Shown one piece after another: positions 1 to 64,000 of a stretch of DNA of 64,000 bases (positions within the stretch are counted from its first letter, which is position 1; each line of letters begins with the position of its first letter). The notes beneath the pieces are model-generated. The model saw only the letters and a list, made by a program, of their open reading frames with translations, ran no database searches and was not told the DNA's origin. Made by a program: the position numbers and the translations under genes. The stretch is from assembly GCF_014205015.1 (NCBI RefSeq), contig NZ_JACHMO010000001.1, forward strand, positions 8,804,001 through 8,868,000, given 5' to 3'. This DNA is from Saccharothrix ecbatanensis (GTDB taxonomy: Bacteria > Actinomycetota > Actinomycetes > Mycobacteriales > Pseudonocardiaceae).

Positions 1-213
1 CAGCTTGCCGATGCCGGTCCAGCGCGTGCGGCCCAACTCCTGCCAGTGGTGGGCACGCGGGTGCGGGAAGAAACCGAACTCGGCGCCCGGCGCGGTGAAC
101 ACGCCGAGCAGGTCCGGTCCGTCCTGCACCACCCGGGTCGGCGTCACCACCCACGGCTCGCCGTGCAGCACCTCGCGGCGCAACGCCACGTCCCCCGGTC
201 GGAAGTACCCCAT
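1..213 (-). CDS. DUF402 domain protein, 5' part only (runs off the left edge)
   Basis: Reading the minus strand from an ATG at 213 gives an open frame to the window edge, starting MGYFRPGDVALRREVLHGEP and continuing with a hydrophobic beta-rich stretch, then an FFPHPRAHHW motif and a W-x-G-I-G-K-L end. This pattern (R-E-V-x-x-G-x-P-W, later H-W and W-x-G-x-G-x-L) is typical of DUF402 proteins, a family that includes FomD-like and nucleoside-diphosphate phosphatases of about 150-220 residues. Only the first 71 residues are present. The family metal-binding residues lie mostly beyond the edge, so activity cannot be judged. Confidence 0.7.
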   Translation of the reverse strand, partial: MGYFRPGDVALRREVLHGEPWVVTPTRVVQDGPDLLGVFTAPGAEFGFFPHPRAHHWQELGRTRWTGIGKL

Positions 214-286
214 GGTGCCCCAGGTTAGGCCGGCGCTCGGTGCCGGAAGATCGCGGCGCTGCCGGATGTCAACCCCCGAGCGCGGA

Positions 287-1699
287 TCAGGCGAGCGCAC
301 GCCGCAGGCGGGTGAGTGCGACCTCGCGGCGCGGGTCCGTGCGGGGTAGCAGCCGGGCCAGGCGTTCCAGCACGGTCGCGTCCTCGGACACCAGCGCGAA
401 CGCCCACAGCGCCTCGACGTCACCGTGTTCGAGCACGCCCGAGCGCAGCGCCGCGGCCAGCTCCTCCCGTTCCGCGCACACCACCGGCGCCTCGGACCGG
501 GGGAGCAGCTCACCCCGGTACGCCGCCGCAGCCGTTCCGACGTCACCCGCGCGCAGTGCCTCACGCACCGCCAGGAAGTCACCGCGCACGTCGGCCGACA
601 GCCGGTACGGCCTGGTCAGCAGCACCCCGCCCAACTGCGCGCGCAGCCGGTGCAGCTCGGCCCGCACGGTCGTCGGGTTGCCGCGCTCGCCGTAGAGGTG
701 CAGCGCCAACTGCTCGGCCGTCAGCCCACGCGGGTGCAGCGCCAACGCCGTCAACAGCTCCGCGTGCCGCAACGACAGCGGCAACGCGCGTCCGTCCAGC
801 GAGCCGGTCGAACCGGCCAGGAACCGCAGCGACAGCACGGGTCTTCGCGCGCTCCGTCGAGGCACCCGGAGCAGATACCCCTCGTCCAACGGCTCCAGGA
901 ACGCTTCACGTCCGTCGGCCAGCCGCACGTGGTCGTTCGTCACGTCCACGCGCGAGGTCAGCAGGCCGTGCGGTTCGGCGGCCAGCACCCGGCCGCTCGG
1001 GCTCAGCAACGCGCCCGGCTCGCCGCGCAGGCCGATCAGGTGCCGCATGTTCGCCGACCGCAGCCGCTCGTCCCGGGCTGCCAGCCGCACCTGCAACTGG
1101 CTCTCGGCCAACCGTGCGGCGGCCGACACCAGCGCTGTCATCACCGGGTGCGTGCTGCTCAACGGCCCGCTCACGTCCACCACACCGATCGTGCGGCCGG
1201 TGTCCGGGTCGTGCACCGGGCTCGCCGTGCACGTCCAGGCGTGATAGGTCCGCACCAGGTGCTCGGCGGAGTGCACGGTCACGGGCTGGTCCACGGCCAG
1301 CGCGGTGCCCATCCCGTTCGTGCCGATCGCCGCCTCGGTCCAGGACGCGCCTTCGCTGAGCCGAACCCGTTCGGCCCGGCCGCGCACGGAGGTCGAGCCC
1401 TCGCACCACAGCACGGTGCCGTCCGCGTCGGCGACGATCATGATGTGCTCGGCGTCGTCGGCGATGCTCACGAGCGTGTCGCGCAGCACCGGCAACGCCG
1501 CCGCGAGCGGGTGCGCGCCGCGCAGGTCGGCGACCTCGTCCGGCTCGAGCACCATGGGCGCCTCGTGCCGGTCCGGGTCGACCAGGGCGGCCAGCGACCG
1601 CCGCCACGACTCCACGATCAGCTCACGCGCACCGCGTGTCCGTCCCCCGCTCAGCACCACGTCGCGCGCGTGCGCGAGCCGTCGCGGGTCCGGTTTCAT
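287..1699 (-). CDS. GAF-domain transcriptional regulator, AcoR-like without AAA+ domain
   Basis: A 470-residue protein starting MKPDPRRLAHARD. The open frame runs a further 70 codons upstream, but that part overlaps the divergent promoter and is low-quality sequence. Residues about 60-200 form a GAF sensor with the GTNGMGTALA motif usual in acetoin/aldehyde-type regulators. The C-terminal part (about 330-400) looks like a winged helix (LSLRHAELLTALALHPRGLT, then LHLYGE) of the kind seen in actinobacterial GAF regulators that lack the sigma-54 ATPase. The gene is divergent from an aldehyde-dehydrogenase homologue 139 bp away, the standard arrangement for regulators that activate aldehyde dehydrogenase genes, so it probably controls that neighbour. 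Confidence 0.75.
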   Translation of the reverse strand: MKPDPRRLAHARDVVLSGGRTRGARELIVESWRRSLAALVDPDRHEAPMVLEPDEVADLRGAHPLAAALPVLRDTLVSIADDAEHIMIVADADGTVLWCEGSTSVRGRAERVRLSEGASWTEAAIGTNGMGTALAVDQPVTVHSAEHLVRTYHAWTCTASPVHDPDTGRTIGVVDVSGPLSSTHPVMTALVSAAARLAESQLQVRLAARDERLRSANMRHLIGLRGEPGALLSPSGRVLAAEPHGLLTSRVDVTNDHVRLADGREAFLEPLDEGYLLRVPRRSARRPVLSLRFLAGSTGSLDGRALPLSLRHAELLTALALHPRGLTAEQLALHLYGERGNPTTVRAELHRLRAQLGGVLLTRPYRLSADVRGDFLAVREALRAGDVGTAAAAYRGELLPRSEAPVVCAEREELAAALRSGVLEHGDVEALWAFALVSEDATVLERLARLLPRTDPRREVALTRLRRALA

Positions 1700-1767
1700 G
1701 GGCGCCTCCCGGACCAGGATGACCCGACCCGTCCGGTCGCGGCAAGCTGACCGCTCGTCTGTTCGGG

Positions 1768-1784
1768 TGCAACGCGACTGCAAC
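1768..1784. promoter_or_regulatory. possible operator, repeated TGCAAC
   Basis: TGCAAC occurs twice, 5 bp apart, midway in the divergent promoter between the GAF regulator and the aldehyde-dehydrogenase homologue. The spacing of one helical turn suits a regulator dimer. No consensus for this regulator is known to me, so this is position-based inference. Confidence 0.3.
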
Positions 1785-1838
1785 GTGCCGACGTCCACTC
1801 TGCTCCCACGACGAACGCGACCACCCGGGAGGGGGAAC

Positions 1839-3152
1839 ATGGCGAGGTACGCGGCGCCCGGTGACAAGGGCAGCGTGGTGTCGTACCGGGACAGGTACGA
1901 CCACTTCATCGGCGGGGACTACGTGCCGCCCGCGAAGGGCGGGTACTTCGCCGACCACACCCCGGTCACCGGCGAGGTGTTCACCGAGATCGCCCGCGGC
2001 ACCGCCGAGGACGTCGACCGGGCGTTGGACGCGGCACACGGCGCGGCGCGCGGCTGGGAGCGCACGTCGGTCGCCGAACGCGCGACCGTGCTGAACGAGA
2101 TCGCCGACCGGATCGAGGACCACCTCGAAGCCCTGGCCGTGGCCGAGACCTGGGACAACGGCACCCCCGTCGGCGAGACGCTGGCCGCCGAACTGCCGCT
2201 CGCGGTCGACCACTTCCGCTACTTCGCGGGCGTGATCCGGGCGCAGGAGGGCGCCATCACCCAACTCGGCGGCGGCCTGGTGGCCTACCGCTTCCCCGAG
2301 CCGCTGGGCGTTGTCGGCGAGGTCGTCCCGTCGCACCGGCCGCTGCTCACCGCCGCCGGTCGGCTCGCGCCCGCGTTGGCCGCCGGCAACACCGTGGTGC
2401 TCAAGCCCGCCGAGCAGACCCCGGCGTCGATCCACGTGCTCGTGGGCCTGATCGCCGACCTGCTGCCGCCCGGCGTGGTCAACATCGTGAACGGCCTCAC
2501 CGGCGGGCCGGCCACCTCGGACCGGTGCCCGAACATCTTCTTCGCCGACGTGGCCGCGCGTCCCGACTCGTTCTACGCCAAGGCGTTGCGGGGCTGCACC
2601 ACGTTCGCCGTCGACCGCGCGCTGGTGCAGACCCGGGTGTACGACCGGTTCCTCGCCGACGTCACGGAGGGCGTCAGGGCGGCGAAGCTGGGTCACCCGC
2701 TCGACACCGCGACCACGGTCGGCGCGCTGACCAGCCGTGACCAGCTGGACAAGGTCCTCGCGCAGATCGAGACCGGTCGACGGGACGCCCGGCTCGTCTG
2801 TGGCGGTGAACGCGCGGACCTCGGCGGAGAGCTGTCCGGCGGGTACTACGTCACGCCGACGATCTTCGAAGGCGACCACAAGACCCGGCTGCCCCACGAC
2901 GACGTCCACGGGCCGGTCGTGTCGGTGACCGGGTTCGACGACTTCGACGACGCGGTGAAGGCTGCCAACGACACCACGCGCGGCGTCGGCGCGGGCGTGT
3001 GGTCCAGGGACGCCGGGGTGGCCGATCGCGCGGCACGGCACATCCACGCGCGCCGGGTCTGGGTGAACACCTTCCCGTCCGGTGTCGGCACCCGCCCCAC
3101 GATCGACCACTACCAGCAGCCCAAGACCCTCCTGGTGGAGAACCCCTGGTGA
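1839..3152 (+). CDS. aldehyde dehydrogenase homologue lacking the catalytic motifs (probable pseudoenzyme)
   Basis: 437 residues, ATG at 1839. The fold is clearly that of the acetaldehyde dehydrogenase/ExaC group (normally about 506 residues): cofactor-domain motifs such as AGNTVVLKPAEQTPASI, the PNIFFADV segment, GGYYVTPTIFEG and a C-terminal DHYQQPKTLLV are all present. Every catalytic motif is altered or gone while the frame stays open. PWNFP is replaced by PSHRP. About 45 residues are missing between VNG and PNIFFADV, removing the glycine motif and the ELGGK glutamate. GQ-x-C-x-C with the nucleophile cysteine is deleted (GCTTFAVDRALVQ). EEIFGP reads DDVHGP. The FGGYKQSG loop is absent. 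Ordinary dehydrogenase activity is therefore unlikely. Codon bias looks normal. It could be a regulatory or scaffold pseudoenzyme, or a gene decaying by in-frame deletions. Confidence 0.8.
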   Translation: MARYAAPGDKGSVVSYRDRYDHFIGGDYVPPAKGGYFADHTPVTGEVFTEIARGTAEDVDRALDAAHGAARGWERTSVAERATVLNEIADRIEDHLEALAVAETWDNGTPVGETLAAELPLAVDHFRYFAGVIRAQEGAITQLGGGLVAYRFPEPLGVVGEVVPSHRPLLTAAGRLAPALAAGNTVVLKPAEQTPASIHVLVGLIADLLPPGVVNIVNGLTGGPATSDRCPNIFFADVAARPDSFYAKALRGCTTFAVDRALVQTRVYDRFLADVTEGVRAAKLGHPLDTATTVGALTSRDQLDKVLAQIETGRRDARLVCGGERADLGGELSGGYYVTPTIFEGDHKTRLPHDDVHGPVVSVTGFDDFDDAVKAANDTTRGVGAGVWSRDAGVADRAARHIHARRVWVNTFPSGVGTRPTIDHYQQPKTLLVENPW

Positions 3153-3176
3153 GAGGGGGCGGTGCCACGCCCCCTC
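3153..3176. terminator. bidirectional hairpin between convergent genes
   Basis: GAGGGGGCG and CGCCCCCTC form a perfect 9-bp stem with a 6-nt loop directly after the aldehyde-dehydrogenase stop and before the end of the convergent GH20 gene. There is no T-run, as is common in high-GC actinomycetes. Confidence 0.6.
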
Positions 3177-3186
3177 CCCCTCGGCA

Positions 3187-4788
3187 CTACTTCCAGGGCA
3201 CCTGCGGCGACGGGTAGTAGTTCACGTCCATCGCCCGCCACCGCTCGGCCTGCGCGGCCAACCGGACCTTGAACCGGTCCCAGTCGTGCGTCGACCACGG
3301 CGACCAGCCCAGCTCCGCGATCGCGGGCAGCCGCGGGAACGCCATGAACTCCAGGTCCGCGGAGTTCGTGATGGTCTCGCTCCACAGCGGAGCCTCGACC
3401 CCGCGCACCGCGTCCGCCGGCAGCCCTTCGATGTACGCGCCGGGGTTCCAGTCGTACGCGTCCTGCACGTCGGTGTACCCGGCCCAGCTCAACCCCAGCT
3501 TGGTGTCGGCGTCGTACTTCATGTCCAGGTACGCCTTGCTCGCCGGCGACAGCACGATCTCGCTGCCACGCGCGGCGGCCTCGACCATGTCCGGCGCGAC
3601 AGTCTTCGTGCCCCAGAACTGCGGCACCGCCGACGCGGGCGGACCGGACTTGACGAACTCGTGCCAGCCGGTGGCGGTCTTGCCGTGCTTCGCCACCAGC
3701 GGCAGCACCTTGTCCATGAACAGGTCGAAGTCCGGGTCCGTGGTGGCGTGCGCCTCGTCGCCGCCGATGTGGAGGTACTCGCCCGGGGTGAGCGCGGCGA
3801 CCTCGCGCAGCACGTCGTCCACGAACTTGTAGGTGATGTCCTTGTCGATGCAGAGCGAGCTGAAGCCGACCTCGATGCCGGTGTAGAGCGGCGGGGCGAC
3901 GCCGTCGCAGTTCAGCTCCGGGTACGACGACAGCGCGGCGTTCGTGTGGCCCGGCATGTCGATCTCCGGGATCACCGTGATGTGCCGCGCGGCGGCGTAC
4001 GCCACCAGGTCTTTGTACTGCTCCTGCGTGTAGTGGCCGCCCGTGCCGCCGCCGACCTCCGTGCTGCCGCCGTGCGCGGTGAGGTTCGGCCAGCTCTTGA
4101 TCTCCAGCCGCCAGCCCTGGTCGTCGGTCAGGTGCAGGTGCAGCCGGTTCACCTTGTACAGCGCGATCTGGTCGATGTACCGCTTGACCTCGTCGACGGA
4201 GAAGAAGTGCCGGGCCACGTCGAGCATCGCGCCCCGGTGGGCGTAACGCGGGTAGTCGAGCACGTGGCCGCCGGGCGCCGTCCACGGTCCGGGCTGCTTG
4301 GTCCTCGCCTCCACCTTCGCGGGCAGGAGCTGCCGGAACGTCTGCACGCCCGCGAACAGGCCGGCGGCCGTCCGCGCCCGGATCAGCACGCCCCGCCGCG
4401 TCACGTCGAGTTGGTAGCCCTCCTCGCCGACGCGGGCGTCCGCGCCGACGAGCAGCAGCGAGATGTGCCGCCCGGACGCGCCCGGAACGACCGGCAGCCG
4501 GTAGCCCGTGGACGGCCGCAGCACGCCCGCCAGGTACTCGCCGACCTGCTTGGCCGCTGCCGAGCCGGGTTGGGTGTGGATCGTGGTGTCGGCGCTGAGC
4601 GTGAACGTCACGCCCGGCCGCGGGGTGGCTGTGACGGGGGCGGGCACGATGTGCTGCAACGGCGTCTCCGGAGCTGCGTGGGCGGGAGCCGCCGGACCCA
4701 TCGCGCCGATGAACAGCAACGCGACGAGTGCCCAGCCGGTTCGCGGATGGCGGAACCCGCGCCGTCGGGCGCCTTCTGTGGGAAGCAC
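3187..4788 (-). CDS. secreted beta-N-acetylhexosaminidase, GH20
   Basis: 533 residues. The GTG start is supported by AGGAGG six bases upstream. The N-terminus has a charged stretch, a hydrophobic core (LVALLFIGAM) and an AHA cleavage region near residue 38, so the enzyme is exported. A GH20b-type N-terminal domain (about 45-165) is followed by the GH20 barrel (about 170-500) with HLHLTDDQGW, PEIDMPGH and the catalytic Asp-Glu pair in HIGGDEAH near residues 343-344, then an aromatic W-E/W-S pocket near the end. It removes terminal GlcNAc from chitobiose or peptidoglycan-derived fragments outside the cell. A DasR-like site lies 75-86 bp upstream, which fits control by the GlcNAc regulon. Confidence 0.92.
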   Translation of the reverse strand: MLPTEGARRRGFRHPRTGWALVALLFIGAMGPAAPAHAAPETPLQHIVPAPVTATPRPGVTFTLSADTTIHTQPGSAAAKQVGEYLAGVLRPSTGYRLPVVPGASGRHISLLLVGADARVGEEGYQLDVTRRGVLIRARTAAGLFAGVQTFRQLLPAKVEARTKQPGPWTAPGGHVLDYPRYAHRGAMLDVARHFFSVDEVKRYIDQIALYKVNRLHLHLTDDQGWRLEIKSWPNLTAHGGSTEVGGGTGGHYTQEQYKDLVAYAAARHITVIPEIDMPGHTNAALSSYPELNCDGVAPPLYTGIEVGFSSLCIDKDITYKFVDDVLREVAALTPGEYLHIGGDEAHATTDPDFDLFMDKVLPLVAKHGKTATGWHEFVKSGPPASAVPQFWGTKTVAPDMVEAAARGSEIVLSPASKAYLDMKYDADTKLGLSWAGYTDVQDAYDWNPGAYIEGLPADAVRGVEAPLWSETITNSADLEFMAFPRLPAIAELGWSPWSTHDWDRFKVRLAAQAERWRAMDVNYYPSPQVPWK

Positions 4789-4862
4789 TGACGTCCTCCT
4801 GGTCAGCGAAAATCACCGAGCGGCGGCTCGATTCACCGTTACAGCCGCACCAGGAGGTGTCA

Positions 4863-4874
4863 AGGTCCAGACCA
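4863..4874 (-). promoter_or_regulatory. DasR-responsive element-like site (dre)
   Basis: AGGTCCAGACCA matches the dre core TGGTCTAGACCA at 10 of 12 positions and keeps the GGTC/GACC dyad. It sits 75-86 bp upstream of the GH20 start. DasR is the GntR-family repressor of chitin and GlcNAc genes in streptomycetes, and GH20 genes are typical targets. Whether this organism has DasR cannot be seen here. Confidence 0.5.
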
Positions 4875-4879
4875 ATCAA

Positions 4880-6361
4880 CTACAGCTTCGGCCGCCCCAG
4901 ACCGCGCCAGACCGAGGGGAACCGCTCCTCGACGTACTGGGCCGCAGCCTTCTCCCGGCCGTGCAGCACGCCGAACGTGAAGCCGTTCTCGCCGTCGGCG
5001 TGGGCCTTCGCGCCGAGCTCCCGCAGCACCGGCCGCGCCACCACGCCGTCCTGGTGCTCGCCCAGCAGTTCCTGCACCGCCTTGAGCTTCTTGCGGTACT
5101 TCTTGGCCGGCTTGCCGAACCGCGGCTCGGACACCTCCACCGCGTACCGCAGCCGCTTGGCCGCCTTCCGCGCCTCGTGCAACCCGGCGTCGTCGTGCGC
5201 GCTTTCGGCACGTTTGGCCAGCCTGCGGTAGGTCTTGTCGATCAGCTCCGGCAGCACCTTCGCGGCGTTCTTGCGCGCCAACGGCGTGAACGGCGGGTCG
5301 GCGATCAGCGCGTCGACGGCGTCGAGCAGGGCGAAGTACCGATCGCTGTCCAACGCCGCCACCGCCGACTTGTGCGCGGCGGTCTCCAGCGGCGCGAAGT
5401 GCCGGGCGAGCTGCGCCTGGACCGGGCCGAGCACCAGCTCCGGGTCCAGCGCCGCCAGGCCGTCCTCGAACCGGGCCCGCAGCACCTCGAGATCACGGGC
5501 TTCGCCGAGGGTTCCCGCGAGCCACTTCAGCTCGTCGGTCAGTGCCCGGGTCTCCTCGCGCTCCACGATCGAGCCGAACGCCTGGAGCGCGCTGCGCATC
5601 CGTCGTGTCGCCACCCGCAGCTGGTGCACGGCGTCGTGCTCTTCCCGGCGCACGCGCGGGTCTTCGTGCTTCAACGCATCGGCCTGCGCCCGCAGGTAGC
5701 TCAGCACCACGTCACCGGCGGACTTGCCACCGGTCGGCGGCGGCGTGGTCGCGGGCATCCGGTCGGCCAGCAGCCGGGTCAGCTTCGCCGACGACGTGGA
5801 CCGCTTGATCCCCGCGTCCGCCAGCCTGGCCTCCACCCGGTCGAGCATCTCGACGTCACCGCGTTCGCCCAGCTCCACCTCGATCTCACGCCACGTGTCG
5901 ACCGGCGAGCCGTCCGCCAGGGACTGCCCGGACACCTCGTCCTCGACCACCTCGGTGATCAGCTGGCCTTTCTCGTCGACCAACTGCCAGCGCTGGCGCG
6001 TGGTCCGGATGCGTGCGACCGGCTCCAGCTCGTTGCCTCGGGCGTGCACCTGCACCAGTGAGCCGAGCTGCTTGGGCGGGCGCTTGGCCGCACGGCCCGG
6101 CGGCAACCGCACCTCTTCGCGGGTGTCCACGCCGACCGGCAGCTTCAGGTGCCAGCCCGCGTCGTCACCGCCGGTGCGGCGGCGCAGCGTCAACCCGGCC
6201 CGCGCCAACCTCAGGTCGGCGGTGTCGTAGTAGACCGCTTCCAGGTGTTGTTCCTCCGGCCCGGCGACCGCTGCCACACCCGGCAGATCGGCCAGGTGGG
6301 GCAGCGCGGTGCCACCAGGGGCCTCGTACTTGCGTTCCGTTTCGTTCACCGACCTCGACAT
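4880..6361 (-). CDS. CYTH and CHAD domain protein
   Basis: 493 residues from the ATG at 6361; a GTG at 6376 would add five residues, and neither has a clear ribosome binding site. The N-terminal CYTH domain (about 1-200) carries the signature ETERKYE and alternating basic/acidic strands such as YYDTADLRLARAG and LTLRRRTG, typical of inorganic triphosphatase tunnels. The C-terminal CHAD domain (about 220-490) is helical with repeated histidine/arginine motifs (HQLRVATRRMRSAL, HEARKAAKRLRYAVE) that bind polyphosphate. The expected role is triphosphate or polyphosphate metabolism in the cytoplasm. It is a single gene upstream of, and codirectional with, GH20. Confidence 0.9.
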   Translation of the reverse strand: MSRSVNETERKYEAPGGTALPHLADLPGVAAVAGPEEQHLEAVYYDTADLRLARAGLTLRRRTGGDDAGWHLKLPVGVDTREEVRLPPGRAAKRPPKQLGSLVQVHARGNELEPVARIRTTRQRWQLVDEKGQLITEVVEDEVSGQSLADGSPVDTWREIEVELGERGDVEMLDRVEARLADAGIKRSTSSAKLTRLLADRMPATTPPPTGGKSAGDVVLSYLRAQADALKHEDPRVRREEHDAVHQLRVATRRMRSALQAFGSIVEREETRALTDELKWLAGTLGEARDLEVLRARFEDGLAALDPELVLGPVQAQLARHFAPLETAAHKSAVAALDSDRYFALLDAVDALIADPPFTPLARKNAAKVLPELIDKTYRRLAKRAESAHDDAGLHEARKAAKRLRYAVEVSEPRFGKPAKKYRKKLKAVQELLGEHQDGVVARPVLRELGAKAHADGENGFTFGVLHGREKAAAQYVEERFPSVWRGLGRPKL

Positions 6362-6439
6362 GTACCAGACATACACCGTTTGGTCGCGGTTCAGGGGATA
6401 TAACGCTGAGTAATCGGATGTTAACCTTGCCGGGGGTTT

Positions 6440-7303
6440 GTGTCGGCCCGTACGCGTGGACTTCCGACTTCGTCCCTGGACAGGGCCCTGCGGTGCGGTT
6501 GGCTGGCTGGCGTGCCCACAGAGAAGGAGCGGCTCGACGAGGTCGAGCCGACCGTCGCGGATCTCGTCGCCACCACCCAGGCGCTGACGGCCGATCTCGG
6601 CCGGGTGAGCGCCCGCCTGCTCGTCCTCGAACGCAGGCTGTCCGGCGCCGGTTCAGGGCCGGACGAAGACCTCGACTCGGTCGACGGCATCGCCGAGACG
6701 GTCGCCGCGCTGCGGGCCGCGTGGGATGCCGAACAGGAGCTGCTGGCCGATTCGGTCCGCGCCGACCTGCGCGCCGAGGTCGCCGAGTACGAGTCGTTGA
6801 AGGAGCAGCGGGACGCGGGCATGGCGAAGCTCTCGGCCGGCCGCATGCCGCGCTTCGAGCGCGACGCGTTGCAGCACGAGGTGCAGAACCTGGAGTGGCG
6901 GGTCACCGCGCAGGAGTCGGACGCGATGGCCGCCGCCCAGCGCCTGGCCGCCGACGAACTGGCCGCCGAGGAGCCGTGGCGCGCGCAGGCGGTGGTCGCG
7001 GGGGACAAGGCCCGGCAGGAGGTCTTGGACATCGCCCGCCGACGCCTCGAACGCGCCCTCGCCGCAGACACCCGACTGCCGCTGTGGTTCCGCGTCGGCC
7101 TGGGCGAGATCACCACCCCCGACCCGTCCCGCTGGGTGGAGGCCGCCGTCGCCCTGGTCGCCTACCGGCTCGAGTACGGCGTCACCGACCCGATCGCCCC
7201 GCTGGGCGAGGTCCCCTCGGCCTCCTCCGGCTTCGCCGCCTGGGTCCGCCGAGCCGAAGCCCACACCGACATCGTCGACCAGCTGGAGTCCCTACGCCCC
7301 TGA
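6440..7303 (+). CDS. unknown coiled-coil protein
   Basis: I do not recognise this family. The frame from a GTG at 6440 gives 287 residues. A second GTG at 6512 (VPTEKERLDEVEPT) is an equally good start and would give 263. Residues about 30-200 are almost wholly helical and rich in Ala, Glu, Leu and Arg with heptad spacing (VADLVATTQALTADLG, LRAEVAEYESLKEQRD), suggesting a long coiled coil. A short globular tail contains LPLWFRVGLGEITTPDP. There is no signal peptide or membrane segment. A 22-bp tandem repeat array starts 12 bp after the stop codon. Confidence 0.7.
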   Translation: MSARTRGLPTSSLDRALRCGWLAGVPTEKERLDEVEPTVADLVATTQALTADLGRVSARLLVLERRLSGAGSGPDEDLDSVDGIAETVAALRAAWDAEQELLADSVRADLRAEVAEYESLKEQRDAGMAKLSAGRMPRFERDALQHEVQNLEWRVTAQESDAMAAAQRLAADELAAEEPWRAQAVVAGDKARQEVLDIARRRLERALAADTRLPLWFRVGLGEITTPDPSRWVEAAVALVAYRLEYGVTDPIAPLGEVPSASSGFAAWVRRAEAHTDIVDQLESLRP

Positions 7304-7314
7304 CCCACCCCCGC

Positions 7315-7402
7315 GTGAGTCCTACGTTCAGAACGCGCGAGTCCTACGTTCAGGACCACCGTGTCCTACGTTCAGGACCCCCGAATTCAACACTCAGCAC
7401 GT
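7315..7402 (+). repeat. 22-bp tandem repeat array, locus 1 (4 units)
   Basis: Four head-to-tail 22-bp units starting at 7315, 7337, 7359 and 7381. The core is GAGTCCTACGTTCAGAAC; unit 3 reads GTGTCCTACGTTCAGGAC and unit 4 GAATTCAACACTCAGCAC. Cores such as GTCCTACGTTCAGGAC can pair internally (GTCCT with AGGAC). The array begins just after the coiled-coil gene's stop, and its last unit contains the stop codon of the convergent HNH gene. The same units recur at 35645 and 63844. Confidence 0.9.
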
Positions 7403-8059
7403 TTTGAGCATCGCGCCCAACGCGTCGCGCTCTGCCTCGTCCACGGTCAGCGCGTACAACGTCTTCACCGACACCACGGCCCGTGCGTACGTGCACCAGT
7501 ACGCCTCCACCGGCGGCTTCCACTGCGCCGGGTCCTGATCGCCCTTGGACCGGTTGCTCTTCGCCGTCACGGCGATCAGCTGCAACCCGCCCAGGTCGTT
7601 GGCGAACTTCTCGCGCTGCTCGTCGGACCACTTGTCCGCACCCGACCGCCACGCCTCGGCCAACGCCACGGTGTGGTCGATGTCGAGATCGCCCGCGTCG
7701 GTGACCACGACCCCGTCGTACGCGCTGGTCCACGTGCCGGACGTGGCCTTGCACTGGCCGTCGGTCTGCACGTCCGCGCCCTGCCGCTGCAACACGAGCT
7801 CCCGCGTGTCACACGAGTTCCCGTGGCTGCTCCAGTGCGGGAAGCGGTCACGACTGTAGCCGGCCATCTTCCCCTCCGGCGCCACGGTCAACGCCCCCAG
7901 CTGCGCCATCGGATCGTCACCGGGCTCGGCCGGACCGGTCGGCGTGGTGTTCGGCGGCGGGGTGGTCGACTCCTGGTATTGCGTCAGGTAGTAGCCGATC
8001 GCGATCAAGAGGACCAGTACGACGACGCTGACCAAGGAGGTCGACCGCTTGCCGCTCAT
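7394..8059 (-). CDS. membrane-anchored or secreted HNH nuclease (DUF1524/GmrSD-type)
   Basis: 221 residues from MSGKRSTS. The frame extends nine more codons upstream without a better start. A basic N-terminus and a hydrophobic segment (LVSVVVLVLLIAIGYY, about residues 7-22) form a signal anchor, followed by a Thr/Pro-rich linker (about 32-50). The nuclease domain has LDIDHTVALAEAW with the catalytic Asp-His and a downstream NRSKGDQDP, as in the DUF1524 family of extracytoplasmic HNH nucleases. Cysteines in HGNSCDTRE, DGQCK, YWCTY and the C-terminal KTC could form disulfides outside the cell. Probable role: nuclease acting outside the membrane. The stop codon lies inside a 22-bp repeat unit. 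Confidence 0.85.
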   Translation of the reverse strand: MSGKRSTSLVSVVVLVLLIAIGYYLTQYQESTTPPPNTTPTGPAEPGDDPMAQLGALTVAPEGKMAGYSRDRFPHWSSHGNSCDTRELVLQRQGADVQTDGQCKATSGTWTSAYDGVVVTDAGDLDIDHTVALAEAWRSGADKWSDEQREKFANDLGGLQLIAVTAKSNRSKGDQDPAQWKPPVEAYWCTYARAVVSVKTLYALTVDEAERDALGAMLKTC

Positions 8060-8128
8060 GCACCCATGATCAGCGATCACCGCCACGACCGGAACACCGG
8101 GGGCGAAATCTCCCGGAATATTCCCGAT

Positions 8129-9076
8129 TCACGGTCGGCTGGTCAGGTACCCACCCATGGTCGTGAAGTACTCGGACGCCGCCAGCTCCGTGCCGTCCTC
8201 CGTGCGCACCCGCTTGACCAGCAAGGCGTGGTTGCGTCCACGACGTGCCTCCGCGCCCGCGACGATCGCGACGCCGTCACCCTCGCGGTAGAAGATCCGG
8301 CCGGGCGTGCCGCCGTAACGCTCCACGGACACGTCGGCCTCGACGATCTCCAGCCGCTTGCCCTGGTGGAAGCAGAACGCGCTCGGGTAGGGCGCGCACT
8401 GGGCGCGCACCAGCCGGTCCAACTCCTCGGCCGTCCACGTCCAGTCGATGCGCAGGTCCTCCTCGGCGCGCTTGTGGAAGAAGCTGGCCTTCGAACGGTC
8501 CTGCTTGGTGAAGTCCGTGCGGCCCTTGGCGATTTCGGCCAGCCCGTCCACGGTGATCGGCCCGAACAGTTCCAGGGTCTTGCGGAACAGGTCGGCGGTC
8601 GTGTCGCGCGGGCCCACCGGGACGGCGCGTTGCAGCACGATGTCACCGGCGTCCAGCGTCTCGTCCATCATGTGCGCGGTGACGCCGACCTCCTTCTCGT
8701 CGTTGATCAGGGCCCAGATCAGCGGCGAGAAACCCGCGTAGGTGGGGAGCAGCGAGTCGTGCACGTTCAGCGTGCCGTGCTTGGGCAGCGCGAAGATGTG
8801 CGGCGGGATCCAGGTGCGCCAGTTGGTCGCCACGATGACGTCCGGCTGGACCTCCTTGAGCCGCTGGAACAGCTCGTCGTCGTCCGGGCGGTTGCGGATG
8901 ACCGTCTCGACGCCGTGCTCGGCGGCCAGGTCCGCGACCGAGTCGCTCCAGATGCGCTCGTAGGCGTGGTCGCTCTTGGGGTGCGTCACGACGAGTGCGA
9001 CCTCGTGCTCGGAGTCCAGCAGCGCTTGGAGCGTCCGGTGGCCCCAGGTCTGGTAGCCGAACATGACGACCCGCAT
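8129..9076 (-). CDS. formyltransferase, Fmt-like, iron-regulated; probable hydroxamate-siderophore N-formyltransferase
   Basis: 315 residues, ATG at 9076 with AAGGAG upstream. The N-terminal formyl-transferase domain has the 10-formyl-THF motif LNVHDSLLPTYAGFSPL (Asn-His near residue 107) and the catalytic aspartate in LDAGDIVLQ. The C-terminal Fmt-like domain follows (about 210-310). It is not the housekeeping Met-tRNA formyltransferase context, as no def or rsmB is near. Two tandem iron boxes lie in its promoter. Iron-repressed formyltransferases of this type formylate N5-hydroxyornithine in coelichelin-like siderophore pathways. No siderophore NRPS lies in the window, so the product would be used by a cluster elsewhere. 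Family assignment is firm; the siderophore role is inferred. Confidence 0.8.
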   Translation of the reverse strand: MRVVMFGYQTWGHRTLQALLDSEHEVALVVTHPKSDHAYERIWSDSVADLAAEHGVETVIRNRPDDDELFQRLKEVQPDVIVATNWRTWIPPHIFALPKHGTLNVHDSLLPTYAGFSPLIWALINDEKEVGVTAHMMDETLDAGDIVLQRAVPVGPRDTTADLFRKTLELFGPITVDGLAEIAKGRTDFTKQDRSKASFFHKRAEEDLRIDWTWTAEELDRLVRAQCAPYPSAFCFHQGKRLEIVEADVSVERYGGTPGRIFYREGDGVAIVAGAEARRGRNHALLVKRVRTEDGTELAASEYFTTMGGYLTSRP

Positions 9077-9086
9077 AGGAGCTCTC

Positions 9087-9125
9087 CTTGGATAGGCTCA
9101 CCTAACTTACGGCACCCTAACCTAA
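9087..9125 (-). promoter_or_regulatory. two tandem IdeR/DmdR iron boxes
   Basis: On the minus strand 9125-9107 reads TTAGGTTAGGGTGCCGTAA and 9105-9087 reads TTAGGTGAGCCTATCCAAG. Both resemble the 19-bp actinobacterial iron box TTAGGTTAGCCTAACCTAA. They lie 11-49 bp upstream of the formyltransferase and 25-63 bp upstream of the divergent amidohydrolase, so Fe-IdeR/DmdR could repress both. Confidence 0.8.
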
Positions 9126-9149
9126 ATGCCGGTCGGCTAGCCTTCGCGG

Positions 9150-10739
9150 GTGATCCTTGACCTGAAGTTGGTGGGCGGACGGGTCGTGACGATGGACCCG
9201 GCCTGGCCGGTGGCGTCGGTGATCGGTGTCTGGGCCGGGAGGATCGTCGGGCTGGACGACGACGTGGCCCACCTGCCCGCGCGACGGGTCGTGGACGTGG
9301 ACGGCGCGGTGGTGCTGCCGGGGTTCGTCGACGCGCACAACCACCTGGCGTGGGCGGGTCGGGCGGCGCGGACGGTGGACGTCTCGTCGTGCGTGTCCGT
9401 CGAGCAGGTCCTGGACGTGCTGCGCGGCGTCCACCGTTCGTCGGGCTGGGTCGAGGTGGCGGGCTACGACCACCGCGCGCTGGACCGGCCGTTGACGTCC
9501 CGCGACCTCGACCTGATCGGGCCGCGGATCTACGTGCAGGACCTGTCCGGGCACGCGTGCGTGGTGAGCGGTGACGTGCTCGCGGTTTTGCCGGGTTCGG
9601 CGTTGCGCGAGGCACAGCGGGACGCTTCCGGTGCGCTGACCGGGTTCCTGGCGGAGGGCGCGCAGACGGCCGTGCGGGCGTTGCGGCTGCCGTACTCGTT
9701 GGACGACATCGCGGCGGACATCGAAGCGGGTGCGCGGCAGTGCCTTCGGGAAGGCATCGTGCTGGCGGCCGAGGCCGGGGTCGGTGGCGGTCTGATCGCG
9801 AGCAGCCCGTTGGAGATCGAGGCCTACCAACGCGCCTCGCTGCCGATCCGGGTGCAGCTGATGGTGTCCGCGGACCGGCTGGAACCCGTGTCCGCCCACG
9901 TCTCCGACGGCATCCGCCGCGCCGTTCCGCTCGGTCTGCGCACCGGGTTGGGTGACGACTGGCTGTCCATCGGCGCGCTCAAGCTGTGGACCGACGGCGG
10001 CATGATGGCCCGGACGGCGGCGCTGACCTGGCCGTACGAGGGGATGGACACCGCCGGTCAACTCCAGGACGACCCGGAGCTGATGCACGCGGCGATCGTG
10101 GACGGGCACGCCGCCGGCTGGCAGCTCGCCGTGCACGCGATCGGGGACCGTGCGGTGGACTTCGCGTTGGACGCGTTGTCGGAAGCGCAGCACGCCGTGC
10201 CGCGGGAGGACGCGAGGCACCGGATCGAGCACTGCGGGTTGGTGCGGCCGGAGCAGCTGGACCGGATCGCCGAGCTGAACGTGATCCCGGTGATCCAGCC
10301 GACGTTCCTGTGGGCGTACGGGAACGACTACGCGGAGATCATGGGGCCCGAGCGCGCGCCGTGGATGTACCGCGGCAAGGGTTTCCTGGACCGGGGGATC
10401 GTGGTGGCGGGCAGCTCTGACCGGCCGGTGGCGGACGGGAATCCGTTGCGCGCCATCCAGTTCATGGTCGAGCGGCGGTCGAAGGAAGGGCGGCCCATCG
10501 GTCCGGACGAGGCGGTGACGGTGGAGCAGGCGATCGCCGCGTACACGATCGGCGCGGCCTACGCCTGCCGTCGAGAACACGCGCTGGGCACCATCACCCC
10601 GGGCAAGCTCGCCGACTTCGCCGTCCTCGACGCGGACCCGCTGACGTGCGACGTGTCCGATATCGGCGACATCGGGGTGCGGGCCACCGTCGTGAACGGC
10701 GTCTTCGCCCACGACCCGGCCCGCTTCGCCCCGGACTAG
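9150..10739 (+). CDS. amidohydrolase, YtcJ-like (Amidohydro_3 family)
   Basis: 529 residues from a GTG at 9150. Metal-dependent hydrolase of the amidohydrolase superfamily: the strand-1 motif is GFVDAHNHLAWAG (usual HxH appears as H-N-H), followed by later ligands in QLAVHAIGDRAVD and RIEHCGL, and the metal/proton-shuttle Asp in VVAGSSDRPV. The C-terminal TPGKLADFAVLD completes the beta-sandwich. YtcJ-like enzymes hydrolyse N-formyl or N-acyl groups of small molecules; the substrate here is unknown. The gene is divergent from the iron-regulated formyltransferase and shares its iron-box promoter, so an N-formyl substrate is an attractive but untested idea. Confidence 0.85.
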   Translation: MILDLKLVGGRVVTMDPAWPVASVIGVWAGRIVGLDDDVAHLPARRVVDVDGAVVLPGFVDAHNHLAWAGRAARTVDVSSCVSVEQVLDVLRGVHRSSGWVEVAGYDHRALDRPLTSRDLDLIGPRIYVQDLSGHACVVSGDVLAVLPGSALREAQRDASGALTGFLAEGAQTAVRALRLPYSLDDIAADIEAGARQCLREGIVLAAEAGVGGGLIASSPLEIEAYQRASLPIRVQLMVSADRLEPVSAHVSDGIRRAVPLGLRTGLGDDWLSIGALKLWTDGGMMARTAALTWPYEGMDTAGQLQDDPELMHAAIVDGHAAGWQLAVHAIGDRAVDFALDALSEAQHAVPREDARHRIEHCGLVRPEQLDRIAELNVIPVIQPTFLWAYGNDYAEIMGPERAPWMYRGKGFLDRGIVVAGSSDRPVADGNPLRAIQFMVERRSKEGRPIGPDEAVTVEQAIAAYTIGAAYACRREHALGTITPGKLADFAVLDADPLTCDVSDIGDIGVRATVVNGVFAHDPARFAPD

Positions 10740-10749
10740 GGCGCCCCCG

Positions 10750-11379
10750 TCAGGCGCTCATCCTCCAATGCACGACGTAGCCCGCGGCCTCCGCCGCGAT
10801 CAACGCGTCCAACTTCGCCAGGTTCGTCCGCCGTGACATCCGGAACGCCCTCCCGCGCCGCGCGTCCAGCACCAGCGGCTCCGCGCCGGGGAGGGTGTCG
10901 GGCACGGTCTGCTGGAGGATCCGCAGCCCCACGTTCGCCGTCTCCTGCGTCATCGGCGCCTCCTTGACGTACACCAGCACCGCCGACCGCGACCCGTCCG
11001 GCGCGAGTAACCCCAGGTGCGGCCGGACCCGCAACGTCAGGTCGCCGGCCTGCCACTTGGCCGCCGCCGTCGGCACACCCGTGGCCCGGGTCGACTGGAG
11101 CCACGGCAGGAACCCCTCCCGCAGCTCCTCGAACGCGCGGGGCTGCCCGGCCCGTGGCTGCCGGTGCGCCCCGTCCACGGCCTTCTCCAGCTCGTCCGCC
11201 GGATCGGGCGAGTTCGCCGCCCGCCGCATCGCGTCCCGCATCGGGTTGTAGAACCCCGCCACCCACTGCTCCGACGACAGGTAGATGCGGCGCTGCTCGG
11301 ACACGATGTTGATCCGGCCACGCTGGCCGCTCATGACGTACTCGGTGAAGGACAGGGCGGTGACGCTGATCGGCTCCAC
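10750..11379 (-). CDS. unknown protein, predicted LexA (SOS) target
   Basis: 209 residues from a GTG at 11379, chosen because GAGGGGAG lies six bases upstream; the frame could start at 11397. I recognise no domain. The sequence is mixed alpha/beta without signal or membrane segment. It starts VEPISVTALSFTEYVMSGQ, has a helical Ala/Arg-rich middle (about 50-100), a strand-rich part (LTLRVRPHLGLLAPDGSRS then AVLVYVKEAP, about 110-150) and a C-terminal LAKLDALIAAEAAGYVVHW. The D-x(n)-V-Y-V-K-E stretch faintly recalls a nuclease core, but no motif is convincing. A perfect actinobacterial SOS box lies 21 bp upstream, so it should be induced by DNA damage. The MarR gene upstream reads in the same direction but is separated by this promoter. 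Confidence 0.75.
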   Translation of the reverse strand: MEPISVTALSFTEYVMSGQRGRINIVSEQRRIYLSSEQWVAGFYNPMRDAMRRAANSPDPADELEKAVDGAHRQPRAGQPRAFEELREGFLPWLQSTRATGVPTAAAKWQAGDLTLRVRPHLGLLAPDGSRSAVLVYVKEAPMTQETANVGLRILQQTVPDTLPGAEPLVLDARRGRAFRMSRRTNLAKLDALIAAEAAGYVVHWRMSA

Positions 11380-11400
11380 GACAAGCTCCCCTCGCACACG

Positions 11401-11416
11401 TCGAACTATTGTTCGA
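11401..11416 (-). promoter_or_regulatory. perfect LexA SOS box
   Basis: TCGAACTATTGTTCGA matches the actinobacterial LexA consensus TCGAAC-N4-GTTCGA in all twelve fixed positions. On the minus strand it directly follows a TAGAAT -10-like hexamer and ends about 20 bp before the GTG of the unknown gene, the usual place for a repressor site. Confidence 0.85.
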
Positions 11417-11457
11417 TTCTACCGGCGGGGTACGACAATCCGCGGGCTGCGAACGGG

Positions 11458-11868
11458 CTACTCGCGGACCTTCTTCAGCAGTGGTCCGAGCTCGGGGTCG
11501 GCCTCGACCGTGTCGAAGATCGTGGCCAGCGTGCGCTCGTAGAACGGCAGCGCGGTGGCGTACACCTCGCGTCCTGCCGTCGTGACGCAGCTGAACACGC
11601 CCCGCCGATCGGTCTCGCACGTCACGCGCGAGGTCAGGCCGGACTGCTCCAAACGGGCGACCAGTCGGCTCACCGAACTCTGGTTCAGCCCGACGACCTC
11701 GGTCAGCTCCTGCATCCGCAACTCGCCGTCCGGCGCCTCGGCCAACGCGCACAGCGCCGTGAACTCGGACATCCCGAAGTGGAACTGCCGTTGCAGCGCG
11801 CGCTCCAGGTCGGCGTTGATCCGGTTGTGCAGTGTCCGGAGGCCGGACCACGTCTCACGTACGGACAA
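11458..11868 (-). CDS. MarR-family transcriptional regulator
   Basis: 136 residues from a TTG at 11868, selected because AGGGGG is correctly spaced upstream and the first residues (LSVRETWSGLRTLHNRINAD) match the family's N-terminal helix. The winged helix contains MQELTEVVGLNQSSVSRLVARLEQ (recognition helix) and the wing CETDRRGVFSCVTTAGREVY. Length is normal for MarR. The frame continues far upstream without stops, but that part is antisense to another gene. The ligand is unknown. The adjacent dyad suggests autoregulation. Confidence 0.85.
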   Translation of the reverse strand: MSVRETWSGLRTLHNRINADLERALQRQFHFGMSEFTALCALAEAPDGELRMQELTEVVGLNQSSVSRLVARLEQSGLTSRVTCETDRRGVFSCVTTAGREVYATALPFYERTLATIFDTVEADPELGPLLKKVRE

Positions 11869-11883
11869 CTCGACCCCCTGGAG

Positions 11884-11901
11884 TGCAGGTATGTCTCTGC
11901 A
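11884..11901. promoter_or_regulatory. possible MarR operator
   Basis: TGCAG and CTGCA form an 18-bp dyad (5-bp arms) 15-33 bp upstream of the MarR start, where an autorepressor would bind. This is position-based inference only. Confidence 0.35.
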
Positions 11902-12324
11902 TCTTAGTCCTGCGGCGCACCGTCGACCCCGAGCCAGATCGTTCGCACCTTCGAGTGATCGAGCCCCGTCGGCCATCGCGGGTGTTGTAGTTTTGTGACC
12001 TGGCAGGTGCGGCTGCCACCGAGGCTCCTCCTGACCCGGATGGAGTGGGTGCCTCCAGAGCGCGTCGGATCGACGTGCCCGTATTCCGCCGGTTTTCCGA
12101 GGTTCGGCACGGCGAACCCGGTGGCGTCGACCGGGCGGCGGCCACGGAGGTCCCTCGTGTCGACACCCTCTCCCCACCTGGTCAAACGCTGCTGGTGCAC
12201 CGGCGAGACACCGAACATGGTGCGCAGATCTGGTTCGTTCCGGTCCGGTTCGCCGTTGCCGGGAGCCCGCACGTCCGGGCAACGCCGGTTCGAGGCGGCG
12301 TTCCTCGCCGCGGCCTACCGGACG
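11902..12324. other. stretch without an assignable gene
   Basis: Several overlapping open frames occur on both strands here, but none has actinomycete-like composition, a ribosome binding site or a recognisable motif. It probably holds the MarR promoter and degraded upstream sequence of the truncated HTH gene. Confidence 0.5.
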
Positions 12325-13422
12325 ATGGCGGGCATGCGCCGGCGTGGTTGTGCGCTGCGTCCGACGTCCGTGGTGACGCGGGTGCGGTTGGATTCGCCGT
12401 CGCTCGCCCTCCAAGTGCACGAAGTGGCGCTGGACCACGTGCTGGCCGACGTGCTGCCGGTCGTCGTGGGCGGTCGGCTCCGGGGCGTGCCGGGCTTGCG
12501 CGTCCACCCTGGGCGGGACCACCTGGATCTGCGTTCGCCCGACGGGGAGTTGCGTCTGCTCGGCGTGACGCGGGAACGGTGGCGGCAGGCCGTGGCGGCC
12601 GGTCTGCCGATCGGCCTGGCGATGAGCGACACCCTCGATCCGCTGGAGTCGGAGTTGTCGCCGGCGCTGCCGGTGGATCTGATGAGCGGCGTGCTGCGCA
12701 GGCTGCCGCTGTGGCGCGGGGCCGCGTGGCTGGACGGAATCGTCGTCGACGACGCGGTGGAGCTGTACTGGCGGGGTGGGCCGTCGAGCGAGTCGGTGGC
12801 CGCCATCCTGGCCGGTTCGTCTTGTGGCATCCCGAGTTCGACGGCCGTCCCGTACAGCTTCCGGAACGCGGTGCGCGGCGTGGCCCTGCACGCCGCCTCC
12901 CCGCACGCCATGACCACGTCGGCGGAACCGGAGTGGGCGTGGGCCGAATGGCTCGCCGGCACCGCGCCCGGCCCGGCCGTGGACGAGCGGGCGGTTCGGC
13001 CGACGCGGATCCGGGCGGACGTGCCGGATCTGTGGGAGCAGCACGAGATGCGTGCGGCGTTGGCGTTGCGCGACATCAGCGCCGTCTACCTGCTCCTGCT
13101 GCACCACGGCGTGCCGCCCGCCCGCATCGCCGCCCTGACCGGCCAACAGGAGAAAGACGTCGACCGCGTGCTGGCGGGTGGCAAGGTCGAGTCGTACGAC
13201 ACCCTGACCGACATCGCGAAGGGCCTCGGTGTGCCGTTGGGCTACATGGGCCTGGCGCACGACGAGCAGGTGGAGTCCGACGTCCCGTGCGGTTGCGCGG
13301 AGTTGGACGAACGCACGAAACGGGACCGGTTCCTGGCGCACGCCGCCCTGGTCACCATCGGATCGACCGTCACGAACTGGGGCTGCCGCGCCCCGAGCTG
13401 CCGTTCAGCCCGCCCGGTGTAG
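12325..13422 (+). CDS. helix-turn-helix protein, apparently C-terminally truncated
   Basis: 365 residues from an ATG at 12325; upstream codons in the same frame do not look coding. The first 235 residues are unfamiliar. Residues about 240-310 form an XRE-like HTH (RDISAVYLLLLHHGVPPARI, then LTGQQEKDVDRVLAGGKV and GLGVPLGYMGLAHDE), closely resembling the HTH of a common actinomycete family that continues into a TPR domain. Here the family's joint after the HTH (ELDERTKRDRFLAHAALVTI) is present, but the protein ends 15 residues later and the TPR domain is absent. The break lies about 110 bp from a tRNA gene, a frequent integration site. It may be a gene remnant or a short active form. Confidence 0.6.
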   Translation: MAGMRRRGCALRPTSVVTRVRLDSPSLALQVHEVALDHVLADVLPVVVGGRLRGVPGLRVHPGRDHLDLRSPDGELRLLGVTRERWRQAVAAGLPIGLAMSDTLDPLESELSPALPVDLMSGVLRRLPLWRGAAWLDGIVVDDAVELYWRGGPSSESVAAILAGSSCGIPSSTAVPYSFRNAVRGVALHAASPHAMTTSAEPEWAWAEWLAGTAPGPAVDERAVRPTRIRADVPDLWEQHEMRAALALRDISAVYLLLLHHGVPPARIAALTGQQEKDVDRVLAGGKVESYDTLTDIAKGLGVPLGYMGLAHDEQVESDVPCGCAELDERTKRDRFLAHAALVTIGSTVTNWGCRAPSCRSARPV

Positions 13423-13488
13423 CTCTCGCACCACGAATGGCTCCACGCGAGGCTCCACGAACGGGTGCCGAATCGTCGTCCCTTGCGA

Positions 13489-13516
13489 CCCCTGACCTGT
13501 CACTACAGGTCAGGGG
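13489..13516. terminator. strong hairpin between HTH gene and tRNA
   Basis: CCCCTGACCTG and CAGGTCAGGGG form a perfect 11-bp stem around a 6-nt loop (TCACTA). It lies just beyond the tRNA 3' end, 14 bp away, so it most likely terminates the tRNA transcript on the minus strand and perhaps the HTH gene on the plus strand. Confidence 0.75.
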
Positions 13517-13529
13517 CACGCCTATCGAG

Positions 13530-13602
13530 TGCCCCCGGCAGGATTCGAACCTGCGACCTCGGGATTAGAAGTCCCTCGCTCTCTCCACTGAGCTACGGAG
13601 GC
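13530..13602 (-). tRNA. tRNA-Arg (anticodon TCT)
   Basis: The minus strand folds as a cloverleaf. The acceptor GCCTCCG pairs with CGGGGGC (one T-G wobble), the D arm is GCTC/GAGC, the anticodon loop is CTTCTAA giving TCT (Arg, AGA codon), and the T arm is GCAGG-TTCGAAT-CCTGC. The discriminator base is A, and CCA is not encoded. Boundaries come from the acceptor stem pairing. Confidence 0.95.
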
Positions 13603-13728
13603 TGGAGGGGCTGTTGACCACGCGCTGTAGCAGCGTAGCCGCCCCACCGGACACATCGTCCGGAAGACTCGGTGCGTTTCCGTCGAGGCACCAGAAGGGT
13701 GATCAAGATGCCTAAAAAGTGATGTGGA

Positions 13729-14784
13729 TCACTTCGGAGGGGCTGTCGAGTCGCGGGAAACCAGTGAGACCGCCAGTCTTGTCGGCTCTCCTGGTCTGCC
13801 GCCGTCGAGCAGGCGCAGCGCGAGTTCACCGGCGTGGCGCCCCTTCTCGGCGAGGGGTTGACGCACAGTAGTCAACGGTGGGTCTGCGTGTTCGGCAGCG
13901 GGCACGTCGTCGAAGCCGGCCACCGAAACGTCGGCCGGCACCCGCAGCCCCAAGTCCCGAACGGCCTGCAACGCGCCGAACGCCAACTCGTCCGAAGCGC
14001 ACAGCAACGCCGTCGGTCGCGGCGACGCGGAGAGCAGGGCCCGTGCCCCCGCACGACCCAGCTCACGGCTGCTCCCCGCGCACTCCCACACGGGCGTGTC
14101 CGCCCCCGTCACGTCCAGGTAGCCGTGCAACCGGTCCCGCGTCACCCGGAACGACGTCGACGCCTGCCGCACGTGCGACACCGGCCCGTTGTGCCCGTCG
14201 GCGTGCAGCGCGAACGTCATCACCCCGAACCGCCGGTGCCCCAGCTCCCACAACGCCGACGCCGCCAGCCGCGCCCCGCCGAAGTCGTCCACCTCGACCA
14301 GTGCCGTATCCGGCAGCACGGGCTGGTCGATCACCACCATCGGCAGTCCACGCGCCCGTACGGCCGCCAACGCGGGCGCGTCGTCCGGCAGCGAGTACGC
14401 CACCACGACGTCCGCCTGCGCCCGCGCCACCGTCTCCGGGCGCGGTCCGCCCTTGTCCCGCCCGGGCATCAACACCAGGCAGTGGTCGTGAACGTCCACG
14501 GTCGACGCCAACCCGTCCAACACGATCGACAGCGCGGCGTCGGCGAAGGCGGCCGACAGCCCTTGCCCGAGCATGAACCCCACGGCCGCGCTGTGCCGGG
14601 TGGCCAGGCTGCGCGCCACCGGATCGGGTCCTGCGTACCCGAGGGACGCCGCGGTCGCCATGATCCGTTCGCGCAATGCGGCGGACAGCTGGTCCGGCCG
14701 GTTGTAGGCGTTGGACACCGTGGCGCGCGACACACCGACCGCGCCGGCCACCGTGTCGAGCGTCGGCTTGCGAGGGCGGTCCAC
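13729..14784 (-). CDS. LacI-family transcriptional regulator
   Basis: 351 residues, GTG at 14784. The N-terminal HTH is TLDTVAGAVGVSRATVSNAY with the hinge helix PDPVARSLATRHS, followed by a periplasmic-binding-like effector domain (about 65-345) containing ELGHRRFGVMTF, LCASDELAFGALQAVRDLGL, VSVAGFDD and LTTVRQPL. The gene is divergent from an MFS transporter 62 bp away and very probably represses it. The ligand cannot be deduced but is likely what the transporter moves. Confidence 0.9.
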   Translation of the reverse strand: MDRPRKPTLDTVAGAVGVSRATVSNAYNRPDQLSAALRERIMATAASLGYAGPDPVARSLATRHSAAVGFMLGQGLSAAFADAALSIVLDGLASTVDVHDHCLVLMPGRDKGGPRPETVARAQADVVVAYSLPDDAPALAAVRARGLPMVVIDQPVLPDTALVEVDDFGGARLAASALWELGHRRFGVMTFALHADGHNGPVSHVRQASTSFRVTRDRLHGYLDVTGADTPVWECAGSSRELGRAGARALLSASPRPTALLCASDELAFGALQAVRDLGLRVPADVSVAGFDDVPAAEHADPPLTTVRQPLAEKGRHAGELALRLLDGGRPGEPTRLAVSLVSRDSTAPPK

Positions 14785-14818
14785 GTGATGAGCGTAACCA
14801 GGTAATCGGTTGGACGTT

Positions 14819-14831
14819 CTGAAGCGCTCTA
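14819..14831. promoter_or_regulatory. possible LacI-type operator
   Basis: CTGAAGCGCTCTA carries the palindromic core AGCGCT typical of LacI-family operators, placed between the divergent regulator and transporter, 16-28 bp from the transporter start. Confidence 0.4.
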
Positions 14832-14846
14832 GTCACACTCGGACCC

Positions 14847-16034
14847 ATGCCCACGCCTCGCCTCGCCGTCTTCGCGGTCTTCCTGTTCAACGGGGTGCTC
14901 TTCTTGTCGTGGGCGGCGCGCATGCCCGCTGTGTCGGCACAGGTCGGCGCCACCGAGGCCACCCTCGGCCTGGCCCTGCTCGGCGCGAGCATCGGCCTGG
15001 CGCTGTCCGCTCCGATCGCGGCCCGGATGTGCGCGAAGGTGGGCGCCCGCAAGCTGATCATCGTGGGCGTGGTGGTCACCACCCTGGTCGTGCCGGGCCT
15101 CACCCTCGCGGAATCGCCGCTGCAACTCGGCCTGATCCTGTTCGTGCTCGGCTCGGCCAGCGCGTCGATGGACGTGGGCATGAACGTCGCCGCGGTCGCC
15201 GTCACGCGGAGCCTGGAACGGCCGCTGATGCCCCAGTTCCACGCGGGCTTCAGCGTGGGCGGACTGGTCGGCTCGCTGGGCGCGGCGGCGGCGGCGAGCG
15301 CGGGCTGGAGCCTGACCCGTCACCTGGTGACCGTCGCCGTCATCGGCGCGGTCGCGATGGCATGGGTGATCAGGGCGATCCCGGGCGTGCGGGGCGAGAC
15401 CTCCGACACCCCGACGAACGACCGTCCGGTGCTCAAGCGGCCGCTGTTGTGGCTGCTCGCGGTGATCACGTTCTTCTCCGCGATCGCGGAGGGCGCGACG
15501 TCCGACTGGTCGGCGCTGTTCTTCGTCAGCGAACGGGGTCTGAGCGAGGCCGCCGCCGCGTCGGCGTACGCCGGGTTCTCCATCGCGATGGCCGCCGCCC
15601 GCATGTTCGGCGAGCCCGTGCAACGCCGCCTCGGCCCGTACCGGCTGCTCGCGACGGGCGCGGTGGTGGCCGCGGCGGGGTTGGCGCTGGCCGTCCTGTT
15701 CGACGTGCCGGCCCTCGGTTTCGTCGGGTTCGCGTTCGTCGGCCTGGGCCTGGCCTTCGCGTTCCCGGTGATCATGGACCTGGCTGGTGACGCGGGCAAG
15801 CGAGCCGACGGCACCGGCGGCGAACGCGAGATCGGCCTGGTGACGACGGTCGCCTACACAGGTTTCCTGATCGGCCCGCCGTTGGTCGGCGGCATCGCGC
15901 ACGCCAGCAGCCTCTCGGTCTCGCTCGGCGTCGTGGCGTGCGTGATCGCCCTGATGGTGCCCGCCGTGCTGCTGGCGCGACGTTCCCGCGCCCGCGAGAT
16001 CAAGCAGCAGGAAGTCGGCTCAGCGCGGCCTTGA
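14847..16034 (+). CDS. MFS transporter
   Basis: 395 residues with about twelve hydrophobic segments in two blocks separated by a hydrophilic loop near residues 180-195. The start (LAVFAVFLFNGVLFLSWAAR), the loop-2 motif RMCAKVGARK and SMDVGMNVAAVAV resemble the fucose-permease/YbjJ-like branch of the major facilitator superfamily. The substrate is unknown. A divergent LacI regulator suggests induction by a small ligand, possibly a sugar. The last 35 bp overlap the end of the convergent DUF3558 gene. Confidence 0.88.
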   Translation: MPTPRLAVFAVFLFNGVLFLSWAARMPAVSAQVGATEATLGLALLGASIGLALSAPIAARMCAKVGARKLIIVGVVVTTLVVPGLTLAESPLQLGLILFVLGSASASMDVGMNVAAVAVTRSLERPLMPQFHAGFSVGGLVGSLGAAAAASAGWSLTRHLVTVAVIGAVAMAWVIRAIPGVRGETSDTPTNDRPVLKRPLLWLLAVITFFSAIAEGATSDWSALFFVSERGLSEAAAASAYAGFSIAMAAARMFGEPVQRRLGPYRLLATGAVVAAAGLALAVLFDVPALGFVGFAFVGLGLAFAFPVIMDLAGDAGKRADGTGGEREIGLVTTVAYTGFLIGPPLVGGIAHASSLSVSLGVVACVIALMVPAVLLARRSRAREIKQQEVGSARP

Positions 16035-16578
16035 GCAGCGGCTGCATCGCGGCCACCATCCGCTCGGGGACGCCACCGGGCTGGGCCATCGCCACCAGGA
16101 CGCTGCGGTTGGCGTTCACCGCCAGGGTCGCGGTGCACGCCATCTCGCTGCCGCTCTGCTCGCACAGCACCCACGTGGAGTGCCCCTCCACGACCACCTC
16201 GTGGCCCTTCTCCTGCCGCGTCCGGACCTGCTCGTACTTCTGGTAGAGCGCGGCGATCACGGTCCGACCCTTGGCGGAGCCGTCGTCCAGCACGTACTGG
16301 CACGACTCCTGGATCACGTCGTCCTTGCGCGCGGGCTCTTTCTTGTACGGCCCGATCGCTTTCAGGTCGTCCGCGGTGAGCAGCCCGCACGGCTCGACGC
16401 CCGCGACCGTGCGCGCCTTGGCGATCTTCGGCGCGTCCGACGGCGCGTCCTGGGTCGGGCTGGACGTCGTCGGCGTGACCCCGGCCTGGGGCAGCGCGTC
16501 ACCGTTGACGGAGTAGCTGCACCCCGCCGACAGGAGCAGGGCCAAGGCCGTCACGAGCGCCGTGCGAGAGCTGGTCAC
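16000..16578 (-). CDS. DUF3558 lipoprotein
   Basis: 192 residues from the GTG at 16578, chosen because it gives a compact lipoprotein signal ending in LLLSAGC (lipobox cysteine near residue 20); the frame could start at 16611. A Ser/Thr/Pro linker (about 25-50) precedes a DUF3558 domain with CGLLTADDL, SCQYVLDDG and CEQSGSEMACT, whose cysteine pattern suggests disulfides. DUF3558 proteins are actinobacterial surface lipoproteins of unknown function. It is probably a single gene, convergent with the MFS gene and divergent from copD-ctaG. Confidence 0.88.
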   Translation of the reverse strand: MTSSRTALVTALALLLSAGCSYSVNGDALPQAGVTPTTSSPTQDAPSDAPKIAKARTVAGVEPCGLLTADDLKAIGPYKKEPARKDDVIQESCQYVLDDGSAKGRTVIAALYQKYEQVRTRQEKGHEVVVEGHSTWVLCEQSGSEMACTATLAVNANRSVLVAMAQPGGVPERMVAAMQPLLKAALSRLPAA

Positions 16579-16657
16579 GTCCGGCAACGGTAGTAGGTGC
16601 GATCTGTGCACGTCCGGCGGTTGGTGACAGCACAGCGCTGCCGCCTACGCTCGTGGC

Positions 16658-18640
16658 GTGCCCACTGAAGCGCCAACCCGAACCCAGCGCACCGGCCTGA
16701 TCCCGCTGCTGATCGTCGGCTCGACGGTCGCCGCACTGGTCGCGGTGGGGCTGCTCACGATCACCGGCGCGGACCGCCCGGCGCTGATCGTGGTCCGCGT
16801 GCTGACCGAGTCCGCGGCCGTGGTGACCATCGGCTCGCTGCTGCTGGCGGCGTTCCTGGTCCCGCCTCAAGAGAGCGGCACGCTGGCGGCGCACGGCTAC
16901 GCGGCCCTGCGCACGGCGGGGTTCGCGGCGTTGGTGTGGACGCTGGGCGCGGTGCTCTCGGTGCCGTTCACGGTCGCGGAGGCGCTGGGCCAGCCGGTGA
17001 CGGCGCTGCTGTACGTCAAGACGGACGAGGGTACCCAGCTGGACCTGTCGGTGCTGGTCCAGGTCGTGGGGCTGGTGGAACAGGCCAAGGCGTGGATGAT
17101 CACGGCCGTCGTGGTGGCGCTGCTGGCGTTGGGCTGCCGGCTGGTGCTGTCGTGGGGCTGGACCGCGGTGCTGTTCTTCGTGTCGGTGTTCGCGCTGGTA
17201 CCGGTGGCCGTGACGGGGCACTCGTCCGGCGGCGGCTCGCACGACGTGGCCACGGACAGCCTGCTGTACCACCTGATCGCGGCGGCGTTGTGGGTCGGCG
17301 GTCTGATCGCGCTGCTCGCGCACGGCCGGCGTGGCGGTGACCACCTGGCGTTGGCGACGACGCGGTTCTCCAAGATCGCGTTGGTCTGCTGGGTCGTGAT
17401 GGCAGCCTCGGGCGTGGTCAACGCGTGGGTTCGGCTGCCGTTGGACCAGCTCCTGAGCAGCGACTACGGCCTGCTGGTGCTCGGCAAGACGATCGCGTTG
17501 GTCGTCTTGGGTGTCGCGGGGTACTTCCAGCGCGAGCGGAGCGTGAAGCAGGTCGTCGCGACGGGCTCGGGGCGTTCGCTGCTCAAGCTCGCGGGCGTTG
17601 AGGTGCTGCTGATGTTCGTCACGATCGGCCTGGCCGCGGCGCTGAGCCGCACGCCTCCGCCGGTCGAGGGACGGGTGCTGCCGAGCACGGTGGAGCTGCG
17701 CATCGGCTACGACCTGCCCGGTGCGCCGACGTTGGCCAGGCTGCTGTTCGAGTGGCGGTTCAGCCTGGTCTTCGGCACGGTCTTCCTCGCTTTGGCCGCG
17801 CTGTACGCGGTGGGCGTGTGGCGGCTGCGCAAGCGTGGTGACGCGTGGCCGGTGGGCCGCACGATCGCGTGGATCTCGGGCTGCCTGACCGTGGTGTTCG
17901 CCACGTCGTCCGGTGTCGGCCGCTACGCGCCCGCGATGTTCAGCGTGCACATGGAAGCGCACATGCTGCTGTCCATGCTGGCGCCGGTCCTGCTGGTGCT
18001 GGGCGGTCCGGTGACGTTGGCGATGCGTGCGTTGCCCACGGCGGGCAAGGGCAATCCGCCGGGGCCGCGCGAGTGGGTGCTGGCGCTCGTGCACTCGCGG
18101 GTGGCGAGGGCGCTGACGAACCCGTTGATCGCGCTGGCGCTGTTCGTGGGCTCGTTCTACGGCCTGTACTTCTCCGGCTTGTTCGACGCGGCGCTGGACT
18201 ACCACTGGGCGCACTTGGTGATGAACGCCCACTTCATCCTGGTCGGCTACACGTTCTACTGGCCGGTGATCGGGATCGACCCGTCGCCGAACCGGCTGCC
18301 GCCGCTGGGACGGCTGGGCCTGCTGTTCGCCTCGATCCCGTTCCACGCGTTCTTCGGCATCGTGCTGATGAGCTCCCAGACCGTGATCGGCGACAACTTC
18401 TACCGGTCGCTCGGCCTGCCGTGGGTGACGTCGCAGCTGGAGGACCAGCGGCTCGGCGGCGGCATCGCGTGGGCGGCGGGGGAGGTGCCGCTGATCGTGG
18501 TGATGGTGGCGCTGTTGGTGCAATGGGCCAGGTCGGACAGCCGCGAAGCCCGCCGGTCGGACCGGCGGGCTGACGCGGACGGTGACGCGGACCTCGTCGC
18601 GTACAACGCGATGCTGCGCAAGATGTCCGGTAAAGACTGA
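16658..18640 (+). CDS. CopD-CtaG fusion membrane protein (copper resistance / cytochrome oxidase assembly)
   Basis: 660 residues from a GTG, with some 15 hydrophobic segments. The N-terminal half (about 1-340) is CopD-like (YHLIAAALWVGGLIALLAHG). The C-terminal half (about 370-640) is the caa3-type CtaG domain with MFSVHMEAHMLLSMLAPVLL, HLVMNAHFILVGY and FHAFFGIVLM, the histidines and methionines of which can bind copper. Such fusions are common in actinomycetes and are thought to deliver copper to cytochrome oxidase at the membrane. The tail is short and charged. It is a single gene followed within 6 bp by the convergent end of an ABC permease. Confidence 0.9.
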   Translation: MPTEAPTRTQRTGLIPLLIVGSTVAALVAVGLLTITGADRPALIVVRVLTESAAVVTIGSLLLAAFLVPPQESGTLAAHGYAALRTAGFAALVWTLGAVLSVPFTVAEALGQPVTALLYVKTDEGTQLDLSVLVQVVGLVEQAKAWMITAVVVALLALGCRLVLSWGWTAVLFFVSVFALVPVAVTGHSSGGGSHDVATDSLLYHLIAAALWVGGLIALLAHGRRGGDHLALATTRFSKIALVCWVVMAASGVVNAWVRLPLDQLLSSDYGLLVLGKTIALVVLGVAGYFQRERSVKQVVATGSGRSLLKLAGVEVLLMFVTIGLAAALSRTPPPVEGRVLPSTVELRIGYDLPGAPTLARLLFEWRFSLVFGTVFLALAALYAVGVWRLRKRGDAWPVGRTIAWISGCLTVVFATSSGVGRYAPAMFSVHMEAHMLLSMLAPVLLVLGGPVTLAMRALPTAGKGNPPGPREWVLALVHSRVARALTNPLIALALFVGSFYGLYFSGLFDAALDYHWAHLVMNAHFILVGYTFYWPVIGIDPSPNRLPPLGRLGLLFASIPFHAFFGIVLMSSQTVIGDNFYRSLGLPWVTSQLEDQRLGGGIAWAAGEVPLIVVMVALLVQWARSDSREARRSDRRADADGDADLVAYNAMLRKMSGKD

Positions 18641-18645
18641 TCTCT

Positions 18646-19461
18646 CTAGAGCGGGCGGCGGAAGCCCTTCACGGCCATGACCCAGCCTGCGGCGGCCAGC
18701 ACGGCGCTGGTCACGAGCGCGCCCACCACACCGCTGACGGGCTGGTCGAGCGCCAGCGAGCGCGCCGCGTCCACCGCGAACGTCAACGGGTTGACGTTCG
18801 CGACCGCCTGGAGCCAGCCGGGCAGGCCGCTGACCGGCACGTACGCGCTGGACGCGAACATCAGCGGGAACATGGCCAGGAAGCCCACGGTCTGCATCAG
18901 CTCGGCGTTGCGCAGCCAGGCGGCGATGGCGAGGAAGATCCAGCCCAGACCCCAACCGACGGCCAGCGCCAGCGCGAGTGCCGCTGCGATGCCGACGACC
19001 CCGCCCGCGGGGGAGAAGCCGAACACCACGACGGCGAACACCAGCATCAGCAGCAGCTGCGAGGCCGTGCGGACCAGGTCGGACAGGCTGCGGGCGACCA
19101 GCACCGAGCCCGAACGGATCGGCAGCGAGCGGAACCGGGCCAGGACGCCGTTCTTCATGTCCGTGACCAGGCCGACGCCCGCCTGGAGCGCGGACTGCAT
19201 GGCCGTGTTGACCAGGATCGCGGGCATCAGGAAGTCGATGTAGGCGACGCCCTGCGGGAAGCCGGGCGTGTTGGCGATGCTGGCGAAGATCTGGCTGAAC
19301 AGGGTGAGCATGATCAGCGGTTGGAGGATGCTGAACACGATCATCCGCGGGTCGCTGACCAGCGTGCGGAGCGACCGTTGGGTCAGCACGAGCACCTGGG
19401 TGCCGAAGCCTGTGCCGCGCCAGCGGGTCTGCGGCGGGGCGGCAGCGGTGGTGGTGGTCAT
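18646..19461 (-). CDS. ABC-2 type transporter permease (DrrB-like)
   Basis: 271 residues with six membrane segments. The N-terminal cytoplasmic part has LVLTQRSLRTLVSDPRMIVF and the core FRSLPIRSGSVLVARSLSDL, both typical of daunorubicin-resistance DrrB permeases, followed by NPLTFAVDAARSL. It starts 13 bp after the ATPase gene and forms an exporter with it. Regulation comes from the TetR gene at the head of the same transcript. Confidence 0.92.
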   Translation of the reverse strand: MTTTTAAAPPQTRWRGTGFGTQVLVLTQRSLRTLVSDPRMIVFSILQPLIMLTLFSQIFASIANTPGFPQGVAYIDFLMPAILVNTAMQSALQAGVGLVTDMKNGVLARFRSLPIRSGSVLVARSLSDLVRTASQLLLMLVFAVVVFGFSPAGGVVGIAAALALALAVGWGLGWIFLAIAAWLRNAELMQTVGFLAMFPLMFASSAYVPVSGLPGWLQAVANVNPLTFAVDAARSLALDQPVSGVVGALVTSAVLAAAGWVMAVKGFRRPL

Positions 19462-19474
19462 TCGGGGCTCCTGT

Positions 19475-20422
19475 TCAGGCCGCGTGCTGCGCGAGGGTGA
19501 GGTACACGTCGTCCAGGGTCGGTTCGCCCAGGGCCAGTTCGGTGGCCTCCAGGCCGACCTCGTCCAGGGCGCGGACCACGGTGGCGATCTCGCGGGACGA
19601 CGTGACCGGCGCGGTCAGCGTGTTCTGCGCGCTCACGGGCTGGAGACCGGCCCGTTCGAGGGCTCCGGAGGCCTTGGGGACGTCCGAGGCGTCGGCCAGG
19701 GTGACGGTGACCGTGCGCTGGCCGACCTGGGCCTTCAGCTCGGCGCTGGTGCCCGCGGCGACGACCTTGCCCTTCGAGAGCACGGTGATCGAGTCGGCGA
19801 GGCGGTCGGCCTCGTCCAGGTACTGGGTGGTGAGCAGGACCGTGGTGCCGTCGGTGACCAGGCCTTCCACGATCTCCCACAGGCCGAGCCGGCCGGCCGG
19901 GTCGAGGCCCGTGGTCGGCTCGTCCAGGAAGATCACCTCGGGGTGGCCGACGAGGCTCGCGGCCAGGTCGAGGCGTCGCCGCATGCCGCCCGAGTAGCTG
20001 CGGGACTGCTTCTTCGCGGCGTCCGCCAGCCCGAACAGCTCCAGCAGCTCGTGGCCCCTGGCCCTGGCCTCACGCGGGCTCGCGCCGAGCAGCCGGGCGA
20101 TCAGGATCAGGTTGTCCAGGCCGGACAGCTGCTCGTCCACGGAGGCGAACTGGCCGGTCAGGCCGATCCGGCTGCGCACCTCGTGCCCCCGGGAAACGAC
20201 GTCGAACCCGGCCACCCTGGCACTGCCCGAGTCCGGCGGCAGCGTCGTGGTGAGCACGTTGACCAGCGTCGTCTTGCCCGCCCCGTTGTGGCCGAGCAGG
20301 CCGAGCACGGTGCCCCTCGGCACGGCGATGCTGACCCCGTCGAGCGCCTTCTCCTCGCCGAACGCCTTGCCGACGTCGGTCGCTTCGATCATCAGGTCGG
20401 TCACTTCATCCCCCTCGTTCAC
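19475..20422 (-). CDS. ABC transporter ATP-binding protein (DrrA-like)
   Basis: 315 residues. Both the GTG at 20422 and the GTG at 20404 have a GAGGGG ribosome site, so the first six residues are uncertain. Walker A GHNGAGKT, signature YSGGMRRRLDL, Walker B VIFLDEPTTGLD and switch LLTTQYLDEADRLAD are all intact. The C-terminal extension of about 80 residues is typical of DrrA. It energises the permease downstream. Substrate is unknown but is probably a hydrophobic drug or metabolite. Confidence 0.93.
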   Translation of the reverse strand: MNEGDEVTDLMIEATDVGKAFGEEKALDGVSIAVPRGTVLGLLGHNGAGKTTLVNVLTTTLPPDSGSARVAGFDVVSRGHEVRSRIGLTGQFASVDEQLSGLDNLILIARLLGASPREARARGHELLELFGLADAAKKQSRSYSGGMRRRLDLAASLVGHPEVIFLDEPTTGLDPAGRLGLWEIVEGLVTDGTTVLLTTQYLDEADRLADSITVLSKGKVVAAGTSAELKAQVGQRTVTVTLADASDVPKASGALERAGLQPVSAQNTLTAPVTSSREIATVVRALDEVGLEATELALGEPTLDDVYLTLAQHAA

Positions 20423-20435
20423 GTCATCCCCTCAG

Positions 20436-21035
20436 TCACTTCTTCACGCCGTGCAGGAACAGCTCCACGAGCAGGTCGGCGTCGGCGGTCGAGTCGCCGA
20501 AGCCCTTGCCCTGCATCCGGTTGGTGAACACGAGCCCGAGCAGCAGGCGTGCGGCCAGGGACGGGTCGACGCGCAGGTCGTCGTCCGGCCCGAACAGCGA
20601 CGCGACCTGCTCGGCGATCTGTTGCATCTCCGCCGGCGGGCCCTTGTGCTTGCGGTCGGCGTCCGGGTCGTAGCCCGAGTCGCGGAGCACGCTCATCAGC
20701 TTCCAGAGCCGGTCGAGGTAGCTGGAGACGGCGCTGATGGCCCAGGAGAGGCGTTCGGCGAGGGCGCCCGCCTGCCTCGCCTGGTCGATCAGTGCCAGCT
20801 CGGAGTCGATCGCCAGGACCGTCCGCACGCAGGTGTGGATCAGTTCCTGCTTGTCCTTGAACGCCCGGAAGACGGTGCCCTCCGCGATGCCGGCCGCCTT
20901 GGCGATCTGGCTGGTCGTGACGTTGGCGCCGTGCTCGAAGAGCAGTGGGACGGTGGCGGTGACGATCGCCTCGCGGCGGTCCTCGGGGCTCATCGCGGGC
21001 GCGCGCCGACGGCGTTGGGTGCTGTCCTCGGGCAT
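20436..21035 (-). CDS. TetR-family repressor of the ABC exporter
   Basis: 199 residues. The N-terminal HTH (VTTSQIAKAAGIAEGTVFRA followed by FKDKQEL) is canonical. The helical ligand domain ends with LFLHGVKK. The gene heads an operon with the exporter ATPase, which begins 13 bp after its stop, and the permease. Two palindromes just upstream are its likely operators, implying autorepression relieved by the exported compound. Confidence 0.93.
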   Translation of the reverse strand: MPEDSTQRRRRAPAMSPEDRREAIVTATVPLLFEHGANVTTSQIAKAAGIAEGTVFRAFKDKQELIHTCVRTVLAIDSELALIDQARQAGALAERLSWAISAVSSYLDRLWKLMSVLRDSGYDPDADRKHKGPPAEMQQIAEQVASLFGPDDDLRVDPSLAARLLLGLVFTNRMQGKGFGDSTADADLLVELFLHGVKK

Positions 21036-21046
21036 GTGCCCATCTT

Positions 21047-21088
21047 ATGAGTGAGTCCTCACTCATGTCAACGAGTGAGCGCTCACTC
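21047..21088. promoter_or_regulatory. two TetR operators
   Basis: 21047-21066 has 9-bp arms ATGAGTGAG/CTCACTCAT around TC. 21073-21088 is a perfect 16-bp palindrome GAGTGAGCGCTCACTC. Both share GAGTGAG half-sites and lie 12-53 bp upstream of the TetR start. Confidence 0.8.
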
Positions 21089-21198
21089 ATTCAATTATGC
21101 ATGCCCCAAGCAGTTGTCCACAGATCCCGAACCGCCCCTGTCCCAGCACCCCGACCCCCGGCAACCTGGTCCCAAGCGATCGACAACAGGAGGCGGAA

Positions 21199-21690
21199 AT
21201 GGCCTACAACGAGTCCAGGGTCACCATCTGCGGGAACGTGGCCAGCGCGGTCACCCACACCAAGGTCGGCACCGGTTTCAGCCGGGCGAAGTTCCGGCTG
21301 TTCACCGCCGAGCGGGTGTGGGATGCGGAGGACCGCAGCTGGAGCGACGGCGCGAAGATGTTCCTGACGGTCACCTGCTGGCGGATGCTCGCGGACAACG
21401 CGCACGCGTCGTTGAACAGGGGTGACCCGGTGGTGATCACCGGTCGGCTGGCGATCAAGGACGTGGAGCACGACGGGAAGGTCAGCCAGCTCGTGGAGGT
21501 CGAGGCCACCGCGATCGGGCCCAACCTGGCCTTGTGCACCGCGACACCCCTGCGGACCAGGCTCGCGCCTGACGCCATCGAGGCCCGTGCGGCGCCCGAG
21601 ATCGTCGCGCCCCGGAAAGAGGACGAGTTGCCGCTGATCCTCACGGTCGGGTCGGAGGCGCCGAAGGAGGTGGCCGAAGTGCCGTTCTGA
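21199..21690 (+). CDS. single-stranded DNA-binding protein paralogue
   Basis: 163 residues, ATG preceded by AGGAGG. The OB-fold runs over about residues 1-110 (MAYNESRVTICGNVASAVTH, FRLFTAERVWD, FLTVTCWRMLADNAHASLNRGDPVVITGRL). The C-terminal tail lacks the Asp-rich DDDIPF ending of the main replicative SSB and ends EVPF, so it is a secondary SSB. It lies directly upstream of ettA as Rv2478c does in M. tuberculosis, supporting orthology to that SSB-like protein. It may help recombination or natural DNA uptake; the role is inferred. Confidence 0.88.
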   Translation: MAYNESRVTICGNVASAVTHTKVGTGFSRAKFRLFTAERVWDAEDRSWSDGAKMFLTVTCWRMLADNAHASLNRGDPVVITGRLAIKDVEHDGKVSQLVEVEATAIGPNLALCTATPLRTRLAPDAIEARAAPEIVAPRKEDELPLILTVGSEAPKEVAEVPF

Positions 21691-21691
21691 G

Positions 21692-21728
21692 CCGATCGGG
21701 CTACAAGGGGTTCCGTTCACCCGATCGG
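21692..21728. terminator. hairpin after ssb
   Basis: CCGATCGGG and CCCGATCGG form a perfect 9-bp stem around a 19-nt loop immediately after the ssb stop. The long loop makes it a moderate terminator candidate. Confidence 0.45.
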
Positions 21729-22008
21729 GGCGGAGAATGCGCGGGCAGTCGTCGCTGTTGCGAGCGTGGAGGAGGGAGGTCGTCGGGTCGGCGCCAGGGC
21801 CGGATCCGCACGCAGGCATCGGGGTTCGACAGTGCACCGAGTTCGCGCATCCGGTCGGACGCGCTGGTCGTAGGGGTCGCGCAAGGCGTGCCGTCCGACC
21901 ATCCGACGGCCGGGGTTGCCCACGTTCGCGTTAACTCTGCGCTGCGCCCACGTCCGTTGCCGGCGTCCGAGGTTCGGGCCCGATCGGCACCGCTCTACGA
22001 TCGCGGGC
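21729..22008. other. intergenic stretch before ettA, no gene seen
   Basis: No frame here has a start, ribosome site and coding-like composition. The stretch presumably carries the ettA promoter and untranslated leader. Confidence 0.5.
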
Positions 22009-23685
<1,677 letters not shown>

Positions 23686-23703
23686 GAGCCGGGAACCTGC
23701 ATC

Positions 23704-26700
23704 GTGGCGGCGAGGGGCGAGGCGCGGGCGGACGTCGAGGTGAGCACGCTGGTCGTGCCCGCCTGGCGGCTGCGTTGGCGGGCACCGGAGCTTGCTCTGG
23801 TGCTGGGCGAGCGCGCCGTCGCCCTCGCCTCGGCCCGCCGTGACGAGGTGGACAGGTTGCGCGCGGAGGCCCTGGTGGTCTTCGCGAGCAACCGCATGGG
23901 CCGGGGAGTGCGGACAGCGGACCGTGCGCTGGACGCCCTCAAGGCGGCCGAGGCCGAGTCCGAGCAGGAAACGGCCTGGCGGCTGCGCGTCGAACTCGCG
24001 GACAGCGCCAGGTCGGTAGGAGCACCCCTGACGGGCTTCGCCGCGGTGCGTCCCGTTCTCGAAGCCGAGAACGTCCCACCGGGCCTCCGTGCCGCCGCGC
24101 TCGTCCAGGCCAGCGAGTGCCTGGTGTCGGTGGGTCGTGGCGAGGCCTTGTCCCAGGCATTGGTCGAAGCGGACCACCTCTTCCAGGCGGACCCGCTGCT
24201 GGACCACGACACGACCCTCCTGCACCGCGCCCTGCTCCGAGCCGCCTCCGGAGGCCAACACCGTCGTTGGGGCGACCTCCAAGCGGCGACCGCGGCGTGC
24301 CGCGACGGCCTGGCCCTGCTGGAGAGCCTCAAGGAGGCGGAGTCGGACAACGGCCAGGTGCGCGGCAGGCTCACCGTCGAGCTGGTCTGCGCCCTGCTGG
24401 ACCTGAACAAGCCGGGCGAGGCGTCGGAAGTCGGCACCCCGCTCCTGGAACGCCCGGTGCGAGCCCCGTCCGCGTCCACCACGGGGTGGCTCCGGTTGGC
24501 CCTGGCCACCAGGGTCCACCTCCCGGCCGGTCGGGTCGACCAGGCACGCGACCTGCTCCGTGACGCGGCGGACAGCGCGGAACGCCACCAGCTGGACCTG
24601 CTCCTGGGGGAGAGCCTCCTGGCACTCGCCCACGTTCACGAGGTGGGCGGCAACCTGACGGAGGCCCTGGCCAACCTGCGCTCGGCTCACGCGGCCGAAC
24701 GCAGGCGTGCGAGGGCGGTCTACGCGGTGAGGGCACGGCTGGCCGCCGAGTTCTCCGGCGTCCACCGCCGGCCGGCCGGCAGCCTGCACGACGAACTGAC
24801 CGCCCTGCTCCGCACCGGAACCCAAACCGCACCGCCTCCCGCAGAGGCCGAACTGGCGCCGGAGGCCAAGCAACAACTCCGCCAGTGGCGTCCAGTGCAG
24901 ATGCACCGCAACGAGGGCGTGCGCGTCAAGCGCTCCCGCCGTGCGGCCGAGGACATGACGGCGGAAGGCATCTCGGCAGCAAGGGCCCACGCCGCCGACC
25001 GCTGGCGCTTGGTGCAGCCGTTCGGAGACGCCGAGTCGTCGGGCGATGCTGAGCCATTCGCCAACGCGGAGCCATTCGGAGACGCGGAGCCACTGGCAGA
25101 CGCGGCGCCGGAGCCCCAGCCCGGAGGCCACCGCCGAGCCGCAGCCGCGGAAGCCATCCCACCGTCTCCCGCGCAGACGTCCCCAGCGCAACCATCCGCA
25201 ACGCAACCGTCCCCAACCCAACCGCCCAGGACCGAACCGGCCCCCACCCAGGGCCGCCCGGAACACGCAAGGAGCGGCCAAGCCAGGCCGCACTCACCCA
25301 TCTCTCCACCCCCCACCGCTGCCCCCGCCCGGACCGGCACGAACGTCGCCGCCAGCGCCGCCAGCGCCACAAATCTCGCCAGTGCAGGTCTCAACGACGG
25401 CGGCACCCCCAACACCCGCCAAGCGCCCGTCACACCGACCCCCAACCCCGCCGGCGCACCACGCCAAGCCTCTACGGAGTCGACCGGTGGCGCGCCAAGC
25501 GGTGCCCGTCACGGTTCCGCAGCGCGCGTCGGTGCCCCTTTCAGCGGTGGAGCCGACGATTCGGCGGTGTCGGCCGGTGGTCCTTCCGGTGCTGGGCGCG
25601 ATGATTCGCCGGTGCCGGGTGGCAGTCCTGCCGGCGCTGTTCGCCAGGATGCCGCAGTGTCGGCTGATGGCCCTGTGAGCGTCGGGCGCGATGGTCCCGC
25701 CGTGTCGACCAGTGGTTCCGCCGGTGCCCCGCGCCACGGTTCCGCACCGCTGACCGGAGGCCCTGCCAGCGGTGGCCACCATGATCCGGCCATGTCGACC
25801 AGTGACCTCTCTGGCGCTGCGCACCACGATTCCGCTGTGCCGGCCGGTGGTCCTGCCGGCGCTGCCCACCATGTTCCCGCGATGTCGGCTGGCGGCTCTT
25901 CCGGCGGTGTGGGTGTTGTGGGCCATGAACCCGCTGCGCTGACTGGGAGTTCTGTCAGCAGTGGCCCTGCTGGCGCTGCCCGCCATGATTCCGCCGCACT
26001 GACTGGTGGCGCTGTCGGTGGTGGTCGCGTCGACTCGGCTGTGTCGCCGGGTGACTCTGTTGATGTTGGTGGACAGCAACGATCTGCCGCGTCGGGTGGT
26101 CGGCCTACGGGTGGTGCGGTTCAGGACGTTGGCGCGTTGGCCAGTGGTCCCGCTGGTGGTGCGCGCCAAGGCCCGGCTGTGGCCAGCGGTCGCCCTGCGT
26201 TGGCTGGTGGCTTCGTGGGCGGTACGGGGGCGGGGCTTGGTGGTGGTGGGGGCTTTGGGATTGCGGAGCCTGGCTCCGGCACGCCTGGCGCTGGTTATGG
26301 CGGCGGTGTGGGGCTTGGCGATGGCGGGTTGAGCGGCGGGGTTTCGGGAGGTGTCGCTTCGTCCGGTGATGGTGGTGTGGGCGGGGTGGGGCATACCGGT
26401 TCTTCGTCTGGCGGTGGCGCTGCAGGGGGCGTTGGGGCTGTTGGCGGCGGTGGGTTGAGTGGTTCGCCGCAGGGCGGCCCGGCTGGCGGTGGTTCGGCGG
26501 GCCGCGGTCCGGCGGTGGTTGGCTCGGCTGGTGCCGGCGGTGCCTCAGCGAGCGGTGGGTTGGCTGGTGGTCGTTCGGTTGGTGGCGGCGCTGGTGGTGG
26601 TTCGGGGCTTGGTGGTGGTGTTGTAGGGCTCGGGCCGTTGGCGGCTGGTGACTTGGAGTCGGCTGTGGCGGACCAATCCATCACTTCTTCCGGTGGGGCG

Positions 26701-28398
26701 CGGGTTGGTGCCGGGGGCGGAATTGGCGGGACCCATTCGGACATTGCCGGAAGTGGCTTCAGTGGGACGTCTGCGGACGGTGGCCGGGGGATTGGTGCTG
26801 GTCAATCCGGCGGCGGGAGCGAAGTGAGCGGAGCGGAGGCGGTGGGGGCCTCTCCTTCGGCCGCGGAAAACGAGGGTGGCGAGCGGAGTGTGCCTGCGGC
26901 CGGGTTGATCGCGGCTGCCGGAGTCGTGCGCAGTGGACGTCGGCGGGCTGCCCGTGAGGCCGCTGAGGGTGAGGGTGAGCGTTCCTCCGGTGATCAAGGG
27001 TCCGACCCGAATGTGCTGGACACGTTGAAGGCGGCCGGGCTCCTCGATTCGCAACGCACCGGCGGACGGCGTCGGGCACGTGATGTCGAGGAGGATTCCG
27101 CCGTTTCCGGTCCGAGCCCCGAGGCTGAGGAGCAGGCCGAGCCTGAAGTGCGGACAGAGGCTGTGCCGGAATCCGTGCAGTGGCGGGTGGAGGCGCCGCA
27201 ACGGCTGCGCACCGAGGAAACGTCGGAATCGTCCATCGACATGTTCGACTCGCCGGCGATGGTCCAGCCCGCCGTGCGCGACGACGTTCCGCCGGTCGGC
27301 CTGGGCGCGGCCTTCGTGAAGGGCCCGGTCATCCCCACCGCCCGGGTGCCCCAGCCGCCCGACTTCCCGCCACCGCCCGTGCCGGACTTCGCCTCGCCGT
27401 CGCCCGACTTCCCGGCGATGGTCACCGTGCCTGAGCAGGGCACGGGGATGGACGCCGAATCGCGGACCGTGGACGAGTCCACCCCTGAGCCGCCGCCTGA
27501 GCCGGACCAGGTCCCCACCGTCCCGGAGCCCGATCAGGTACCTCCGGTGCCGGTTCCCGATCCGGTCCCGTCGAATCCGTCGCCCGAGGTTGCCCCGCCG
27601 TCGGTCCGCCCGGGCCAGCCGGTCCAGCCGGTCCAGCCGGTTCCGTCGGTTCCGTCGGTTGAGTCGGCGCCGTCGCCGGCTTCGCCGATTGGGGCGACCG
27701 GTTTCCTGAGCGCCGCCGACGTCGAGCGCGACGACGCCCCGGCCGAGATCACGGCCGAGACTCCGGCGGAGATTCCGACCGAGACGCCGGGCAATGGGCC
27801 GGCTGGGGGGCAGGCCGATACCCCAGCCGGTGTCATGGCCGATGGGTCGACCGCCCCGACTGTCGACGCCCCAGTTGCCGACGCGCCGACTGCACCGACT
27901 GCCGACACCTCAGCCACCGACACCTCAGTCACCGACACCCCAGCCACCGACACCCCAGCTGTCGACACCTCAGCCACCGACACCTCAGTCACCGACACCC
28001 CAGCTGTCGACACCCCAGCTGCCGACACCCCAGCTGCCGACACCCCAGCCGAAGACCCGGCCAAGGACCCGTTCGTCACCGCGGTCGTCGTCGGCGGCAA
28101 GACGATCGACCTCCCGGCCATCGTCGAACCGACGCCCCCCGCCCTCGACTCACCCAGCGTCACCCGCGCCTCACGCCGCCACAAGAGCGACCTCAGCCTC
28201 GCCGAACTCCTGGCCGAGGCCCTGGTCGCCTACGAGGACGCCCGCCGGGAGGACGAGGCCGCCGGCCGCGTGGACGAGGACACCGTGCCGATCACCCCGG
28301 TCGGCCCCCCGCCCGAGTCCGCCGCCGAGACCACCGCGCCCATCCAGCGCGTCGAACCCGCACCCCGGTTCGACACCTGGACACTTCCCGGGTCGTGA
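23704..28398 (+). CDS. 1564-residue TPR-like protein with very long repetitive low-complexity region
   Basis: GTG at 23704, 18 bp after ettA, so probably cotranscribed with it. Residues about 1-370 are helical and TPR-like (RAPELALVLGERAVALASAR, LDALKAAEAESEQETAWRLR, LAHVHEVGGNLTEALANLRS). Residues about 440-620 are Pro/Ala/Thr/Ser-rich. Residues 620-780 are about ten copies of a 15-residue Gly/Ala/Ser repeat. Residues about 790-1060 are mostly Gly with Ala, Ser and Val. Acidic/Pro-rich stretches follow, then ten copies of a TDTPA-type pentapeptide (about 1400-1449). A short conserved-looking C-terminus (SDLSLAELLAEALVAYEDAR, then DTWTLPGS) closes the protein. No signal peptide or membrane segment is visible. 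I do not know its function. TPR plus disordered tail suggests an interaction hub. The frame is open for 4.7 kb with consistent coding bias. Confidence 0.8.
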   Translation: MAARGEARADVEVSTLVVPAWRLRWRAPELALVLGERAVALASARRDEVDRLRAEALVVFASNRMGRGVRTADRALDALKAAEAESEQETAWRLRVELADSARSVGAPLTGFAAVRPVLEAENVPPGLRAAALVQASECLVSVGRGEALSQALVEADHLFQADPLLDHDTTLLHRALLRAASGGQHRRWGDLQAATAACRDGLALLESLKEAESDNGQVRGRLTVELVCALLDLNKPGEASEVGTPLLERPVRAPSASTTGWLRLALATRVHLPAGRVDQARDLLRDAADSAERHQLDLLLGESLLALAHVHEVGGNLTEALANLRSAHAAERRRARAVYAVRARLAAEFSGVHRRPAGSLHDELTALLRTGTQTAPPPAEAELAPEAKQQLRQWRPVQMHRNEGVRVKRSRRAAEDMTAEGISAARAHAADRWRLVQPFGDAESSGDAEPFANAEPFGDAEPLADAAPEPQPGGHRRAAAAEAIPPSPAQTSPAQPSATQPSPTQPPRTEPAPTQGRPEHARSGQARPHSPISPPPTAAPARTGTNVAASAASATNLASAGLNDGGTPNTRQAPVTPTPNPAGAPRQASTESTGGAPSGARHGSAARVGAPFSGGADDSAVSAGGPSGAGRDDSPVPGGSPAGAVRQDAAVSADGPVSVGRDGPAVSTSGSAGAPRHGSAPLTGGPASGGHHDPAMSTSDLSGAAHHDSAVPAGGPAGAAHHVPAMSAGGSSGGVGVVGHEPAALTGSSVSSGPAGAARHDSAALTGGAVGGGRVDSAVSPGDSVDVGGQQRSAASGGRPTGGAVQDVGALASGPAGGARQGPAVASGRPALAGGFVGGTGAGLGGGGGFGIAEPGSGTPGAGYGGGVGLGDGGLSGGVSGGVASSGDGGVGGVGHTGSSSGGGAAGGVGAVGGGGLSGSPQGGPAGGGSAGRGPAVVGSAGAGGASASGGLAGGRSVGGGAGGGSGLGGGVVGLGPLAAGDLESAVADQSITSSGGARVGAGGGIGGTHSDIAGSGFSGTSADGGRGIGAGQSGGGSEVSGAEAVGASPSAAENEGGERSVPAAGLIAAAGVVRSGRRRAAREAAEGEGERSSGDQGSDPNVLDTLKAAGLLDSQRTGGRRRARDVEEDSAVSGPSPEAEEQAEPEVRTEAVPESVQWRVEAPQRLRTEETSESSIDMFDSPAMVQPAVRDDVPPVGLGAAFVKGPVIPTARVPQPPDFPPPPVPDFASPSPDFPAMVTVPEQGTGMDAESRTVDESTPEPPPEPDQVPTVPEPDQVPPVPVPDPVPSNPSPEVAPPSVRPGQPVQPVQPVPSVPSVESAPSPASPIGATGFLSAADVERDDAPAEITAETPAEIPTETPGNGPAGGQADTPAGVMADGSTAPTVDAPVADAPTAPTADTSATDTSVTDTPATDTPAVDTSATDTSVTDTPAVDTPAADTPAADTPAEDPAKDPFVTAVVVGGKTIDLPAIVEPTPPALDSPSVTRASRRHKSDLSLAELLAEALVAYEDARREDEAAGRVDEDTVPITPVGPPPESAAETTAPIQRVEPAPRFDTWTLPGS
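25561..26055 (+). repeat. 45-bp coding repeats (15-residue unit) in the large repeat protein
   Basis: Units begin at 25561 and recur every 45 bp (two units expanded to 54 and 60 bp). The protein pattern is [S/P]-A-x-[S/T]-x-G-[G/S]-x-[A/S]-G-[A/G]-x-[R/H]-[R/H/D]-[D/G], for example SAVPAGGPAGAAHHV. Copies differ by many substitutions, so this is old rather than recent expansion. Confidence 0.8.
27901..28050 (+). repeat. 15-bp tandem repeat, ten copies, coding
   Basis: Exactly ten 15-bp units such as GTCACCGACACCCCA and GCCGACACCCCAGCT encode T-D-T-[P/S]-[A/V]. High identity between units implies recent slippage, so copy number may vary between strains. Confidence 0.9.
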
Positions 28399-28420
28399 AT
28401 AATTTGAGGTTCTAATAAGG

Positions 28421-28446
28421 TTTCCCGCGAGTAACAAAGCGGGAAA
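28421..28446. terminator. hairpin after the large repeat protein
   Basis: TTTCCCGC and GCGGGAAA form a perfect 8-bp stem with a 10-nt loop, 23 bp after the stop. Surrounding sequence is unusually AT-rich for this window, suggesting the gdh promoter follows directly. Confidence 0.55.
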
Positions 28447-28592
28447 TAGTCCGGCCCGTAGCCATTTTGCTACTTTCCGGCAAGTGGTTCGATTCAGTGC
28501 GAGGGTTGCGGCGAACGGGTTCAGGCGCGTCTGGTTTAGTGGTGTGCGGACCCGGTACACAGAGGTACCGGATACTGTGGAGCCGCCTGAAC

Positions 28593-31500
28593 ATGACCCC
28601 GACTGGAGTCCCGTCCCGATCCGAGCTCGCCGCCCGCCACGACGTCGGCGCGGCCCGCACGGCCAGTCCAGAACAGGCTCGTGACGAATTGATCGAACGG
28701 GCCGCAGCCAACGCCCCCGAGCTCGCCGACCTGATCCGCCTGTACTACCGCCACGTCCCCGCCGAGGAAGTCAACGACGACGACCCGGTCGACCTGGTGG
28801 GCGCGGTGCGCTCGAACTACCAGCTCGCCGAGACGCGGGTGCCCGGCCGCCCGGTGGTGCGGATCCTCAACCCGACCCGCGACCACGACGGCTGGACGTG
28901 CCCCGCCACGGTGGTGCAGGTGGTCACCGACGACATGCCGTACCTGGTCGACTCGGTCGCCTCCGAGCTGACCCGCGGCGGCGTGCAGGTGCAGCGCGTG
29001 GTGCACCCGATCGTCGTGGTGCGCCGGGACGTGGTGACGGGCGCCCTCCAAGAGGTGCTGCCGAAAGCGGACCCGGCCGACCCGCCGGGCGACGCGATCG
29101 CCGAATCCTGGATGTACATCGAGGTGGACCTGCTCACCGACCCCGACCGGGCGCGTGAGCTGGAATCCAAGCTCCACACCGTCCTCAACGACGTCCGCGA
29201 GGTCGTCGAGGACACCGACAAGATGGTCGGCATGGCCCTGCACCTGGCCGAACAGCTGGAATCGGACCCGCCGCCGCTGCCCGACCACGAGGTCATGGAC
29301 GGCGCGAAGCTGTTGCGCTGGCTGGCGAACGACCACTTCACGTTCCTCGGCTACCGCCAGTACGAGCTCGTCCGCGACGACCCGGCGACGGACGGCGACC
29401 CGGCGCAGCGCGCGGTCCTCGCGAGTGGCCTGGGTGTGCTCAGACAGGACAGCCTCGCGGCACGCAGCCTCACCGCGGGCCCGGACGCGGGCGCGCAGGC
29501 ACTGTCACCCGAACTGCTCGTCCTGACGCAGGCCAGCGCCCAGTCGAGCGTCCACCGCTCGGTCTACCCCTATTACGTCGGCGTGAAGACCTTCGACGCC
29601 GAGGGCAACGTGACCGGCGAGCACCGGTTCCTCGGTGTCTTCTCCACCACCGCCCTGCACGAGGACGTGCTGGACATCCCCGCCGTCGAACGCCGGGTCC
29701 GCGACGTGATCCACCGCGCCGGTTTCCCGCTGCACTCGTACTCGGGCCAGCGGATGCTCGAAGTGATCCAGAACTACCCGCGCACCGAGCTGTTCTCGGT
29801 CGACACGGACACGCTCTACCAGACCGTCACGGGCGTGATCGCGCTGGCCGAACGCCGCCGGCTGCGGCTGTTCCTGCGCCGCGACCCGTACGGCCGCTTC
29901 TACTCATGCCTGGTCTACCTGCCGCGCGACCGCTACACCACGACGTCGCGGCTGGCCATGCAGGAAGTGCTGATCGACCAGCTCGGCGGCGTGAACCTGG
30001 AGTACAGCGCGCGCATCGGCGAGTCCGCGCTGGCCCGCGTGCACTTCACCGTGCACACGGACCCGAACCGCCAGACCGAGCCGGACACGGCCTACATCCA
30101 GCAGCTGCTGGCCGAAGCGGTCCGCACCTGGGACGACCGCATGGCCGAGGCGGTCGTGGAGGACCGGGGCACCGCTCTGGGCGCGGAGTCGTCGTCCGAG
30201 CAGGGCCAGCGGATCGCCGCGGCGTTCCCCGAGGCCTACAAGGAGGACTTCGCCGCGGCCGACGGCCTGGCGGACTTCCGGCGCATCGAGGCGCTGCGCC
30301 CGGGCGACCTGGACCTGGTCTTCTACGCGCCGCGCGACGCCGAGCCGGGTGAACGGCGGTTCAAGCTGTTCCTGGTGGGCGCCCGGCTGACGCTGTCCGA
30401 CGTGCTGCCGATGTTGCAGCGCATGGGCGTGGTCGTGGTGGACGAGCGCCCGTACGAGCTGAGCCGCGACGACGGCGTCGAGTGCTGGATCTACGACTTC
30501 GGCCTGCGCATCGAGCAGAGCACGCTGGACAAGCTGTCCACCGACGACATCGAGTCGATCCGCACCCGCTTCCAGGACGCGTTCGACGCCGCCTGGCGCG
30601 GTGAGGCCGAGGTGGACGGCTTCAACACCCTGGTGCTCAAGGCGGGTGTCACGTGGCAGCAGGCGGCCATGCTGCGCGCCTACGCCAAGTACCTGCGCCA
30701 GGCCGGCACCCCGTACAGCCAGGACTACATCGAGGACGCCGTCCTCGGGCACACCGAGGTCGCCACGGCCCTGGTGCGGCTGTTCGAGACGCGGTTCGAC
30801 CCGGGCCTGACCGACGGGGACCGCGCCGACCACACCGAGCACCTCGTCGGCGCGATCACCAAGATGATCGACGACGTGACCAGCCTCGACGCGGACCGCA
30901 TCCTGCGCAGCCTGCTCACGTTGGTGCAGGCCACGCTGCGCACGAACTACTTCGTCCGCGACGCCGACGGCAACCCGCGCCCGTACCTGGCGGTGAAGCT
31001 GGACCCGCGGGCGATCCCGGACCTGCCGCAGCCGCGGCCGAGGTTCGAGATCTTCGTGTACTCGCCGCGGCTGGAGGGCGTGCACCTGCGGTTCGGCCCG
31101 GTGGCACGCGGCGGTCTGCGCTGGTCCGACCGGCGCGAGGACTTCCGCACCGAGATCCTGGGCCTGGTCAAGGCGCAGGCGGTGAAGAACGCGGTGATCG
31201 TGCCCGTCGGGGCCAAGGGCGGGTTCGTCCTCAAGAAGCCGCCGGCGCCGACCGGCGACCCGGGTGCGGACCGCGAGGCGCTGCTGGCCGAGGGCATCGC
31301 CTGCTACCGGCAGTTCATCTCCGGCCTGCTGGACCTGACCGACAACCTGAACTCCGGCACGGTGATCCCCGCGCCGCAGGTCGTCCGACACGACAGTGAC
31401 GACGCGTACCTGGTGGTCGCGGCGGACAAGGGGACCGCGGCGTTCTCAGACATCGCCAACGAGGTGTCGAAGTCCTACGGCTTCTGGCTCGGTGACGCGT

Positions 31501-33572
31501 TCGCGTCCGGCGGCTCGGTCGGCTACGACCACAAGGCGATGGGCATCACCGCCAAGGGCGCGTGGGAGAGCGTGAAGCGGCACTTCCGCGAGCTGGGCAC
31601 GGACACGCAGTCGGACGAGTTCACGGTCGTCGGCGTCGGCGACATGTCCGGTGACGTGTTCGGCAACGGCATGCTGCTGTCCGAGCACATCCGGCTGGTG
31701 GCCGCGTTCGACCACCGGCACATCTTCATCGACCCGAACCCCGTCGCGGCCACGTCCTACGCCGAGCGCAAGCGGCTGTTCGAGCTGCCCCGCTCGTCCT
31801 GGGACGACTACGACCGCACGCTGATCAGCGAGGGCGGCGGCGTGTGGCCGCGTTCGCTGAAGTCGATCCCGGTCGGCGCCCACGTCCGCGCGGCGTTGGG
31901 CCTGGCCGATGACGTGGTGAAGCTGTCGCCGCAGGAGCTGATGAAGGCCATCCTGCTGGCGCCGGTCGACCTGCTCTGGAACGGCGGCATCGGCACGTAC
32001 GTCAAGGCGCGCACCGAGTCGCACACCGAGGTCGGCGACAAGGCCAACGACGCGATCCGGGTCGACGGCGCGGACCTGCGGGTCAAGGTCATCGGCGAAG
32101 GCGGCAACCTGGGCCTGACCCAGCGCGGCCGGATCGAGTTCGCCCGCTCGGGCGGCCCGGACGGGCACGGCGGCAAGGTCAACACCGACGCGCTGGACAA
32201 CTCGGCCGGTGTCGACTGCTCCGACCACGAGGTCAACATCAAGATCCTGCTGGACGAGCTGGTCCGCGACGGCCGGCTCGACCAGGTGCGGCGCAACGAG
32301 CTGCTGGGGCAGATGACCGACGAGGTCGGCGAACTCGTGCTGGGCGACAACTACTCGCAGAACTTCGTGCTGGGCATCTCCCGCGCCCACGCCGCGCCGA
32401 TGCTGTCGGTGCACGCGCGGCTCGTCGCCGACCTCGAACAGCGCGGCGCGCTCGACCGTTCGCTGGAGGCGTTGCCCAGCGTGGCGGAGTTCAAGGCGCT
32501 GGAGAAGGCCGGAGCGGGCCTGACGTCACCGGAGCTGGCGACGTTGCTGGCGCACGTCAAGCTGGCGTTGAAGGAGGAAGTGCTCGCCAGCGACCTGCCG
32601 ACGATCGACGTGCTGGCCCGCAGGCTGCCCGCCTACTTCCCCAGCGAGCTGCGCGAACGGTTCGCCGACGCCATCGGCAACCACCCGCTGTCCCGCGAGA
32701 TCATCACCACGGTGCTGGTCAACGAGGTCGTGGACGGCGGTGGCGTGTCGTACGCGTTCCGGCTGGCGGAGGAGACCAGCGCGTCGGCGACGGACGCGGT
32801 GCGCGCGTACACGGTGGTGACCGCGATCTACGACCTGCCGTCGGTGTGGCGGGAGATCCGGGCGCTGGACAACGTCATCCCGACCGACGTCCAGGACGAC
32901 ATGGTGCTGGAGACCCGTCGCCTGCTGGACCGCGCGTCGCGCTGGCTGCTGACCAACCGCCCCCAGCCGCTCGCGGTCGGGTCGACGATCAGCCGGTTCG
33001 CCCCGGTGGTCGGCGCCCTCATCCCGCAGACGATCGACATGCTCAAGGGTCACGAGAAGCAGACCGTGGTCGACCACGTCGAGCGGCTGGTGGCGCACGG
33101 CGTGCCGGTCACGTTGGCGCGTCGGATCGCCGGGCTGCTGTTCACCTACGGGCTGCTGGACGTCACGGAGGTGGCCGAACTCGCCGAGCGTGAAGAGGGC
33201 GAGGGCGCGACCGGCCGGGAGCGGACGCACGAGGAGACGGCCGAGCTGTACTTCGCGCTGTCCGAGCACCTGGACGTGGACCGGATGCTCAGCTCGGTGT
33301 CGACCCTGGAACGCCTGAACCGCTGGCACGCGTTGGCGCGCTTGGCGTTGCGGGACGACTTCTACTCGTCACTGCGGTCGATCACGATCGACGTGCTGCG
33401 GTCGTCCGAGCCCGGCGACAGCGCGGAGGAGAAGATCGAGCAGTGGGAGCAGGCGAACTCCTCCCGCCTGGGCCGTGCCCGCGCCGCGCTCGCGGAGATC
33501 AACAAGGTGTCCAAGCTGGACCTGGCCACCCTGTCCGTCGCGGCACGCCAGGTCCGCAGCATGATCCGCTGA
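28593..33572 (+). CDS. gdh: NAD-dependent glutamate dehydrogenase, large (180-kDa) class
   Basis: 1659 residues from the ATG at 28593; the frame extends upstream but the family N-terminus begins near here. The length is diagnostic of the GDH2/large NAD-GDH family. N-terminal ACT-like regulatory segments (about 1-700) include DDMPYLVDSVASELTRGG and RRDPYGRFYSCLVYLPRDR. The catalytic part (about 780-1150) has FGPVARGGLRWSDRREDFRT, KNAVIVPVGAKGGF (substrate lysines) and VVGVGDMSGDVFGNGMLLSE (NAD-binding). A long helical C-terminus follows. It oxidises glutamate to 2-oxoglutarate and ammonium in the cytoplasm. It corresponds to Rv2476c, which in mycobacteria is controlled by the FHA protein GarA. 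Confidence 0.95.
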   Translation: MTPTGVPSRSELAARHDVGAARTASPEQARDELIERAAANAPELADLIRLYYRHVPAEEVNDDDPVDLVGAVRSNYQLAETRVPGRPVVRILNPTRDHDGWTCPATVVQVVTDDMPYLVDSVASELTRGGVQVQRVVHPIVVVRRDVVTGALQEVLPKADPADPPGDAIAESWMYIEVDLLTDPDRARELESKLHTVLNDVREVVEDTDKMVGMALHLAEQLESDPPPLPDHEVMDGAKLLRWLANDHFTFLGYRQYELVRDDPATDGDPAQRAVLASGLGVLRQDSLAARSLTAGPDAGAQALSPELLVLTQASAQSSVHRSVYPYYVGVKTFDAEGNVTGEHRFLGVFSTTALHEDVLDIPAVERRVRDVIHRAGFPLHSYSGQRMLEVIQNYPRTELFSVDTDTLYQTVTGVIALAERRRLRLFLRRDPYGRFYSCLVYLPRDRYTTTSRLAMQEVLIDQLGGVNLEYSARIGESALARVHFTVHTDPNRQTEPDTAYIQQLLAEAVRTWDDRMAEAVVEDRGTALGAESSSEQGQRIAAAFPEAYKEDFAAADGLADFRRIEALRPGDLDLVFYAPRDAEPGERRFKLFLVGARLTLSDVLPMLQRMGVVVVDERPYELSRDDGVECWIYDFGLRIEQSTLDKLSTDDIESIRTRFQDAFDAAWRGEAEVDGFNTLVLKAGVTWQQAAMLRAYAKYLRQAGTPYSQDYIEDAVLGHTEVATALVRLFETRFDPGLTDGDRADHTEHLVGAITKMIDDVTSLDADRILRSLLTLVQATLRTNYFVRDADGNPRPYLAVKLDPRAIPDLPQPRPRFEIFVYSPRLEGVHLRFGPVARGGLRWSDRREDFRTEILGLVKAQAVKNAVIVPVGAKGGFVLKKPPAPTGDPGADREALLAEGIACYRQFISGLLDLTDNLNSGTVIPAPQVVRHDSDDAYLVVAADKGTAAFSDIANEVSKSYGFWLGDAFASGGSVGYDHKAMGITAKGAWESVKRHFRELGTDTQSDEFTVVGVGDMSGDVFGNGMLLSEHIRLVAAFDHRHIFIDPNPVAATSYAERKRLFELPRSSWDDYDRTLISEGGGVWPRSLKSIPVGAHVRAALGLADDVVKLSPQELMKAILLAPVDLLWNGGIGTYVKARTESHTEVGDKANDAIRVDGADLRVKVIGEGGNLGLTQRGRIEFARSGGPDGHGGKVNTDALDNSAGVDCSDHEVNIKILLDELVRDGRLDQVRRNELLGQMTDEVGELVLGDNYSQNFVLGISRAHAAPMLSVHARLVADLEQRGALDRSLEALPSVAEFKALEKAGAGLTSPELATLLAHVKLALKEEVLASDLPTIDVLARRLPAYFPSELRERFADAIGNHPLSREIITTVLVNEVVDGGGVSYAFRLAEETSASATDAVRAYTVVTAIYDLPSVWREIRALDNVIPTDVQDDMVLETRRLLDRASRWLLTNRPQPLAVGSTISRFAPVVGALIPQTIDMLKGHEKQTVVDHVERLVAHGVPVTLARRIAGLLFTYGLLDVTEVAELAEREEGEGATGRERTHEETAELYFALSEHLDVDRMLSSVSTLERLNRWHALARLALRDDFYSSLRSITIDVLRSSEPGDSAEEKIEQWEQANSSRLGRARAALAEINKVSKLDLATLSVAARQVRSMIR

Positions 33573-33577
33573 CGACG

Positions 33578-33613
33578 CCGGTCGGGCGCCCTTGACGCGG
33601 GGCGCCCGACCGG
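33578..33613. terminator. strong bidirectional terminator
   Basis: CCGGTCGGGCGCCC and GGGCGCCCGACCGG form a perfect 14-bp stem with an 8-nt loop between the convergent gdh and secreted repeat protein genes. Confidence 0.85.
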
Positions 33614-33621
33614 TCGTTGGA

Positions 33622-34764
33622 TCAGCCCAGGAGATACGGCCCGGTGTGGTCGATCTGGTAGGACGTGTCCACGGGCGCGCCGGTGGCGCTGTAGCAGCGG
33701 ACGTTGATCCCGATGCTCGAATTCCAGCTGACCACCTTGCAGAACTCGGCGTTCCAGCTGTTGGTGGCGGCGACGTGCACGTGGCCCGTGGCGAGGTCGG
33801 CATTGGCGAAGTGCATCGCATAGTTGCCGGTGCCCGAACGGGTCGCCGTCGCGACCCCCGACGGGACCTCGTGCTGGTAGGACAGGCTCGGCGTGTACGA
33901 CGCCGCGGTGGCGTTGTTCGCCAGTGCGTAGGCGGATTGGTGGCCGTCGGGGTTGCAGCAGCCGTGGAGGCCGAAGGTGTTGGTGCGGTCGGTGAAGGTC
34001 ATCGAGAAACCCGAGTCGGTCGGGGTGCCGGCGGCGTTGAAGCAACGGATGTTGACCTGGATGGTCGAGGCCGGCGTTCCCCAGCCGAAGCTGAAGACCT
34101 TGCACCGGGTGGCGCCCCAGCCGACCGAAGTCACCCGGGCGTGCCCGGCCCTGGTGGTGCGCCCGATTTCGGGCATGAACACCTTGTAGGTGCCGACGCC
34201 GGTGCGGGAGACGGTGTTGGTCATGCCCGCCGAGTTGAACTGCTGGTGGTACGGCGGCGTGGAGGTCGCGCTGGACGAGTTGGTCAGGTGCACGTAGCCG
34301 CCCGGATAGGTCTGGCCGTACTCGAACCCCGGCCAGACCCGCTTGTTGGTGAAGCTCGCGGTGAACTGGCTGTCGACGGGCGCGCCGGCGAGCGTGTAGC
34401 AGCGGATGACGACGGTCTGGTCGATGCCGGACGCGACCCAGGTGTCGGGCTTGCACTGGTGCGTGTTGTCGCCGTACGCGGTGGCGTGGGCGACGCCGCC
34501 GGACACACCCAGGCCGGTGAACGTCACCGCGTAGTACCCGGTGCCCCGTCTTGTGATCGTGTTTCTAGTCGTCGTGCTGATGCTGTTCATCTGGTAGGTC
34601 AGGTGGGGCGTGTACGACGCCGTGGTCGGGCTGTTCGCCCAGACGTAGCCGGCGCCGGCCACCGGGCGGGTGTCGGCACTCGCGGTTCCTGCGGTCACGA
34701 CCGCTGTCACGACCGTTGTCGCCGCGACCAGGGCGACCACCACCGGGCTGACGAGTCTGCGCAT
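33622..34764 (-). CDS. secreted protein of three tandem homologous domains, unknown function
   Basis: 380 residues. A basic start, hydrophobic core and TASA cleavage region near residue 30 form a clear Sec signal peptide. The mature protein is three repeats of about 110 residues (roughly 38-150, 151-272, 273-378). Each begins with Y-x-x-A-N/T-N and S-Y-T-P-like residues, continues with R-x-G-x-G-x-Y-x-V/M-x-F and G-H-x-x-V-T/A, and ends with C-K-V-x-S-W and V-x-I/V-R-C-Y/F-x-A-x-G-[A/T]-P. The two cysteines per repeat likely pair. Repeat 2 adds a Cys-Cys. All-beta, Thr/Ser-rich composition suggests an extracellular binding module. I do not know the family. It is convergent with gdh and independent of neighbours. 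Confidence 0.82.
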   Translation of the reverse strand: MRRLVSPVVVALVAATTVVTAVVTAGTASADTRPVAGAGYVWANSPTTASYTPHLTYQMNSISTTTRNTITRRGTGYYAVTFTGLGVSGGVAHATAYGDNTHQCKPDTWVASGIDQTVVIRCYTLAGAPVDSQFTASFTNKRVWPGFEYGQTYPGGYVHLTNSSSATSTPPYHQQFNSAGMTNTVSRTGVGTYKVFMPEIGRTTRAGHARVTSVGWGATRCKVFSFGWGTPASTIQVNIRCFNAAGTPTDSGFSMTFTDRTNTFGLHGCCNPDGHQSAYALANNATAASYTPSLSYQHEVPSGVATATRSGTGNYAMHFANADLATGHVHVAATNSWNAEFCKVVSWNSSIGINVRCYSATGAPVDTSYQIDHTGPYLLG

Positions 34765-34987
34765 TGCTCTCCCTCAGTCCACCGGCCCTTCCTGGACCGG
34801 CCCTGAGAGTGCGGGCGGACCGCCGTGGTGGCGAGTCGGCGGTTCGGCCCTCATCGGCTGTCCGCCGGTCGACCCGCAGCCTTTCGGCGGTGGTCTTTCG
34901 GCGTCAAAGCCGGTCTTCGGGGCCAACCGTGAGCCTTCTGGCGCGTCGAACAGGGTGACAGCAGCAGACGGGTCGGATGGGGGCAGC

Positions 34988-35638
34988 GTGCCGGACGAGT
35001 GTGTGCCGATCGAGTTGGGGCTCGTCGACGACCACTCGATGTACCGCGACGGGGCGGCGCTCTGGCTGGAGAACCAGCCGGGCCGGCGGATCAGGGTGGT
35101 GGCGGCGGTGCGTTCGGTGGCGGACCTGTTGGTGGGCGGTCGGTTGCCCGCCGTGGTGCTGCTGGATCCGTCCGCAGACCCGGTGCAGGCGGTCTCTCGG
35201 CTGGTCGCGGCCGGTGTGGGGGTGATCGTGCACAGCACCGACGAGACGCCTCACGTCGTGCGCGCCGCTCTTGCTGCGGGGGCGAGAGGCTACGTGTCCA
35301 AGCGTGCGCCGTTGTCGGATCTGGTGGACGCGGTGGTCTCGGTGGCCGGTGGTGGCCACTACCTGACCCGGCTGCTCGCCCAAGGCGCTCTCTTGTCCGT
35401 GCCTTTGCGACGGCCGGTCCTGTCGGACCGCGAGGTGGAGGTGTTGCGCGGTGTCGCCGAGGGCCGAACCCGCCTTGCGGTGGCACGTTCCCTGGGCCTC
35501 TCGGAGGGCACCGTGAAGACGTACCTGGAACGCATCCGCTGCAAGTACCGCGCCGCCGGCCGCGCTGCGGGCTCCACCGTCGAGCTGTACCAACGCGCCC
35601 TCGAAGACGGCCTGATCGCCACAACCCGCGTCGCCTAA
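34988..35638 (+). CDS. orphan response regulator, LuxR/NarL type
   Basis: 216 residues from the GTG at 34988; the frame is open further upstream but that part is antisense to the signal peptide of the divergent gene. The receiver domain (about 1-120) keeps the acidic pair in GLVDDHSMYRDG and an aspartate in AVVLLDPSADP, the usual phosphorylation position, and K in GYVSKRAPLSD. The C-terminal LuxR HTH is LSDREVEVLRGVAEGRTRLA, SLGLSEGTVKTYLERIRCKY. No sensor kinase gene is adjacent, so the partner and signal are unknown. A 22-bp repeat array begins 6 bp after the stop codon. Confidence 0.88.
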   Translation: MPDECVPIELGLVDDHSMYRDGAALWLENQPGRRIRVVAAVRSVADLLVGGRLPAVVLLDPSADPVQAVSRLVAAGVGVIVHSTDETPHVVRAALAAGARGYVSKRAPLSDLVDAVVSVAGGGHYLTRLLAQGALLSVPLRRPVLSDREVEVLRGVAEGRTRLAVARSLGLSEGTVKTYLERIRCKYRAAGRAAGSTVELYQRALEDGLIATTRVA

Positions 35639-35644
35639 CCCCCC

Positions 35645-35798
35645 GTGAGTCCTACGTTCAGAACGCGTGAGTCCTACGTTCAGAACCCCCGAGTTCAACG
35701 CTCAGAACACGCGAGTCGAACGTTCAGGCCCCGCGAGTCGAACGCTCAGTACGGGCGAGTCGAACGCTCAGGTACCCCGAGTTGCACACTCGGGTACC
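35645..35798 (+). repeat. 22-bp tandem repeat array, locus 2 (7 units plus a degenerate eighth)
   Basis: Seven head-to-tail 22-bp units with an exact period (starts 35645, 35667, 35689, 35711, 35733, 35755, 35777). Cores run from GAGTCCTACGTTCAGAAC (units 1-2) through GAGTTCAACGCTCAGAAC (3) to GAGTCGAACGCTCAG (5-6) and the diverged GAGTTGCACACTCGG (7). Divergence increases away from the upstream gene. Units match those at 7315 and 63844. Confidence 0.92.
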
Positions 35799-35915
35799 CG
35801 CGAGTCGGCCGCATACCTGGCTCCGGGAAGCCGAAGCCACGGAATTGTCGGACCCCGTCGGTAAAATCAAGATAGGGGTCCCCCGGCGGGGACGCCTGCG
35901 AAGCGCGCCCCCGCC

Positions 35916-36010
35916 GAGCTGTGTGCCCGTCAACTGTGGCCGAGTTGTGCCCGTCAACTGTGACGGTGGAGCTGTGACCGTCGTCAACTGTGCCTGTCGA
36001 GCTGTGCGGC
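35916..36010. repeat. short direct repeats, four copies of about 26-30 bp
   Basis: GAGCTGTG-type starts occur at 35916, 35942, 35969 and 35999, and the first three are followed by a shared CGTCAACTGTG. This lies between the 22-bp array and the 3' end of the amylase gene. The whole 388-bp gap 35639-36026 contains only these two repeat arrays and a small hairpin (GTCCCC/GGGGAC, about 35878-35893); no gene is seen. Confidence 0.7.
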
Positions 36011-36026
36011 CGTTGGGCCACGCGCG

Positions 36027-37694
36027 CTAATTGCGCCAGGTGTCGGACAGCGTCACGGGTGCAGTGGCGGTGCGGTTCGTCCCGCTCTCCCACGTCACCG
36101 CCCCGTTCGACTCCTTCCGGATGTACTTGTACTGGAACGAAGTCCCCGCCGGCAGCGACACCGAGCCCCGCCACGTCGGGTAAGTGGCGGACGACAGGGC
36201 CACCGCGTTGGCCGTGTTCCACGCGCCGAGCGAAGCGTGGTCGCCGACGACGAAGATGTTCTGCCCCAACGAAGTCGTGGCGTTCACCGCGAACGACGCC
36301 GTGCCGGCGGGAGGCGGAGTGCCCCCACCCGTCGCACCGACGTGCAGCGCCAAAGCCTCACCCGCCGCCAACGTCGCCGTGAACTGCCCGTTCGACCCCA
36401 CGCTGACCGCCACGCACCCGTCCCGCTGCACGTTGCAGTAAGACCCGGCCGGCAGCGAGGTCTGGAACGTCCGCGTCAACGACGAAGACTCCCGGTTGAT
36501 CGCCACGAAACCCTTGCCACCCCGGCCGAACGCGATCGCGTCACCACCGTTGTCCCACCAGTTCACGACCGACGTTCCGGCCACCGCGTTGCGGAATTGC
36601 ACCATCGACGAGATCTGCGTCCACCGGTGCTGGCACTTCCACCCTGACGTGTAGCACTCAGACCCCGAAGGCGGCCCGGCGTCGTGGTTCGAGAACTCGT
36701 ACCCCGAGTACACGTTCGGCGCCCCATACGGCCACGCCAGCATGAACACGTTCGCCAACGTGTAGGTGGAACCGTCCTTGTACGTCAACGTCGACCCGTT
36801 GCGCTCGGTGTCCCAGTTGTCCACGAACGACCGCGCCTGCCCGCTCGGCAGGTAACCCCACGACTGCCCGAACGTGCTCAGGTAAGCCAGGTTCTCGTTG
36901 TTGAAGATCCGCTTGATGTCGTACGCGTACCGGAACTCGTCCACGTCACCCGACCCGGTGTACTCGCCCGGCTGCACGGCCTCACCGGCCCCGTAGATCA
37001 CCTCGTGCACCCAGAACACGCCGGGGTTGCTCAACCTCGACTTGATCGCGGACATGTCGGTCGCCGGAATGTGCTTGGCCGCGTCGATCCGGAACCCGTC
37101 CACCCCGAGCGAGATCAGGTGGTTCAGGTACGACGCGATCCGCCCCCGCACGTAGTCGCTGCCGGTGTTCAGGTCCGACAGCCCGACCAACTCGCAGTTC
37201 TGCACGTTGTCGCGGTTGCGGTAGTCGCTGATGTGCGACCGGCACGAGTGGAAGTCCGGGTCGCTGTAGATGCCGGGGTAGTTGTACTTCGTGTACGACG
37301 AACCGCCGGTGCCCGTCCCCGACCCGGCGCTCATGTGGTTGATCACGGCGTCCGCGATGACCTTCACGCCCGCCGCGTGGCAGGTGTTCACCATGTTCCG
37401 GAACGCGGCTTCGTCACCGAGGCGTCCGGCGATGCGGTAGCTGACGGGCTGGTAGGACGTCCACCACTGGGAGCCCTGGATGTGCTCGGTGGCCGGCGAC
37501 ACCTCCACGAACCCGTAGCCCTTCGGCCCGAGCACGTTCGTGCACTCGGCGGCGACCCGCGAGAACGGCCACTGGAACAGGGTCGCGGTCACGTCCTTGG
37601 CGGACGGAGGGGCTGCAAAAGTTTGCGGTACGGCCAACAGGCTGAACAGCAGTACTGCTATCGCGCACAGGGCGCGTCGGCTGAGGGAAACCAC
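36027..37694 (-). CDS. secreted alpha-amylase, GH13 with C-terminal CBM20
   Basis: 555 residues, GTG start with GAGGAG upstream. The Sec signal has [20 protein letters not shown] and cleavage near residue 28. The GH13 catalytic domain has [22 protein letters not shown] (nucleophile Asp), WVHEVIYG (acid Glu) and [11 protein letters not shown] (third Asp). The last motif has Trp where most alpha-amylases have His. An all-beta domain C follows, then a Gly/Pro linker (GGGTPPPAG, about residue 455) and a CBM20 starch-binding domain ([34 protein letters not shown]). It hydrolyses extracellular starch to malto-oligosaccharides, which the divergent alpha-glucosidase can process. Control is probably by the LacI protein of this block through the shared promoter. 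Confidence 0.94.
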
Positions 37695-37743
37695 GATGTC
37701 TCCTCGCTGGCAGGGATGTGCTCTAGGTCATACCAGCCGGCAG

Positions 37744-37767
37744 ACTTGCTGAAAACACTTGCAAAGT
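37744..37767. promoter_or_regulatory. possible malto-oligosaccharide LacI operator
   Basis: ACTTGCT and ACTTGCAAAGT lie in the divergent promoter between amylase and alpha-glucosidase. CTTTGCAAG-like half palindromes and repeated CTTGCA motifs are typical of Reg1/MalR operators at streptomycete amylase promoters. Confidence 0.5.
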
Positions 37768-37812
37768 ATTTCATTGCCCACCGGCGCGGAACCGATCCGG
37801 AAGGACACCCCC

Positions 37813-39363
37813 ATGACGCAGGACTGGTGGCGCGAGGCCGTCATCTACCAGGTCTACGTGCGCAGCTTCGCCGACTCGAACGGTGACGGCGTCGGTGACC
37901 TGCCCGGCATCCGGTCCCGGCTGCCCTACCTCGCCGAACTGGGGGTGGACGCGGTGTGGATCACCCCGTTCTACAAGTCCCCGATGGCGGACGGCGGCTA
38001 CGACGTCGCCGACTACCGCGAGGTCGACCCGCAGTTCGGCACCACGCAGGACGCGAAGGCCCTCGTGGACGACGCGCACGACCTCGGCATCCGGGTGATC
38101 GTGGACCTCGTCCCGAACCACACGAGCGATCAGCACGAGTGGTTCCGGCAGGCCCTCAACGCCGCGCCCGGCTCGCCGGAACGCGCCCGCTACCACTTCC
38201 GCGACGGCCGCGGCGACCAGCCGCCGAACGACTGGGAGTCCGTCTTCGGCGGCCCCGCCTGGTCGAAGACGGCCGACGGCCAGTGGTACCTGCACCTGTT
38301 CGCCCCCGAGCAGCCGGACCTGAACTGGGACCAGCCGGAGGTGCGGGACGAGTTCCTGGACGTCCTGCGCTTCTGGCTCGACCTCGGCGTGGACGGCTTC
38401 CGCATCGACGTGGCCCACGGGATGATCAAGGCGGACGGTCTGCCGGACGTCGGCACGCCCGGCCACCTCAAGCTGCTGGGCACGGAGGCGCTGCCGTTCT
38501 TCGACCAGGACGGCGTGCACGAGATCTACCGCGACTGGCGCAAGGTGCTCGACTCGTACCCGGGCAGCCGGATCGGCGTGGCCGAGGCGTGGACGCCGAG
38601 CCCCGAGCGCACCGCGCGCTACCTGCGTGCCGACGAGCTGCACCAGGCGTTCAACTTCCACTACCTGACCGCCGAGTGGACCGCCGCCGACCTCAAGCAG
38701 GTCATCGACGACTCGCTCGCCGCGATGGCGCCGGTGTCCGCGCCGACGACGTGGGTGCTGTCCAACCACGACGTGCAGCGGCACGTGACGCGGTACGGCA
38801 GCGTGGCGCGGGCGCGGGCCGCCGCTCTCCTGATGCTCGCCCTGCCCGGCAGCGCGTACGTCTACCAGGGTGAGGAACTGGGCCTGCCCGAGGTGCTGGA
38901 CCTGCCGGAGGACGTCCTCCAGGACCCGGTGTGGGAGCGGTCCGGGCACACCGACCGTGGCCGCGACGGCTGCCGCGTGCCGATCCCGTGGACGCCGGAC
39001 GGCCCGTCGTTCGGCTTCGGCGACGGCGGTTCGTGGCTGCCGCAGCCGGCGGACTGGGCACGGCTCAGCGTCGCCGCGCAGAAGGGCGACCCGGACTCGG
39101 TGCTGGAGCTGTACCGCAGCGCGCTGCGCGTCCGGCACGAGCACCCCGACCTGGGCGCGGGCACCGAGGTGGAGTGGCTGGACGTGTCGGAGGGCGTGCT
39201 GTCCTTCCGCCGTGGCGCTTTCACGTGCGTGGTGAACCTCGGCCCGGACGTGGCACGGCTGCCGATCGACGGCGAGGTGCTGCTGTCCTCGGGTGGTTGC
39301 GCTACTGAGGGAACGGACGTCCTCGTGCCGGCAGACACGACCGTGTGGCTCTCGCGCCCGTAG
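37813..39363 (+). CDS. alpha-glucosidase, GH13 (AglA-like paralogue 1)
   Basis: 516 residues, ATG at 37813, no signal peptide. GH13 motifs: VIVDLVPNHTSDQHEWF, GFRIDVAHG (nucleophile Asp near 199), IGVAEAW (Glu near 257) and LSNHDVQRHVTRYG (Asp near 319). The start (WWREAVIYQVYVRSFADSNG followed by DG) is typical of oligo-1,6-glucosidase/alpha-glucosidase enzymes. It splits malto-oligosaccharides in the cytoplasm to glucose. It is divergent from the amylase and followed 11 bp later by a LacI gene, so the three form a starch-use unit. The AglA gene at 49147 is a paralogue. Confidence 0.93.
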   Translation: MTQDWWREAVIYQVYVRSFADSNGDGVGDLPGIRSRLPYLAELGVDAVWITPFYKSPMADGGYDVADYREVDPQFGTTQDAKALVDDAHDLGIRVIVDLVPNHTSDQHEWFRQALNAAPGSPERARYHFRDGRGDQPPNDWESVFGGPAWSKTADGQWYLHLFAPEQPDLNWDQPEVRDEFLDVLRFWLDLGVDGFRIDVAHGMIKADGLPDVGTPGHLKLLGTEALPFFDQDGVHEIYRDWRKVLDSYPGSRIGVAEAWTPSPERTARYLRADELHQAFNFHYLTAEWTAADLKQVIDDSLAAMAPVSAPTTWVLSNHDVQRHVTRYGSVARARAAALLMLALPGSAYVYQGEELGLPEVLDLPEDVLQDPVWERSGHTDRGRDGCRVPIPWTPDGPSFGFGDGGSWLPQPADWARLSVAAQKGDPDSVLELYRSALRVRHEHPDLGAGTEVEWLDVSEGVLSFRRGAFTCVVNLGPDVARLPIDGEVLLSSGGCATEGTDVLVPADTTVWLSRP

Positions 39364-39364
39364 A

Positions 39365-39379
39365 GTCACACGGTGTGAC
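39365..39379. promoter_or_regulatory. perfect palindrome over the LacI start codon
   Basis: GTCACAC-G-GTGTGAC, 7-bp arms with one central base, starts 2 bp after the alpha-glucosidase stop and includes the GTG start of the LacI gene. It could be an autoregulatory operator or block translation as RNA structure. Confidence 0.45.
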
Positions 39380-40367
39380 AGCGCGGCTGAGTGACATCGC
39401 GACCCAGGCAGGCGTGAGCGAGGCGACGGTCAGCCGAGTGGTCAACGGCAAGCCAGGCGTGTCCGCGAGCACCCGCCAGGCCGTCGTCGCCGCGATGGAC
39501 GTGCTCGGCTACGAGCGCCCGCCCAGGCTCCGACAGCGCAGCGCCGGGTTGATCGGGTTGATCACCCCCGAGTTGAACAACCCGATCTTCCCGGCGTTCG
39601 CGCAGGTCATCGAGCAGGTGTTGACCAGCGACGGCTACACGCCGGTGCTGTGCACGCAGACGCCCGGCGGCTCCACCGAGGATCAGCTGACCGACATGCT
39701 GGTCGACCGCGGCGTCACCGGCATCGTCTTCGTGTCCGGGCTGCACGCCGACACGACGGCGAACAAGGACCGGTACGTGAAGCTGGCCGGGCGCGGCGTG
39801 CCGTTCGTGATGATCAACGGGTACACCGACCAGGTGTCCGCGCCGTTCGTGTCGGTGGACAACCGGGCGGCCGTCCGGCTCGCCGTCACGCACCTGCTGG
39901 AGCTGGGGCACGAGACGATCGGGCTGGCGGTCGGCCCGCCGAGGTTCGTGCCCGCCCAGCGCATGGTGGAGGGCTTCACGCTCGTCCGCCCGCAGGCGTC
40001 CGACCTGGTCGAGCACTCGCTGTTCACGGTCGAGGGCGGGCAGGCCGCGGCGAACGCCCTGCTGGACCGTGGCTGCACGGCGATCGTGTGCGGCAGCGAC
40101 CTGATGGCGTTCGGCGCGATCCGCGCGGCGCGTCAACGGGGTCTGACCGTGCCGCGTGACGTCTCCGTGGTCGGCTTCGACGACTCGCCCCTGATCGTGT
40201 TCGCCGACCCGCCGTTGACCACGATCCGCCAGCCGGTCGAGGCGATGGGGCAGGCCGCCGTGCACGCGTTGCTGGAGGAGATCGGCGGCACGCCCGCACC
40301 CCACGCGGAGTTCGTGTTCCAGCCGGAGCTGGTGGTGCGCGGCTCGACGGGCGCCCGACCCAGATGA
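39375..40367 (+). CDS. LacI-family regulator, probably of starch/maltose genes
   Basis: 330 residues from the GTG at 39375 (VTARLSDIATQAGVSEATVSR). The HTH is canonical with hinge LRQRSAGLIGL. The effector domain has FVSGLHADTTANKDRY, LELGHETIGLAVG, VCGSDLMAFGAIRAARQRGL, VSVVGFDDSPL and LTTIRQP. It follows the alpha-glucosidase by 11 bp, so the two are likely cotranscribed, and it is the natural repressor of the amylase/alpha-glucosidase promoter, as MalR/Reg1 in streptomycetes. The next gene overlaps its stop by 4 bp. Confidence 0.9.
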   Translation: MTARLSDIATQAGVSEATVSRVVNGKPGVSASTRQAVVAAMDVLGYERPPRLRQRSAGLIGLITPELNNPIFPAFAQVIEQVLTSDGYTPVLCTQTPGGSTEDQLTDMLVDRGVTGIVFVSGLHADTTANKDRYVKLAGRGVPFVMINGYTDQVSAPFVSVDNRAAVRLAVTHLLELGHETIGLAVGPPRFVPAQRMVEGFTLVRPQASDLVEHSLFTVEGGQAAANALLDRGCTAIVCGSDLMAFGAIRAARQRGLTVPRDVSVVGFDDSPLIVFADPPLTTIRQPVEAMGQAAVHALLEEIGGTPAPHAEFVFQPELVVRGSTGARPR

Positions 40368-41281
40368 CCGTGCTCGCCCAACGGATGCGGGCGCAACGGC
40401 TCTCGCACCCGGCGACCGACGTGACGGACCTGTTCACGTCCGTCTTCGCCTTGCAGGCCCAGGACATGCCCGCCGCACGGCTCGCAGCGCGCGCCAGGGG
40501 TGTCCGGTCCCTTGACGGTCCTCTAGTGCGCACGTGGGCCATGCGCGGCACGCTCCACCTGCTCCACGAGGACGACCTGTGGGTCGTGAACCTCTTGGGA
40601 CCGACCTTCATCGCCGCCGGACGACGTCGCCGCGAACAGCTGGGCCTCACCGATGAGCTGTGCGAGCGCGCGCTTCCCGCGCTCCGCGAAGTCCTGACCG
40701 AGCCGCTGGAACGCGCCGAGCTCGTCCGCCGCCTGGCCGACGTCGGCATCGTCCTGGACCCGAAATCGCAGGCTCCGGCCCACCTGCTGGCGTTCGCCGC
40801 GAACTCCGGCGTGCTGTGCCGGGGGCAGGACGACACGTACCGGCTCCTGCGCATCGACTGCGAGCCCCGTGGCGTGGACGAGCTGTGGCGGCGCTACCGG
40901 CGTGCCTACGGCCCGGCGACGCCCGACGACTTCGTCACGTGGAGCGGCCTGCCCAAGCGCCAGGTCAAGGGCCTGCCCGAGGTGGCCGACGAACCGGCCG
41001 AGCCGAGCGGCACGGTCCGCATGCTGGGCCACTTCGACCCGTACCTGCTCGGCTACCGCGACCGCTCCCTGGCGCTGGATCCGGAGCACGCGCCGCTCGT
41101 CCAGACCGGTGGAGGTTTCCTCACGCCGCACGTCGTGGTGGACGGCCGGGTGGTCGCGGTGTGGCGGCGGGACGGCACGCGGATCGCCGTGCACCCGTTC
41201 GACGCCCGGCCGGACGTGGCCCGAGAGGTCGCCGACCTGGGCCGATTCCTCCAGGTGGATGCGGCCTTAACCTGGGTCTAG
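40364..41281 (+). CDS. winged-helix AlkZ-like DNA glycosylase (HTH_42 family)
   Basis: 305 residues, overlapping the LacI stop as ATGA, so translationally coupled. The family signature LQAQDMPAARLAARAR carries the Gln-x-Gln that is catalytic in AlkZ-type glycosylases. RTWAMRGTLHLLHEDDLWVV and a C-terminal VDGRVVAVWRR are also conserved. Family members excise bulky or crosslinked adducts, and some give self-resistance to DNA-damaging natural products; others are uncharacterised. The Leu codon at 41267-41269 is TTA, rare in this genome, three codons before the Val that ends the protein. Coupling to a sugar regulator has no obvious logic and may be fortuitous. Confidence 0.85.
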   Translation: MTVLAQRMRAQRLSHPATDVTDLFTSVFALQAQDMPAARLAARARGVRSLDGPLVRTWAMRGTLHLLHEDDLWVVNLLGPTFIAAGRRRREQLGLTDELCERALPALREVLTEPLERAELVRRLADVGIVLDPKSQAPAHLLAFAANSGVLCRGQDDTYRLLRIDCEPRGVDELWRRYRRAYGPATPDDFVTWSGLPKRQVKGLPEVADEPAEPSGTVRMLGHFDPYLLGYRDRSLALDPEHAPLVQTGGGFLTPHVVVDGRVVAVWRRDGTRIAVHPFDARPDVAREVADLGRFLQVDAALTWV

Positions 41282-41284
41282 CAC

Positions 41285-41764
41285 GTGGATAGGGTCACTG
41301 CCACCGCAACGAAACCGGGAGGCGCGTTCAAGTTGGGTGTGTTCGTCACGGGTGTGCGACCGCGTTGGTCGGACATGGACGCCTACGGTCACGTCAACCA
41401 CGCCAACACGGTGACGTTGCTGGAAGAGGCACGGATCGACCTGCTGTTCACCGAGGCGGCCCGGCACGGCGTGCCGGACATGGCCAAGGGCGTGGTGGTG
41501 GCCAGGCTCGTGGTGGACTACCTCGCGCCGTTGCTGTTCACGGGCGGTGAGATCGTGGTGGAGATGTCGGTGCGGGAGCTGAAGTCGGCGTCGTTCACGC
41601 TCGACTACGCGGTCCGCGAAGGCCGCCGGGAGGGCAGCGCTGTCGTCACGAAAGCGGAGACCCTCATGGTGCCTTACAACCTGACGGCCGGACGTCCGCG
41701 CCGTCTTCTCGAAGCCGAGCGCGACTTCCTCGCGGGCTGGCGTGCCGGAGGTAATGGTGCCTGA
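41285..41764 (+). CDS. acyl-CoA thioesterase, hotdog fold (Rv2475c-like)
   Basis: 159 residues from a GTG. The 4HBT signature is RPRWSDMDAYGHVNHANTV, where the aspartate and the following N-H-A helix form the thioester site, followed by LEEARIDLL. Size and motif match 4-hydroxybenzoyl-CoA thioesterase-like enzymes that hydrolyse acyl-CoA in the cytoplasm. It overlaps the next gene by 23 bp; the pair corresponds to Rv2475c-Rv2474c next to gdh in mycobacteria, although here an 8-kb insertion separates them from gdh. Confidence 0.9.
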   Translation: MDRVTATATKPGGAFKLGVFVTGVRPRWSDMDAYGHVNHANTVTLLEEARIDLLFTEAARHGVPDMAKGVVVARLVVDYLAPLLFTGGEIVVEMSVRELKSASFTLDYAVREGRREGSAVVTKAETLMVPYNLTAGRPRRLLEAERDFLAGWRAGGNGA

Positions 41765-42383
41765 GTTGGTCCTCGCCGATCCCGCCGAGCGGGACGACCT
41801 CGGCGCATTCGTCGCCCGTGCCGTGCGCCTGGAGGCCCAGGCGGTGGTGCGGCTGCGCAACCGACCGTCCGGCGGCCTGGTGGACGCCTGGGTGGCGACG
41901 CCGTTCGACGCGCTGGCCACCCGGACCGTCGCCGGGCAGATCACCCCGAACGACGTGACGGTGTCCGGGACGGACCTGCTCACCGGCTTGGCCGTGGTGC
42001 GCAGCGAGACCGTCGACCCCGGTCCGGCGCGGGACATGATGTGGCGCTCGGCGCTGCCGCCGTCGGAGGGTTGGCTGCCGGTGGACCGGTTGCCGGGCAG
42101 CGTCGTGTCGGAGCTGGCGGAGAAGGGCGTGGAGGTGGCCCGTGAGAACGCCGGTCCGCGCGGCACGCCGCCCGCGTCGCTGCTCGATCAGACGGTGATC
42201 ACGGTGAGCGGTTCCGGGCTGGACGTGAAGGTGCCGATGCGGTGCCTGTTCGCGTTGTCCGGCATGGGTTTCCTGGGCGGTGACGACGTGCGGATCACGG
42301 CCACCGACTCGTGGATGCGCATCGATGCCCGCTTCGGCGCGGTAGTCCGCCGCCGGCACTCCATGCTGCCCCTGCTGGTCTGA
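41742..42383 (+). CDS. conserved actinobacterial protein, Rv2474c-like
   Basis: 213 residues. Its start lies inside the thioesterase end, indicating translational coupling. I know no domain. It is soluble, mixed alpha/beta, with LADPAERDDLGAFVARAVRL, VVRLRNRPSGGLVDAWVATP, FDALATRTVAGQI and a C-terminal strand-rich part (VRITATDSWMRIDARFGAVV). Linkage to the thioesterase is conserved in actinobacteria as far as I recall, so a joint role in acyl-CoA or cell-envelope metabolism is possible. Confidence 0.8.
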   Translation: MPEVMVPELVLADPAERDDLGAFVARAVRLEAQAVVRLRNRPSGGLVDAWVATPFDALATRTVAGQITPNDVTVSGTDLLTGLAVVRSETVDPGPARDMMWRSALPPSEGWLPVDRLPGSVVSELAEKGVEVARENAGPRGTPPASLLDQTVITVSGSGLDVKVPMRCLFALSGMGFLGGDDVRITATDSWMRIDARFGAVVRRRHSMLPLLV

Positions 42384-42464
42384 CGCCGCCGGCCCGACCT
42401 CGACCCGTTCCCGCCTCCGCCGGCTACTGTTGGCCGGGGTTTGGCGGCGTTGCGGGGGGCATGG

Positions 42465-45400
42465 GTGGAGTTCAAGGTGTTGGGGCCGGTCGAGGCCTGG
42501 GTGGACGGCAGCCTGGTGGCGGTCGGCGGGCCGAAACCCAAGACGCTGTTGGCGTTGTTGGCGATCCACGCGGGCCGTGTCGTGTCGCTCGACCAGCTCG
42601 TCGACGCGATGTGGGGCGAGCAGCCGCCGGACCAGTCGCGGTCGGCGATCTACACGTACGTCTCGTCGCTGCGCCGCGAGTTGGGCGATGTGCTGTCCCG
42701 TTCCGGCGGGGGGTACCTGCTGTCCGCCGACCTCGACGAGGTGGACCTGCACGTGTTCACCAGCGAGGTGACCGAGGGTCGCAAGGCGCTGGCCGAGGGC
42801 GACCTCAAAGGCGCGGCGGTCCGGTTCGCGACCGCGCTCGGGGCGTGGCGCGGCACCCCGCTGGGTGGCGCGCAGGGCGCCTGGGCCGAGGGTGAGCGCT
42901 CGCGGTTGGAGGAGATGCGCCTCGCCGCGCTGGAGGACCGGTTCGACGCCGACCTCGCGATCGGGCGCGGCGAGCCGCTGGTCGCCGAGCTGAGCGCGGC
43001 CGTGGCCGAGAACCCGCTCCGGGAACGGCTGCGCAGCCAGCTCATGCTGGCCCTGCACCAGGCGGGGCGGCAGGCGGACGCCCTCGCCTGCTACCAGGAA
43101 GGCAGACGGGTCCTGCTCGACGAGCTGGGCCTGGAACCCGGACCGGCGCTGCGGGCGACCCACGAGCGGGTCCTGCGCGGGGACGCCGACACGCGGTCGG
43201 CCGATGCCCGGTCGGCCGACGCGGCGTCCCGGGCCGCGCCGACGCCCAGCCAGTTGCCGTTCGACATCGGCGACTTCACCGGACGTGTGGCCGAGCAGGA
43301 ACGGCTGGTGGCGCGGTTGACCGCGGAGACCGGCGCGGCGCAGGTGTGCGCGATCTCCGGCCAGCCGGGCGCGGGCAAGTCCACGCTGGCCGCGCACGTC
43401 GCCCACGTGGTGCGCGACCACTTCGCCGACGGCCAGCTCTACGCGAACCTGCGCGGCGTGCAGGTCGTGCCCGCCGACCCGGCCGAGGTGCTGGCGGGCT
43501 TCCTGCGCGCCCTCGGCGTCGCCGACCCGGCCATCCCCGCCGAGCTGGAGGAGCGCTCTCAGCTCTACCGCACCCTGGTGGCCGACCGGCGGGTGCTGAT
43601 CGTGCTGGACGACGCCCGCGACGAGCGCCAGATCCGCCCGCTGCTGCCCGGCGGCGCGACGTGCGCGTTGCTGGTGAGCAGCCGCGAACGCCTGGGTGCG
43701 CTCAGCGGCGCGGCGCAGTTGCACCTGCGCGTGCTGCGCGACGACGAAGCGGTGGAGCTGCTCGATCGCGTGGTCGGCGACGACCGGGTGCCTGCCGAGC
43801 CCGACGCCGCCGAGGAGATCGTCCGGCTGTGCGGGAACCTCCCGCTGGCGCTGCGCATCGCGGGAGCCCGGCTCGCGGCCCGGCCGCAGTGGAAGCTGTC
43901 ACGGCTGGCCGAGCGGCTGGGCGTGCAGCGGCGCGTGCTCCAAGAGCTGACCCTGGGCGACCTGGAGGTGCGCGGCAGCCTGGCGCTGAGCTACGACGGC
44001 CTGGGCGAGCGGGAACGCACGGCGTTACGCCGCCTCGGGCTGCTCGACGTGTCCACCTTCGGCGGCTGGCTGCTCGCGCCGCTGCTGGACTGCGACCCGG
44101 ACGAGGCAGAGGAGGTCGTGGAACGGCTCGTCGACTCCCAACTGCTCGACATCGCGACCACTGACGACGGCGCCGCCCTGCGCTACCGCCTGCACGACCT
44201 GACCCGGGCGTTCGCCCGCGAGCGCGGCGAGGCGGAAGAGCCGTTGGAGCAGGCGAGGGCCGCCTGCGCCCGCGCCGCCGAGGCCTGGCTGTCGCTGGTG
44301 GAGCTGGCGGGCAGTCGGATGTCGCACGCGAACTTCGGCGGCACGCCCGTCGCGCTCGACCCCCGTTACTTCGACGGGGCCGTCGCCGACGACGTGATCG
44401 CCGACCCGGAGGGGTGGTTCGACGCCGAGCAGTCCGGTCTGGTCCGCGTCGTGGAGCGGGTGTCCGAGTTGGATCTGACCGACGTGGCCACCCGCCTGGC
44501 CGCCACGCTGTGCTCGTCCCGGTTCTCCGTGCGCAACCTGTTCGGCCAGTGGAGGCGGACGCACTCGTCGGCCCTGGAGGCGGCGCGGCGCACCGGTGAC
44601 CGGGCGGGCGAGGCGCGGCTGCTGTCCGGTCTGGGCTGGCTGTCCTACGAGCAGGACCGCTTCGACGAGGCCGCGTCGTACTACGGGCAGGCCCTGGACG
44701 CCTTCCAGGAGGGGGACGACGCGCTGGGCGAGGCGGCGACACGGCTGTCGCTGAGCACCGTGCTGCGCGAGCGCGGCGAGTTGGACCGGGCCGTCGAGTT
44801 GCTGGACCAGGCGCTGGCCGTGTTGCGGTCCTACGACGAGCCGGGCCTGGTCGCGCAGGCCCTGCACGGGCTGGGACGGGTGCTGACCGAACGGGGTGCG
44901 CTGGACCAGGCGCTGGAGAAGTGCTCGCAGACGCTGGACTCCTACCGGGAGTCGGGTGACCGGCGCAGCGAGGCCATCGCACTGCGCTCGGTGGGCATCG
45001 TGCACCGGGCCGCTGGCCGCTGGGACGAGGCCGCCGAGTACTGCGCCGAGGCGGTGCGCGTGCTCCAGGCGCTGGACGACCGGCTGATGTCCGCGTACGC
45101 CGTGCAGGCGCTGGCCAAGGTCCGCATCCGCCAGGGCCGGGCCGACGCGGTGCGCAGCGACCTGTTCGAATGCCTGAGCACGTGCGGTGAGATGCAGGAC
45201 GACTTCGGCCAGGCGCTCGTCCTGCGCACCCTCGGCGAGCTGGAGATCGCCGCCGGTCGCCCGGACATGGCCCGCCGCTACCTGGACCAGGCGCTGCACC
45301 GGTGGGCGGCCCTGTCCCTGCCGGTGTGGCGCGCCAGGACCCTGCGGGACCTCTCCACCGCGCTCACCGCCCTCGGCGAGCCGGCCGCGGCTGACGAGGC

Positions 45401-45521
45401 GTGGACCGAGGCGTTGCGGATCTTCGTCGCGCACGGTGGTCGTGAAGCGCGCGAACCACGCCCGTCGACCACCGCCGTGCCGGGTCGAACGTCCTGGACG
45501 GACTCCGTCAAGGTGTCCTGA
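42465..45521 (+). CDS. AfsR/SARP-family transcriptional regulator with NB-ARC and TPR domains
   Basis: 1018 residues from the GTG at 42465 (VEFKVLGPVEAWVDGSLVAV); a TTG at 42441 is possible. Domains in order: OmpR-like winged helix (1-95, GGPKPKTLLALLAIHAGRVV), BTAD (about 95-245, ending YQEGRRVLLDELGLEPGPAL), NB-ARC ATPase (about 285-600) with Walker A GQPGAGKST, Walker B VLIVLDDARDE and GNLPLALRIAGA, then TPRs (about 710-1000, for example SYYGQALDAFQEGDDALGEA). AfsR-type proteins activate promoters through direct repeats and integrate kinase signals. Residue 521 is encoded by TTA (44025-44027), suggesting bldA-tRNA control. It ends 155 bp before two peptidoglycan-hydrolase genes, whose promoter has an 11-bp direct repeat, so they are its probable targets. 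Confidence 0.93.
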   Translation: MEFKVLGPVEAWVDGSLVAVGGPKPKTLLALLAIHAGRVVSLDQLVDAMWGEQPPDQSRSAIYTYVSSLRRELGDVLSRSGGGYLLSADLDEVDLHVFTSEVTEGRKALAEGDLKGAAVRFATALGAWRGTPLGGAQGAWAEGERSRLEEMRLAALEDRFDADLAIGRGEPLVAELSAAVAENPLRERLRSQLMLALHQAGRQADALACYQEGRRVLLDELGLEPGPALRATHERVLRGDADTRSADARSADAASRAAPTPSQLPFDIGDFTGRVAEQERLVARLTAETGAAQVCAISGQPGAGKSTLAAHVAHVVRDHFADGQLYANLRGVQVVPADPAEVLAGFLRALGVADPAIPAELEERSQLYRTLVADRRVLIVLDDARDERQIRPLLPGGATCALLVSSRERLGALSGAAQLHLRVLRDDEAVELLDRVVGDDRVPAEPDAAEEIVRLCGNLPLALRIAGARLAARPQWKLSRLAERLGVQRRVLQELTLGDLEVRGSLALSYDGLGERERTALRRLGLLDVSTFGGWLLAPLLDCDPDEAEEVVERLVDSQLLDIATTDDGAALRYRLHDLTRAFARERGEAEEPLEQARAACARAAEAWLSLVELAGSRMSHANFGGTPVALDPRYFDGAVADDVIADPEGWFDAEQSGLVRVVERVSELDLTDVATRLAATLCSSRFSVRNLFGQWRRTHSSALEAARRTGDRAGEARLLSGLGWLSYEQDRFDEAASYYGQALDAFQEGDDALGEAATRLSLSTVLRERGELDRAVELLDQALAVLRSYDEPGLVAQALHGLGRVLTERGALDQALEKCSQTLDSYRESGDRRSEAIALRSVGIVHRAAGRWDEAAEYCAEAVRVLQALDDRLMSAYAVQALAKVRIRQGRADAVRSDLFECLSTCGEMQDDFGQALVLRTLGELEIAAGRPDMARRYLDQALHRWAALSLPVWRARTLRDLSTALTALGEPAAADEAWTEALRIFVAHGGREAREPRPSTTAVPGRTSWTDSVKVS

Positions 45522-45532
45522 ACTGCGAAGAC

Positions 45533-45565
45533 AAAGGGCTGGGGGCCAAGTGCTCCCAGCCCTTT
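45533..45565. terminator. terminator after the SARP gene
   Basis: AAAGGGCTGGG and CCCAGCCCTTT form a perfect 11-bp stem with an 11-nt loop, 12 bp after the stop. It separates the regulator's transcript from the hydrolase genes. Confidence 0.85.
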
Positions 45566-45580
45566 CGCATGCCCGGAGTG

Positions 45581-45613
45581 ATCTCAAAACGACCTGAAAA
45601 CGCGCTTTGAGAT
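45581..45613 (+). promoter_or_regulatory. candidate SARP-binding direct repeat and dyad at the hydrolase promoter
   Basis: CTCAAAACGAC (45583-45593) is followed directly by CTGAAAACGCG (45594-45604), an 11-bp direct repeat, the period that SARP regulators recognise. The region is also framed by an inverted repeat ATCTCAAA/TTTGAGAT (45581-45588 and 45606-45613). It lies 63-95 bp upstream of the GH19-type gene. Confidence 0.5.
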
Positions 45614-45675
45614 TTCTCGGAGAACTCGGCGACAAGGTTGTGCCAACACGGAGGGCCAACCGAAGGGGAACCGAG

Positions 45676-47142
45676 ATGAAGATCTTCACCGGCAAGAATT
45701 CCACCCGCGCCGCCGCCTCCGTCGTGGCGGGCTTGCTGACCGCGGGCCTGTGCGCGGCGGGGAACGCCACCGTTGCCCAAGCGGCCGAGCTGCCACCGGG
45801 GTCAAGTCGCGTCGGGGTGCTGTCGAACTCCGGTGACGTGCACGTGAAGGAAGGCACGCTGCTGTCGTCCTGGGTCGAGAAGATGTCGACCGGGGTGGTC
45901 GCGTTCGAGGTGGCGGGCGATCGCGTTGGCGTGCTGGACACCGGCGGCAAGCTGTGGGTGAAGGAGGGGAACCTCTGGACCGGCTGGTCGGAGCAGGCCG
46001 ACAACGTCAAGGACTTCCGCCTCGCCGGGAACCGCATCGGGATCGTCCGCACCGACGGCACGGCCGCGGTGAAGGAGGGCGGTCTCCAGGCCGGCTGGTC
46101 CGAGCAGGCCAACGGCGTGCGGGAAGTGGAGATCACGCCTGACCGCATCGGCATCGTCGGCACCGACGGCACGGTCAACGTCAAGCAGGGCGGCCTCGGC
46201 GCCGGGTGGGTCCCGCAGATCGGCGGGGTCGCCGACCTGGAGCTGTCCGGTGACCGCGTCGGCGTGCTCCGCACCGACGGCACGGTCGCGGTGAAGGAGT
46301 CCAACCTCTGGTCCGACTGGGTCGAGCAGACCAACGGCGTCACCGACCTGGAACTGTCCGGCAGCCTCATCGGTGTCGTGCTGGCCAACGGGCTGGCGAC
46401 GGTGAAGGAGGGCAACCTCTACTCGGCGTGGGTGAACCAGCTCGGTGACGCCGAGGACATCGAGATCTCCGGCGACCGCATCGGTGTGGTGCGCGCCAAC
46501 GGGTCCGCGGTCGTGAAGGACGGCGGCGTCTACGGCGCCTGGGTCGAGCAGACCAGCGGTGTGAAGCAGTTGCGCCTGGCCACGGCCACGCCCGCTTCCG
46601 CGGCGGGCCACGTGACGATCGACGACATCACCGCCATCTACGGCTCCGCGTACGCCACGGACACCGTCGCGGCGGGCTTGCCCGGCCTGAACGAGGTCAT
46701 GACGCAGAAGGGCATCACCACCCCGACCCGCAAGGCCGCGTTCCTGGCGACCCTCAAGCACGAGAGCGGCTTCCGCTACAACGCCGGTGAAGCGGGGAAC
46801 ATCGCGGTCTACCGAGGCCGCGGCTTCATCCAGCTGACCGGGCAGTACAACTACCAGTCCGCCGGCGCGAGCCTCGGTCACGACTTCCTGAACAACCCGT
46901 CCGACGCCGCCTCGCTCCAGTGGAGCGCCAAGGTCGCCGGTTGGTACTGGACGGTCGCCCGCAACATCAACGCCGCCGCGGACGCCTACGACATGGGCGC
47001 GGTCGGCCGCGCGATCGGCTACTCGTACGCCCTCGACCCGACCGAGTCGAACAACCGCTGCGCCTCCTACAAGCGCGCTCTCGCCCACTTCAACGGCGGC
47101 AGCCTGCCGGTCCCCGAAACCGCCATCGACTGCACCCGCTGA
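45676..47142 (+). CDS. secreted seven-repeat propeller-like protein with C-terminal GH19-type lytic domain
   Basis: 488 residues, ATG with AAGGGGAACCG upstream. The signal peptide is ASVVAGLLTAGLCAAGNATV, with cleavage near AQAA (residue 37). Residues about 43-301 are seven repeats of 37 residues with the pattern D-R-[I/V]-G-[V/I]-x-x-T-D-G-x-x-x-V-K-E-G-x-L, then W-x-x-Q-x-x-x-V. Seven short beta repeats of this kind suggest a seven-bladed tectonin-like propeller that binds glycans or wall polymers. The C-terminus (about 312-488) is a lysozyme-like GH19 domain: FLATLKHESGFRYNAGEAG, with its glutamate as likely acid, and YRGRGFIQLTGQYNY. It should cleave chitin or peptidoglycan outside the cell. 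It is likely cotranscribed with the CHAP gene and activated by the upstream SARP protein. Confidence 0.88.
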   Translation: MKIFTGKNSTRAAASVVAGLLTAGLCAAGNATVAQAAELPPGSSRVGVLSNSGDVHVKEGTLLSSWVEKMSTGVVAFEVAGDRVGVLDTGGKLWVKEGNLWTGWSEQADNVKDFRLAGNRIGIVRTDGTAAVKEGGLQAGWSEQANGVREVEITPDRIGIVGTDGTVNVKQGGLGAGWVPQIGGVADLELSGDRVGVLRTDGTVAVKESNLWSDWVEQTNGVTDLELSGSLIGVVLANGLATVKEGNLYSAWVNQLGDAEDIEISGDRIGVVRANGSAVVKDGGVYGAWVEQTSGVKQLRLATATPASAAGHVTIDDITAIYGSAYATDTVAAGLPGLNEVMTQKGITTPTRKAAFLATLKHESGFRYNAGEAGNIAVYRGRGFIQLTGQYNYQSAGASLGHDFLNNPSDAASLQWSAKVAGWYWTVARNINAAADAYDMGAVGRAIGYSYALDPTESNNRCASYKRALAHFNGGSLPVPETAIDCTR

Positions 47143-47192
47143 CCTCACTCGAATTCCGTCGAAACCCTCGTTCGAACCGAAAGGGAACCACC

Positions 47193-48596
47193 ATGTCCAT
47201 CAAGACGACCGCGCGCCGCACCGTGACGACCGCCCTCGCCGCCGCCGTGCTCGCCCCAGTCCTCGCCCTGTTCTCCGCAGGCTCCGCCGTCGCCGACGCC
47301 CGCACGGACATCCGCGACCTGGCCAGAGCCAACATCGACAAGCAGACGTGCAGTACCAACAGCACGGGTGGGGTGGGCTACATGGACTCCTGCCGCATGG
47401 CCCACGCCTGGTGCGCGGACTTCGCCCGCTGGGTGTGGGGGACGGCGGGCCTCAACACCGACCGCCTCACCCCGGCCGCGGGCAGCTTCTACCTCTACGG
47501 GGCCAACAAGGGCACCCTGCACACCGACACGGGCTACGTCCCGCAGATCGGCGACGCGGTGGTGCTGAACTACCAGGGCAACGGCTACGCCGACCACGTC
47601 TCGATCGTCGACTCGGTCGCCGCCACCTCGATGACCACGATCAACGGCAACTCCGGCGGCTCCGGGCCCACCACCTCGGCGGTGCGGTACGCCACCGGTG
47701 GCAACCGGGTCGGCCAGTACATCGCGGGCCAGCGGATCTCCGCGTTCGTCAGCCCGTCCGGCGTCGGCACCACCCCGGTCCTGACCAAGCGCCTGGGCAT
47801 CCTCGGCGGCGGCGGCGCCGTCCTCGGCAAGCAGGGCGAGCTCGGCACCGGGTGGATCCCCGTGCACAACGGCGGCATCGCGCAGGCGAAGTTCGACGGC
47901 GACATGGTCGGCATCGTCGACGCCGGCGGAACCCTGCACGTCAAGCAGGGCGACATGTACCAGGGGTGGGTCCCCCAGATCGGCAACGTGAAGGACTTCG
48001 CGCTGGAGTCCCGCACCGGCCGCATCGGCGTGCTGCGCAATGACGGCACGGTCACCGTGAAGGAGGGCGGCCTCCAGGGTTCTTGGGTCGAGCAGACCAA
48101 CGGCGCCGCCGAGCTGACGCTGTCGGGTGACTGGATCGGCGTCGTCTCCACCACCGGCGCGGTGTCGGTCAAGCAGGGCAACCTGTACGAGGGGTGGACC
48201 ACCCAGCTCGGCAACGCGAAGCACTTGGAGCTGGACGCGCAGGCAGGTCGGATCGGGGTGCTGCGCAACGACGGCACCGTCGTGGTCAAGGAAGGCGGCC
48301 TGTACGGCGCCAACTGGCTCGAGCAGACCAACGGCGTGACCGACTTCGAGCTGTCGGGTGACTGGATCGGCGTGGTCTTCGCCAACGGCCTCGCGTCGGT
48401 CAAGGCGGGCAGCCTCCAGTCCGGTTGGACCAACCAGCTCTCGGGCGTCAAGGACATCGAGATCGACGCCGCGGCGGGCCGCCTTGGGTTCCTGCGGACC
48501 GACGGCACCCTCGCGGCCAAGGACGGTGGCCTGTACGGCGCCACGTGGCACGAGGTGGGCAACGGCGTGACCACGTTCGACGTGACCAGCTACTGA
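47193..48596 (+). CDS. secreted CHAP-domain amidase/peptidase with C-terminal seven-repeat propeller-like module
   Basis: 467 residues, ATG with AAAGGGAACC upstream, nearly the same leader as the preceding gene. A Sec signal is cleaved near SAVADA (residue 36). The CHAP domain (about 38-190) has CRMAHAWCADFARWVWG with the nucleophile cysteine and ADHVSIVDS with the histidine, followed by ITTINGNSGGSGP-like asparagine region; such domains cut peptidoglycan stem peptides or crosslinks. Residues about 205-467 are seven repeats clearly homologous to those of the previous protein (RIGVLRNDGTVTVKEGGLQG, SWVEQTNG). The order is reversed relative to the GH19 protein: catalytic domain first. Shared modules imply the same wall target. 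A strong terminator follows. Confidence 0.88.
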   Translation: MSIKTTARRTVTTALAAAVLAPVLALFSAGSAVADARTDIRDLARANIDKQTCSTNSTGGVGYMDSCRMAHAWCADFARWVWGTAGLNTDRLTPAAGSFYLYGANKGTLHTDTGYVPQIGDAVVLNYQGNGYADHVSIVDSVAATSMTTINGNSGGSGPTTSAVRYATGGNRVGQYIAGQRISAFVSPSGVGTTPVLTKRLGILGGGGAVLGKQGELGTGWIPVHNGGIAQAKFDGDMVGIVDAGGTLHVKQGDMYQGWVPQIGNVKDFALESRTGRIGVLRNDGTVTVKEGGLQGSWVEQTNGAAELTLSGDWIGVVSTTGAVSVKQGNLYEGWTTQLGNAKHLELDAQAGRIGVLRNDGTVVVKEGGLYGANWLEQTNGVTDFELSGDWIGVVFANGLASVKAGSLQSGWTNQLSGVKDIEIDAAAGRLGFLRTDGTLAAKDGGLYGATWHEVGNGVTTFDVTSY

Positions 48597-48607
48597 CCCC
48601 ACCCCGT

Positions 48608-48640
48608 CTGGGCCCCCGACCGCACCGGTCGGGGGCCCAG
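48608..48640. terminator. terminator after the CHAP gene
   Basis: CTGGGCCCCCGACCG and CGGTCGGGGGCCCAG form a perfect 15-bp stem with a 3-nt loop, 11 bp after the stop. It ends the two-gene hydrolase unit. Confidence 0.9.
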
Positions 48641-48662
48641 CGGTCGTCCGACGGGAGCCGCT

Positions 48663-49103
48663 GTGGTCGTCCCCATCACGAGGACCGAGGTCTTGGAGCG
48701 CGCCGCCACTTGGGTGTGCGTGCCCTACAGCCAGAACGCGTTCCACTCCAACCGCTACGGCACCTACCGCACCGACTGCTCCGGGTTCGTGTCGATGGCG
48801 TTCGGGCTGCCCGACGTGCCGCGCGGCGGGCTCAACACGGTGGACCTGGTCGTGGTGAGCACGCCGATCGGCAAGGACGAGCTGCTGCCCGCGGACGTGC
48901 TGATCGACCCGGTCGGCGATCGGACGTCGCGACACGTGGTGTTGTTCGAGGCGTGGGCGAACCCCTGGCGCACGCACTACCTGGGGCGTGAGCAGTGCGC
49001 CGGGCTCGGCACGGTCCGCCGCACGCTCGTCTACCCCTACGACGGCGGACCGCGTGGCTACCGGCCCTACCGGCTCAACCACGTCACCGAACCGGACTTC
49101 TGA
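48663..49103 (+). CDS. NlpC/P60-like cysteine hydrolase without signal peptide
   Basis: 146 residues from a GTG at 48663. The NlpC/P60-type core is visible: TDCSGFVSMAFGL (nucleophile cysteine near 40) and SRHVVLFEAW (histidine near 89), with a helical start TRTEVLERAATWVCVPYSQN. There is no signal peptide or membrane segment, unlike the two hydrolases upstream, and a strong terminator lies in between, so it has its own promoter or depends on readthrough. It may act inside the cell, be released by lysis, or use a non-Sec route. Substrate peptide is unknown. Confidence 0.8.
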   Translation: MVVPITRTEVLERAATWVCVPYSQNAFHSNRYGTYRTDCSGFVSMAFGLPDVPRGGLNTVDLVVVSTPIGKDELLPADVLIDPVGDRTSRHVVLFEAWANPWRTHYLGREQCAGLGTVRRTLVYPYDGGPRGYRPYRLNHVTEPDF

Positions 49104-49146
49104 CCCCTTCGAGCCCGCACCGGCGGGGGCTGCGGCTCTCCGTCGG

Positions 49147-50742
49147 CTACGCGAGCCAGACGGCCGTGTCAGGTGGCAGTTGGTTGCCGTCCATGGGGCC
49201 GCTGGCCAGCAGCACCTCACCGGGCGGCAGCGGTACCGGGCCGCCGGAGGTGTTCAGCGCGCAGATCAAGCCGCCGCCCTTGCGCCGGAACGCGAAGCAC
49301 CCGGCCGGCGCCCCGTACCACTCCAGCTCGTCACCGCTGAACTCGCTGCGCGATTTCCGCAGCTCAAGCGCGTGTCGGTAGAACGACAGCATCGACTCCG
49401 GGTCTTCCAGCTGCGACTCCGCCGTCAGACCGGCCCACTCGTTCGGCTGCGGCAGCCAGGTGGTGGCTGCCTGCGAGAACCCGAACGGCGGGGTGTCGCC
49501 CTCCCAGGGCAGCGGCACGCGGCAGCCGTCACGGCCGCGGAGCGTGTGCCTTGAACGCAGCCAGATCGGGTCCTGCAACGCCCAGTCCGGCAGCTCCACG
49601 TCCGGGAGCCCCAGCTCCTCGCCGTTGTACAGGTAGACCACACCCGGCAGCGCCAGCTCCACCAGCGTCAACGCCCGCGCCCGCTGCGCGCCGACCGCAC
49701 CACCGCCGTACCGCGTCACGTGCCGCGGCACGTCGTGGTTGGACAACGTCCAGGTCGGCGGCGTGCCCAGCCCGCGCACCGCGCCCAGCGAGTGCTCGAT
49801 CGCCGCACGCACGCCATCCGCGTCGAACGGCGCCTGGACCAGCCGGAAGTTGAACCCGAGGTGCAGCTCGTCGGGGCGCACGTACCGGGCGAACCGCTCG
49901 TCGTCCTTGACCCAGATCTCGCCGACGGCCATCCGGCCCGGGTACTCGTCGACGACCTTGCGGATCAACCGGTGCACCTCGTGCACGCCGTCGTCGTCGA
50001 ACCGGGGGTCGAGTGAGTTGTCGTGCATGTCGAGCGCGGCCAGGTCGACCCGCGGGTCGATGTTCGGCAACCCGTAGGGCTTGGCCATCCCGTGCGCCAC
50101 GTCGATCCGGAAGCCGTCCACCCCGCGGTCCATCCAGAACCGCAACGTGTGCGCCAGATCCGCCGCGACCTCGTGGTTGTCCCAGTTCAGGTCGGGCTGC
50201 TCGGGCGCGAACAGGTGCAGGTACCACTGCCCGTCCGGCACCCGCGTCCACGCCGGCCCGCCGAACTGGCTGGGCCAGTTGTTCGGCGGCACGGACCCGT
50301 CGAACCCGCCGCCGTCCCGGAACACGTACCGGTTCCGCTCGACCGAACCCGGCCCGGCCCGCAACGCGGCCTGGAACCACTCGTGCCGGTCGCTGGTGTG
50401 GTTGGGCACCACGTCGATGGTGACCTTGAGGTTGTGCTCGTGCGCCTCGGCTACCAGGCGGTCGAACGCGGCCAGGTCGCCGAACAGCGGGTCCACGTCG
50501 CGCGGGTCGGCCACGTCGTACCCGTGGTCGGCCATGGGCGATGTGAAGAACGGTGTGAGCCACAGGGCGTCCACACCGAGCAGTTCGAGGTAGCCGAGCC
50601 TGGAGCGGATGCCGTCGAGGTCGCCCACGCCGTCACCGTTGGAATCGGCGAAGGACCGGACGTAGATCTGGTAGAAGACGGCGTCACGCCACCAGGCGGA
50701 CTCGTCGGCGATCTCTGGTTGTAGATCGGAGGATCGTCGCAC
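49147..50742 (-). CDS. aglA: alpha-glucosidase AglA, GH13
   Basis: 531 residues. GH13 motifs: VTIDVVPNHTSDRHEWF, GFRIDVAHG (Asp near 212), RMAVGEIWV (Glu near 274) and LSNHDVPRHVTRYG (Asp near 336). It has no signal peptide, so it is a cytoplasmic alpha-glucosidase acting on maltose-type oligosaccharides. It lies next to the globin gene as aglA-glbO do in mycobacteria (Rv2471-Rv2470) and is therefore the backbone copy. The paralogue at 37813 shares the same overall start (FYQIYVRSFADSNGDGVGDL here) and sits in the starch block. Confidence 0.94.
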   Translation of the reverse strand: MRRSSDLQPEIADESAWWRDAVFYQIYVRSFADSNGDGVGDLDGIRSRLGYLELLGVDALWLTPFFTSPMADHGYDVADPRDVDPLFGDLAAFDRLVAEAHEHNLKVTIDVVPNHTSDRHEWFQAALRAGPGSVERNRYVFRDGGGFDGSVPPNNWPSQFGGPAWTRVPDGQWYLHLFAPEQPDLNWDNHEVAADLAHTLRFWMDRGVDGFRIDVAHGMAKPYGLPNIDPRVDLAALDMHDNSLDPRFDDDGVHEVHRLIRKVVDEYPGRMAVGEIWVKDDERFARYVRPDELHLGFNFRLVQAPFDADGVRAAIEHSLGAVRGLGTPPTWTLSNHDVPRHVTRYGGGAVGAQRARALTLVELALPGVVYLYNGEELGLPDVELPDWALQDPIWLRSRHTLRGRDGCRVPLPWEGDTPPFGFSQAATTWLPQPNEWAGLTAESQLEDPESMLSFYRHALELRKSRSEFSGDELEWYGAPAGCFAFRRKGGGLICALNTSGGPVPLPPGEVLLASGPMDGNQLPPDTAVWLA

Positions 50743-50799
50743 GAGACGTCATCCTGCCATTCGTGACGGACACCGAGGCCACGTTCGTGTGATCAAGAA

Positions 50800-51186
50800 T
50801 CACGCCCAGGCATTCATCATGCTGTTGGCGGCCATCTCCAGATAGGCCCAGAGCTGCGCACGGTGCTCCGGAGAGAGATCAACGGAGTCGACCCCCACCT
50901 TCGCGCACCGCAGCCACGCGTCCCGTTCAATGGGACCGATCACGAACGGAGCGTGGCGCATCCGCAACCGAGGATGACCCCGGGTGTCCGAGTACGTGTG
51001 CGGCCCGCCCCAGTACTGCATGAGGAACAGTCGGAAACGCTCCTCGGCGGGGCCGAGGTCCTCTTCTGGGTACAGCGGACGCAGGACGGGATCGTGGGCC
51101 ACTTCCTCGTAGAAGCGCGCGACGATCTTGTGGAACGTCTCGTACCCGCCCACTGCTTCGTAGAAGTTCTCCGGAGGAGTGGTCAC
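50800..51186 (-). CDS. glbO: truncated haemoglobin, group II (trHbO)
   Basis: 128 residues, normal for group II truncated globins. [20 protein letters not shown] gives the family start and helix B, and [15 protein letters not shown] contains the proximal histidine and the RMRHAPF signature of GlbO; a Trp in RDAWLRC fits the G8 position. It binds haem and O2/NO in the cytoplasm or near the membrane. Its position between aglA and the HNH gene matches Rv2470. Confidence 0.96.
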
Positions 51187-51267
51187 CCCTCCATCCTGCC
51201 TCAGCCCCGAACCGGAAGCCCACGCGCAGGGGCCTAGGGCAAGGGGCCGGCCAGGTCCGGGACACGT

Positions 51268-52152
51268 CTAGGACGACTTCAGCGAGATGCCCGCCTCTTC
51301 CAGCGCGGGCATCAGCTTCGCTCTCAGCGCCCGCTGGACCGCCCACTGCCTGCCCGGCCGCACCTTCACCGTGACCCGCATGGTGATGCCCTCCGGCGTG
51401 ACCTTCTCCACACCGAGCACCTGCGGCTTGTCGATGACGTCCTTGGCCATGGACTCCTCGTCCGTCGCCGCGACCACGGCCTTGGACAGCACCTCGGCGG
51501 CCGAGGACAGGTTCGCCCCGTAGCCGAGGGGCAGGTCGACCACCGCCACCGCGAACCCCTGCGAGGAGTTGCCCACCCGCAGGATCTCGCCGTTGCGGAC
51601 GTACCAGACGGTGCCGTTGGTGTCGCGGATCGTGGTGATCCGCAGCGCCACCGACTCGACCGTGCCGGTCGCCGGGCCGAGGTCGACCACGTCGCCGACC
51701 CCGTACTGGTCCTCCAACATCATGAACATGCCGGACAGGAAGTCCTTGACCAGGTTCTGCGCGCCGAAACCGATGGCCACGCCCAGGATGCCCGCCGAGG
51801 TGAGGATCGGCGCGGGGTTCATGCCGACCTCGGTGAGGATCTGGATGAAGGCGATCCCGAACACGATGACCGTGACGAAGGACTTGAGCACCGAGCCGAT
51901 GGTCTTGGCCCGCTGCTCACGCCGCTCGGAGACCAGCGCGCCCAAGGCCTGCGGGGCACGTTCCCGCAGCGGCTTGAGCAGCTTCGGCTTCCGACCGCCG
52001 TTGCCGCGGGTCATCCGGTCGATCAGCCGGCGGAGCAGGAACCGGATCACCACCGCGATGATCACGGTCAACGCGATCCGCAGCCCGCCTTCCGCGATCT
52101 TGGGCCCGTTGACCACCCACCACTCGACGGCGAGGGTCGCCTCCACGTTCAC
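51268..52152 (-). CDS. small-conductance mechanosensitive channel (MscS family)
   Basis: 294 residues. TM segments lie at about 22-40 (LRIALTVIIAVVIRFLLRRL), 90-110 (VLKSFVTVIVFGIAFIQILT) and the pore-lining TM3 at about 115-145 (SAGILGVAIGFGAQNLVKDF), with the glycine/alanine pattern of MscS. The beta domain follows (QYGVGDVVDLGPATGTVESV). The C-terminus is a mixed alpha/beta vestibule. It releases solutes upon membrane tension. It follows the prolyl oligopeptidase gene by 16 bp and is probably cotranscribed with it. Confidence 0.93.
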   Translation of the reverse strand: MNVEATLAVEWWVVNGPKIAEGGLRIALTVIIAVVIRFLLRRLIDRMTRGNGGRKPKLLKPLRERAPQALGALVSERREQRAKTIGSVLKSFVTVIVFGIAFIQILTEVGMNPAPILTSAGILGVAIGFGAQNLVKDFLSGMFMMLEDQYGVGDVVDLGPATGTVESVALRITTIRDTNGTVWYVRNGEILRVGNSSQGFAVAVVDLPLGYGANLSSAAEVLSKAVVAATDEESMAKDVIDKPQVLGVEKVTPEGITMRVTVKVRPGRQWAVQRALRAKLMPALEEAGISLKSS

Positions 52153-52168
52153 CTGCTCAGTCCTCCAC

Positions 52169-54295
52169 TCACAAATCGAGGCCGGTCGCCCAGGCCAGGA
52201 ACGTCAACTGGTCCACGGCCAGGCCGACCGATCGGCTCACCGATCGGCCCGCGTGCCCCACCTCGGTCTCGCGGCGGAGCAGCACGGGGTGCTTGGTCGG
52301 ATCACTCGATGTCGCGTGCTGGAGCGCCGCGCACATCTTCCGGGCGTGGTTGGGGTCCACGCGGCTGTCCGACTCGAAGACCGTGAACAGGACCGAAGGG
52401 TACTCAACACCGGGCCGGACTCGGTGGTACGGGGAGTAGGCCAGCAGCCATTCCAGCTCTGACGGCACCGATGCGGAGCCGTACTCCTCCGCCCACAGTC
52501 GCCCGAGCAGGAACTTCTCGTACCGCACCATGTCCAGCAGTGGCGCCGAGCACACCGCCGCCGCGTACAGCTCCGGTCGCTGCGTCACCGCCGCGCCCAC
52601 CAACAGCCCGCCGTTCGACCCGCCCATGATCGACAGCTGCTGCGGCGTGGTCCACCCGTCCCCGATCAACTTCCCGGCCGCCGAGTGGAAGTCGTCGAAC
52701 ACGTTCTGCTTCCGCTCACGCCTCCCGGCCTGGTGCCATTCCTCTCCCTCCTCGTCACCGCCCCGCAACGACGCGTGCGCCCACACGCCGCCCGCCTCGA
52801 CCCAGGCCAACGTCGTCGCGCTGTACCCCGGCCCGCGCCCGACCGCGAACCCGCCGTACCCGGTGAGCAACGTCGGCCGGGGCAGATCCGGGTGTTGTGC
52901 CCCGGACACCACGAACATTCGCACGACCGTCCCGTCGGACGACGTGTACGAGAGCTGTTGTGTGGACACCTCCGGCAGGACGACCGTTCCGGGCGCCGCC
53001 TCGGCCAGCTCCGTCCGACCCTCGGTGAGCGAGTACCGGTGCACTGACATGGGCGTTGTGAAGTCGGACCACCCGAACCACAGCACGTCCCGGTCCGCAA
53101 CCGTGCGCGCGTCGACTGTGGACAACCCGTGCACCGACCCCGTCCCCGGCAGCGGCACCTCCCGCAGGTGCGCGCCGGTTCCGGGGGAGTGCAGGTGCAG
53201 TTCCGACACCGCGTGCCGCGTCCGCAGCAGGACGAGCGTCCCGTCCAGCCACGTCACCGCGTCCAGCACCGAATCCGGCTGCTCCGGCACCAGCTCGGTC
53301 CACTCGGTGGGCGTCTCCGGGTCGGCCACGCACAGTCGGAACCGCGGCGCGTCCAGGCTGGTCCGCAGGTAGAGCCGCCCGTCCGGCGCGATCCACGCCG
53401 CGCACTGCACGCCGTCGTCGTCCGCGACCACCGGCTTCAACTCGCCGGATCCGTGCAGGTCGGCGATCCACACCGAGTCCCGTCGCACGGTGCCCGGCAC
53501 ACCGTTCACCAGCAGCCACCGACCGTCCTCGGACAGGGACACCCCGTAGTAGTAGGTGTGGTCGAGCCCGTCACCGTGCACGTTCACGTCGCCCGACGCC
53601 GGCGTCCCGACCCGGTGCCGCCACACCCGCCGGTGGAACTGCCGCTCGTCCTCGGGCACCAGCGCCGGGTCGACCCGGCGGACGTAGAAGAACTCCTCCC
53701 CGCCCGGCAGCCAGGCCACCGGCGAGTACCGGCACCGGTCGACCGGCCCGTCCAGCAACTCCCCGGAGTCGACGTCCACGACGTGGAGCAGCGAGTGCTC
53801 GTCTCCGCCCACGGAGAGCTGGTACGCGAGGCGCGTACCTTCGAGGGAGGGCGACCACCGGTCCAAGGTGGTCCGCCCGGTCGGGTCGACCGTCGACACG
53901 TCCAGCAGCACCCGCTCCACACCGTCCACCCGCACGTACAGCACGGGGTGGTCCTGGTCCGGCCCACGCCGGGTGTAGAACGACCGCCCGGCCCGCCACA
54001 CCGGCGTGCCGACGGACCCGGTCCGCATCAGCTCGGCGAGCCGGGCGCCCAGCGCGGCACGTCCGGGCATGGCGTCCAGCCACGACCTCGCCAGCCCGTC
54101 CTGCTCGGCGGACCAGTCGGCGGTGCGGGGGTCGGTGGCGTCTTCCAGCCAGCGGTATGGATCAGCTACGGCGTGTCCGTGCAGGTCCTCGACGAGGTCG
54201 AGCCGTGCCGCGGCGGGATAGGTGATCGTCGCAGGCAGCGCTGCGGGGGAGGCCTCAGTCACCTCCGGGAGCGTAGCGGCCCTGATGAAAACCAT
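52169..54295 (-). CDS. prolyl oligopeptidase, S9 family
   Basis: 708 residues from the ATG at 54295; a GTG at 54262 (VTEASPAALP) would give 697 and may be the true start, since neither has a well-spaced ribosome site. The family start motif DLHGHAVADPYRWLED is present. The N-terminal seven-bladed propeller spans about 80-430, and the alpha/beta hydrolase domain holds the triad: Ser in SIMGGSNGGLL (near 560), Asp in VFESDSRVD (near 642) and His in TEVGHAGRS (near 679). It cleaves short Pro-containing peptides. No signal peptide, so cytoplasmic. It is an insertion relative to the mycobacterial order, together with the MscS gene. Confidence 0.94.
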   Translation of the reverse strand: MVFIRAATLPEVTEASPAALPATITYPAAARLDLVEDLHGHAVADPYRWLEDATDPRTADWSAEQDGLARSWLDAMPGRAALGARLAELMRTGSVGTPVWRAGRSFYTRRGPDQDHPVLYVRVDGVERVLLDVSTVDPTGRTTLDRWSPSLEGTRLAYQLSVGGDEHSLLHVVDVDSGELLDGPVDRCRYSPVAWLPGGEEFFYVRRVDPALVPEDERQFHRRVWRHRVGTPASGDVNVHGDGLDHTYYYGVSLSEDGRWLLVNGVPGTVRRDSVWIADLHGSGELKPVVADDDGVQCAAWIAPDGRLYLRTSLDAPRFRLCVADPETPTEWTELVPEQPDSVLDAVTWLDGTLVLLRTRHAVSELHLHSPGTGAHLREVPLPGTGSVHGLSTVDARTVADRDVLWFGWSDFTTPMSVHRYSLTEGRTELAEAAPGTVVLPEVSTQQLSYTSSDGTVVRMFVVSGAQHPDLPRPTLLTGYGGFAVGRGPGYSATTLAWVEAGGVWAHASLRGGDEEGEEWHQAGRRERKQNVFDDFHSAAGKLIGDGWTTPQQLSIMGGSNGGLLVGAAVTQRPELYAAAVCSAPLLDMVRYEKFLLGRLWAEEYGSASVPSELEWLLAYSPYHRVRPGVEYPSVLFTVFESDSRVDPNHARKMCAALQHATSSDPTKHPVLLRRETEVGHAGRSVSRSVGLAVDQLTFLAWATGLDL

Positions 54296-54352
54296 CTTCG
54301 ATAGGGGTGTGTTCACCCGGAGTTTCGATCTCGGGTCCGTGACACGTCGCAT

Positions 54353-54364
54353 ATCACAGGTGAT
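54353..54364. promoter_or_regulatory. small dyad in the HNH promoter
   Basis: ATCAC-AG-GTGAT lies 52-63 bp upstream of the HNH start and 58 bp upstream of the divergent oligopeptidase start. No matching regulator consensus comes to mind. Confidence 0.3.
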
Positions 54365-54415
54365 TTTTGGGGTCGATCTGTGGTCTGCTATTGCTGAACC
54401 GGTGGAGGTGGTCGC

Positions 54416-55081
54416 GTGCCAGACCGACAACCCACCCCGATCGGCGCCCTGGTGAACGCCGGGAACGCGTCGTCGGCACCGTTCGGCCAAAAACAGCTCG
54501 CGGTCACGTCCGTGCACGCTGTGGTCGACGGCGAGGGAGCCGGTCAGGCGCCCGTGGTGTTGCCTTGGGGTAGACGCAAGGTCCTGCTGCTCAACGCCAC
54601 GTTCGAACCGCTCACCGCGCTGCCGTTGCGGCGCGCGGTGGTCCTCGTCGTGTGCGGGAAGGCCGAGGTGGTGCACGGCGACCCCCACGGGGCTGTCGTC
54701 CACTCCTCGACGTCCGAGGTCGTCGTGCCGTCGGTGATCCGGCTGGCCAACTACGTGCGGGTGCCCTACCGCGGTCGGGTCCCGCTCACCCGGGCCGGGT
54801 TGATGCACCGCGACCGGTACCGCTGCGCGTACTGCGGCGGGCGCGCCGAGACGATCGACCACGTCGTGCCGCGCAGCCGGGGTGGTCCCCACTCGTGGCA
54901 GAACTGCGTGGCCTGTTGCGCCAAGTGCAACCACCGCAAGGCCGACAAGCTCCTCTCGGAGCTCGGCTGGCGCCTGCGCGTGGTCCCGAACGCCCCCCGC
55001 GGGCCGCACTGGCGGCTGCTGGCCGGCGTCACCGAAGCCGACCCGCTGTGGCTGCCCTACCTGGGCGAGCCCGCGGCCTAG
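54416..55081 (+). CDS. HNH endonuclease family protein, Rv2469c-like
   Basis: 221 residues from a GTG. A variable, Ala/Gly-rich first 50 residues are followed by KVLLLNATFEPLTALPLRRA, a conserved start of this actinobacterial family. The HNH core has RDRYRCAYCGGRAETIDHVV, then PRSRGGPHSWQNCVACCAKC and NHRKADKLL, with two zinc-binding CxxC pairs. It is probably a DNA-cutting or repair nuclease in the cytoplasm. Homologues lie beside glbO/pepN in mycobacteria. It is not linked to a toxin or restriction partner here. Confidence 0.9.
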   Translation: MPDRQPTPIGALVNAGNASSAPFGQKQLAVTSVHAVVDGEGAGQAPVVLPWGRRKVLLLNATFEPLTALPLRRAVVLVVCGKAEVVHGDPHGAVVHSSTSEVVVPSVIRLANYVRVPYRGRVPLTRAGLMHRDRYRCAYCGGRAETIDHVVPRSRGGPHSWQNCVACCAKCNHRKADKLLSELGWRLRVVPNAPRGPHWRLLAGVTEADPLWLPYLGEPAA

Positions 55082-55093
55082 GCGTTCCGTCCG

Positions 55094-55621
55094 TCACGCC
55101 GCCTGGGTGAAGCCCTCGCGGTCCGAAGTGATGCGCACGGAGCCCGGGTCGGTCCCGGTGATCCGCACCGAGTCCGTGTCGTCGCCCGTGATCCTGACCG
55201 AGTCGGTCTCGTCGCCGGTGATGCGCACCGAGTCGGTCTCGCCGCCGGTGATGCGCACCGAGTCGCTGTCGTCGCCCGTGATGCGCACGGAGTCGTTGTC
55301 CGCGCCGGTGATGCGCACGGAGCCCGTGATCCTGACCGAGCCCGTGATGCGCACCGAACCCGTGATGCGCACCGAAGCCGGGTCGGCGGCGGTGATCCGG
55401 ACCGAGTCGTAGTCGTAGGAAGTGATGCGGACCGAGCCTTGCGTCGACGCGGACGTGATGCGGACGGAGTCGTCAGAGGTGATCCGGACGGAGTCCCCGG
55501 AGGTGATGCGCACCGACCCGGCCAGGACGGCGGGGCGCTGATCGGTCGTAACGCTCTGCTCCAGTTGGGCGTACGACGAAAGAGTGAGGGCGGCGACCAG
55601 AGCAAGGTTCACGGTGTACAT
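55094..55621 (-). CDS. SVRIT-repeat protein (15 copies), unknown function
   Basis: 175 residues, ATG at 55621 with GGAGG seven bases upstream, so translation is well supported. The N-terminus (MYTVNLALVAALTLSSYAQL) is a short hydrophobic segment resembling a signal peptide or anchor but lacking basic residues. From residue 36 to 165 the protein is 15 copies of SVRIT: early copies with variable spacers, three direct SVRITG copies, then six exact 10-residue units SVRITG-x-[D/E]-x-[D/G]. There is no Cys, Lys, Trp or His in the repeats. Alternating Ser-Val-Arg-Ile-Thr favours beta strands, so a beta-solenoid or adhesive fibre is plausible. The Ser/Thr plus Asp/Glu pattern also recalls multi-core graspetide precursors, but no ATP-grasp gene is near. 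It converges with the HNH gene (12 bp apart). I know no homologous family. Confidence 0.8.
   Translation of the reverse strand: MYTVNLALVAALTLSSYAQLEQSVTTDQRPAVLAGSVRITSGDSVRITSDDSVRITSASTQGSVRITSYDYDSVRITAADPASVRITGSVRITGSVRITGSVRITGADNDSVRITGDDSDSVRITGGETDSVRITGDETDSVRITGDDTDSVRITGTDPGSVRITSDREGFTQAA
55127..55516 (-). repeat. coding repeats encoding SVRIT units
   Basis: The DNA unit on the minus strand is TCGGTGCGCATCAC-like, spaced 18-33 bp and settling to exactly 30 bp for six successive units (residues 101-160). Synonymous differences between units show selection on the peptide as well as duplication. Confidence 0.9.
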
Positions 55622-56105
55622 GTCGTGTCCTCCGAGACTCATCGGGCGGGAATTGGTATCCGGAATCGGATGCGCAAGACCCGTACAGGTGAAAAGCTAG
55701 AAGCCGAGTGGGCCCAGTACAAGACGCCAAACCGGCCGCCATACGCCTCCGTATGGGGGAAGGCCGTCCGGGTGTACGCACTGCGACGATCGAGCGGTGG
55801 ATCTAGTGCATCCGGCACCAATGGACACCGAGGGTGACATTGGCGCAGGTAGGGGTCGTGGAGATCACATCGACCATGTCGGGTGACGGGGATCGTGCCG
55901 GTGGCCGACCCGGTGTCGCGCCCGGCACCCTCGTCCCATCATGCGGTCACCGCCGAACACGGGATCACCACGGGCTCCGCGGCGTCCGCGTTCACAGATA
56001 GAGCGTCCCGTCGGACGGTGTCGCGCACCCCGGCGAGCCCGTGCCGGTGCGAAAACAGGTGCCCTCGCCCTCACGTGACCAGGACGATCGGTTACCGTAA
56101 CCGGC
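55622..56105. other. 484-bp intergenic stretch, no gene seen
   Basis: Open frames here are short and lack start context or coding composition. It must contain the promoter of the SVRIT gene and of the ctaJ-like gene. A 13-bp palindrome GGTTAC-C-GTAACC (56090-56102) ends 3 bp before the ctaJ GTG and may be an operator or leaderless-promoter element. Confidence 0.5.
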
Positions 56106-56351
56106 GTGACCATCGTGGAGACCATGCTCGTCTTCGCGCTGATCCCGCTGGCCATCTACGGCGTGATCACGCTACTGACGCTGAGGCCGAAGGCCACCCG
56201 CATCCAGCGGTACCGCCCGGGCCAGGAATGGAACTACGCCCCCGTCTGGTGGAGTGCGAACCCCGCCGGGCTGACCGGCGGCGCGCACCAGGCCGCCGCT
56301 ACCCCGGCCGAGGGCCGTACCGCCAAGGGAGGTGCCCGTGGCAACTGGTGA
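56106..56351 (+). CDS. ctaJ: small membrane protein, CtaJ-like accessory subunit of aa3-type cytochrome oxidase
   Basis: 81 residues from a GTG. One membrane helix (TMLVFALIPLAIYGVITLLT, about 6-25) is followed by RPKATRIQRYRPGQEWNYAP and VWWSANPAGL, a pattern I associate with the actinobacterial CtaJ subunit found in the mycobacterial III2-IV2 supercomplex; that gene lies between the pepN and glbO loci there, as here. The tail is Ala/Gly-rich. The stop overlaps the next gene by 14 bp. Assignment is by pattern and synteny, not by alignment. Confidence 0.75.
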   Translation: MTIVETMLVFALIPLAIYGVITLLTLRPKATRIQRYRPGQEWNYAPVWWSANPAGLTGGAHQAAATPAEGRTAKGGARGNW

Positions 56352-56823
56352 GCTGACGAGGGCGGACGTGGACCCGTCGACCCTGGAGGTCGGCGCGGTC
56401 GTCACCAACAGCGGCCGGGTTTCCGCCGCCAAGATGTACGAGCCGCACGCGCCGGACCTGCCGTTCACGCCGGTTCAGCTGGCGAGCCTGGACGAGGCGG
56501 TGACGCTGGCCAGCCGGACCACCGGACTGGACTACAGCGTGTACCTCGGCGAACTGGGCTCCGACTTCCGGGCGAAGGCCGAGGAGCTGCACGCGAGCAC
56601 CCCGCGCCCGTCCCACGCCGTGCTGATCGCGGTGTCGCCGGGTGAGCGCGTGGTCGAGGTGGTGACGGGCGACGAGTCCCACCGCCGCATCTCGGATCGC
56701 GGCGCCAAGCTCGCCGTGATGAGCATGGTCGCGTCCTTCAAGGAGGGCGACCTCTCCGGCGGTCTGTTGAGCGGCCTGCGGATGTTGACCGACCAGGCGG
56801 GTAGCGCGCCCAAACAGCGCTGA
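56338..56823 (+). CDS. DUF5130 family protein (Rv2468c-like)
   Basis: 161 residues from the GTG at 56338, chosen because AAGGGAGG lies five bases upstream; the frame opens at 56332. The domain resembles TPM/YgcG-type folds: FTPVQLASLDEAVTLASRTT, DYSVYLGELG, HAVLIAVSPGERVVEVVTG and a C-terminal LAVMSMVASFKEGDLSGGLL. There is no signal peptide. It overlaps the CtaJ-like gene and is translationally coupled to it, and the pair is conserved upstream of pepN in mycobacteria. Function is unknown; the coupling suggests a respiratory or membrane role. Confidence 0.85.
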   Translation: MATGELTRADVDPSTLEVGAVVTNSGRVSAAKMYEPHAPDLPFTPVQLASLDEAVTLASRTTGLDYSVYLGELGSDFRAKAEELHASTPRPSHAVLIAVSPGERVVEVVTGDESHRRISDRGAKLAVMSMVASFKEGDLSGGLLSGLRMLTDQAGSAPKQR

Positions 56824-56847
56824 GCCTGACGAAGCAAGCCTGACGGA

Positions 56848-56880
56848 GCAAGGGCCCCGGCGCTGAGCCGGGGCCCTTGC
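56848..56880. terminator. bidirectional terminator
   Basis: GCAAGGGCCCCGGC and GCCGGGGCCCTTGC form a perfect 14-bp stem with a 5-nt loop between the convergent DUF5130 and DUF397 genes. Confidence 0.9.
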
Positions 56881-56882
56881 GT

Positions 56883-57044
56883 TCACCTGGTCTTGAGCGC
56901 GTCCACGAACGCCCTCAACCGCGCCGGGCTGACTTCCAGCGCCGCCTCGGGGTTCTTGCTGTCGCGCAGCGCGCCCAGGTGGTTCGCCACTTCGACGCAA
57001 TCGCTGCTTAAGCTTCTGCTGGACTTCTTCCACCGCACCGTCAT
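56883..57044 (-). CDS. DUF397 protein
   Basis: 53 residues (MTVRWKKSSRSLSSDCVEVA then LRDSKNPEAALEVSPARLRA). W-x-K-S-S-x-S and D-C-V-E-V plus RDSKNP are the DUF397 signature. Such small proteins pair with DUF5753 XRE regulators and are linked to development and antibiotic control in streptomycetes. Its ATG overlaps the XRE stop as ATGA, so the two are coupled. Codon 12 (57009-57011) is TTA, implying possible bldA dependence. The ORF is shorter than most annotated here but is clearly real. Confidence 0.92.
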   Translation of the reverse strand: MTVRWKKSSRSLSSDCVEVANHLGALRDSKNPEAALEVSPARLRAFVDALKTR

Positions 57045-57883
57045 GCGACTCCTGTCGTCCGCTGCACCTCCTTCGCGATGACCTCGAAGGACTGTCCCGG
57101 GGTCATCGCGACGTCCAGCAACTCTGGCACGGACTCTTCGAAGCCGGCTACCGCCACGGGCTCCTGCACGACGACGGCACTGACCTGGTTCTCCAAGTGC
57201 ACGAACGAGGTTCCACCGCACTTGATCAGCTGGAATGCGCCGCTGAGCCCGGCGTGCCAGCCGGTGGCGTGGGGCACGATCCGGAGATCGACGTTCTCGT
57301 GGGCGCTCATCATCAAGAGGTGGTCGAACTGCTCGGCCCTGACCTCTGGGCCGCCGACCGTCTGGCTCAGCACGCCCTCGCCGATCAGTGCGGTGTAGCG
57401 GACGGGGTTGCGGCGCGTGAGGATGTCCCGTCGTCCCATCCGGACCGCGACGCGAGTGGCGATCTCCTCGTCGGGGACGCGCCCGGCTTCCATGATCGCG
57501 CGGCTGTAGGAGCTGACCTGGAGCAGGCCGGGGATGATGAGCGGCGACCACGTCACCACCTCCTTGGCCATCTGTTCGACCTCCACCAGTGCGGCGATCT
57601 GCCTGCGGCGCTCCGGCAGTTCGATCACGTCCAAGGGCGATCCGGTGGGGTCCTCGGCCAGCGCGAGGATTTCTTTCCGTACACGATCGGTGATGGTGAG
57701 CGGGTCGAGGATGCGGATGACTTCGGCGAGTGTCGGCACGCGTTGTCCGCTTTCGTTGCGTGAGAGCAGCGAATGGATTACACCGATCTTCCGGCCAAGC
57801 GCGCGTTGACTGAGGTTATTCTCCTCGCGGACGTTGCGCAGGAGCGCGCCCAAAACCATGGATTTAGAGGTATTGCGTTTCAT
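57041..57883 (-). CDS. XRE-family regulator with DUF5753 domain
   Basis: 280 residues. The N-terminal HTH (about 10-70) is LGALLRNVREENNLSQRALG, RKIGVIHSLLSRNESGQRVP. The DUF5753 domain (about 95-270) has EQMAKEVVTWSPLIIPGLLQ, YSRAIMEAGRVPDEEIATRV and NVDLRIVPHATGWHAGLSGA. It forms a coupled unit with the DUF397 gene and probably acts as toxin-antitoxin-like or developmental regulator pair. The AT-rich start codons contrast with the rest of the window. Confidence 0.92.
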   Translation of the reverse strand: MKRNTSKSMVLGALLRNVREENNLSQRALGRKIGVIHSLLSRNESGQRVPTLAEVIRILDPLTITDRVRKEILALAEDPTGSPLDVIELPERRRQIAALVEVEQMAKEVVTWSPLIIPGLLQVSSYSRAIMEAGRVPDEEIATRVAVRMGRRDILTRRNPVRYTALIGEGVLSQTVGGPEVRAEQFDHLLMMSAHENVDLRIVPHATGWHAGLSGAFQLIKCGGTSFVHLENQVSAVVVQEPVAVAGFEESVPELLDVAMTPGQSFEVIAKEVQRTTGVA

Positions 57884-58083
57884 GATGCGCAGCTTAAAGC
57901 GGGACCGGTGGTCCAGTCTCTCGCCCGAAAGCGGTATTGACCGACTGTTCTCCGCCGGACACGCTGTTGTGCAACACAGCTACCGGCCGGTCCGCACGCT
58001 GGTCGGACATGCGCGGCGGGTGGTGGAGCGCGCGAGGACTGCGCAGCGCCCACCTCCCGCCGCGTCTCGCAACAAGGGGAGTC

Positions 58084-58935
58084 ATGGAGTCCGAAGAAAG
58101 GCCGCCTGCCCGGCTGAGCACTGCCCGCAGTCGGGAATTGGGGGAGGAATTGCGCCGCGTCCGGCACCGGTCCCGGATGTCGTCCGGGTTCGTCGCCGAG
58201 GCGCTGGGGTGGTCACTGGGGAAACTGTCGAAACTCGAAACCGGAACTCGGGGCACGAGCCCGTGTGAAATCGGCACGCTGCTCGGTCGTTGCGGCGCGG
58301 ACAAGCCGACTCGTGACCGGGTCCTGGCCATTGCGAGTGAAGCCGACACAGGCAGTTTCCTGCGGCTGCACGACTCGTCGCCGGACACGTTGACTGCGCT
58401 GTCCGTGCACGAGCACACGGCCCGCACCGTCACCGTGTACGAGCCGTTGACGGTGCCGAGCGTGGCCCAGACCGAGGACTACGCGTACGCGCTGACCAGG
58501 AACCGGACCCTCACCCAGGCCCGCATGTCACGTCAGGAGGTGCTGCGCCGCACGGACGGCCCGGAGATGGTGATCTACCTCCACGAGGCCTCGTTGCGCC
58601 TGGTCGTCGGCGACCCGAAGGTGATGCGCGACCAGTTGCTGCGCCTGGCGCTGATGGGCGGGTGGCCGCACATCTCCTTGCGCGTCATCCCGATGACCGC
58701 GCCGTCCCACGTCGCCCTGCGCCACCCGGCGACACTGATGACCTTCGCCACGCCCGTCAAGCCGTTGGCCTACACCGAGACCGACACGGCCACCGTCTTC
58801 CACGACGCCCCGGACGCCATCAGCGCGTACCAGACCAAGATCCGCCACCTGGAACGCCTGGTCCTGACCCCGGCCCAGTCCCGCGACGTGCTCACCCGCT
58901 GGGCCGACGCCTACGACCGCGACACCCGTTCCTGA
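58084..58935 (+). CDS. second XRE/DUF5753 regulator, without DUF397 partner
   Basis: 283 residues, ATG with AAGGGGAG upstream. HTH at about 15-75 (LGEELRRVRHRSRMSSGFVA, EALGWSLGKLSKLETGTRGT). The DUF5753 part has VYEPLTVPSVAQTEDYAYAL, RRTDGPEMVIYLHEASLRLV and MGGWPHISLRVIPMTAPSHV. It is divergent from the first XRE gene with 200 bp between them and has no DUF397 gene after it. The two regulators are only distantly similar. The target is unknown. Confidence 0.9.
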   Translation: MESEERPPARLSTARSRELGEELRRVRHRSRMSSGFVAEALGWSLGKLSKLETGTRGTSPCEIGTLLGRCGADKPTRDRVLAIASEADTGSFLRLHDSSPDTLTALSVHEHTARTVTVYEPLTVPSVAQTEDYAYALTRNRTLTQARMSRQEVLRRTDGPEMVIYLHEASLRLVVGDPKVMRDQLLRLALMGGWPHISLRVIPMTAPSHVALRHPATLMTFATPVKPLAYTETDTATVFHDAPDAISAYQTKIRHLERLVLTPAQSRDVLTRWADAYDRDTRS

Positions 58936-59014
58936 GGAGGGATCACACCGCAGGCCGCTGTGGAGTGACGTGGTGGCACCGTGCGGCACCACCACGTCCA
59001 ACTCCAACGACGGC

Positions 59015-61576
<2,562 letters not shown>

Positions 61577-61798
61577 TGGTCACCTCGTCTGCCGGCGCCA
61601 CGGGGATCTCGGCGCCGACGTCGTCGGAACGGGGATGGTGTCGAGTCGGTGAACACGACAGTCGCATCCAATCACGTAGGACCCGGGGAAGTGGACTGGC
61701 GTCCGAGGGAAGACTGCGTGCGGTCGGCTGGTTGACCACACTGGGACGCGCCGAACCTGGCGCGGCTCGAACACGTACAGCCACGGAAGGAACACCGC

Positions 61799-62413
61799 AT
61801 GTCGACAGAGGGACGTACGAAGGTCGACTTCTACTTCGACCCGATCTGCCCGTTCGCGTGGATCTCGTCCCGGTGGATCCTCGAAGTCGAGAAGCAGCGG
61901 GACATCGATCTCGACTTCCGGGTCATGAGCCTGTCCGTGCTCAACGAGGGCCGCGACCTGCCCGCCGAGTACCGCGAACTGCTGGACAAGGGCTGGGGGC
62001 CGGTGCGCGTCGCGATCGCCGCGGCCAAGGTCAAGGGCGACGACGTGCTGCGCGACCTCTACACGGCGCTCGGCACGCGGTTCCACAACGAGGGCAAGAG
62101 GGACTACGACGAGGTCATCAAGGAGGCCCTGGCCGAGGTCGGGCTGCCCGCGGAGTTGGCCGAGGCGGCGCACACCGACGCGAACGACGCCGACCTGCGT
62201 GCCAGCCACCACCGCGGCATGGACCCGGTCGGCATGGACGTCGGCACGCCCACGATCCACATCGACGGCGTGGCGTTCTTCGGTCCCGTGCTCACCAAGA
62301 TCCCGCGCGGCGACGACGCCTTGAAGATCTTCGACGGTGCGCGGGCGCTCGCGAGCTACCCGCACTTCTTCGAGCTGAAGCGCACCCGGACCGGGGACCT
62401 GGACTTCTCCTGA
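61799..62413 (+). CDS. DsbA-family reductase, Rv2466c-like, with monothiol CPFA active site
   Basis: 204 residues, ATG with GGAAGGA upstream. The thioredoxin-fold start is [21 protein letters not shown]. tuberculosis Rv2466c, a mycothiol-dependent reductase, has Cys-Pro-Trp-Cys at this place; here the second cysteine is Ala. The rest is strongly family-like: [40 protein letters not shown] and the cis-Pro loop followed by [12 protein letters not shown] and [15 protein letters not shown]. It is cytoplasmic. With one cysteine it would act through a mixed disulfide with mycothiol rather than an internal one. Confidence 0.92.
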
Positions 62414-62420
62414 GGTCGTC

Positions 62421-62463
62421 GGTGTGACACTCTGGGGCTGTTTTCGCCTTGGAGTGTCACACC
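62421..62463. terminator. 12-bp inverted repeat after the DsbA-like gene
   Basis: GGTGTGACACTC and GAGTGTCACACC are perfect 12-bp arms around a 19-nt loop, 8 bp after the stop and 21 bp before the next start. It may be a terminator, or an operator for the following dehydrogenase. Confidence 0.6.
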
Positions 62464-62483
62464 GTTCCCCCGGGGAGTCCGCA

Positions 62484-63839
62484 GTGATCGAGGTCGTCAA
62501 CCCGACCACCGAAGAGGTCGTCGGCACCGTCCGCGCCGGCACCGCGTCGGACGTCGACGCGGCTGTGACCAGGGCCGTTGCCGCGTTCCCGGAGTGGGCG
62601 GCGACGTCGTTGGACGAGCGGTCGGCGCTGGTGCGGCGGGTGGCCGACGCGATGGTCGCGCGGACCGACGAGCTGGCCGCCACCATGACGGCGGAGATGG
62701 GCACGCCCATCACGTTCGCGTCCCGGGTGCAGGTGCCGAACCCCGTCGGTATCGCGCGGGGTGTCGCCGATGTGCTCGCGGGCGGCTACTTCTCCGGTGA
62801 GGAGATCGGCAACTCGCTGGTGCTGCGCGAGCCGATCGGTGTCGTCGCCGCCATCACGCCGTGGAACTTCCCGCTCCAGCAGATGGTCGCCAAGGTCGTG
62901 CCCGCGTTGGCGGCGGGTAACGCGGTGGTGCTCAAGCCGAGCGAGCTGGCGCCGATGACGGCGGACCTGTTGGCCTCGATCCTGGTCGACGCCGGTGTGC
63001 CGGAGGGTGTGTTCTCGCTGGTCCACGGCACGGGACCGGTGGTCGGCGAGGCGCTGGCGGCGCACCCGATGGTGGACATGGTGTCGTTCACGGGGTCGAC
63101 GCGGGCCGGTCGGCGGGTTTCCGCGTTGGCGGCCGAGACGGTCAAGCGGGTGGCGCTGGAGTTGGGCGGCAAGTCCGCGAACGTCGTGCTGGACGACGCC
63201 GACGTGACGCGTGCGGTGAAGATCGGTGTGGCGAACGCGTTCATGAACAACGGCCAGGCGTGCAGCGCGTGGACCCGGCTGTTGGTGCCGTCGTCCCGTC
63301 ACGACGAGGCGTTGGAGATCGCGGTGGCCGCCGCCTCGAAGTACGAGCCTGGTGATCCGGCCCTTCCCACGACCCGTATCGGCCCGGCGGTGTCGGCCGC
63401 CCAGCGTGATCGGGTGGTCGGTTATATCCGGAGCGGCGTCGAGGAGGGTGCTCAACTCGCGTTGGGCGGCCCGGATGCGCCGACTTCGCGCGGCTTCCAC
63501 GTGGCTCCGACCGTCTTTGGCGGCGTTCGGGCGGATATGACCATCGCGCAGGAGGAAATCTTCGGCCCGGTGCTGTCCGTGATGCCGTACAACGACGAGG
63601 ACGATGCCGTGCGCATCGCCAACTCCACCATCTACGGTTTGGGCGGCGCCGTCTTCTCGGCCGATCCGGATCGCGCGCTCGCCGTGGCGAAACGCCTGCG
63701 CACCGGCCAGGTGGACATCAACGGCGCCGCGTTCAACACCAGTGCCCCGTTCGGCGGCTACCGCCAGTCCGGCACCGGCCGTGAGTTCGGCCGGCACGGC
63801 CTGGACGAGTTCACCGAACTCAAGTCCATCCAACGCTGA
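62484..63839 (+). CDS. aldehyde dehydrogenase, complete active site
   Basis: 451 residues from a GTG with GGGGAG upstream. All catalytic motifs are present: ITPWNFPLQQM, SFTGSTRAGRRVS (NAD loop), LELGGKSANVVL (general base Glu), NNGQACSAWTRLLVP (nucleophile Cys), QEEIFGPVLSV and FGGYRQSGTGREFG. It resembles the broad-specificity class of actinobacterial aldehyde dehydrogenases; the substrate is unknown. This is the functional contrast to the defective homologue at 1839. A 22-bp repeat array begins 4 bp after the stop codon. Confidence 0.94.
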   Translation: MIEVVNPTTEEVVGTVRAGTASDVDAAVTRAVAAFPEWAATSLDERSALVRRVADAMVARTDELAATMTAEMGTPITFASRVQVPNPVGIARGVADVLAGGYFSGEEIGNSLVLREPIGVVAAITPWNFPLQQMVAKVVPALAAGNAVVLKPSELAPMTADLLASILVDAGVPEGVFSLVHGTGPVVGEALAAHPMVDMVSFTGSTRAGRRVSALAAETVKRVALELGGKSANVVLDDADVTRAVKIGVANAFMNNGQACSAWTRLLVPSSRHDEALEIAVAAASKYEPGDPALPTTRIGPAVSAAQRDRVVGYIRSGVEEGAQLALGGPDAPTSRGFHVAPTVFGGVRADMTIAQEEIFGPVLSVMPYNDEDDAVRIANSTIYGLGGAVFSADPDRALAVAKRLRTGQVDINGAAFNTSAPFGGYRQSGTGREFGRHGLDEFTELKSIQR

Positions 63840-63843
63840 CCGC

Positions 63844-64000
63844 GTGAGTCCTACGTTCAGAACGCGCGAGTCGTACCTTCAGGACCACCGTGTCCTACGT
63901 TCAGGACCCCCGAGTTCAACGCTCAGAACAAACGATCTTGTACTGAGCGTTGAACTCGGGGGTCGCGAACGTAGGACTCACGGGTCCTGAACGTAGGACT
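63844..64000. repeat. 22-bp repeat array, locus 3, with inverted half (reaches the window edge)
   Basis: Four forward units begin at 63844, 63866, 63888 and 63910 and match the unit order of locus 1 (AGAACGC, AGGACCA, AGGACCC, then a TTCAACGCTCAG unit). From about 63938 to 64000 the units run in reverse orientation (for example CTGAGCGTTGAACTCG, CGAACGTAGGACTCAC, CTGAACGTAGGACT), so the locus is a large inverted repeat centred near 63935. The reverse half may accompany a convergent gene beyond the edge. Confidence 0.92.

Follow-up and report, generated by a model that had tools for sequence, protein, structure and literature searches.

A pentapeptide word repeated in array proteins of Pseudonocardiaceae points to a possible recognition system not described before

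The window analysed here, a stretch of 64,000 nucleotides from Saccharothrix ecbatanensis, carries on its minus strand a gene for a small protein whose body is an array of the pentapeptide word SVRIT (Table 1). Exactly 15 copies of the word lie in the minus-strand frame, as a first-pass annotation of the sequence had counted, and the good ribosome site named there is indeed present; a second in-frame ATG upstream, at 55642, would add 7 aa. The array was also said to end in six exact 10-residue units: the last seven copies do lie exactly 10 residues apart (six intervals), but the spacer letters differ. GC makes up a fraction of 0.92 of third codon positions in the gene, compared with 0.57 of first and 0.56 of second positions, and codon choice is mixed among its 15 SVRIT copies.

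Table 1. Features of the SVRIT array locus, in coordinates of the window.
Feature	Position	Strand	Remark
Convergent HNH endonuclease, anchor neighbour	54416..55081	plus	PF14279, PF01844
SVRIT-word array protein CDS, 175 aa	55094..55621	minus	ATG at 55621, stop 55094-55096
C-terminal tail of 10 residues, SDREGFTQAA	55097..55126	minus	
Word array, 15 SVRIT copies set apart by 1-6 residues	55127..55516	minus	
N-terminal leader, residues 1-35	55517..55621	minus	
Ribosome-binding site GGAGG	55629..55633	minus	read from sequence, 7 nt upstream of the ATG at 55621
Conserved element TTTTCACCTGTACGGGTCTTG, just downstream of -10	55675..55695	minus	position from G000 coordinates
Promoter TTGTAC, 17 nt, TAGCTT	55694..55722	minus	read by eye
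Conserved GCCGGTTTGGCGTCTTGT, overlaps -35	55719..55736	minus	only exact copy in genome
Small ORF, 81 aa, hydrophobic N-terminus, divergent neighbour	56106..56351	plus	no Pfam match
DUF5130/TPM-domain protein, neighbour	56332..56823	plus	PF17174, E 8.8e-38

The protein belongs to no known family, as had been claimed: Pfam and NCBIfam gave nothing above cut-off and PADLOC nothing, and the Pfam pentapeptide-repeat family (PF00805) was not among the Pfam matches. PHROGs returned only weak matches to families of no known role (best E 0.0019), and a PDB search with the protein gave nothing below E 0.03. That the gene is real rather than a chance frame is supported by the presence of SVRIT pairs in all 25 genomes of the genus, the reversed control giving 0 matches. 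A chance frame or a DNA motif is ruled out by the codon diversity. An antisense frame as the true gene was rejected, since by reading the promoter, GGAGG and stop all lie on the minus strand and the silent variation fits the minus frame; a structured RNA was rejected as well, since the interval 53500-57500 contains nothing that matches Rfam at E 0.5 or less. Searches for a phage-, plasmid- or defence-borne gene, run with the SVRIT word, found no match among plasmids and none in PADLOC; viral contigs gave 0 matches for SVRIT pairs, and the phage matches were limited to 3 cyanophage records, whose repeats are 27-30% identical. A mobile element was likewise not supported by a plasmid search with one mixed-motif protein.

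On the HNH side, the array gene is followed in order by the genes for the HNH endonuclease, an S9 peptidase, an MscS-type channel and an alpha-amylase-family enzyme, and on the opposite side by the small ORF, DUF5130, an M1 aminopeptidase and an Rv2466c-like protein. Stretches of about 14 kb from 11 further genomes contained the S9, MscS, alpha-amylase, small ORF and DUF5130 genes in every case and the aminopeptidase in 10; the array was matched in 10 of the 11, and the remaining one, G024, has its three words at the same place by coordinates. The array gene, which had been thought to interrupt a conserved neighbourhood, is a regular member of it. At loci that do not carry an array, HNH was present in 12 of 12 and the small ORF with DUF5130 in 5 of 12, the seven stretches of genera g5 and g30 showing neither; because HNH, small ORF and DUF5130 all occur at such loci, they are poor candidates for a partner of the array protein. 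No Rap-like or other cognate receptor gene was recognised beside the array, where the constant neighbours are HNH, S9 peptidase, MscS-type channel, small ORF and DUF5130, and no ClpP, ClpX or trigger factor was recognised among reading frames of at least 150 codons in the 14 kb after the window. In the window genome, DUF397 and DUF5753/HTH regulator genes (56883-57551 and 57041-57883 on the minus strand, 57937-58935 on the plus strand) sit between DUF5130 and the M1 aminopeptidase, and a class I chitinase (GH19) gene lies near the array locus at 45676-47142 on the plus strand.

In a protein search, SVRIT relatives with E 1.4e-10 or better turned up in 23 of 24 further genomes of the genus; the one missed, G024, carries just three words and came to light through a DNA pattern. 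The DNA pattern of two neighbouring words matches 54 of 390 genomes of the family (reversed control 0), and these are all the members of five genera (25, 1, 24, 3 and 1 genomes), with no match among the 336 genomes of the other 41 genera of Pseudonocardiaceae. A class-wide draw of 394 genomes returned the window genome only, with 0 of the 393 others, two of which are Pseudonocardiaceae. The 54 SVRIT proteins contain 850 copies of the word, and repeat number varies between relatives from 3 to 29 copies each. No frameshift was seen among relatives: in the wider survey described below, 119 of 120 array frames reach a stop within the fetched stretch, and the sole exception, L154, runs off its contig end.

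The DNA upstream of SVRIT arrays is nearly frozen. The element TTTTCACCTRTACGGNYCTTG occurs with at most one mismatch in 252 of 390 Pseudonocardiaceae genomes (control 0), in one copy per genome except for one genome with two, and it is conserved far beyond the SVRIT clade, since it is present in 31 of 46 genera. At 114 of 120 loci TTTCACCT lies 52-79 nt upstream of the start codon; TTGNNN-N16-18-TANNNT precedes the element at 81 of 120, with 17 nt in 80. A strict sigma-70 consensus scan did not list the promoter at 55694..55722, and the same scan listed a weak terminator-like hairpin at 55701-55715. A near-palindrome, ACCTGTACGGGT, stands just after the -10 within the conserved region 55675-55736. 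The conserved promoter region and the first transcribed bases may bind a dedicated regulator. A regulon defined by GCCGGTTTGGCGTCTTGT was rejected: the window's own genome holds one exact copy and seven at 3 mismatches, 8 in all against 36 in the reversed control.

Behind the same upstream element, other genera carry arrays of other words (GTRVT, GVRVT, GVRIS, GTRIT, GIRVN/GVRVN and GVRIH). Anchoring on HNH, used in 28 genomes (27 that lack the element and one that has it) and matched in 27 of them, added GIRVT, GVRIE and GVRIN as well as more GTRVT, GVRIS and GVRVT arrays. The survey of words took one locus from each of 133 genomes and covered part of the 252 element-bearing genomes. An array was present at 120 of these loci, spanning 39 of the 46 genera, with g17 represented by the two words of G203; the gene thus counts as a core gene of the family. 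Twelve of the 13 loci without an array fall in genera g5, g14, g19, g30, g41, g44 and g45, and the thirteenth is that of G081 of g8, where the search got no further than a distant HNH paralogue; absence in a genus rests on one to five genomes. Among other families of the class, 29 HNH loci contained 0 arrays (59 genomes sampled, 48 with an HNH match). The arrays contain 2 to 60 words at the 120 loci. Five are tiny, with 2-4 words (L074 in G024, L181 in G203, L185 in G225, L211 in G374 and L217 in G359), and are possibly collapsed states that allow a word switch before re-expansion.

By genus, the words read SVRIT, GTRVT, GVRIS, GVRVT, GIRVT, GTRIT, GIRVN, GVRIH, GVRIE or GVRIN, that is, [GS]-[VTI]-R-[VI]-polar. 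No residue other than the Arg at position 3 is shared by all dominant words; the survey pattern requires this Arg, but many of the words were first read without that requirement. Within a protein the word is almost invariant: 2110 of the 2123 words found by [GS][VTI]R[VI][TSNHED] equal the dominant word of their own protein, 112 of 120 array proteins are fully uniform, and all 13 deviating words differ at a single position. A count made independently of this pattern found 50 units exactly one residue away from the dominant word, the difference lying most often at position 4. At the DNA level, adjacent identical words differ in 1891 of 1982 pairs, at a mean of 2.74 of 15 sites, and SVRIT copies use all six Ser codons and five Arg codons. 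Between 12 pairs of near relatives, the word codons (n=1116) showed 24 residue changes and 356 silent changes only; the other codons (n=1240) showed 225 and 209, the pair L139/L140 being counted wholly as other because GVRVT lies outside the pattern of that count. Since the word is uniform in residues while adjacent copies differ in DNA, selection acts on the peptide.

We mapped the words onto a tree of the neighbouring HNH gene, built from 68 loci (70 chosen, at most three per genus, two lost), in which 26 of 65 inner branches are unresolved. The words required 15 changes against a minimum of 11 and a shuffled mean of 40.3, and a count as low was reached in 0 of 200 shuffles. SVRIT needs one change (support 55), GVRIS two and GTRVT seven. 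The words follow the HNH tree; therefore, the word is inherited and has been switched as a whole several times.

The other parts of the protein are less strictly kept. The leader has a weak pattern across genera, with Gln at about residues 7-10 and a hydrophobic-Thr-[Arg/Leu]-[Ser/Pro] motif at about residue 12, the latter being LTLS in the window protein. With one representative per genus (that of g1 picked by hand), hT[RL][SP] was present in 14 of 39 leaders (500 shuffles: mean 1.2, maximum 7), Q at 7-10 in 20 (shuffle mean 5.9, maximum 12) and a [TS]xQ-like pattern in only 14 (shuffle mean 5.4, maximum 13). The N-terminal hydrophobic segment noted in the first-pass annotation is real in the window protein, but only 9 of 54 SVRIT proteins, including that of the window strain, show a hydrophobic N-terminus free of basic residues in a crude run test. 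Spacing depends on the word, the period being mainly 8-9 for SVRIT and GVRIS, 6 for GTRVT and 11 for GVRVT, and among words represented by several proteins the net charge per 100 residues spans roughly -1 to +19. The residue before the word is mostly D for SVRIT, R for GTRVT and mixed for GVRIS; because the flanks differ between genera, there is no shared cut site.

At the C-terminus, 72 of 119 complete array proteins end in Ala-Ala, and so do 48 of the 54 in the SVRIT clade, where the tail reads LAA in 46 and LAG in 3 more; the window protein ends in FTQAA. The tmRNA tags of 15 genomes of this clade end in FALAA (13) or YSLAA (2). PopR is a natural actinobacterial ClpXP substrate with a C-terminal Ala-Ala, and sigma-AntA is another. 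The study on the latter reports that sigma-AntA of Streptomyces is degraded by ClpXP through this end, which is conserved in 67 of 71 orthologues (PMC7142297). The array proteins share the end with such substrates; they differ in that their body is the word array only, with no regulator domain. As Ala-Ala is missing in 47 of the 119 complete proteins, turnover cannot be the common mechanism.

The same words occur outside the family. With the window protein and an alignment of five SVRIT proteins found elsewhere as queries, each search scoring only about 8000 candidates, 97 proteins were retrieved; every one contains SVRIT, which such queries favour. Named bacterial sources are Kribbella, Kibdelosporangium, Glycomyces, Amycolatopsis, Nonomuraea, Virgisporangium and Saccharothrix, and named fungal sources Madurella fahalii, Cercophora newfieldiana and Mortierella antarctica. 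A secretion-like N-terminus, taken as a run of at least 11 of A/V/L/I/F/M/G/T/S/C within the first 45 residues, is present in 85 of the 97. GTRVT, a word that the query lacked, is present in P0066 and P0089 with 5 copies between them (mean of 0.02 and maximum of 1 in shuffles), and also in P0098-P0100, retrieved with an alignment that contained GTRVT. At least two KR/RR pairs follow residue 30 in 17 of 100 retrieved proteins. Our guess, from basic pairs and secretion-like N-termini, is that the metagenomic P0066, P0089 and P0098-P0100 may be fungal. Several such fungus-like SVRIT/GTRVT proteins resemble fungal Kex2-processed repeat proteins (KEPs) in their hydrophobic N-terminus, repeats and KR sites; the bacterial array proteins, by reading, have no Kex2 logic between repeats, and VRIT, NRDF, KIW and TRVTR are absent, by word search, from the main text of one KEP paper (PMC7329392).

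Proteins P0004-P0097 (e.g. P0009, P0088 and P0089) are small, mostly secreted-looking actinobacterial or fungal proteins in which further motifs recur beside SVRIT, namely NR[DE][FWYM], [DN]KIW, TDW, [PA]P[YW] and REHIL. No tie was found between this second vocabulary (NR[DE][FWYM], DKIW, TDW, PPY, REHIL) and the Pseudonocardiaceae array family, and part of its enrichment is an effect of the search itself, since some of those motifs were present in query members. The metagenomic P0022, P0023 and P0036 do not have a clear signal peptide and combine TDW and SVRIT words with a C-terminal LAA or YAA; two of them also have NRDY or NREF, and the three link the cytosolic kind of protein with the mixed-motif kind. 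A literature search with the array words, to which subscription papers and preprints were outside scope, gave nothing relevant by title (in one case by the start of the abstract), and for the second-vocabulary words none of the matches listed was relevant.

Taken as a whole, the word-array family points to a recognition system not described before. Among the explanations we ranked, we tentatively put first, and hold as possible, that the protein is a multivalent pentapeptide array read by a putative co-evolving partner and, in the SVRIT clade, short-lived through its Ala-Ala tail. The exact conservation of the whole word, the free spacing and the lineage-wide switching fit a peptide read by such a partner. 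The array protein would be cytosolic and mostly unstructured and would display one word in many copies; the putative partner, a receptor, enzyme or protease, would recognise the complete word, anchored on its central Arg. Word and partner would evolve together, giving each genus its own word, which every copy must match. Copy number and spacing could remain free if valency is what matters, the array titrating, clustering or competitively occupying the partner. The dedicated conserved promoter would set its production, and in the SVRIT clade and some proteins of other genera the SsrA-like Ala-Ala tail probably hands the protein to ClpXP, which would make it a short-lived, tunable sponge.

Second in order, and somewhat unlikely, is that the arrays are multi-core precursor peptides, a leader with many identical cores that ClpP or an Arg-directed peptidase would cut into genus-specific signal peptides, internal or external, acting alone or after modification. 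A leader pattern common to part of the genera beside a many-copy core is the layout of such precursors, and the same word recurs in the other bacteria and named fungal records, mostly with secretion-like N-terminal runs. The words share with the Bacillus Phr/RRNPP pentapeptides the five-residue length, a conserved Arg and lineage-specific letters; the arrays differ from them in having many copies per chain, mostly no clear signal peptide, the Arg at position 3 and no Rap-like receptor gene recognised beside them. Against a precursor stand the flanks, which vary between genera and offer no shared cut site, the absence by eye of a clear signal peptide in most Pseudonocardiaceae members, in keeping with the run test above, and the 15 neighbouring reading frames, among which no modifying enzyme was recognised. 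The suggested resemblance to graspetide precursors extends to several cores and to Ser/Thr and acidic residues in the SVRIT clade, but that assignment does not hold for the family: 22 of 43 GTRVT-type orthologues have zero Asp/Glu in the repeat region, and a profile scan of those 15 frames found no ATP-grasp, in agreement with the earlier remark that no such ligase lies nearby.

Third comes homotypic beta assembly, which we regard as unlikely, in which the words are strands that stack on identical words in a beta-solenoid (one chain) or a fibre and word uniformity reflects residue ladders. A beta-solenoid or fibre had been suggested for the window protein from its alternating pattern, with [VTI] at position 2 and [VI] at position 4, a likeness shared with functional amyloids such as FapC and the chaplins; it is weakly supported. 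AlphaFold2 (AF2) modelled the window protein (20 sequences) with pLDDT 64.6, pTM 0.42, one helix and no strands, and Foldseek found no match to this model in the PDB. For a 21-copy relative, L020, with a period of mostly 8 (12 sequences), pLDDT was 82.1 and pTM 0.80, with a strand stack of mostly 6-residue strands and 2-residue turns and pLDDT >90 through most of the array; the best PDB match of that model was weak (E 0.012, TM 0.27), and none to a solved solenoid, or to any PDB entry, was obtained with E up to 0.001. AF2 is described, in a report on perfect repeats, as prone to false confident beta-solenoids (PMC11795689). L020-like proteins are nearly regular, but the dominant periods of 6, 8, 9 and 11 between and within words, together with the period of 10, do not fit one coil. 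Solenoid cores usually tolerate V/I exchange, and in the words such exchange is rare; compared with known solenoids and amyloids, the array combines a variable period with an exact word. The first interpretation of the gene is partly supported; it overlooked the genus-wise switch of the word at one promoter and locus, the Ala-Ala tail and the sharing of words elsewhere.

Fourth, and quite improbable, is a decoy substrate for an Arg-directed enzyme (a trypsin-like or caspase-like protease, or an ADP-ribosyl- or methyltransferase), with the invariant Arg as target and the genus differences following the enzyme's subsites. Arg being the sole residue present in every dominant word, with positions 1, 2, 4 and 5 varying within narrow classes, would suit such an enzyme; no enzyme has been linked to the array, and positions 1 and 5 are more uniform than is usual for subsites. 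Neutral expansion of tandem repeats, maintained in a GC-rich genome by duplication only, has the range of 2 to 60 copies in its favour, but provided that the codon counts are right the codon evidence refutes it: those 1891 of 1982 adjacent copies differ synonymously and the Ser and Arg codon boxes are crossed. In addition, the promoter element and locus are conserved, and we give neutral expansion practically no weight.

The array read by a co-evolving partner has its own difficulties. No partner emerged, and the neighbours are poor candidates. No model easily explains how some 20 copies switch unanimously, except through collapse and re-expansion of the array. The confident AF2 folds of L020-like regular arrays argue against disorder, if the model is real, and a purely cytosolic role is at odds with the secreted-looking SVRIT proteins found elsewhere. 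Among known systems, CsoS2-type multivalent scaffolds are similar in that a long flexible chain offers a partner many copies of a short motif; the array differs from them in that its motif switches as a whole between genera and its partner is putative.

We also considered, as a rather improbable reading, that the pentapeptides are identity words, each genus' word being read by its own co-evolved receptor, and that same-word secreted proteins of Kribbella, Glycomyces, Kibdelosporangium, Amycolatopsis, Nonomuraea and fungi, some of the fungus-like proteins combining SVRIT with GTRVT, would mimic, jam or join the exchange. If true, this would amount to a peptide vocabulary common to bacteria and fungi.

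Pseudonocardiaceae are known for their antibiotic producers. In this family, the copies of a word switch letters together between genera while silent sites drift freely. Such a pattern is the signature of a five-residue peptide read in strict lock-and-key fashion, and a protein found to co-vary with the word would provide a handle on the partner. The same words in secreted-looking bacterial and fungal proteins raise the testable question of whether such peptides are a matter of exchange or mimicry between soil organisms.
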